From a virus, in IMG/VR virus record IMGVR_UViG_3300040815_004009, positions 1 to 26,031 of that record: DNA of 26,031 bases. One strand, 5' to 3'. Position 1 is the first letter of the stretch. Each line of letters begins with the position of its first letter. Of the stretch, positions 1-26,031 are shown in pieces. The translations under genes were made by a program, and so were the position numbers. The notes below the pieces were generated by a model that worked only from the letters and a program-made list of their open reading frames with translations, was not told where the DNA came from and did not search any database.

Positions 1-283
1 CATCATTTAAATTTTGCGGAATTCTTAAAAAAGTACCGGGAGGAACTTGAAGCGGCCAGCCGATACCAGATGCCGCGGCAATTATCCACCAATAACTTGC
101 ATCTCCGTAAAACTTACCAGCAATAACGTCTAATCTTTCACCTTCAGTTAAAGTATAAGTTTGAAAAGAAATTGAATTATTTTCTACAGCATTATAAATG
201 TTTGCACTTAATCTGTTTGTTCCATAAATTGTTTTACCATTAAAGGTAATTTTTTTTGAAAATGAGTATCTTGAAAGTCCCAT
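1..283 (-). CDS. LysM-like baseplate protein (gp53/gpX-like), C-terminus cut by window edge
   Basis: Reading leftward from an ATG at 283, 94 codons stay open to the window edge, so the C-terminus is missing. An upstream GGAG (in GGAGAATAAATATG) supports this start, which lies just after the stop of the 1168-residue gene at 286. About 50 residues in the middle show the LysM-like pattern of small baseplate proteins: a segment TLTEGERLDVIAGKFYGD, then YWWIIAAA, then PPGTFLRIP. This matches the general form of T4 gp53 and P2 gpX, which help build the baseplate wedge or hub around the tail tube. The position next to the tape measure and a large baseplate-type gene agrees. Assignment to gp53 or gpX specifically is not secure; a LysM-like tail protein is. 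Confidence 0.72.
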   Translation of the reverse strand, partial: MGLSRYSFSKKITFNGKTIYGTNRLSANIYNAVENNSISFQTYTLTEGERLDVIAGKFYGDASYWWIIAAASGIGWPLQVPPGTFLRIPQNLND

Positions 284-285
284 AT

Positions 286-3200
286 TTATTCTCCAGATTT
301 TTTGTCTTTTCTTGCCGACTCGTACCTAAATCTGCTCATAGCAGCTCCATCTGAATAAGGATCGCCGGCGACATGTTTCATTATTTCACCAACATTATAA
401 AGAGGTGCACGATTATATCCGCTATGATCCATTCCAGGTGGAATATCATGTATGACTGCCAGATTAAAAGTAATCTTTACACCTTTTGGAGCACGTGCAT
501 TATGATCGATTTCCCATGTAAAAGTATCTCCATTCCCCCAGTCAAATGTTAATCCTCCTAAAGTTCCTGCTAAACCTCTTCCTGCTGTTGTTTCATAAGC
601 ACGTGTAAATGGATTTTCTTTTGGTTCCATAAACATTACTTCGTCTTTCTTATAAAGATTTTTTGCTAAATCTGCTAATCCTGGAGTTGCACCATATTTA
701 GCATTGTTTTCTTGAAGTATGTCAACACCTTCGTCAGCAAAAGATTCTATTCCTTCTGCTGCAAAAAATAAATTACCGACACCAGATGCTCTAAATAAAT
801 AATCAGGACTAAAATATAAATCTGAAAATTGAAGAAATATTTCTTCTCCATCTAAATCAGAATTTGAATCTGATATTAGAGCTTTGAATATTTTTTGGTT
901 TTCTCCAGATGTATTACTATCTTCTAAAATTTTAATTGTTGTATTTTTTGAAAGATAAATTATTCTTTGATCTGGTGTCCTATATCCTTGATTTGTATTT
1001 GCTTTCACCATTGGCTTTTGAAAAGTCGACCCAATTAAATCTAAAGCATCAGATACTCCTGACGATTCCAAAGCGGCATTTACAATATCAGCCGCATTAC
1101 CGATACCCAATAAATTTACCTCGTTTAAATTGTCAATACTTAGATTAGGTGTACTTATTTTATTAATCACTGCTGTCATCAAAAGTGGATTAACAAATCC
1201 ATTGTGTAATAATGTTAACAATGTTTCCTGAGCAGCTGACAATGTTTTCTGAGCAGCTGCTCCAAGGTTAAAATTTAAAACTGATAATTGATCCAATGCA
1301 GTGTCTTGAACATTTCCTATATTTAAATATTGTGCTGGAGAACCAAAAGCCAATGTTAGGGTTTTAATTGCAGCTTCTTGGATTGCATCAAAATTAATCG
1401 GTGTATTATCTTCAACAAAATCTAATCCTTGTGATAATAAAGATTGACCTTGAGGTTTTGTTGTAATATTTGAATCACCAATGCCAAATATTCTTGACAA
1501 ATTAAACCTAGAATAGTTTGATTTAACAACATCACCTACTCTTAATCTTACCAATGGTGATGCTCCAATAACTTGACTAAATGGTTGAATAAAAACATTA
1601 TCGCCACCATTAGAAACTTTTGTACCTTGTGTCCATTGCGGATATACTAATGTTGTTAATTTATTAATTTTATACCACATTAAATCAAAATCTTCTCTTG
1701 AAGTCGCCATTAAAGTAAAAGAAACCGTGATTGATCTTTTTGTATCAGAGTATATCTGTACTGGATCCATTCGTCCATAACCTTGAGTAGAGTTAAAGTT
1801 TGGTGTAATAGTATCAGATAAAGATGATAAAAAAGCATGAAAAGATATGATTTCATTAGTTCTTAAATCTTGTATATAAAAAGGAACATATTCAGCGTCT
1901 AGACGATCTTCTATTTCTTTAACTACTTCATTTGGTATTCTTGAGCCGGCTCCGTCATTATTCACAGACAAATATGTATTTTCATAAAGTCCAGAACCTA
2001 ACATGGATTTAACAGGATTAGGAGAATTATTTCCTTGTGATAACTTTGCACTAGCTCTTACTATATTCAAAGGTAATATATAGGAATTAATTGTTTCGTT
2101 TTGATTCCATGCAACCTGTGTTATTGTTCTCCCGTTACGTTTTCTATGTTTTCCAGGGCGATTACCGGCAGCATCACTTAAACTATCTACATTTCTAATA
2201 GATTGTTTGACGCTTAAGTCTTTATTACCACCAGAAGCCATTAGTGCTCGATCACCAATTGTAGCAAGTACATTTAAAAATTTAATAAGGTTGTTATCTT
2301 TTAAAGTATTTAAAATTCCAATAACAGATGATGCAATATTCTCAGGTTGATTCAAAGTTCTTTCATTAATTAAATCTATCATTTTTTCATATGACTTAAT
2401 TGCTGATAAACAAATTGCTAATAACTGACCTGGAGACTGTTTAAATACGATACTATCTAAATTTTCTGATTCTAGATTACCAAACATTACTTCAATTCCT
2501 GCATCTATACAATTTGTATAATCATGTTTTGTTGCAGTAATTAATGATTTTCTAATTAAATCTAAATTGGCTGACAGAACCCCTCTTGAACTTCCTAAAA
2601 AATAAGGTCCAGTAGTTGTTTTTGATTGAGTTAAATTGGCAAAACTCGGATTAGTTTTGTCTGGCGTTGTTGTTATTGAAGCTTTAATTTCTTCATAAAA
2701 TTCTTTTGCAATATTAATCACAGATTTGCATGCAATTGAAGCTTTAATCATAAGAATTTTTCTATTTTTGCCGTCAAAATGTACAGAATCATTGTAAACT
2801 GAACCAAAAGTTTTTGAATTGTTTCCTTCTTCTTGACCTAAAATTTCAGGATCTTCATTGAAAGGACGACCAGAACTATTTTTCGGTGCACTTTCTGCGT
2901 TTAAAGCTCTTACACTTTTAAAGTCTCTTTTGACAAATCTATTATTTAAAATAAAGTCTGGCAAAACTGTCTGATTTCCAATATCACCATAACCATCAGA
3001 ACCTTCCAGTTTTTCAGGATCGATGCTTTCTCCAGGAATTTGTCCTGTATCATAACCAGAAGATTTATATAACATACTTAATCCTACTTTTTTAAGCATG
3101 TCAATATCATATTTTAATTCTCTTTTATCAAAAGTACCAAACTTATTTTGAATTAAATGACTACCACTTTCAGATTCACCTTCAAAATCTGCTTCATTTA

Positions 3201-3792
3201 TACCACGAGGAGCAAAAGCAGTACCGGTTTTAACACTAGCGAAACGATTATTCTGTTTCAAGACAGTATCAACTGAATTTAAAACTATATTATCACTGTT
3301 ATTAGGAATTAAAGTTTCACCAGAGTCATTTAAATCACTCCCAGGTATATTCTTAAGTAAATTGTGATTTGTTTTTTCCTTTGATGTTTTATCGACAATC
3401 TCTGATAAATTTTGAAAATACTTTGAATTAGAATAACTACTTAACCTCTCTTCTAATACGCTATTATTATCTGTAAAAGTTTCTGCACCATGATCTGATG
3501 ATAAACTATCGCCTCTTTTTTGTGCAATTCCTTGTGTAATTCCTTTGTTGATAGAATATTCATTTCTATCTGTTATAAAATTCACATAATCGTTAAGTAA
3601 ACTTTCTTCTTTTTCAAAATTTAATAATTCTTTCCCAGTATTTGGGTCTGCGCCTAAGTCAGATAATCCTCTTTCTAATAATGAGTCTGTATCGTTGGGG
3701 TCTCCTGATGCAGGATTAACTTGATAAGATATTTTATCAGAAGATAAATTTAGTTTATTGAGAAAGTTTTTTAATGTTTCTCTAGTTGTCAT
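286..3792 (-). CDS. Large baseplate/tail structural protein (1168 aa), function inferred
   Basis: This is the largest gene in the window and lies between the tape measure and the LysM-like baseplate gene, where hub and tube-initiator proteins are usually encoded. The first ~500 residues are rich in N, S, D and K and show no recognised domain. Around residues 640-720 is the segment GRMDPVQIYSDTKRSITVSF, followed by a hydrophobic and acidic stretch and KINKLTTLVYPQW. This G-R-x-D-P...Y...R-S-[IV] pattern followed by an aromatic 'YPQ' is typical of myovirus baseplate proteins with a tail-tube-like fold (compare T4 gp48/gp54). An Ala/Leu/Asn-rich region follows at ~820-930, then a C-terminal domain with an ITFNLAVIHDIPPG strand. 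The start overlaps the end of the upstream 71-residue gene by 11 nt, indicating coupled translation. A structural baseplate role is likely; the exact T4 equivalent is unknown. Confidence 0.7.
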   Translation of the reverse strand: MTTRETLKNFLNKLNLSSDKISYQVNPASGDPNDTDSLLERGLSDLGADPNTGKELLNFEKEESLLNDYVNFITDRNEYSINKGITQGIAQKRGDSLSSDHGAETFTDNNSVLEERLSSYSNSKYFQNLSEIVDKTSKEKTNHNLLKNIPGSDLNDSGETLIPNNSDNIVLNSVDTVLKQNNRFASVKTGTAFAPRGINEADFEGESESGSHLIQNKFGTFDKRELKYDIDMLKKVGLSMLYKSSGYDTGQIPGESIDPEKLEGSDGYGDIGNQTVLPDFILNNRFVKRDFKSVRALNAESAPKNSSGRPFNEDPEILGQEEGNNSKTFGSVYNDSVHFDGKNRKILMIKASIACKSVINIAKEFYEEIKASITTTPDKTNPSFANLTQSKTTTGPYFLGSSRGVLSANLDLIRKSLITATKHDYTNCIDAGIEVMFGNLESENLDSIVFKQSPGQLLAICLSAIKSYEKMIDLINERTLNQPENIASSVIGILNTLKDNNLIKFLNVLATIGDRALMASGGNKDLSVKQSIRNVDSLSDAAGNRPGKHRKRNGRTITQVAWNQNETINSYILPLNIVRASAKLSQGNNSPNPVKSMLGSGLYENTYLSVNNDGAGSRIPNEVVKEIEDRLDAEYVPFYIQDLRTNEIISFHAFLSSLSDTITPNFNSTQGYGRMDPVQIYSDTKRSITVSFTLMATSREDFDLMWYKINKLTTLVYPQWTQGTKVSNGGDNVFIQPFSQVIGASPLVRLRVGDVVKSNYSRFNLSRIFGIGDSNITTKPQGQSLLSQGLDFVEDNTPINFDAIQEAAIKTLTLAFGSPAQYLNIGNVQDTALDQLSVLNFNLGAAAQKTLSAAQETLLTLLHNGFVNPLLMTAVINKISTPNLSIDNLNEVNLLGIGNAADIVNAALESSGVSDALDLIGSTFQKPMVKANTNQGYRTPDQRIIYLSKNTTIKILEDSNTSGENQKIFKALISDSNSDLDGEEIFLQFSDLYFSPDYLFRASGVGNLFFAAEGIESFADEGVDILQENNAKYGATPGLADLAKNLYKKDEVMFMEPKENPFTRAYETTAGRGLAGTLGGLTFDWGNGDTFTWEIDHNARAPKGVKITFNLAVIHDIPPGMDHSGYNRAPLYNVGEIMKHVAGDPYSDGAAMSRFRYESARKDKKSGE

Positions 3793-3997
3793 CTTTATCC
3801 TCTCTCTCTATTAAATATTTAAAAGCTTTTCCTAAGTTTACAATAAAATTTTTATCTTTTTTAGAATTAATCTCTATTAGCTTTTGATCGATTAATTTGA
3901 TAAATTCATCAAGTTCTTTTAATTCAGAATCTGTCATATCACTATTTTTTGTAAAGTTTTTTAAAGATTTATAAGATTCATCTAATAACTTACTCAT
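3782..3997 (-). CDS. Small hypothetical protein between tape measure and baseplate gene
   Basis: This gene encodes 71 residues, mostly predicted helix, highly charged (K, D, E) and without cysteine or membrane segments. Its ATG lies 1 nt after the TAG stop of the tape measure gene, and its 3' end overlaps the next gene by 11 nt, so it sits in a continuous translationally coupled series. That position, more than its sequence, argues it is real. No family is recognised. A small tail-assembly or baseplate chaperone would fit the context, but nothing in the sequence proves it. Confidence 0.65.
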   Translation of the reverse strand: MSKLLDESYKSLKNFTKNSDMTDSELKELDEFIKLIDQKLIEINSKKDKNFIVNLGKAFKYLIEREDKDDN

Positions 3998-3998
3998 T

Positions 3999-6119
3999 CT
4001 ATCCCTCTGTCACAAATTTAATTCCAGCAATATTTTCTATATCAGGAGACCGATCAAGTATTGCTTCACCTACTTTTTTGCCATCAATATTTAATACAAT
4101 TTCTTTTCCCTTACCTAACATTTCCAACAAACTAGTCTGATTATCACTTAACTTACCTGTGGTTTCATTAATAATTTTTATATTTTCTGTCAATTGTTCA
4201 ATTGCAGCTCCATACTTTTCTATATCTTGTTTTTTAACCTCTTCTAAAGCTGTTAAAACTCTATCAATATTATTTTGCAACATCATTGGTTTTGTCTTTA
4301 TGTCTTTAATAGCCTTAACACCTTTTAAAACTGTTAATGGATCAATACCCATATCACCTAAACCATCTGTCATTCCTTTTGCTGACATTTCGCCGGCTAC
4401 TTTAAATACGTCATAAAAACCAGGCCCTAAATACTTTCCTGTTTCATCTACTACTTTTTGAAATAAAGGTGGTAATGAACTTGGCTGTAATTCTACTGAC
4501 CCTTCTTTCATGCCGGAAACTGCTGATTCACCTCCACCTTTAAATACGTCGAACATTGGCTGCATTAAATCTGTACCTATGGACTCAATTCCTTTAATAA
4601 TTCCACCTTTGTCGATAATTTTTTCTGTTACGTCTTTTAAAACTGTTGACGAGCTTTTCATGGCACCAGCAATACTTTTATTTATGGACTCAGCTATTTC
4701 AGGAACATCTAAAGCTATTAAAGCATTTTTTCTAAAATCAACCATGTTTTCTATAGTTTCAGTAGAAAATTTTCTATTTCTGTCCATTTCTCTTTTTCTT
4801 GCAGCATCCATTAGCTCTTGTGATGATTTAATAGAATTATCCAGTGCTTTTTTCTGTTCTTTAATCACCTCCATAGCACCTTTTTCAGTCGTTAAACCTT
4901 CTTCAGTTGCTTCTTTCATAATCTGATCTAATTGTTCTTTTGAAGATATATCTCTTTCACGATCAATTAACATCGCGAATTCATTTCTTTGCATTCCCAT
5001 AGATTCAGCAATTGCGCGTTGCTCAGCATTAGTCATATCAAGAAATTGATCTTTGTCAAATCCAGACTCGAGAAAGCTACCCCTTAATACTCTTAAAAAT
5101 TCATCTTGATCTTCACTAGCAAGATATGCCATTTCTTGTGCATCAAATTGTACAGCGCCTCCTGTCAATTGAGATATGTCTCCCATTGCACTAGCAGCTG
5201 TATCAAAATCTTGAAATTTTTGAGTCAAACCTTCAAAAGTCTCGAATTTCATTCCTAATTGTTGTATTTGAACTGATATTCTTGTTGCTTCTTCTTCTGT
5301 GACATGACCAAATTGTTGAATATTTTCCATTACACGCGTTGTAGAGTCCTGAATTAATTTTAGAGACAAACCAGTTTCTTCTGACATTTTTTTAGAAAAG
5401 CCAGCAACCTTAAACATTGCATTGTTAGTTGCCTCACCTGTTCTGACTAACTCGTTTTCCATGATTTGAGCTATTCGCTTGGCGCCAATACCTGTATTTC
5501 TATTAATTAAAGCTAGCTCCATTCTTGAAAATTCATCCATATCATTAATGGCTTGCGCATTTTGCGTTACTAATTCATTCAATACTTCGTTCTGGACTTT
5601 AGCGGCCGCTTCTCCACTTTTAAAGTATTTTGTTATAAAATCGGTTCCTACTTCACCCATACGAGCTTCTTGTTCAGCAGTTATTTCAACACCTGCATTT
5701 TTTTGCAATTTTATAAATTCATCAGTAGAAGTACCGTATGCATCGATCATTTGATCATATCTTTCAACATACTGTTTCATTGTTGTTGCTGATGATTCTG
5801 CTAATTTTGAATGATCTAAGTACCCGCCAATTGATTCATTAATCATTTCATAGTTTTTAGCGTGACCCATAAACATATCATTGATACCCTTGAGATATGT
5901 GTCAGTTGCTGTTTCCATTTTACCTGCAAGACCTGAAAAATAAGTTGCACTTAATGCTAAACTTTCTTGGTCAGTTCTTCCAGATCTAACATTACCACCG
6001 GTAAAAGCACTAGAAGGGTCTGAAGTATTTACGTTATTGAAAGATTGTTGCCTGCCCATCATCGCGGTAACTAATTTGTCAATTGACTCAGATGATAAAT
6101 TAACGTCAGGTGAAGACAT
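3999..6119 (-). CDS. Tail length tape measure protein
   Basis: A 706-residue, strongly helical protein without cysteines, rich in A, E, K, M and Q, with a long central stretch full of 'TGLSLKLIQDSTTRVMENIQ'-type amphipathic helices. Around residues 310-390 it has the sequence SAMGDISQLTGGAVQFDAQE, then LRGSFLESGFDKDQFLDM and AEQRAIAESMGM, a pattern I associate with tape measure proteins of marine myoviruses. Such proteins fill the tail tube lumen and set its length. At roughly 0.15 nm per residue, 706 residues would suggest a tail near 100 nm, which is an estimate only. It directly follows the frameshifted chaperone pair, as tape measure genes typically do. The start has an AGAGG-type site about 10 nt upstream. 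The C-terminal part (from ~560) may interact with the baseplate hub. Confidence 0.85.
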   Translation of the reverse strand: MSSPDVNLSSESIDKLVTAMMGRQQSFNNVNTSDPSSAFTGGNVRSGRTDQESLALSATYFSGLAGKMETATDTYLKGINDMFMGHAKNYEMINESIGGYLDHSKLAESSATTMKQYVERYDQMIDAYGTSTDEFIKLQKNAGVEITAEQEARMGEVGTDFITKYFKSGEAAAKVQNEVLNELVTQNAQAINDMDEFSRMELALINRNTGIGAKRIAQIMENELVRTGEATNNAMFKVAGFSKKMSEETGLSLKLIQDSTTRVMENIQQFGHVTEEEATRISVQIQQLGMKFETFEGLTQKFQDFDTAASAMGDISQLTGGAVQFDAQEMAYLASEDQDEFLRVLRGSFLESGFDKDQFLDMTNAEQRAIAESMGMQRNEFAMLIDRERDISSKEQLDQIMKEATEEGLTTEKGAMEVIKEQKKALDNSIKSSQELMDAARKREMDRNRKFSTETIENMVDFRKNALIALDVPEIAESINKSIAGAMKSSSTVLKDVTEKIIDKGGIIKGIESIGTDLMQPMFDVFKGGGESAVSGMKEGSVELQPSSLPPLFQKVVDETGKYLGPGFYDVFKVAGEMSAKGMTDGLGDMGIDPLTVLKGVKAIKDIKTKPMMLQNNIDRVLTALEEVKKQDIEKYGAAIEQLTENIKIINETTGKLSDNQTSLLEMLGKGKEIVLNIDGKKVGEAILDRSPDIENIAGIKFVTEG

Positions 6120-6156
6120 ATCTTAAAACCTCTTGATAAATACAAATAATATATTA

Positions 6157-6420
6157 CTAAATATCATTTGAGAATTTTTTATTTAATAATGATTCGTATT
6201 GGCGCAAGTTGCTTATATTGTCATTATTTACATCTTGATTAACGTCGCTGCCGCCAGATCTTTTTTCATTTATCTCTTTTAATTCTTTTACATATCTATC
6301 AATAAACCATTTCCGATATGCTACGTTTAAACATCTTGCGTCTCTATAATTAAAACCAAGATGCTTAACTAAAATATAAATTTGTTCAAGTTGTAATTCT
6401 TTAAAACTACTATCTAGGCC
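6157..6420 (-). CDS. Frameshift extension of tail assembly chaperone (C-terminal part of fusion)
   Basis: An 87-codon open frame lies between the gp26-like gene and the tape measure, in the +1 (equivalently -2) frame relative to the gp26-like gene. It has no ATG or GTG start and no room for one: upstream the frame opens only across the T-run at 6421-6428. Its translation begins GLDSSFKELQLEQIYILVKH and continues with LGFNYRDARCLNVAYRKWF. This 'EQIYILVKHLG...R...V.YRKWF' pattern is what I expect from second-frame products of tail assembly chaperones in T4-like marine phages. It stops 37 nt before the tape measure start. The likely product is a fusion of about 359 residues made by a fraction of ribosomes, which would bind the tape measure during tube assembly. 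A homopolymer sequencing error (8 instead of 7 T) would also produce this layout. Confidence 0.75.
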   Translation of the reverse strand, partial: GLDSSFKELQLEQIYILVKHLGFNYRDARCLNVAYRKWFIDRYVKELKEINEKRSGGSDVNQDVNNDNISNLRQYESLLNKKFSNDI

Positions 6421-7237
6421 AAAAAAAATTAGAATTAATTGGAAGATTAAATTCGTTTTTATGACCGCAATAACTACAAGTGCACTCTTGCTTCATGTTA
6501 ATGCCTGGCGCATTTTCATTGATATATTTTCTCAAAGACTTTGAATCAAATGCTGGCATGTTTTTAACAAAGTGAACAATTTTGTTTTTGTCTTTAATAC
6601 CATCAATAGATACAATTGATTCTTCTAAAAATGAAGTTACGTTATTGGTTCTTAAACCTTGTGAGTGTTTTTCAATAAAATCAACTTTTGCCTGCCTATT
6701 TTTATCATCATTTGCGTTTAAATACTTAAAAATAACTTGCTTTTTCATCACAGGCAAATCGAAACTAAACTCATTTTTCCCTATTTCAATAGGTGAAATA
6801 TTAAGTCTTTTAATTTCCAATGTAGATAAATCAACATCAACTTCATTTAATTTACTGCAGTTTTCACAATTAATATTGATCGGATAATGTGTACCATATC
6901 CTGTTACGCGTATTGATATCATTAAAGCATTTCTATCACCTGCTATTAATTCATTTACATCAATTGATTTATCAATTAAACATGACTTAATTAAATGAAT
7001 AATTGTACTGCCATCTTTGGCTAAAGCAGGAGACATAAGAATATCTTCTTCTTGCGCAGTCATTGCTTTTATTTGAAGAGTTTCTTTACCATGCAAAATA
7101 GAATTAGGTGAATATATAACTCCCTTCGAAGGTAAAGGAACAGACTCAACCGGTACTTCCCATCCAAAATCATCTTTCATGATATTGTTTTTCATTACAT
7201 GTTGTGCTACTTTTGTGTTTAGAACATCTGACGACAT
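6410..7237 (-). CDS. Baseplate hub assembly / tail chaperone protein, T4 gp26/gp51-type (T4_baseplate family)
   Basis: This 275-residue protein shows the signature of the T4_baseplate family: VPLPSKGVIY near residue 33, then TLQIKAMTAQEEDILMSPAL, then LIAGDRNALMISIRVTGYGTHY, then two Cys pairs (CENC at ~125 and CTCSYCGHKNEF near residues 252-263) that could bind zinc, and a final NSNFFWPR. Family members in T4 act in hub assembly; in other phages the equivalent position holds the tail-tube/tape-measure chaperone. The gene sits between the tail tube and the tape measure and carries a T8 slippery run just before its stop, so it is also the N-terminal part of a frameshift fusion. The start has GGAG 8 nt upstream (GGAGAATTAATG). 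An intrinsic terminator precedes it, probably lowering its level compared with the tube. Confidence 0.82.
   Translation of the reverse strand: MSSDVLNTKVAQHVMKNNIMKDDFGWEVPVESVPLPSKGVIYSPNSILHGKETLQIKAMTAQEEDILMSPALAKDGSTIIHLIKSCLIDKSIDVNELIAGDRNALMISIRVTGYGTHYPININCENCSKLNEVDVDLSTLEIKRLNISPIEIGKNEFSFDLPVMKKQVIFKYLNANDDKNRQAKVDFIEKHSQGLRTNNVTSFLEESIVSIDGIKDKNKIVHFVKNMPAFDSKSLRKYINENAPGINMKQECTCSYCGHKNEFNLPINSNFFWPR
6421..6428 (-). other. Putative slippery site (T8 run) for programmed frameshift
   Basis: The minus strand reads AAT-TTT-TTT-TGG-CCT-AGA-TAG in the gp26-like frame, so a run of eight T lies four codons before the stop. A +1 slip of the Phe codon from TTT to the overlapping TTT, with a Trp codon waiting in the A site, leads straight into the 87-codon extension. 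A -2 slip or polymerase slippage on the T8 run would give the same frame. The -1 frame is closed at once (TTG-GCC-TAG). Confidence 0.65.
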
Positions 7238-7248
7238 TAATTCTCCAT

Positions 7249-7279
7249 AAAAAAAATTCCATACTAATTGTATGGAATT
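7249..7279 (-). terminator. Intrinsic terminator between tail tube and chaperone genes
   Basis: On the minus strand AATTCCATAC-AATTA-GTATGGAATT forms a perfect 10-bp stem with a 5-nt loop, followed directly by a run of T. It begins 34 nt after the tail tube stop and ends just before the chaperone ribosome-binding site, so it probably acts as a partial terminator that makes the tube mRNA more abundant than the downstream genes. Confidence 0.8.
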
Positions 7280-7312
7280 ACATATTGTCTGTAAAATATT
7301 TTAAAAATTATT

Positions 7313-7804
7313 TTAGAACTGCAATACACAATTGTCAAATTCAATTGTCAAAGATATCTCCATTGGAGTTTCACCACCCGTATAGGAGAGCTGATTAAAA
7401 TTAGCATTAGACAAAAATGCACCTTTAATATCCCATAATTCTATGACTGTTCCTACCGGATCAAGCATTTTTATCTGTATGTCTCTTTTGTAAAAGTCAA
7501 CATAACCTGCACGCCCTGAAACAGATTCATAATGTGTTCTTACCCATTCCATTACTTGCTGTGCACCAGATGGAGCAATTGGATCATGAAGTGTAACAGA
7601 CATATTACCAAACGTTACTCTTCCGCCAATTTTTCTATAGCTGTTAATATACTTAATTTCTTCTTGAGCTAAAGTAATACTAGGTCTAGCTGCGGTTTTA
7701 ATTAAAAAGCTGTCAATTCCTTCAATTGCAAGAACCCATCGATACTGTCTTTTTGGTTCGAATTTATTGGGAAGTAAGTCTGTTACTGAAAGCGTTTCTG
7801 CCAT
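7313..7804 (-). CDS. 19: Tail tube protein (T4 gp19-like)
   Basis: At 163 residues the protein has exactly the length of T4 gp19. Recognisable parts are LPNKFEPKRQYRWVLAIEGI near the N-terminus, then FLIKTAARPSITL, the loop KIGGRVTFGNMSVTLHDPI (residues ~58-76), then QQVMEWVRTHYE, YKRDIQIKMLDPVG, IELWDIKGAFLSNANFNQLS and MEISLTIEFDNCVLQ. This order of strands is the gp19 tail-tube pattern: hexameric rings that stack to form the inner tail tube under the sheath. It lies directly after the sheath genes and before the chaperone/tape measure pair, the normal order. AAGGAG lies 8 nt before the ATG. A hairpin terminator follows, consistent with high-level expression of this major structural protein. 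Confidence 0.95.
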   Translation of the reverse strand: MAETLSVTDLLPNKFEPKRQYRWVLAIEGIDSFLIKTAARPSITLAQEEIKYINSYRKIGGRVTFGNMSVTLHDPIAPSGAQQVMEWVRTHYESVSGRAGYVDFYKRDIQIKMLDPVGTVIELWDIKGAFLSNANFNQLSYTGGETPMEISLTIEFDNCVLQF

Positions 7805-7844
7805 TTCTATCTCCTTATCAGTTTATAAATATATATATCTTATT

Positions 7845-10800
7845 TTAAATTTCTGCACCAGAATTTGTAACAACAAAATCTAAAGCAACAAACTCAACTG
7901 TTCTTGTAGGTTGAAGATATATTTTGCCTCTTATTGTATTATTTTCAATATCAGCTTGTGTTGTTGTAGTAGAATCAATTACCACCTTATATCTTGAAAC
8001 ACCATTTCTTTCTTGAACATTTTGAAGAACCGGCTCAACTAAAGCACTAAATTTACTCAATGTTGATTCTCTATTCGGTTCAAACAAGAGAGAATTAGCA
8101 ATAGTTCTAATTGATCTTCTAACACTTATAAGTAATCTTCTAACATTAACTCTGTCCAATGCAGAATCATTCGAGAGTAATGTTTTTTGTCCCCATATAA
8201 TAACATTAGTACCGGGAAAAGAAGTAATCGGATTAATATCTGCATCATACAAATTATCAAGGTTTGATCGATTTAATTTAACCGATGTTGTTTCCACAGC
8301 ATTTAAAGCACCTCTACTTTTTCCAGCGGGGGCGTTCCATGGCGCTGATACTTTGTCATTGAATGAATAACCTCCTAATACTGCGACTGACGGAGGAACA
8401 CTTACAAATGTATTTGTACCAGGATCTGTTATGGTAACGTCAGGGAAATATGCAGCTGCAAAAGATGTATTAAGATTTCTATCTTTAAAGCTGTTAATTG
8501 TATTTTTAACGTGAGGTGTTTGAACTGAAGATGTAATCACAGAGTTAACCTGATCTCTTTCTTCAATGTCAATTAAGTATAAACAATCAAATCTATTTTC
8601 AACAGCTGAAATTGCATAATCTGTAATAACAGAATTTCTAATTCCTGGTATTGCTAATAATTGAATATTTGTATCTGAAGTTGAACCCATAATATCAACT
8701 GCTTTTCTATATGCTGCAATTGTAGGTCCTGAAGTTCCACCTTGATTTGCTGAATCATCAATTTCATATTTAGCTGCATTATTTGATAAGTTAGCTTTTT
8801 CTTGATTGAATATATTAACTCCATCAAAACCACCTTGTGCAAAGAATGTAAACTTAGCAAACTTTCTATTTGCTACTACGTCTAAATCTTCTACCTTGAA
8901 TGCACGAGTTTTATTAGCAGCATTGACAGCGATCACACCATTTCTTACATAAGAAGCACTAACCCAATATTCAGAATCAGCAGCTGTTTGTGTTGCATCT
9001 GAATTAGAACCGGTTCTAACTTGAATATTTTCCAAACTAAACTTATTGTAATTAAATAAGTCTGCGTCTAAAACAGAACCGTTAACATTAGCAGCGCCTT
9101 CATTATCACCTACAAAAACTGCAGTTGTATCTTTTCGATGCGTTGGAAAATGTACCTGATAATTTTGTGTGACGGGAGTTAAAGAAGCTAATGCGTCATT
9201 AGTTGTAATTAAGTTAGGTTGTGTTGCATTAATTTTTAATGTTGATTGAGCACCCCAGAAAAGATTTGAATTAACCTTTTTGTTGATTCCGGTACCTAAA
9301 GTTATATTTTCTCGATAAGGTACAGGAGGCTCAATAATTCTTTGTAATAGATCAGTTGAAGAATAAAGACCATCAGATTCACCAGACAATAAAGAACCTG
9401 ACGTTACTAAGTGTTTTGGTCCTCGATAACCAACAGGTAAAGATTCATCAGGAATATTTCTATTAGCAACGTCTGGGTGAATTTGTACTCTTATGTATCT
9501 AGAAAGAACTGGATGTGTTCCTTCAACAACGATTTTTTGAGAATCTAAAGAAGTATCAAAATCAAATTTTGCGTATTGATCACCAATTCTTCTACCGATG
9601 TAATTAACTGAATCCGGATTTAGATCTAATCCTCTAAATGATTCTAAAACTACTTGTTCGTCATCATTATCTCCGCCTTTTCTGACCAAGAGATCAAATT
9701 TACCAAATTTATTAACATTTGAAGTTGATCTAACAATATTTGTAATTGAAAATTTAAAATCATCAGCAAATCCTGCACCTGCACTTAAAGCAACAATTTT
9801 AAATAGATTATAAGGACGATTACCGAATTTCTGTGATAATACATATGGAGTTTCAGCATGAGAGAATCTATCTTGAAAATCTTCATAATCAGGTATGCTT
9901 CCATCTGTTGCTGCAGCTCTTCCTAAAGAAGATGACAACAAAAATGCGATATCTTCATGATTACCAAGCGCTGATCCTTTTGAAAAATGCCCTGCAGTAA
10001 CGACTCCTGATCCTGTAATCGTTGCAACATTACCATGAAGTGGATAGTGATTATAAAGTAAATGTCCTGCTTCTTCAAGTTTTAAAGGATCAGTATTTAA
10101 AACACGTGTTAGATAGTTAGGTGCAATAGGATCAAAAGATGCAGTCAAAACATTAGGATATGCTGACGTATTTTTATGACCATTTAAAAGCATGACAAAT
10201 TCTTCTTTTCCAGATCTTAAATCAATAGACCCGGTTAAAGAACCTTCTCTTCCCATGAGGACGCCAGCCGCAGATGCTGCTGTATCTGAAGTACCTGGTG
10301 CATCAGAACCATTTGCTGCTGAATTTCCACTAAGATGAAGAATAACGCCGCTTGGAGCAAGAAGAACACCACGAAGAATAGGAGCAGCTGCATTAGATCC
10401 GGCTGTTTGTATTCCAGCATCTGAAAATATTGTTGAACCATTTGATTCTGACATAAAGCAGCCTAAGAAGTAAGTTCTGCCTTTTACTGCTCCTGCACCT
10501 GAATTTGCATAAGGGTTGTCTTGAAGCAACCCGTTATTTTGTACGTTTCTGTCTCCTACGAAGTATCCTGCATTTGTTACGATACCTGTTGTGGTATTTC
10601 TTTGTTGACCATTTCCTGCGCCTAAAACTCTAACGAAAGTGGCAGAACCTGCATTTTTAAGCCATTCATTAACTGCTAAAGGGCCAAATTTAGCACCGTC
10701 AGTTGCACCAAAAAGAGTTGTAAAATCATTAAAGTTTCCAACAGTTATGGGTACAAAAGCAGGTCCTTGATTAGCTGTTCCAATTACACCTGCAGGTACT

Positions 10801-10883
10801 CCAGAAGGTGAGGAAACAGAAGGTTGGGATAAATCTATTTCTCTTGTGCTAACGCCTGCTGATTTAAATGTTAACTCTGCCAT
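7845..10883 (-). CDS. 18: Tail sheath protein A (T4 gp18-like), 1012 aa
   Basis: The N-terminus FKSAGVSTREIDL, followed by GVPAGVIGTANQGPAFVP, then FGPLAVNEWLKNAG and FVRVLGAG, is the typical beginning of contractile phage sheath proteins. The C-terminus has the conserved core: GYSFNDKVSAPWNAPAGKSR, LYDADINPI, IIWGQKTLLSNDSALDRVNV, RRLLISVRRSIR, TTQADIENNTIRGKIYLQPT and VEFVALDFVVTNSG. The conserved C-terminal domain contacts the tail tube and links neighbouring subunits. With 1012 residues it is much larger than T4 gp18 (659); residues ~110-680 hold the variable surface-exposed insertions. It is a clear paralogue of the gene upstream at 10918, with near-identical ends and divergent middles. 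The start has GGAG about 9 nt upstream. Confidence 0.94.
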   Translation of the reverse strand: MAELTFKSAGVSTREIDLSQPSVSSPSGVPAGVIGTANQGPAFVPITVGNFNDFTTLFGATDGAKFGPLAVNEWLKNAGSATFVRVLGAGNGQQRNTTTGIVTNAGYFVGDRNVQNNGLLQDNPYANSGAGAVKGRTYFLGCFMSESNGSTIFSDAGIQTAGSNAAAPILRGVLLAPSGVILHLSGNSAANGSDAPGTSDTAASAAGVLMGREGSLTGSIDLRSGKEEFVMLLNGHKNTSAYPNVLTASFDPIAPNYLTRVLNTDPLKLEEAGHLLYNHYPLHGNVATITGSGVVTAGHFSKGSALGNHEDIAFLLSSSLGRAAATDGSIPDYEDFQDRFSHAETPYVLSQKFGNRPYNLFKIVALSAGAGFADDFKFSITNIVRSTSNVNKFGKFDLLVRKGGDNDDEQVVLESFRGLDLNPDSVNYIGRRIGDQYAKFDFDTSLDSQKIVVEGTHPVLSRYIRVQIHPDVANRNIPDESLPVGYRGPKHLVTSGSLLSGESDGLYSSTDLLQRIIEPPVPYRENITLGTGINKKVNSNLFWGAQSTLKINATQPNLITTNDALASLTPVTQNYQVHFPTHRKDTTAVFVGDNEGAANVNGSVLDADLFNYNKFSLENIQVRTGSNSDATQTAADSEYWVSASYVRNGVIAVNAANKTRAFKVEDLDVVANRKFAKFTFFAQGGFDGVNIFNQEKANLSNNAAKYEIDDSANQGGTSGPTIAAYRKAVDIMGSTSDTNIQLLAIPGIRNSVITDYAISAVENRFDCLYLIDIEERDQVNSVITSSVQTPHVKNTINSFKDRNLNTSFAAAYFPDVTITDPGTNTFVSVPPSVAVLGGYSFNDKVSAPWNAPAGKSRGALNAVETTSVKLNRSNLDNLYDADINPITSFPGTNVIIWGQKTLLSNDSALDRVNVRRLLISVRRSIRTIANSLLFEPNRESTLSKFSALVEPVLQNVQERNGVSRYKVVIDSTTTTQADIENNTIRGKIYLQPTRTVEFVALDFVVTNSGAEI

Positions 10884-10910
10884 TTATTATCTCCATGATT
10901 CATATTCATA

Positions 10911-10916
10911 ATTATA
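10911..10916 (-). promoter_or_regulatory. Candidate -10 element upstream of sheath A
   Basis: A TATAAT hexamer on the minus strand lies 27 nt before the sheath A start, immediately after the stop of sheath B. No good -35 is visible. In AT-rich DNA this can occur by chance, so support is weak; the same hexamer occurs before sheath B. Confidence 0.25.
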
Positions 10917-10917
10917 T

Positions 10918-13900
10918 CTATTCAAAACTTACACCTGAATTTGTTATAATAAAGTCTAGTGCAATGAACTCAACCGCTCTTGTTGGAACCAAAACAATTC
11001 TTCCGTTTAGTTTATTTTGCTCAATATCAGCCTGAGTATTATTTGTATCATTCATTATAACTCTAAATTGTTCAATTCCTTGCTGGGACTGAATTAATGC
11101 AAGTTGTGGTGTCACCACCGATACAAAGCCATCTCTAGTAGCTTTTACATTTTGTTCGAAAATAATATTGTTTGCTGCATTTGAAACAATTCTCTTGACT
11201 TCCAATAACATTCTTCTTACATTAACTCGATCTAATGCTGATCTGCTTTTTTGTAGTGTTTTTTGTCCAAAAATTACAAAGTCATTAATATTGAAATTAG
11301 CAATTGGATTAATTCTAGATTCATAAAGTAAATTACGATCCTCAGTATTTAATCTTACTTTTGTATTAATAACGTTTTCTAAGCCACCTCGATTAAAACC
11401 AGCTGGTGCAAACCAAGGAAATGAAACTGCATCATTATATCCTAAAGCGCCTAACGCCGCAATAGAAGCAGGTAAATTAACTGTACCTCCATCTTCTTGT
11501 GCATATAGTTTAATAATGTCAGGAAAATATGTTGCAACATAGTTGTTATCAATATTTCTTCCTTCAAATTGCTCAATCGTCTTTCTAACGCTAGGTCTAT
11601 TTGTAGAATCATCATAAAGACGACTAGTACTAGAATCATAGTTTGCAATATCCATTAAATAAATTGCTTTGCTATACTCTTTAACTTTGTCAATTGCATA
11701 ATCTGTTACGTTTGAGTCTCTAATACCTGGAACAGATACAATATTAACTCTTGATTCTAATTCATCAGTTATTATTTTAATACCTGCACGATACGAGTTA
11801 ACTGCGTTATTCTCAGTGCCAGCGCCAGGTGAAGAAACAGATTTTAAATTTTGATATCCTAATGCGTCTCCAGCTGCTTTTCCTCCTGCATCTTGTGAAC
11901 TTGCTTTATCATTGATATAACGTTGGTCTTTATCAAGAATATTCACACCATCAAAACCACCAAAAAGAATATTTGTAAACTTAAGGTAATTAGTGAATTG
12001 ATTAAACTTAGTAGCTGAATTACTAGCTGCTAGAGATGCGAGAGTTAAACGACGTGTGTATGTTCCTTTATCATTAATGGTATAATTAGGAGATACAATA
12101 GACGCATTTCTGATGTAAGCAGCTTCTCTGATGTGTGAGTCTATAGTTCCTGTAATTTCAGTTGAAATAGCAGTTTCAAGAGTATCGGTTGCATCGCTTT
12201 GATTATTTAAAGCAACTTTTGCTAATGTAAACTTATTATTGTGAAATTCATCTGCTGCCGAACCAGTGACTAAAGCATCTAGTTTTGCAATCCCTAACAT
12301 TTTACTATAGGAATCGATCAGTTCGTTTCTTAAATCTGATGCCGCATTTGATCTTAATAAAGGATCTGTCGTTTTGCTTAATACAGGAACTCGCGAATTT
12401 TTAATACCCCAATAAATTCTGGAATCAGCTAATTCCAAGTCGCCAGGGAAACCTGTAAATGTAGATGTAGAATTAGCTTTATTTCTTGTTGCTTTAAATG
12501 TAAATGGAACTGGAGGTACAATTGCATATTCTAAAAAGTTATTACTCATTGTTCCAGCTGCAAAACTTAATCTTTTTTGATCTGCGCCTAAAGCTAAAGT
12601 TGTTGTAGAATCAGTTAATGTATCAGACGTTTTTAATGCAGGCAATCCTCTGAATCCGAAAGGTATTGCATCTTGAGGAATTTTTGCATCTTCAACATCA
12701 GCTGACATGATAATTCTTACATAATTTGATTGATTGCGTCTTTTTCCTGATACATTAATTCTTTGCTCAGACTCAGACTCAGCATCAAAATTGTAGTATT
12801 CTTTAAGATCACCAATTTTGTTAGCAATATAGTTTTCATCACCAGGATTTAAGGTACATTGAGGATATCTTTCTAATACAACAGGATCTAAATCTGAATC
12901 ATAATAATCTCTTACTTCAACTGTAAAGCTTCCGTATGGATCATTTGAGTCTGTTGATCTTTTTATATTTGATATCGATATTTTAACTCTTTGATTTCCT
13001 GCTTCGCCATCGTCTAAAGCTTCGAAATAAAATAAATCATATTCTTTATCACCATAAGGTTGAGATATAAAATATGTCGACTTAGCAGTTTGATATCTTG
13101 TATTAAAGGAACCAAATATTTCTCTAAAGTATAATGACGTATCTCCAGAAGTTGATGATGTATTTTGAGATCCGGATACCACAGCAACAACATCATTTGT
13201 GCCGTCTTTTTTAATTTTAGCAATTTCAGATTCCATTGGGAAATCTGCATAAAGAAGATGTTGTTCGTCTTGAAAACGGTCTGGATTCTTGTTAAATATT
13301 TTACCAACATAATGTACACTGTTAGGATCTAAAGAAGCAGTGTAAATTCGAATACCAGCTTTACCTTCATCGTTACCAAATGTAGTCCCTAATGCAGATG
13401 AAAGAACTAATTTGAACATACCTTCTTCAGGGGTCCCGTCATAAGATCTAATATGTGCGGAATCATTTGCAGTTTTTCCTCCCGCAGGATAAAACTCATT
13501 TTCATCCATTACTTCTAATCTAGCACCGGATGCTAATAAAAACATCGAACGAATTAATTGAACGTCAGTTTGACTTTTTGATTGATTATCAGTAAAGATA
13601 GGATAACCAGCTGCTTCAGCTGAATCAACTTGATGAATACCAGCAAGAAATTGTACAGCACCAACATCTCTTACTTCTCCGCTTGGAGCAACTGTAGGTA
13701 ATGACCCGCTTAATCGAAAACCTGCATTTTTTACTGTTCCTTTTGCCGCTGTATTTTGTATATCTGTAATTGTTAAATTTGCACCTGCACCTAATACTCT
13801 AACATAAGTCAGTGCACTTTGGTTTTTTAAGAATGCTTCTGCAGCATAAGGACCAAATCTTTCTGCTGATAATTTTCCGAACTTATTTTTAAACTCATTT

Positions 13901-14049
13901 ATAGACCCAACTGTTTTTGGAACAAATGCTGGTCCTTTCTCAGCGGTTCCTACAACACCAGCTGGAGTCCCAGAAACACTAGTTGTTCTCTCAGTTAAGT
14001 CTATTTCTCTTTCAAATACTCCGGGGGATCTAAAGGTTCTCTCTGCCAT
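10918..14049 (-). CDS. 18: Tail sheath protein B (T4 gp18-like), 1043 aa
   Basis: This second sheath gene begins with FRSPGVFEREIDLTER and GTPAGVVGTAEKGPAFVP, then FGPYAAEAFLKNQ and YVRVLGAG. It ends with the conserved core: GYNDAVSFPWFAPAGFNRGG, LYESRINPI, FVIFGQKTLQKSRSALDRVN, RRMLLEVKR, NTQADIEQNKLNGRIVLVPT and VEFIALDFIITNSGVSFE. It shares these end segments closely with the 1012-residue gene downstream but differs in the central insertions (~110-730). Both copies appear intact and under coding constraint. The sheath contracts on infection; two types could form a mixed sheath or one could occupy a special ring position near the neck or baseplate. AGGAG lies 8-9 nt before the ATG. It follows the gp15-like gene, so the order is tail terminator, sheath, sheath, tube. 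Confidence 0.94.
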   Translation of the reverse strand: MAERTFRSPGVFEREIDLTERTTSVSGTPAGVVGTAEKGPAFVPKTVGSINEFKNKFGKLSAERFGPYAAEAFLKNQSALTYVRVLGAGANLTITDIQNTAAKGTVKNAGFRLSGSLPTVAPSGEVRDVGAVQFLAGIHQVDSAEAAGYPIFTDNQSKSQTDVQLIRSMFLLASGARLEVMDENEFYPAGGKTANDSAHIRSYDGTPEEGMFKLVLSSALGTTFGNDEGKAGIRIYTASLDPNSVHYVGKIFNKNPDRFQDEQHLLYADFPMESEIAKIKKDGTNDVVAVVSGSQNTSSTSGDTSLYFREIFGSFNTRYQTAKSTYFISQPYGDKEYDLFYFEALDDGEAGNQRVKISISNIKRSTDSNDPYGSFTVEVRDYYDSDLDPVVLERYPQCTLNPGDENYIANKIGDLKEYYNFDAESESEQRINVSGKRRNQSNYVRIIMSADVEDAKIPQDAIPFGFRGLPALKTSDTLTDSTTTLALGADQKRLSFAAGTMSNNFLEYAIVPPVPFTFKATRNKANSTSTFTGFPGDLELADSRIYWGIKNSRVPVLSKTTDPLLRSNAASDLRNELIDSYSKMLGIAKLDALVTGSAADEFHNNKFTLAKVALNNQSDATDTLETAISTEITGTIDSHIREAAYIRNASIVSPNYTINDKGTYTRRLTLASLAASNSATKFNQFTNYLKFTNILFGGFDGVNILDKDQRYINDKASSQDAGGKAAGDALGYQNLKSVSSPGAGTENNAVNSYRAGIKIITDELESRVNIVSVPGIRDSNVTDYAIDKVKEYSKAIYLMDIANYDSSTSRLYDDSTNRPSVRKTIEQFEGRNIDNNYVATYFPDIIKLYAQEDGGTVNLPASIAALGALGYNDAVSFPWFAPAGFNRGGLENVINTKVRLNTEDRNLLYESRINPIANFNINDFVIFGQKTLQKSRSALDRVNVRRMLLEVKRIVSNAANNIIFEQNVKATRDGFVSVVTPQLALIQSQQGIEQFRVIMNDTNNTQADIEQNKLNGRIVLVPTRAVEFIALDFIITNSGVSFE

Positions 14050-14071
14050 ATTAAAAACTCCTAAAATTCAT

Positions 14072-14077
14072 ATTATA
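14072..14077 (-). promoter_or_regulatory. Candidate -10 element upstream of sheath B
   Basis: A TATAAT hexamer on the minus strand lies 22 nt before the sheath B start in the 52-nt gap after the gp15-like gene. A convincing -35 is not seen. A separate promoter for sheath genes would be sensible, but the motif is short and the region AT-rich. Confidence 0.25.
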
Positions 14078-14101
14078 ACTATCAACTAAAAAACGAAAAG
14101 A

Positions 14102-15292
14102 CTATTCATATTGTCTATCTATTTCCTTTATTACTAAAGGGGAAATAACAGACTCACCTGTTCTCCTATTGTTAGATATAACTTTTGATAATTTTCTTTC
14201 CTTGTCTCCAGTAAAAGGATTTTCAACAAAATATTCAACAGATTCCGATGATTCTCCTTTAACTGGCCCTTTTAACTCATTAATATTTTTGATGTCGCTT
14301 AAAATAAATTTATTTTTATCTTCTCTATTTTGAACATTAACAATATTGCTTTCTTTTGAAAACTCTTTATAACCAAAATCTATCTTAGGAGCTGAAAAAT
14401 AAGACCTAAGATTATTTGGTACTCCTTTTATAGATTTAGGATTTAGCATATAACCATTAACTGTTATTTGAGTTTTATACTTGATTATTCTTTCTTCACC
14501 TGCAAAAGAACTAAAATTAGAGTCTAAAACAATATTATCGGAAAAGAAAGCAACCATTTCAAAACCATCATCAGTTTTAATAGGTATCTCATGTCCTTGC
14601 CCGCGATAGTTAATAAAAATATTTTGAATAACTTGATTCATTTGAGTCATATATTGACACCAAAAAGTAACGTCATATTGAATTGCTACAAATTTAGGAT
14701 AAGGTATTTCAATAATTTCAAATATGTTATCACCAAGATTATCTTCTAAATTTATATTCTTTTGTATATAACCATTTGCTTTATTTCTTCTAGACGCCAC
14801 TGTACCAGGTTTTGCTGTAAATCCAGGATAAATTAAACTGCCTCCAAAATTTTTCTTTGCAGACACATTATCTTGATTTTTTAATCCTGCTTTATTAATA
14901 ATATTTTGATAATTTCTATCGCTTTTTGCCAATTTTCTTTTAATATAATAACCTGGCTGATCACCGAATGCAATTGCTGTTCCTTTTCCGTGCTGATTAT
15001 GTGAAGTATCAATCGTACCTCTTTCAACAGCAATAATAGGAAGAATAATTGCATCATTTCTATCTCTAATCGGATCTTTTCTTCTTGTTAATGCAAATCT
15101 TTCACCAGATGAAAAAATAACAGGTATCTTTTTTGATTTTCCACTTTGTTCTACTTCAAATCTAAGTTGCTTGTCGAATAAATTAAAAACAGCGCGATCA
15201 ATATCTTCGATTTCAATTGATGGAAAATCAAAACCGTCAGGTGTGTTAGTTCCATCAAAGTTAGTAAACGTTTGTTCACCTTTTTTTGTCAT
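14102..15292 (-). CDS. Putative tail terminator / sheath stabiliser (T4 gp15-like)
   Basis: A 396-residue protein. Its N-terminal segment GFDFPSIEIEDIDRAVFNLF and the following PVIFSSGERFALTRR are typical of a myovirus tail-completion protein, as is the centre: PYPKFVAIQYDVTFWCQYMT and QMNQVIQNIF (~205-230), then GFEMVAFF, and GEERIIKYKTQITVNGYML (~275-295). T4 gp15 (272 residues) caps the tail, stabilises the sheath and provides the surface for head joining. This protein is longer, with a ~100-residue charged C-terminal extension. Context supports the call: gp13- and gp14-like neck genes lie upstream and the sheath genes downstream. Its ATG lies on the stop of the gp14-like gene (1-nt overlap at 15292). 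The name is inferred from pattern and position; an alternative is another neck or tail terminator (gp3-like). Confidence 0.68.
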   Translation of the reverse strand: MTKKGEQTFTNFDGTNTPDGFDFPSIEIEDIDRAVFNLFDKQLRFEVEQSGKSKKIPVIFSSGERFALTRRKDPIRDRNDAIILPIIAVERGTIDTSHNQHGKGTAIAFGDQPGYYIKRKLAKSDRNYQNIINKAGLKNQDNVSAKKNFGGSLIYPGFTAKPGTVASRRNKANGYIQKNINLEDNLGDNIFEIIEIPYPKFVAIQYDVTFWCQYMTQMNQVIQNIFINYRGQGHEIPIKTDDGFEMVAFFSDNIVLDSNFSSFAGEERIIKYKTQITVNGYMLNPKSIKGVPNNLRSYFSAPKIDFGYKEFSKESNIVNVQNREDKNKFILSDIKNINELKGPVKGESSESVEYFVENPFTGDKERKLSKVISNNRRTGESVISPLVIKEIDRQYE

Positions 15293-15960
15293 TATTCATC
15301 TCCATAAAAAGAAGAAGCGCCTCTTGAAGTATCATCACCTTTCTCAGAAACTTCTTTTGGTCCTGATATTGGAGCTTCTAAAACACCATTCTTTTGTAAA
15401 TCTCTAACATCTGCTGTTTCACCTAATCTATTATTTTCAAATCCTCTTTGTTGGACAAATGTATCTTGAATAGCATCATCATCTGAGTAAGTATCTGATG
15501 TAGGTCCAAATACCTTTGATAAGAATTGTCCTTTTCTTGACTGTTTTCCTGTTATTGTAATAAATCTACCGTGTTCTATTTGCCCCATAATAACTTCAGA
15601 TGCCGGTGCTTGAATTACTTCGAAAAATACTGACCCATATGAGAAAAAGTCTCCTTCTAATATTTCAATATTTTTATCTAATAAATCTTTGGACTGAATA
15701 TATGCTTCTACCGTGAAGTATTTTTCAAAACCGAATTGATTTGCTCTAATTTCAGGAGCTGTGTATTTTACTAGGCATTCTATTTCTATTGGGCTGTCAA
15801 ATATTTTTTCTGGTGATTCTTCATAAATGTCATGAACATTTGATTTGATTTCACTAATTGGGAAATAATATATTTTTTGGCCAATAACATCTTTAACGAC
15901 TTCTTTCGCAACATCATTGATAAAATTTATTTCTCTTTGTGTAATAAAAAGTCTTCCCAT
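15292..15960 (-). CDS. Putative neck / head closure protein (T4 gp14-like)
   Basis: A 222-residue protein beginning MGRLFITQREINFINDVAKE and VVKDVIGQKIYYFPI, then a strand-rich core with IYEESPEKIFDSPIEIECLV, FGFEKYFTVEAYI, EGDFFSYGSVFFEV and GRFITITGK. This 'KE...FI...KEV...IGQ..YY...IYEEA..K.F..PI.I' arrangement, with a GDFF...FEV strand pair, is what I recall for gp14-like neck proteins of T4-related phages, which close the filled head at the portal and join it to the tail. The C-terminal ~70 residues are polar and probably disordered. It lies 11 nt after the gp13-like gene and abuts the gp15-like gene. Weak spot: gp14 sequences vary greatly, so the name rests partly on gene order. Confidence 0.65.
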   Translation of the reverse strand: MGRLFITQREINFINDVAKEVVKDVIGQKIYYFPISEIKSNVHDIYEESPEKIFDSPIEIECLVKYTAPEIRANQFGFEKYFTVEAYIQSKDLLDKNIEILEGDFFSYGSVFFEVIQAPASEVIMGQIEHGRFITITGKQSRKGQFLSKVFGPTSDTYSDDDAIQDTFVQQRGFENNRLGETADVRDLQKNGVLEAPISGPKEVSEKGDDTSRGASSFYGDE

Positions 15961-15971
15961 TTTTATTTCCT

Positions 15972-17129
15972 TTATTTAATTGTGATTGCATAACCATTTG
16001 GAACAGGAACATATCTCAACTGTTTTTGAACGTTTTCTGCTCTAGTTGCTTGCAACTCAGCTAACTTATCATAAGTCATTGTATCTAACATTTCTTTTAA
16101 AGTCGTTACTAATTTTTCCTTATCTGACCTACCGTTAGATATCATATCACTGCTATTTAACGTAACAGAATCACCAGGAACCGGGATGCTTCCAAATTTA
16201 CCTCTAATATATCCTAATAGTTCCATTGATATTGCTAATGTATATTGTCTAATCCATTGACGTCCTATTGAATTAATATTAGAATAAGGAATATTGCCAA
16301 ACGGAATATTGCTCATATTTGACACACCATAAATTGATGGGTCTGAATATGCAGGGGAATTAGGATCTGGATATTGTCTAACATTTACCCATAATTGTTT
16401 TGTATCTGTTGTGGGAATTGGAAATATTCTAATTTTAGTTCCTGACACCTTATAACTATAATTTGATCTTCTTACTCTATTTGAAAGGTCTAGCTGACCT
16501 GCACGTAAAATATCTTCAAAGACAGGGAGTACATAAAATATAGTTTCAGGAGTAAATGATTCAAAACTGAATTCATTGTTTAGATAGTTTATTGCTGATG
16601 TAGTGTCAAAAAATCTATATGCAGCTTGAGGATTATAATGAAATACTTCAACAACCCTAAGTTTTCCTTTTGTGTTGTCAAACAAAGCAGTACCTGAGGC
16701 ATCTTTTAGTTCTGTGTAAAGATCATAGTCCTGTCGGCCGCTCTCGAGGGTGATGGATCCACTCGAAAAATTGTAAGATCCTCCGATACCAGCCTCCATT
16801 GCGTAAGGTTCGGCGAACCGTGTTAAATATTCTAAGTTTTCTCGTGGAAATTTATTTTCACTTCCACTTAATGCACTCCCTGTGGGAAAACCTAAATAAT
16901 TAACCAGTTGAGATTTGGCCTGATACTGATTCAATATAGAACTGTATTCTAATACAGCTTCTTCAAAATTTGCAAATATTTGTTTTTTTGTTAATTCTAC
17001 TGATAATATGTCATCACCTAACCTTCTTTTGACAAAGGTATACATGTTATCAGCATCACCTTGAAAGTCTGATTCGTTATCGTAGACTCCAAAAGGAGTT
17101 GGATTTGATATTTGTGAAAATGTAGCCAT
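15972..17129 (-). CDS. Putative neck protein (T4 gp13-like)
   Basis: This 385-residue protein has an N-terminal helical part (FVKRRLGDDILSVELTKKQI, FANFEEAVLEYSS) like those of head-tail connector proteins. Its C-terminal third contains SIGRQWIRQYTLAISMELLG, YIRGKFGSIPVPGDSVTLNS, EKLVTTLKEMLDTM and RYVPVPNGYAI. The series 'QY.LA...E.LG.IR.KF..IP.PG..VTLN...L...G...KE.L...L...LD' is conserved in gp13-like neck proteins of T4-type phages; gp13 binds the portal with gp14 after packaging. T4 gp13 is 309 residues. The gene opens the tail/neck series, preceded by a 98-nt intergenic region with a possible promoter. The start has GAGG 6 nt upstream. The gp13 name is reasonable but not proven. Confidence 0.7.
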   Translation of the reverse strand: MATFSQISNPTPFGVYDNESDFQGDADNMYTFVKRRLGDDILSVELTKKQIFANFEEAVLEYSSILNQYQAKSQLVNYLGFPTGSALSGSENKFPRENLEYLTRFAEPYAMEAGIGGSYNFSSGSITLESGRQDYDLYTELKDASGTALFDNTKGKLRVVEVFHYNPQAAYRFFDTTSAINYLNNEFSFESFTPETIFYVLPVFEDILRAGQLDLSNRVRRSNYSYKVSGTKIRIFPIPTTDTKQLWVNVRQYPDPNSPAYSDPSIYGVSNMSNIPFGNIPYSNINSIGRQWIRQYTLAISMELLGYIRGKFGSIPVPGDSVTLNSSDMISNGRSDKEKLVTTLKEMLDTMTYDKLAELQATRAENVQKQLRYVPVPNGYAITIK

Positions 17130-17144
17130 TTAAACCTCGTTGAT

Positions 17145-17172
17145 ATAATACTATATATGACACATACAACAA
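17145..17172 (-). promoter_or_regulatory. Candidate promoter for the neck/tail block
   Basis: In the 98-nt gap between the acidic 220-residue gene and the gp13-like gene, the minus strand has TTGTTG, a 16-nt spacer, and TATTAT, followed by GAGG and ATG. This is a fair sigma70-like match (4/6 and 5/6). The position at the head of the structural gene block is suggestive, but phage late promoters may look different. Confidence 0.35.
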
Positions 17173-17227
17173 GACTTCACAACCAACTTAGCTCATTAAC
17201 ATATATTAACGAAAAACAGATTTATTT

Positions 17228-17890
17228 CTATTTTTTTGAAAAATAATCTCGCAACCTGCTAATTATTCCTTTATTATAACCAGGCGTTACTTCTTCATCG
17301 TCTATAAACGTTCTTTCTCCGCCTTCTTCGTCTTCATAAGTAATTACACTAGGGCCTTCAACTTCATACGAATCTTCTGTATCTTCATCGTCTTGAAAAA
17401 ATTCTTGTTCCTGATATCTTAAATCTTCTTCAGTATCTTCATCATCAAAATCAAAGTCGCCTAGACCTTGCATTGTAATTTCAGGGTCATCAACAGACTT
17501 TTCATTCGGTCCTAAATAATGTTGTTTTTTATATCTTCTAACAGCAGCTTGATCATAAGGATCCGGATCATGGTAATCATGAACAGTTGTAAATTTATCA
17601 CCTTCCAAATTTCCTTCTTCATCAACGCCTGGCCCAAATGTTAAAGGAGGAAATTGTCCTCGATCACTGCCTTTCCTAAAATCTGTGATTGCTTGTGCTC
17701 TTTTCTCAGGACTCATTGGCTGCCTACCGCCATGTTGTCTCATTTGATTAGCCATAAAAGTATCACCAACTTCTGTTTGCTCCAACTCATCAGACAATAC
17801 ATCATCAACTGTTTCACCTTTAGGATCTGTTCCTTCTTCATTTAGGAATCTTTCAATTAACATGTTGAGATCTTTTCTTTTTATTTTCAT
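17228..17890 (-). CDS. Acidic protein with N-terminal capsid-targeting-like tag (220 aa)
   Basis: The protein begins MKIKRKDLNMLIERFLNEEG, one of the tag sequences shared by eight proteins here; L-I-E (11-13) and L-N-E (16-18) both fit the prohead protease form [IL]-x-E. The rest is hydrophilic, with a very acidic segment from ~130 to 200 (FDFDDEDTEEDL, FFQDDEDTED, DDEEV) and a short basic end (RLRDYFSKK). No enzyme motif, cysteine or membrane segment is seen. Its ATG overlaps the stop of the preceding open frame as ATGA, so it is translated as the last gene of the accessory operon. A packaged, possibly nucleic-acid-mimicking or scaffold-core protein would fit, but function is unknown. Confidence 0.72.
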   Translation of the reverse strand: MKIKRKDLNMLIERFLNEEGTDPKGETVDDVLSDELEQTEVGDTFMANQMRQHGGRQPMSPEKRAQAITDFRKGSDRGQFPPLTFGPGVDEEGNLEGDKFTTVHDYHDPDPYDQAAVRRYKKQHYLGPNEKSVDDPEITMQGLGDFDFDDEDTEEDLRYQEQEFFQDDEDTEDSYEVEGPSVITYEDEEGGERTFIDDEEVTPGYNKGIISRLRDYFSKK

Positions 17891-18270
17891 TCTCCGCCTC
17901 CATCACCACCAAAGTCGCCGCCAAAATCGGCAAAATCATGATCATGGTCTATCCCATAACCACCTAAATACCAATACTTAGGCTTTTTCTTTGATGCTTT
18001 CTTTTTCTTTTTACCTTTTCTTTTCTTGTATTTTCTTTCACCTAATAACGATTCTTCTTCATGACCAACGACACCATGTTCATCATGTTCGTCAACATTA
18101 TCATTGCTGTCTTTTACTTTTTCTAAAAGACGTGCAGGTATATTTCTTTCAATCGTCCCATCAGGCCATTCAACATCGTAAACAGCAACGTGACCGCTTT
18201 CATTTAAAGAGTGCCAAAGAACATAACCAACTTCATTTAAAGAAGAACCCTTCTTCCGAACATGAGTCAG
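17887..18270 (-). CDS. UGA-separated, in-frame extension of the 96-aa gene (no ATG)
   Basis: After the TGA of the 96-residue gene (18271-18273), the same frame stays open for 127 codons without any Met codon and ends in an ATGA overlap with the 220-residue gene. The translation looks like real protein: RKKGSSLNEVGYVLWHSLNE, then VAVYDVEWPDGTIERNIPAR and LLEKVK, a Lys-rich basic stretch, and a C-terminus with HDHDFADFGGDFGGDGGGE. Possible explanations are UGA readthrough producing a 224-residue protein, a non-canonical start (CTG directly after the stop), a recent nonsense mutation, or a sequence error. The ATGA coupling to the next gene, like the other junctions in this operon, argues that ribosomes reach its end. 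The two SLNE copies repeat the [IL]-x-E pattern seen in the tags. Confidence 0.5.
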   Translation of the reverse strand: MTHVRKKGSSLNEVGYVLWHSLNESGHVAVYDVEWPDGTIERNIPARLLEKVKDSNDNVDEHDEHGVVGHEEESLLGERKYKKRKGKKKKKASKKKPKYWYLGGYGIDHDHDFADFGGDFGGDGGGE

Positions 18271-18561
18271 TCAGGTGTGTCCTATGATATCATCTGCTTT
18301 CTTTTGGTCATATTGATCAGGTAGATGTTCTAGTCCGTATGTATGGCCTTGTTCTTTGCTTACATAAGACAAACGCTTAAGCTCTTCCTGCATTTGTTTT
18401 TTTGTTAATTTATTAATTGCATCATCAATATCTTCGTCAGACGCTTCTGGGTTGTCCTGTTTAATACTTTTTTCTAAATCTTCTACTTTTTCTTTAGTAT
18501 CATTACTTGCAACAACAACTTCTAAAATTATTTTTCTTAATGCACTTCTTGTTATTTTCAT
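18271..18561 (-). CDS. Small tagged protein (96 aa), possibly N-terminal part of a larger product
   Basis: It starts MKITRSALRKIILEVV, a clear copy of the shared N-terminal tag with I-L-E at residues 12-14. The rest is helical and charged (KEKVEDLEKSIKQDNPEASD, EDIDDAINKLTKKQMQEEL), followed by YGLEHLPDQYDQKKADDIIG. The ATG overlaps the TGA of the 379-residue gene upstream (ATGA). It ends with TGA, after which the frame stays open to 17890, so it may be the upstream part of a longer protein. No known domain. Confidence 0.68.
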   Translation of the reverse strand: MKITRSALRKIILEVVVASNDTKEKVEDLEKSIKQDNPEASDEDIDDAINKLTKKQMQEELKRLSYVSKEQGHTYGLEHLPDQYDQKKADDIIGHT

Positions 18562-19697
18562 CTTTTATGTCCTTTATTTATTAATAATGATTTTTGTGCA
18601 ACTGCTTCGTCAAATGTCATTATCTGTCCTTGATATCCTGCATCACGAAACATTTTTTCATATTTTTCGTTTTCTTTACCATGATTTAAAATAATTGCTT
18701 TCACAGACCAATTATCAACTAACGCTTCATTTCCAGGTATTGCTGAATCTGAGCCGGCTGCTTGATCAAATCTAGGCAAATAGTCTTCTTTGTCTAAAAC
18801 AACAGGTGGTTCGCCACGTGAAGTTTGAGGTACACCTCGAGGTGCATCAGGAGCTTGTTTAAAATGTTCGAAACCCGGATTTTGCAAATAATTTGACCTG
18901 GACATTGCAGGAGATTTAAATCTCTCTACACCTCTAATATTAACAACTGTTTTATTAACACCCGATGATTTAGTTCTATCTGTTCCTGCGTAGGGCCTTT
19001 CAGCTCTTCCACGTTCTATCGCTTCATCTTCCCAGTCTAGCAGATCAGGATTACCTTCGATCCATGGTTCATATCCCTTTTGAGAAGAAAATGCCTGAAC
19101 ATAGTCAGAACCTTTTCCAGAATATACGTCATCTTGATTGTTTGCAAAATAAGTTATATGTCCATCTAAAATCATTGCTGTTTTTAACACTTGGATTTTA
19201 TTTTTGGTAAAATCTTCAGGGGCTAATGCAACAGAACTTAATTCATAATTACCTTTTTGTGCCTTAATATTTTTTAAAACCTGGTCAGGTGAAGCATAAT
19301 GAATTAAAATTAATTGATTCATAAAGTTGGGATCAACATATTTTCTAAAAAGCTGCTTCATCATTCTACCTCTTTTAGTCGCAGCTCTAATTGCTTCCAT
19401 CGCACCCATAAATAACGCTTCTTCAGATTCAATGTATTTATAAGGTTTTCCCATATAAGTTGTTTCTTTTTCAACATCTTTAGTTGCATATATTGCTTTT
19501 TTATCATCAAATAAAGATTTTCCTGAAGGTGATAATTCTTTTTCCCCTGGCATTCCGAACCGATCTATGTTAAAAACACCTTTTTTTTCTGCTTCTTCCG
19601 GAGTTAATCCTAATTTAATCATATCGTTAGCAAAAGCGATTCTTTTTTCCAAACTTTCTCGAATTAATTGCCTTAATTTACTTATAGATAATTTCAC
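18558..19697 (-). CDS. Tagged protein of unknown function (379 aa)
   Basis: The N-terminus MKLSISKLRQLIRESLEKRI carries the shared tag, with I-R-E at 12-14. A first region (~20-90) contains GLTPEEAEKKGVFNIDRFG. The centre (~127-230) has QLILIHYASPDQVLKNIKAQ, then NYELSSVALAP and WEDEAIERGRAERPYAG. The C-terminus (~325-372) has DNWSVKAIILNHGKENEKYE and a final FDEAVAQKSLL. The 'IHYAS...VLKNI......LS' segment faintly recalls the start of some ADP-ribosyltransferase-type folds ('H-[YF]-T-S...L..I'), which would parallel the packaged T4 Alt protein, but the resemblance is too weak for a call. Both ends overlap neighbours as ATGA, within the accessory operon. Function unknown. Confidence 0.72.
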   Translation of the reverse strand: MKLSISKLRQLIRESLEKRIAFANDMIKLGLTPEEAEKKGVFNIDRFGMPGEKELSPSGKSLFDDKKAIYATKDVEKETTYMGKPYKYIESEEALFMGAMEAIRAATKRGRMMKQLFRKYVDPNFMNQLILIHYASPDQVLKNIKAQKGNYELSSVALAPEDFTKNKIQVLKTAMILDGHITYFANNQDDVYSGKGSDYVQAFSSQKGYEPWIEGNPDLLDWEDEAIERGRAERPYAGTDRTKSSGVNKTVVNIRGVERFKSPAMSRSNYLQNPGFEHFKQAPDAPRGVPQTSRGEPPVVLDKEDYLPRFDQAAGSDSAIPGNEALVDNWSVKAIILNHGKENEKYEKMFRDAGYQGQIMTFDEAVAQKSLLINKGHKR

Positions 19698-20827
19698 TTT
19701 TTATAGCTCCCGTTCTTTTTTCTTTTTCGAGTTGTTATTTTTTGGCCTAATGCCCTATTTTTGCTGCGAGGAATAATTCTTAAGTTTGATAAATCGTTAG
19801 ATCCGCCGTGCGCTATAGCTGTTTTATGATCAATTTCATATCCCTTTGGTATTTCTATCCCTAATTCATTTTTAATCTTTCGTCCAGCTGCGTTTCTTTG
19901 TGCACGTTCTCGCTTAGCTTTTTTTGAACTATGATATTTCTTATAGGATTTTTTATAATCAACCTTTTTCTTTTTACTCTTTCTTTTTTCTTGTATTAGT
20001 TCAGACTTATCTAATTCAGCTTCTAAATTTTCAATATCATCATGCTTAGGTGAATTATCTGGTAATGTTAATTCGTCTTCTTTAACATCTAAAGTTAAAG
20101 AAGATTGGCTTGGTGCAAAACTTCTAACCATCACATCTAATTCAGACATGATTTGTTTAACTTTTTCTTTATTTCTTGACATGTAAGCATATGCCAATTC
20201 TTTTAATTTTTTTCTAAATTCTGGTTGTCCTAAAACATAACCGGCTGATTGTACAAACAAAGTTAATGCATCTTTCTTTTCAATTGCATCATCAGTTGCA
20301 CTCATCATAATATTAGTTATGTTATCTATCATATTGTTAATTCTTTGATAATTCTTTTTTCCTATTAACATTTTAAATAAAAATCCTGCTATTTTTCTAA
20401 AAAACGAATAACGAGATAAAAACAATGCAATTGAACCCATAATAACTGGGCTAGTTAAAACAGGAATTGCAACAGGTATTAATATTGCTAATACGCCTTC
20501 CCAGCCTGCAGATATCAATGCAATATGAACTGCAGTTGCACAAACTGCTTTTGTTATGCCTAGGTAAGTTGCCCATTTTCCAAAATTTGTCTCTATCGAC
20601 ACATTGCCAGTTTCAACTGTTATATCATCTGTTTCGATTCTAGGACCGGACACTTGAACGTTAAACTCTTTTATCAATTCTAGATTATATCCTTCTTTTA
20701 ACAACTGGATTCTTTTTTCTTGTATTGATAATCTTTTTTCAACCAGATCTTCTATCGTATCTTCTTTTTTTGAGTCAAGAATAACAGACTCAGCAAGTAA
20801 ATTTAATTGTTTTTTTGTAATTTTCAT
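19694..20827 (-). CDS. Tagged membrane-segment protein with C-terminal HNH nuclease domain
   Basis: Four parts can be seen. (1) The tag MKITKKQLNLLAESV, with L-A-E at 11-13, and more [IL]-x-E sites at 35-37, 43-45 (followed by G) and 52-54. (2) Hydrophobic segments at ~86-137 (for example VLAILIPVAIPVLTSPVIMG), probably two membrane passes or a membrane hairpin. (3) A helical linker ending in ELIQE at 276-280. (4) A very basic C-terminal domain (281-377) with GYEIDHKTAIAHGGSNDLSN, LRIIPRSKNRALG: the His of DH (334), N348 and N357 fit an HNH/HNN metal-dependent nuclease. ATGA overlaps join it to the lysozyme upstream and the 379-residue gene downstream. A protein that is packaged in the head, inserts in or crosses the membrane, and cuts DNA is a reasonable inference; a homing role is less likely because of the tag. 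Confidence 0.8.
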   Translation of the reverse strand: MKITKKQLNLLAESVILDSKKEDTIEDLVEKRLSIQEKRIQLLKEGYNLELIKEFNVQVSGPRIETDDITVETGNVSIETNFGKWATYLGITKAVCATAVHIALISAGWEGVLAILIPVAIPVLTSPVIMGSIALFLSRYSFFRKIAGFLFKMLIGKKNYQRINNMIDNITNIMMSATDDAIEKKDALTLFVQSAGYVLGQPEFRKKLKELAYAYMSRNKEKVKQIMSELDVMVRSFAPSQSSLTLDVKEDELTLPDNSPKHDDIENLEAELDKSELIQEKRKSKKKKVDYKKSYKKYHSSKKAKRERAQRNAAGRKIKNELGIEIPKGYEIDHKTAIAHGGSNDLSNLRIIPRSKNRALGQKITTRKRKKNGSYKK

Positions 20828-22047
20828 TTTTTCTTTCTCATTCTTTGAGTTTTCTTTTTGCTAGCTGCTTTTCGTTTTTTTGCATAATCATATGCTTTTT
20901 TCAATCTCTTTTTTGTATCCGGATCTTTAGCATTTTGATATGCTGCTCGAACCCTTTGATGCACCAAATTAATTATTTGAGACTGCCTATTATGTGATTT
21001 TGATTTAAAACTTTTTTGCGAAAATGTCTTTCTAATATCTGAAGCCGTTCTAAATTTTACTGGAACTGTATCTTTAGGATTTTCGTCTGTATACAACCTT
21101 CGACCTGATCCTTTTGGTTTTTTACCTGTTCCTACTTTTGGATCACCTTCTTTTAAAACACTTTTTTCATCATCTTTTTTGTTAAGATAATTATTGTTTT
21201 TAAATATTTCTAATTCTCTCTTTCTTCTTCCTTTTAAACCACCTAGCTTTTTACTAGTTCTAGCTTCTAAAAAGGCTTTTTCAAACTCACTGCCTGATGT
21301 TATTCCTTTACTAATAAATTTTTGATGCAGACTAGTCTTAATATATCCGCCTCTACCTGCATTAAAAATTATACTAGTTAATGCATCAAATTGATTTTGA
21401 TCTAACTTAAAAGGAATTGTTATTTTTTCGCTAACAGAATCTTTAGTTGACTGTTGCAATAAGGAAGCAGCATCGCTCAAATCAGATTTAAGTAAATTTT
21501 CTGCATAACCCTTATCTATTGTTTGTTTTCTTTGACTTTTTTGATTGCGACCGTAACCTATTGTTAAATTTCCTACACCATCATTATAAGATTTAAGATA
21601 AGGTTCTCCTGTTGCAACTCCTAATCTATTAACTTTTCCTTCTTCATATTTCATCCAGACAATTAATTTTTCACTAGGTTTTAAATCTTTATTTAATCGC
21701 TTTAAAGCATCAGGAATTATTATTTTTTGACCTAGTTGTAATGAATTAGGATTTAAATCAGGATTTGCTTTTTGAATCTGACTAGTTGTTACGCCATATT
21801 TTTTCGCTATCTTACCAAGATAATCGCCGGATACTATTGTATGTTCACGACCTTCCTTTAAACTTTTTCCTCTTTCAATTGCACGAAGTTGCGCCAATGC
21901 GCGTTTATAACTTAAAGGTTTTTTTGACAAAGCACGACGACGCTTCTCTCCCTTGCGAGGTTTTTTAGGGTAAACTTTCCATCCACCCTTTACTTTGCGT
22001 ATAACCTCACGAATTAAAAAACGAAGTTGTGCTTCAGTTAATTCCAT
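20824..22047 (-). CDS. Tagged LysM-lysozyme (GH24, T4-type) with conserved C-terminal domain
   Basis: Order of parts: tag MELTEAQLRFLIREVIRK (I-R-E at 12-14); a basic segment with GGWKVYPKKPRKGEKRRRAL and LSYKRALAQLRAIERGK (21-61); LKE-G at 63-66; a LysM peptidoglycan-binding domain at ~68-112 (HTIVSGDYLGKIAKKYGV to GQKIIIP); a T4-type lysozyme domain at ~124-290, with catalytic E136 (KYEEG), D156 (YNDGVGN) and T162 (TIGYG), matching T4 E11, D20 and T26; LKE-G at 298-301; and a C-terminal domain with GTGKKPKGSGRRLYTDENPK and FKSKSHNRQSQIINLVHQRV, which I recall as a conserved domain of unknown function in giant viruses and marine phages (possibly DUF5872). It cleaves peptidoglycan, in entry or lysis. 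The tag and lack of a signal peptide suggest a packaged virion lysin rather than a classical endolysin. Eight nt follow the previous stop, with only a weak ribosome-binding site. Confidence 0.9.
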   Translation of the reverse strand: MELTEAQLRFLIREVIRKVKGGWKVYPKKPRKGEKRRRALSKKPLSYKRALAQLRAIERGKSLKEGREHTIVSGDYLGKIAKKYGVTTSQIQKANPDLNPNSLQLGQKIIIPDALKRLNKDLKPSEKLIVWMKYEEGKVNRLGVATGEPYLKSYNDGVGNLTIGYGRNQKSQRKQTIDKGYAENLLKSDLSDAASLLQQSTKDSVSEKITIPFKLDQNQFDALTSIIFNAGRGGYIKTSLHQKFISKGITSGSEFEKAFLEARTSKKLGGLKGRRKRELEIFKNNNYLNKKDDEKSVLKEGDPKVGTGKKPKGSGRRLYTDENPKDTVPVKFRTASDIRKTFSQKSFKSKSHNRQSQIINLVHQRVRAAYQNAKDPDTKKRLKKAYDYAKKRKAASKKKTQRMRKKK

Positions 22048-22055
22048 TTATAAAA

Positions 22056-22397
22056 TTAACAACGTGAAAGAATATCTTCACAGCATTCTCGAATCAATGC
22101 CTTAGTTTCCGGACAATCACAACATTCAATGAGGCAAAGAACAGCCTTGCAGCAATCTTCTTTTGAAACTTGTCCTTTATGACCACCTACATAATCAACA
22201 TGTGATGATTGCATGCTATGATCACCATGATCTTCGTATTCATCACACTCACAAGGAGACTTGCCACATGCATCACACCCATGCGGGTTTTGATATGGAG
22301 AATGTCCTATCATTGCTGCACCCATAGGTGCCATTCCCATCATTTTAAATTCTTTTAAGAGCATTCTTTTTAACTGCTTTCTGTTTAACTGAGACAT
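22056..22397 (-). CDS. Cys-rich tagged small protein (113 aa)
   Basis: The start is placed at the ATG at 22397 (MSQLNRKQLKRMLLKEFKMM) because GGAGG lies 8 nt upstream; a longer reading from an upstream TTG would put that GGAGG inside the coding region. The N-terminus is a tag variant with L-K-E at residues 14-16. A Met/Gly/Ala-rich stretch follows, then CDACGKSPCECDEYEDHGDH, a metal-binding-like cluster, and a C-terminal half with CCKAVLCLIECCDCPETKAL and RECCEDILSRC. It has 13 cysteines in 113 residues, very unusual for a phage protein made in the cytoplasm. It opens the accessory operon and precedes the lysozyme by 8 nt. It could bind metal ions (zinc, copper) or form an Fe-S or disulphide-linked fold; the function is not known. 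Confidence 0.75.
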   Translation of the reverse strand: MSQLNRKQLKRMLLKEFKMMGMAPMGAAMIGHSPYQNPHGCDACGKSPCECDEYEDHGDHSMQSSHVDYVGGHKGQVSKEDCCKAVLCLIECCDCPETKALIRECCEDILSRC

Positions 22398-22485
22398 CTC
22401 TGTAACCTCCAAAATATATGTCCTTAATAATTATCACCTAATACCTTAAAGTATCACATAAACTAAGCAGTAGCTTCTTGTAAAC

Positions 22486-22515
22486 ATAAAAAAAGACACC
22501 CAAGATGAGTGTCTT
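22486..22515 (-). terminator. Intrinsic terminator after the 124-aa gene
   Basis: On the minus strand AAGACACTC-ATCTT-GGGTGTCTT forms a 9-bp stem (one G-U pair) with a 5-nt loop, followed by a T-run (TTTTT). It starts 24 nt after the stop of the 124-residue gene, separating it from the Cys-rich/lysozyme operon. Confidence 0.85.
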
Positions 22516-22538
22516 AATAATAAAATTATTTAAATCAA

Positions 22539-22913
22539 CTATGAAAGAGTTTGTCCTTGTGGGCACCAAACCGGTGTTGATTGAGAAGAATCCCATACAC
22601 ATGTAACGGTAGAACCTGGTACAAACGTTCTGTCTGTCCCAGTAGATCCTGACAAACCAGAACTAATTTGTGCAGCAAAGTCAACAGTTTTAGTTCCTCT
22701 ATTTTGTAAAATAATCGTCTGACCATCTACGCTGCCAGAAGTTAACAAAACACCAGTTGCAGCTGCAGCAGCTGTAAACGGAATTAAATACCCGTCAGTT
22801 TCTAATGTTCCTCCAGTAGCTATAGCTTGAGATGCACGAGGTTGAATAACAACAATCTTACCTGACGATTGAAAAAGGCCTTTTGCACTTGGATCAAATG
22901 TAATTTTTGGCAT
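22539..22913 (-). CDS. Small probable virion protein (head decoration or fibre-like), 124 aa
   Basis: The sequence is rich in G, S, T, A, V and Q and looks all-beta: MPKITFDPSAKGLFQ, then GYLIPFTAAAAATGVLLTSG, VDGQTIILQNRGTKTVDFAA, TFVPGSTVTCVWDSSQST and PVWCPQG. The last part, a 'PGSTVTCVWD....PVW' strand pair, is common in small decoration and fibre-type phage proteins. No membrane segment or signal peptide. A strong AGGAGG lies 6 nt before the ATG, a GC-rich leader able to fold precedes it, and an intrinsic terminator follows, so it is set up for high single-gene expression like an abundant virion protein. This is an inference; no specific family is recognised. Confidence 0.65.
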   Translation of the reverse strand: MPKITFDPSAKGLFQSSGKIVVIQPRASQAIATGGTLETDGYLIPFTAAAAATGVLLTSGSVDGQTIILQNRGTKTVDFAAQISSGLSGSTGTDRTFVPGSTVTCVWDSSQSTPVWCPQGQTLS

Positions 22914-22940
22914 AATATCCTCCTATAGGTTCGCAAGATT

Positions 22941-22980
22941 CCGACACGCTGGCGAGTTCAGCTTATTATGCATGTGCCGG
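22941..22980 (-). promoter_or_regulatory. GC-rich, foldable 5' leader of the 124-aa gene
   Basis: On the minus strand CCGGCAC (22980-22974) can pair with GTGTCGG (22947-22941), a 7-bp helix with one G-U pair, enclosing ATGCATAATAA and a nested GCTG-AACTCGC-CAGC hairpin. The segment is clearly more GC-rich than its surroundings and ends 28 nt before the start codon. It may stabilise the mRNA or regulate translation. The fold is by eye only. Confidence 0.4.
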
Positions 22981-23007
22981 GCCTAATATTAAATATTAAC
23001 TAAAATT

Positions 23008-23223
23008 TTATTTTAACAATCTTTTTGTAAAACCATGATTGTCATAATTTAATAAAGCTTTCCAAATCTTATCAACTCTTGGATCTGCTCCACCACCTTT
23101 TGGTGCTTTTTTAAGTTCTGCTTTAAGAGCTGCAACTTCTTTTTTCAATGCTGCGATTTCTTTGTGCAACAATTCACAATCTTTTTTACAATCGTGTGCT
23201 GCTTCTTCTTTTTTTGTAGGCAT
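23008..23223 (-). CDS. Small coiled-coil protein (71 aa)
   Basis: The middle is a heptad-repeat coiled coil (LLHKEIAALKKEVAALKAEL, residues ~19-38) preceded by a Cys pair (DCKKDC), and followed by a Gly hinge (KGGGADPRVDKIW) and a C-terminal helix (KALLNYDNHGFTKRLLK). The start has AAGGAG well placed (AAGGAGAATATTATG). It lies 94 nt upstream of the 124-residue gene and diverges from the exonuclease gene. An oligomerising structural or scaffolding protein is plausible; I recall similar small 'coiled coil + GGADPRVD' proteins in marine phages, but no function. Confidence 0.7.
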   Translation of the reverse strand: MPTKKEEAAHDCKKDCELLHKEIAALKKEVAALKAELKKAPKGGGADPRVDKIWKALLNYDNHGFTKRLLK

Positions 23224-23300
23224 AATATTCTCCTTATGTTAAAATAGCCGTTAATAAATATAATTATATCATAAATAAAGAAAGTTATAAAGGAGAGTAT
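23224..23300. promoter_or_regulatory. Divergent promoter region
   Basis: This 77-nt gap separates the minus-strand coiled-coil gene from the plus-strand exonuclease gene. It holds overlapping -10-like hexamers on both strands: TATAAT at 23259-23264 (plus) and at 23268-23263 (minus). A near match to the T4 late element (CATAAATA) is at 23270-23277 (plus). -35 boxes are poor. The divergent gene arrangement itself requires promoters here. Confidence 0.45.
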
Positions 23301-24230
23301 ATGAATAACATGAAACAAATCTTGACAGAATGGCGCAAATTCCTAAACGAAAGATCAGTCGATCCTAGTTTTTATCCTCCTCAGTTCTCTGAAATGATTA
23401 AAAAGCTTAAAGAACTTGCACAACATAACTGGGTTTTCTTCGACACAGAAACAACAGGTCTACCAAATAAAGACGGATCAGTTCCAAATTTTGTTCAAAT
23501 AACTCAACTGGCAGCCATAGCATACAAAACAAATAATCTCGACCAAATACCTTCTCCTGTAAACGACGGAATGTTCAATGTTAAAATAGTCTTAACACCA
23601 GACACAGAAGCTGAAATAAAAAATCAACAAGCACAGCTAGACGCAGGAACTTATAAAGGCGATCCTAAATACTCGATTCCAGGTCTTTTAGACATGAATG
23701 ATTATTATGGCGGAGAAGATGTACCGCGCGTTAATCAAGCAGATGGTGCTGAAATGTTTAATCAATATATACAAGCACAAAAAACTGCCAGCCCAACAGG
23801 TAAGCTGGTCTTTTGGGCCCACAATTCTCCATTTGATGCAAAAATGACAAATCTTTTTTATCAAAGAGGTGGTTTAAACGCACCAGATATTGCTGTGATG
23901 GATTCAATTGCAATTATTGATAATTATCTAAAAGCTGTACTGCAATATGTACAAAAAAATGAAACTGAAATAAACGCTGAAGATAAACACATTATTGACA
24001 GCATTACGGCACTATCTTATAAAGGAAAACCTTATCTTGCTAGCCGGCTTGGTATGATGGCGACAGCATTTGAAATTGATAATGAGTCATGGCATGAAGC
24101 AACTGCTGATATTGGAATGACAATGGAAGTACTTTATAAAACATTGCAATATCTTCAAGACCCAAATAGAGGTGGTCGATTTGCGGTTGATACACTTAGA
24201 CCTAAATACCCATACAGAAGGAGAATGTAA
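23301..24230 (+). CDS. DEDDh 3'-5' exonuclease with N-terminal tag
   Basis: The protein has the three exonuclease motifs: FFDTETTG (D48, E50), AHNSPFDAKM (D179) and WHEATADIGMTMEV (H265, D270), giving the full DEDDh set of the DnaQ/epsilon-like superfamily that removes nucleotides from 3' ends with two metal ions. Insertions lie between motifs I and II (~90-160) and between II and III (~190-255). Ahead of the domain is MNNMKQILTEWRKFLNERSV, a tag variant with L-N-E at 15-17 that closely recalls T4-type internal protein signals. It lies on the plus strand, opposite to nearly everything else, with GGAGAG before the ATG, and its TAA overlaps the next ATG (TAATG). A role in DNA repair or degradation, acting after injection if the tag is a capsid signal, is inferred. 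Confidence 0.88.
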   Translation: MNNMKQILTEWRKFLNERSVDPSFYPPQFSEMIKKLKELAQHNWVFFDTETTGLPNKDGSVPNFVQITQLAAIAYKTNNLDQIPSPVNDGMFNVKIVLTPDTEAEIKNQQAQLDAGTYKGDPKYSIPGLLDMNDYYGGEDVPRVNQADGAEMFNQYIQAQKTASPTGKLVFWAHNSPFDAKMTNLFYQRGGLNAPDIAVMDSIAIIDNYLKAVLQYVQKNETEINAEDKHIIDSITALSYKGKPYLASRLGMMATAFEIDNESWHEATADIGMTMEVLYKTLQYLQDPNRGGRFAVDTLRPKYPYRRRM

Positions 24231-24568
24231 TGAAACCTAAAGTAATTATTAGCCCACGTTTTTGCAAAGCAATGAGCCTTTTTATTGATGTTTATGCGAT
24301 TACGTTATACCCGTTTATTATTGCAAAAGAACAGCTTGATATTACTATATATAACCACGAAAAGATTCACCTCGTTCAACAGAGAGAACTCTGGGTGGTA
24401 GGATTTTACCTTCTTTATATATGGTATTGGCTTAAAGCAAGATTTAAAGGTTTGAACGGAGCTGATGCGTATTATGCCATTCCATTTGAGAAAGAAGCAT
24501 ATACGCATCAAAAAAATTTAGGTTATCTTAAAACAAGAAAACCACATGCATGGCGTGATTTTTCCTAA
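24230..24568 (+). CDS. Small HExxH metallopeptidase-like protein with membrane segment
   Basis: A 112-residue protein whose core is YNHEKIHLVQQREL (H43-E44-x-x-H47, the zincin motif), then a hydrophobic segment VVGFYLLYIWYWL (~56-68) and FEKEAYTHQKN (E87 or E89 as possible third zinc ligand). The 'NHE.IH..Q..E...FY..Y....' pattern with a later 'FE.EAY' occurs in small uncharacterised proteins of bacteria. A metallopeptidase or at least a metal-binding fold associated with the membrane is likely; activity is not shown. The ATG overlaps the exonuclease stop by 1 nt (TAATG), so the two are coupled. Its stop overlaps the stop of the convergent minus-strand gene by 3 nt. Confidence 0.7.
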   Translation: MKPKVIISPRFCKAMSLFIDVYAITLYPFIIAKEQLDITIYNHEKIHLVQQRELWVVGFYLLYIWYWLKARFKGLNGADAYYAIPFEKEAYTHQKNLGYLKTRKPHAWRDFS

Positions 24569-25011
24569 GGTACTAAAGGACCTGGATAAACATCATCATC
24601 GTCGTCATCAAAGTCAAATTCATCATCTGCTAAGGGTGATGTGCTTTTTGTAAGCTTTGGTAATCTTATCTTGCTTCCTGGCGTATCATGGAAAAGTTGT
24701 GTTCCTAATTCTCTTTTTGCATAATCATAAAAGTTTGTATCAACTTCTGATAATGCTTCAGCAACTTTTTTCAATTGCCATTCATGACCAACAGCTTTAA
24801 CAGTTTCAAAAAATGTCATAGCATCCATCCCGGACATTTTCATAGTACTTTGGATTGAAGCATTTGTAACAAAATTCCAATCGAATCTTCTGCCCCACAG
24901 ATGGCCAAAAAGTTGGCTAAGATTAGGTCCAGAGCTAGTATACCTACCTTCTTGTAAGTTCCTAATTTCGTTTAAAATCATTTTTCTTAGTGAATTCCTA
25001 TTTAATTTCAT
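24565..25011 (-). CDS. Tagged protein with acidic tail (148 aa)
   Basis: The start is placed at the ATG at 25011 (MKLNRNSLRKMILNEIRNLQ), with AAGGAG about 8 nt upstream; a longer in-frame reading from 25038 would put that site inside the gene. The N-terminus is a good copy of the shared tag, with L-N-E at 13-15 and L-Q-E-G at 19-22. The middle is a compact, Trp/Phe-containing helical segment (LFGHLWGRRFDWNFVTNA, FFETVKAVGHEWQLKKVAEA, NFYDYAKRELGTQLF). The end is very acidic (DDEFDFDDDDDDVYPG). No known family. It converges on the HExxH gene, with overlapping stop codons and no visible terminator. Confidence 0.72.
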   Translation of the reverse strand: MKLNRNSLRKMILNEIRNLQEGRYTSSGPNLSQLFGHLWGRRFDWNFVTNASIQSTMKMSGMDAMTFFETVKAVGHEWQLKKVAEALSEVDTNFYDYAKRELGTQLFHDTPGSKIRLPKLTKSTSPLADDEFDFDDDDDDVYPGPLVP

Positions 25012-25044
25012 TTTTTCTCCTTTTAAAAATTTGGACAATATTAA

Positions 25045-25644
25045 TTATTCTAATCGAAATGAACTATACATTAAAATAACAGCCTGGCGAAAATCTTTTT
25101 CATAAAGATAAGGTTCAATACTAAATATTTCAGGCATTTGTTCCTCGGTTGTAGTTGTTGTATTACCTAAAAGACCTTGTGATTGTTTCTGTTTTGTTAA
25201 CTGTATTACACTTCTTTGGTGTTTATTAGATACTGTAGCTGATGAAACAGCATTCATTTCATGATCATGCAGCGTAATCGTAACATATGCTCTAACAGGA
25301 TTAATAACTACCTGTGTTTTTAGCACATACATGTATTCTGAAGTTGCGCATTTCACAGGCCTTGATAACCAATTGCAATCTTCATTAACAAACGTTGCTG
25401 ATGATGCATTATAAATGCTATTAATCATTCTTGGGTCTTTAACAAATGTTGCTTTATGAATAGTTGCAAAACCTGTAATTAAAGATTCAATCTCTGAAGA
25501 CTGATATGTTTTACCACCACCTATTACTACTGGCTTGTCAATAAATATTGTGATGCCTTTGACTGCAGTTATTGTAATCGACATATCAGGTTTGGGTTCA
25601 CCTGCAATTGACAAAAAACTTAACAAAAATAATAAAAAAAACAT
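25045..25644 (-). CDS. Exported protein of unknown function (199 aa, signal peptide)
   Basis: The N-terminus MFFLLFLLSFLSIAGEPKPD is a hydrophobic signal peptide with likely cleavage after A14 or G15; there is no lipobox Cys. The mature part is mixed strand/helix: KGITIFIDKPVVIGGGKTY, ESLITGFATIHKATFVKDPR, NSIYNASSATFVNEDCNWLS and YVLKTQVVINPVRAYVTITL, with two cysteines (CNWLSRPVKC) that could form a disulphide in the periplasm. AGGAG precedes the ATG. No enzyme motif. An envelope-directed protein, for example in superinfection control, lysis or host surface change, is possible but unsupported by sequence. Confidence 0.65.
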   Translation of the reverse strand: MFFLLFLLSFLSIAGEPKPDMSITITAVKGITIFIDKPVVIGGGKTYQSSEIESLITGFATIHKATFVKDPRMINSIYNASSATFVNEDCNWLSRPVKCATSEYMYVLKTQVVINPVRAYVTITLHDHEMNAVSSATVSNKHQRSVIQLTKQKQSQGLLGNTTTTTEEQMPEIFSIEPYLYEKDFRQAVILMYSSFRLE

Positions 25645-25702
25645 ACTTACTCCTAACTTAACTTGTTAAAAATAAGTATGCTTTAATAAACTTTATTTAT
25701 TC

Positions 25703-25894
25703 TTATTTTTTCTGAACAAAAGCATAAAGTTTTTCAGCTTCAGCAATAATATCTTCTGTTGAAGGAAATTTTACATTATGAGCAGCAACACCTTGATCTC
25801 GACATCGTTGCACTTCACTATGGTATGCTTCTACTAAAATTTGTTGGGCTTGGCCTAAAAGACCTTGGCGCAGTTCATATGGATTACTAGCCAT
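25703..25894 (-). CDS. Small conserved-type protein with NPYELR motif (63 aa)
   Basis: The start is placed at the ATG at 25894 because GGAG lies 8 nt upstream (GGAGAATATCATG); a longer reading to 25951 runs through AC-rich leader sequence (TFTHNTHTENI) and is unlikely. The protein MASNPYELRQGLLGQAQQIL, then VEAYHSEVQRC and FPSTEDIIAEAEKLYAFVQK is helical. I recall 'NPYELR...L..A...L...Y' followed by a 'P(T)xEDIIxxAxxLYxFV' helix from small proteins of T4-like marine phages; function unknown. A terminator of the preceding gene lies ~80 nt upstream, so it probably has its own promoter. Confidence 0.68.
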   Translation of the reverse strand: MASNPYELRQGLLGQAQQILVEAYHSEVQRCRDQGVAAHNVKFPSTEDIIAEAEKLYAFVQKK

Positions 25895-25924
25895 GATATT
25901 CTCCGTGTGTGTATTGTGTGTGAA

Positions 25925-25941
25925 TGTATCTAAATGATACA
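25925..25941. repeat. Short inverted repeat in leader of the 63-aa gene
   Basis: TGTATC-TAAAT-GATACA is a perfect 6-bp inverted repeat 30 nt upstream of the 63-residue gene. It could be an operator or a small leader hairpin. Only short, so chance is possible. Confidence 0.3.
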
Positions 25942-25974
25942 AAATAATCATACAAAATTTTTAATAAGTGTATA

Positions 25975-26002
25975 ATAAAAAAGGCGACCAAAAGGTCGCC
26001 TT
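25975..26002 (-). terminator. Strong intrinsic terminator at window edge
   Basis: AAGGCGACC-AAAA-GGTCGCCTT forms a perfect 9-bp GC-rich stem with a 4-nt loop, and on the minus strand is followed by TTTT and ATTATAC. It terminates a gene that enters from beyond 26031, and separates it from the 63-residue gene. Confidence 0.9.
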
Positions 26003-26031
26003 AGTTAACAGAATCTACCTAAAGATTAGAT

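Follow-up and report, generated by a model that had tools for sequence, protein, structure and literature searches.

An uncultivated, T4-like phage, represented here by a window of 26,031 nucleotides (the whole stretch that was analysed, positions 1 to 26,031 of virus record IMGVR_UViG_3300040815_004009), was found to carry the same short N-terminal helix on many otherwise unrelated proteins. In all likelihood, this tag is a capsid-targeting propeptide that operates like the signal of the T4 internal proteins but serves a far larger set of cargos. The same helix starts two proteins encoded beside the head-maturation protease, and so very probably acts as an address label by which proteins are packed into the phage head and delivered along with the DNA. 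The basis for this in the sequence is a common tag that is more frequent than in controls and occurs on protease-adjacent genes, the position of an [IL]-x-E motif, the exchange of cargos and the joints between them.

A preliminary description of the window had listed eight genes whose products begin with variants of one tag, and their starts and tag sequences agreed with the window sequence when checked (Table 1). Two of the starts sit within longer TTG reading frames (22397, with TTG at 22412, and 25011, with TTG at 25038), and the ATG starts were preferred because GGAG-type ribosome sites lie upstream. The motif [IL]-x-E is present in all eight tags, at residues 10–18, and the eight bodies are mutually dissimilar past residue 24 (best blastp E 0.12), both as had been described. 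Tag membership was evaluated independently with a weight matrix from 16 other tags of a 141-kb contig that is 98–99% identical to the window, the window's eight being excluded from the matrix. Seven of the eight window tags outscored all 5,000 null segments. The exonuclease at 23301 scored 3.4, a value equalled or bettered by 126 of the 5,000 null segments, so that it could not be counted as tag-bearing and its membership is doubtful; the claim of one tag common to eight proteins was thus upheld by the independent profile for seven of them and not for this one.

Table 1. Tagged genes, the exonuclease-like gene and predicted protease joints of the window (positions are those of the window)
Feature	Position	Strand	Tag and remarks
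Tagged 220-aa acidic protein, no family assigned	17228..17890	-	MKIKRKDLNMLIERFLNE at 17837-17890
Tagged 96-aa protein	18271..18561	-	MKITRSALRKIILE at 18520-18561
Tagged 379-aa protein, GTG start, no family assigned	18558..19697	-	MKLSISKLRQLIRE at 19656-19697
Tagged 377-aa protein, hydrophobic middle, C-terminal HNH-like domain (19697-19987)	19694..20827	-	MKITKKQLNLLAE at 20789-20827
Predicted protease joint ELIQE/K, middle part/HNH domain of 377-aa protein	19988..19990	-	
Tagged 407-aa protein: YPKK module, LysM and GH24 lysozyme, basic DPKVG domain (20827-21147)	20824..22047	-	MELTEAQLRFLIRE at 22006-22047
Predicted protease joint SLKE/G preceding LysM-lysozyme of 407-aa protein	21853..21855	-	
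Predicted protease joint VLKE/G preceding DPKVG domain of 407-aa protein	21148..21150	-	
Tagged 113-aa cysteine-rich protein	22056..22397	-	MSQLNRKQLKRMLLKE at 22350-22397
Exonuclease-like 309-aa protein	23301..24230	+	start MNNMKQILTEWRKFLNE; tag membership unsupported by independent profile
Tagged 148-aa protein	24565..25011	-	MKLNRNSLRKMILNE at 24967-25011

The scan of the phage genome proposed in the preliminary description was carried out on the 141-kb contig, in which 22 of 157 genes reached the strict score (≥15); eight of these were the seeds, leaving 14 of 149 non-seed genes. At the same score, the positives were 2 among 3,191 internal methionines (three genomes pooled) and none among 77 lambda genes, 47 T7 genes, 1,066 non-redundant genes in T7-type loci (70–100% identical) or 839 in lambda-type loci (99–100% identical in the query gene, host DNA included). 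The proportion among non-seed genes, set against both locus controls, argues against a common random helix, the objection considered earlier. With the looser score (≥10), 12 of 839 lambda-type, 9 of 1,066 T7-type and 2 of 77 lambda genes were positive. Genes were called with a simple longest-ORF script and the top-scoring start was taken among several; the lambda, T7 and locus controls were handled in the same way as the test genes, and the internal-methionine control with one start each. Outside the window, 17 tagged proteins of the contig gave no Pfam match above the cut-off and 13 gave a single PHROG match, to a family of unknown function (1.7e-13), a weaker candidate at 118859 being left out of both scans. 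The idea of the tag as a mark of every protease-bearing phage was rejected because G003 (0/126), G008 (0/77) and Mel-JY01 (0/43, first 50 kb) lack it at the strict score; the whole Mel-JY01 record gave no tag profile match.

Of the 50 non-seed tags, 46 have [IL]xE after the scored core, vs 25% of 1,101 untagged genes; the E played no part in the tag score. Avoidance of the motif in tagged bodies was not significant overall (97 observed vs 100.6 expected); the observed/expected ratios were 0.81, 0.73 and 0.85 for G001, G020 and G022, and 1.14 and 1.15 for G012 and LR756508.1, a weak avoidance confined to the window's clade. Beyond tags and joints, four of the eight window proteins hold additional [IL]xE sites in their bodies. 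The 220-aa protein has two sites in all, both within its tag, which is retained in the G020 and G022 orthologues. The sole site of the 96-aa protein falls within the tag, and the C-terminal part of this protein is similar to a 282-aa tagged protein of G020. The 379-aa protein has one site, within the tag, where composition predicts 3.8; a pattern-based search for it gave only three loci, all 98–100% identical, comparison with the PDB gave no match (best E 1.9) and single-sequence AlphaFold2 gave no usable fold (pLDDT 37).

The head-targeting reading presupposes a T4-type prohead protease, and one was detected in the 141-kb contig (Peptidase_S77, E = 3e-26; PHROG head maturation protease, 1.4e-52), together with a T4-type portal and major head protein identified by profiles. 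The genes follow the T4-like order of terminase, portal, protease, core genes and major capsid protein, with terminase and scaffold assigned by position and the annotated Mel-JY01 order, not by profile. When the tag was sought in prohead core genes, as had been suggested, the two small genes directly after the protease were found to be tagged; they are taken to be prohead core proteins. Many loci of other phages, anchored on the protease, also have tagged genes after it: in 78 distinct loci, at a score of ≥10, 38 of 250 genes starting 0–2 kb downstream were tagged vs 33 of 870 elsewhere. The first gene after the protease (core-1), with the pattern ..LKxIVKECLVEILxEG, was recovered from 35 of 80 loci; because the search pattern itself includes the tag, tag conservation within this set is partly built in. 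With a profile of the head-gene N-terminus from other phages, matches at E ≤ 1 were obtained for 15 of the 157 genes of the 141-kb contig, of which 13 are tagged, and for 1 of 824 internal 40-mers; most window genes were weak in this test. AlphaFold2 predicted a confident helix at residues 5–23 of core-1 and disorder beyond (pTM 0.31). Only five weak matches to core-1 (E 0.006 or more), all Arthrobacter phage tape-measure genes, were obtained among 50,697 phage records, and hence no isolate of the window's clade was found there.

Behind the tags, the cargo is exchanged between near relatives whose proteases are 91% identical; cargo genes turn over quickly while the tag is retained. Some domains also occur in different contexts. 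The HNH domain sits immediately behind a tag ending LQE/K in G020 and G022, and in the window it is fused after the ELIQE/K joint. Similarly, the DPKVG domain is a separate tagged gene in G020 and G022 and is fused C-terminally in the window lysozyme protein, whereas in locus L019 the same YPKK module ends ALRE/G and the DPKVG domain follows. With the same domains behind different N-termini, 9 of 13 DPKVG contexts have a strict [IL]xE at most two residues from the domain, and all 3 HNH contexts have one ahead of it. The window lysozyme and membrane-HNH proteins have the appearance of fusions between cargos in which a putative protease site was kept at the joint. The functions first assigned to the window proteins fared unequally. 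The lysozyme was confirmed (Pfam Phage_lysozyme, 2.6e-17, plus LysM). The HNH assignment is supported by a PHROG of unknown function (2.4e-18) and, more weakly, by HNH and endonuclease VII families, but falls under the Pfam cut-off (18.9 vs 21.4 bits), and the exonuclease matched a PHROG (2.7e-11) but was slightly under the Pfam RNase_T cut-off.

A T4-type capsid targeting sequence is recognized by a short N-terminal sequence common to otherwise unrelated proteins and by an [LI]-x-E protease motif at the signal end, and both were found here. The signal of T4 IPI, IPII, IPIII and Alt, removed by gp21, is likewise a short N-terminal propeptide on otherwise unrelated proteins with [LI]-x-E at its end, and T4 shares with the present phage the type of protease, portal and capsid and a variable cargo set. 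The T4 internal proteins are described as having the N-terminal signal alone in common and as being injected (PMC12373910, PMC3012670, PMC9026906). The T4 signal is 10 residues long (IPIII starts MKTYQEFIAE in its sequence record), the present tag 14–22 residues with no sequence match, and none of 55 genes on T4 segments scored with the tag matrix; membership by descent with the T4 signal is not claimed, because no similarity to it was found. About 20 tagged proteins occur in one genome here, compared with three internal proteins in T4 and at least 10 reported in all for T4 relatives. Unlike the T4 signal, the tag also occurs on two protease-adjacent genes, and unlike T4 internal proteins, some cargos contain several domains joined by [IL]-x-E. 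In phage P1, N-terminal residues of DarB bring a protein into the head, 30 being sufficient, and the authors of that account saw no N-terminal consensus among Dar proteins (PMC9024508), whereas one consensus spans about 20 proteins here. In the giant phages SPN3US and phiKZ, a gp21-like protease is reported to process many head-internal proteins behind a short motif with a terminal E; several propeptides of their ejection proteins are more than 100 residues long, and SPN3US has just one of T4-like length (20) (PMC5694885, PMC9026906), in contrast to the short common helix found here. Polyvalent proteins and head-packaged ADP-ribosyltransferases have been predicted to be multi-domain enzymes delivered with DNA (PMC9503650); the available text of that source describes no common address tag or protease joint such as the tag found and the joints predicted here.

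At the sequence level, the presence of the prohead protease, the absence of the tag from control loci at the strict score and its occurrence on post-protease genes support the head targeting first proposed. Late in infection, proteins with the 14–22-residue N-terminal amphipathic helix would enter the prohead core, where the gp21-like S77 protease would cleave behind [IL]-x-E near the helix end and release mature cargo within the head; the DNA would then be packaged around the freed cargo. Head recruitment and cleavage, as well as delivery into the host and an anti-host function of the tagged proteins, are predicted on this basis.

The strongest alternative, considered improbable, is that the helix docks proteins to the scaffold and that these act only in head building and exit with it, without host delivery. 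The two tagged genes do lie within the head block, and the T4 core proteins encoded beside the protease are reported to be cleaved to pieces and largely cleared from the head (PMC9026906). However, a LysM lysozyme and an HNH-like domain are not obvious scaffold parts, nor is a PAP2-domain protein of G012 with a weaker tag-like start, cargo turns over rapidly between near relatives and 22 of 157 genes are many for assembly factors. It appears very unlikely that the helix addresses proteins to another site of the infected cell, such as a membrane or replication compartment: amphipathicity is somewhat higher in 47 tags than in 447 other N-termini (mean moment 0.36 vs 0.26), but the median moment of the tags is reached by 16% of untagged N-termini, so that amphipathicity by itself is not special, and neither the tag on genes adjoining the prohead protease nor the recurrent [IL]xE at the helix end would be explained. 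A DNA-level origin of the common start, whether by duplication of gene starts or by a 5' sequence that enhances translation, is scarcely credible. It is favoured by a codon identity between tags above that expected from codon usage (0.62 vs 0.47), but the mean nucleotide identity is just 0.55, five orthologous tag pairs show, over 16 codons, 3–8 synonymous changes and 1–6 others, and the same peptide pattern recurs in distant phages.

The capsid-targeting propeptide would represent a further form of the known T4-type head targeting; the protease-adjacent tagged genes, the cargo exchange and the fused cargos with joints go beyond the preliminary description. If so, the proteins carried into the host by an uncultivated phage could be listed from sequence alone, by taking the tag after the prohead protease and scanning the genome with it; dozens of anonymous phage genes would become candidate early anti-host or anti-defence proteins, and the tag would be a ready-made signal to pack foreign proteins into heads. 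The idea is also raised that a phage maturation protease frees several cargos from one fused chain. The chances seem about even for the wider proposal that a large uncultivated T4-like group delivers 20–35 different proteins per genome by one label common with two head-core proteins, that the prohead protease also processes polyproteins, separating several fused cargos in the head, and that sequence alone reveals the complete set of delivered proteins.

Seven neighbouring tagged paralogues of LR756508.1 were considered as ADP-ribosyltransferases and rejected (PDB profile, best E 0.12; T4 Alt comparison, probability 0.2%), and one other tagged gene of the same record gave a weak KptA-type match (0.016, under the cut-off). 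A third, W-R-rich tag type, prompted by the exonuclease, was discarded for want of clear enrichment (15 positives, including several capsid genes, among 1,280 N-termini vs 41 among 6,060 internal methionines). Another N-terminal pattern, MIKLKDLLxE, was found to be enriched in protease loci, chiefly in those at greater distance (39 of 1,280 vs 4 of 6,060, some of the 39 being near-duplicates).

The eight genes described as tagged start at the positions given in the preliminary description, each carries [IL]-x-E at residues 10-18, and past residue 24 their products are as unrelated as had been claimed, with no detectable similarity (best E 0.12). A 12-column weight matrix was built from the eight window tags, the E of [IL]-x-E lying outside the scored columns. 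In G001, a 141,038-base contig (IMGVR_UViG_3300021964_000018), 26 of 157 genes scored ≥10, against 0.24 expected from internal segments, two of the 26 appearing false by eye. At ≥15 there were 22/157, including the eight seeds, or 14/149 without them, compared with 2/3,191 internal methionines in three genomes. None reached ≥15 among 77 lambda genes, 47 T7 genes and 55 genes in two T4 segments, nor among 1,066 non-redundant genes in 80 T7-type loci and 839 in 80 lambda-type loci, where the looser score of ≥10 was found for 9 and 12 genes, respectively. The frequency among non-seed G001 genes relative to these two sets of loci argues against a common random helix. Against circularity, a separate matrix, derived from 16 tags that G001 carries beyond the window region, was run on the eight window tags. 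Seven scored higher than all 5,000 null segments, whereas the exonuclease start was not separated (126/5,000 as good); therefore, the excess is real for seven of the eight, and the tag proposed for all of them was not upheld for the exonuclease.

[IL]-x-E occurred at most 14 residues past the scored core in 46 of 50 non-seed tags, compared with 25% of 1,101 untagged genes, and the near position was occupied in 78% of all 58 tags versus 22% after shuffling. One paper places the cut of the T4 protease after [LI]-x-E and the T4 targeting sequence at IPIII residues 1-10 (PMC9026906); the T4 signal and the tag have no sequence match. By analogy with T4, the tag is probably removed by the prohead protease. 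Counting against the head-targeting reading, besides this missing match to T4 and the unsupported exonuclease tag, the avoidance of [IL]-x-E in tagged bodies is weak and clade-limited, and four window proteins have additional sites in their bodies.

The window is a 26 kb fragment of an uncultivated contractile-tailed phage, with profile matches to tail tube, two tail sheaths, baseplate hub and head-tail adaptor, and is 98-99% identical to part of G001 except at two alignment gaps. The prohead protease on which head targeting would depend is present in G001 (Peptidase_S77, 3e-26; PHROG head maturation protease, 1.4e-52), together with a T4-type portal (7e-71) and a major head protein (2e-40). 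As for the prohead core genes, where a search for the tag had been suggested, the two small genes directly after the protease (core-1 and core-2, presumed core genes) are both tagged. With an alignment of four proteases, three of them 42-47% identical to that of G001, 80 loci of other phages were fetched, drawn from at least 593 relatives among 600 stretches listed. In 78 distinct loci, 38/250 genes starting ≤2 kb downstream of the protease were tagged at ≥10, versus 33/870 elsewhere, and 40 of 63 loci having enough sequence held a gene at ≥8 within 1.5 kb downstream. Core-1 was found in 35/80 loci and core-2 in 21/80, with recognition patterns that contain the tag. In 17 aligned core-1 proteins, five of eight invariant columns fell within the first 23 residues, which the selection partly favours. 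In the AlphaFold2 model of core-1 (mean pLDDT 68, pTM 0.31), residues 5-23 form a confident helix and the chain beyond is disordered, so the modelled helix end would coincide with the second [IL]-x-E. At E ≤1, a profile built solely from core-1 N-termini of other phages matched 15/157 genes of G001 (core-1, a further 12 with the tag and two not counted as tagged) and 1/824 internal pieces; among window genes, one was found at E 0.035 and five between 1.7 and 9.4, the lysozyme and the exonuclease lying outside the top 40. Similarly, a core-2 profile matched 6/157 genes, all tagged, and one internal piece. A W-x-x-LA[FG] motif ends both presumed scaffold and core-1 genes and is perhaps a common capsid-binding tail. 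Among 50,697 phage records, core-1 had just five matches, all weak, as would be expected of a clade that has no isolates there.

Together, the tag is very likely a head-targeting signal. The helix would bring proteins to the prohead core via the scaffold or core-1/core-2, which have the same helix; the protease would then take it off, and the freed cargo would remain among the DNA and enter the host. The partner in recruitment, the cut and the injection are all taken by analogy from T4, and activity of most cargo in the host is moderately favoured. Short packaging signals are already known from T4, its relatives and P1. In one source, the N-terminal signal is the sole common part of T4 Ip1-3, proteins that enter the host by injection and inhibit GmrSD enzymes there, and at least 10 internal proteins are reported for T4 and relatives (PMC12373910); another describes a short packaging signal in P1 and found no consensus among the Dar proteins (PMC9024508). 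Nothing recognisable as this tag, either as tag strings or in descriptions of such a signal, came up in the literature searched, which lay largely outside subscription journals.

Coordinates of the features (window positions unless a locus or contig is named)
Feature	Position	Strand	Remark
First tail sheath	7845-10883		1,012 aa; 1,135 aa in G001; tandem with second
Interruption of G001 alignment	10388-10407		in first tail sheath
Second tail sheath	10918-14049
Tagged genes (starts)	17890, 18561, 19697, 22397, 25011
HNH gene	19694-20827		tagged
Basic DPKVGTGKKPKG (DPKVG) domain	20827-21147		C-terminal, lysozyme
Lysozyme gene	20824-22047	-	tagged
Exonuclease (start)	23301
Small protein	24230-24568	+	PHROG family named protease (6.6e-25); adjoins exonuclease
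Presumed scaffold	L031:17151-18632		W-x-x-LA[FG] end
Genes with related start	G012, 253-263 kb		twelve; MKxLRxYIRKILLTEA-like, scores 8 to 15
PAP2 protein	L165:9584-11182		532 aa
Apparent paralogues	L054:17696-23575		seven neighbouring genes, LR756508.1

The cassette between capsid and neck genes recurs in G020, a near relative (identity 91% for the protease and 81% for the presumed terminase), and in the fragment G022, with the tags kept and the contents behind them different. In both, the part corresponding to the last 107 residues of the window lysozyme is a tagged gene of its own, as is the HNH domain. A pattern search of fetched loci, many obtained via the window lysozyme itself, gave 13 distinct contexts of the DPKVG domain: strict [IL]-x-E stood ≤2 residues before it in nine, M-x-E before it in one and [IL]-x-E at a distance of six residues in two, while one context had none. 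[IL]-x-E with a basic run precedes the HNH domain in 3/3 contexts, the window being one. The window lysozyme has four [IL]-x-E sites, at residues 5 and 14 in the tag and 65 and 300 at domain borders. It is marginally favoured that some cargos are fused and then separated by the protease. The DPKVGTGKKPKG domain, without an accepted Pfam match, is present in many fetched loci and forms part of other large fusion proteins in L017, L020 and L023; in Pelagibacter phage HTVC033P, it finds a match of 49% identity across 71 residues.

The profile scan of the whole phage genome and related contigs proposed at the outset was carried out with 24 G001 tags, and 10 of 11 records matched at E ≤1. G001 gave 26 matches (two besides the tags of its own from which the profile had been built), G012 (a 273-kb contig) 31, LR756508.1 (a 484-kb phage record) 16 and the remaining matched records 10 to 1; Microcystis phage Mel-JY01 gave none. 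At matrix score ≥15, 25/337 genes of G012 and 11/719 of LR756508.1 were found. Beside the tandem tagged run of G012 lies a protein that begins in a weakly tag-like way and contains a PAP2 phosphatase domain (1.1e-11), and the LR756508.1 paralogues have an MKFKELLKE-like start and an LYRGT-like motif. In more distant protease-bearing phages (mostly L114-L152), a different common start, MIKLKDLLxE, was found in 39 of 1,280 N-termini of protease loci versus 4 of 6,060 internal methionines, and may be the form that the signal takes in those phages.
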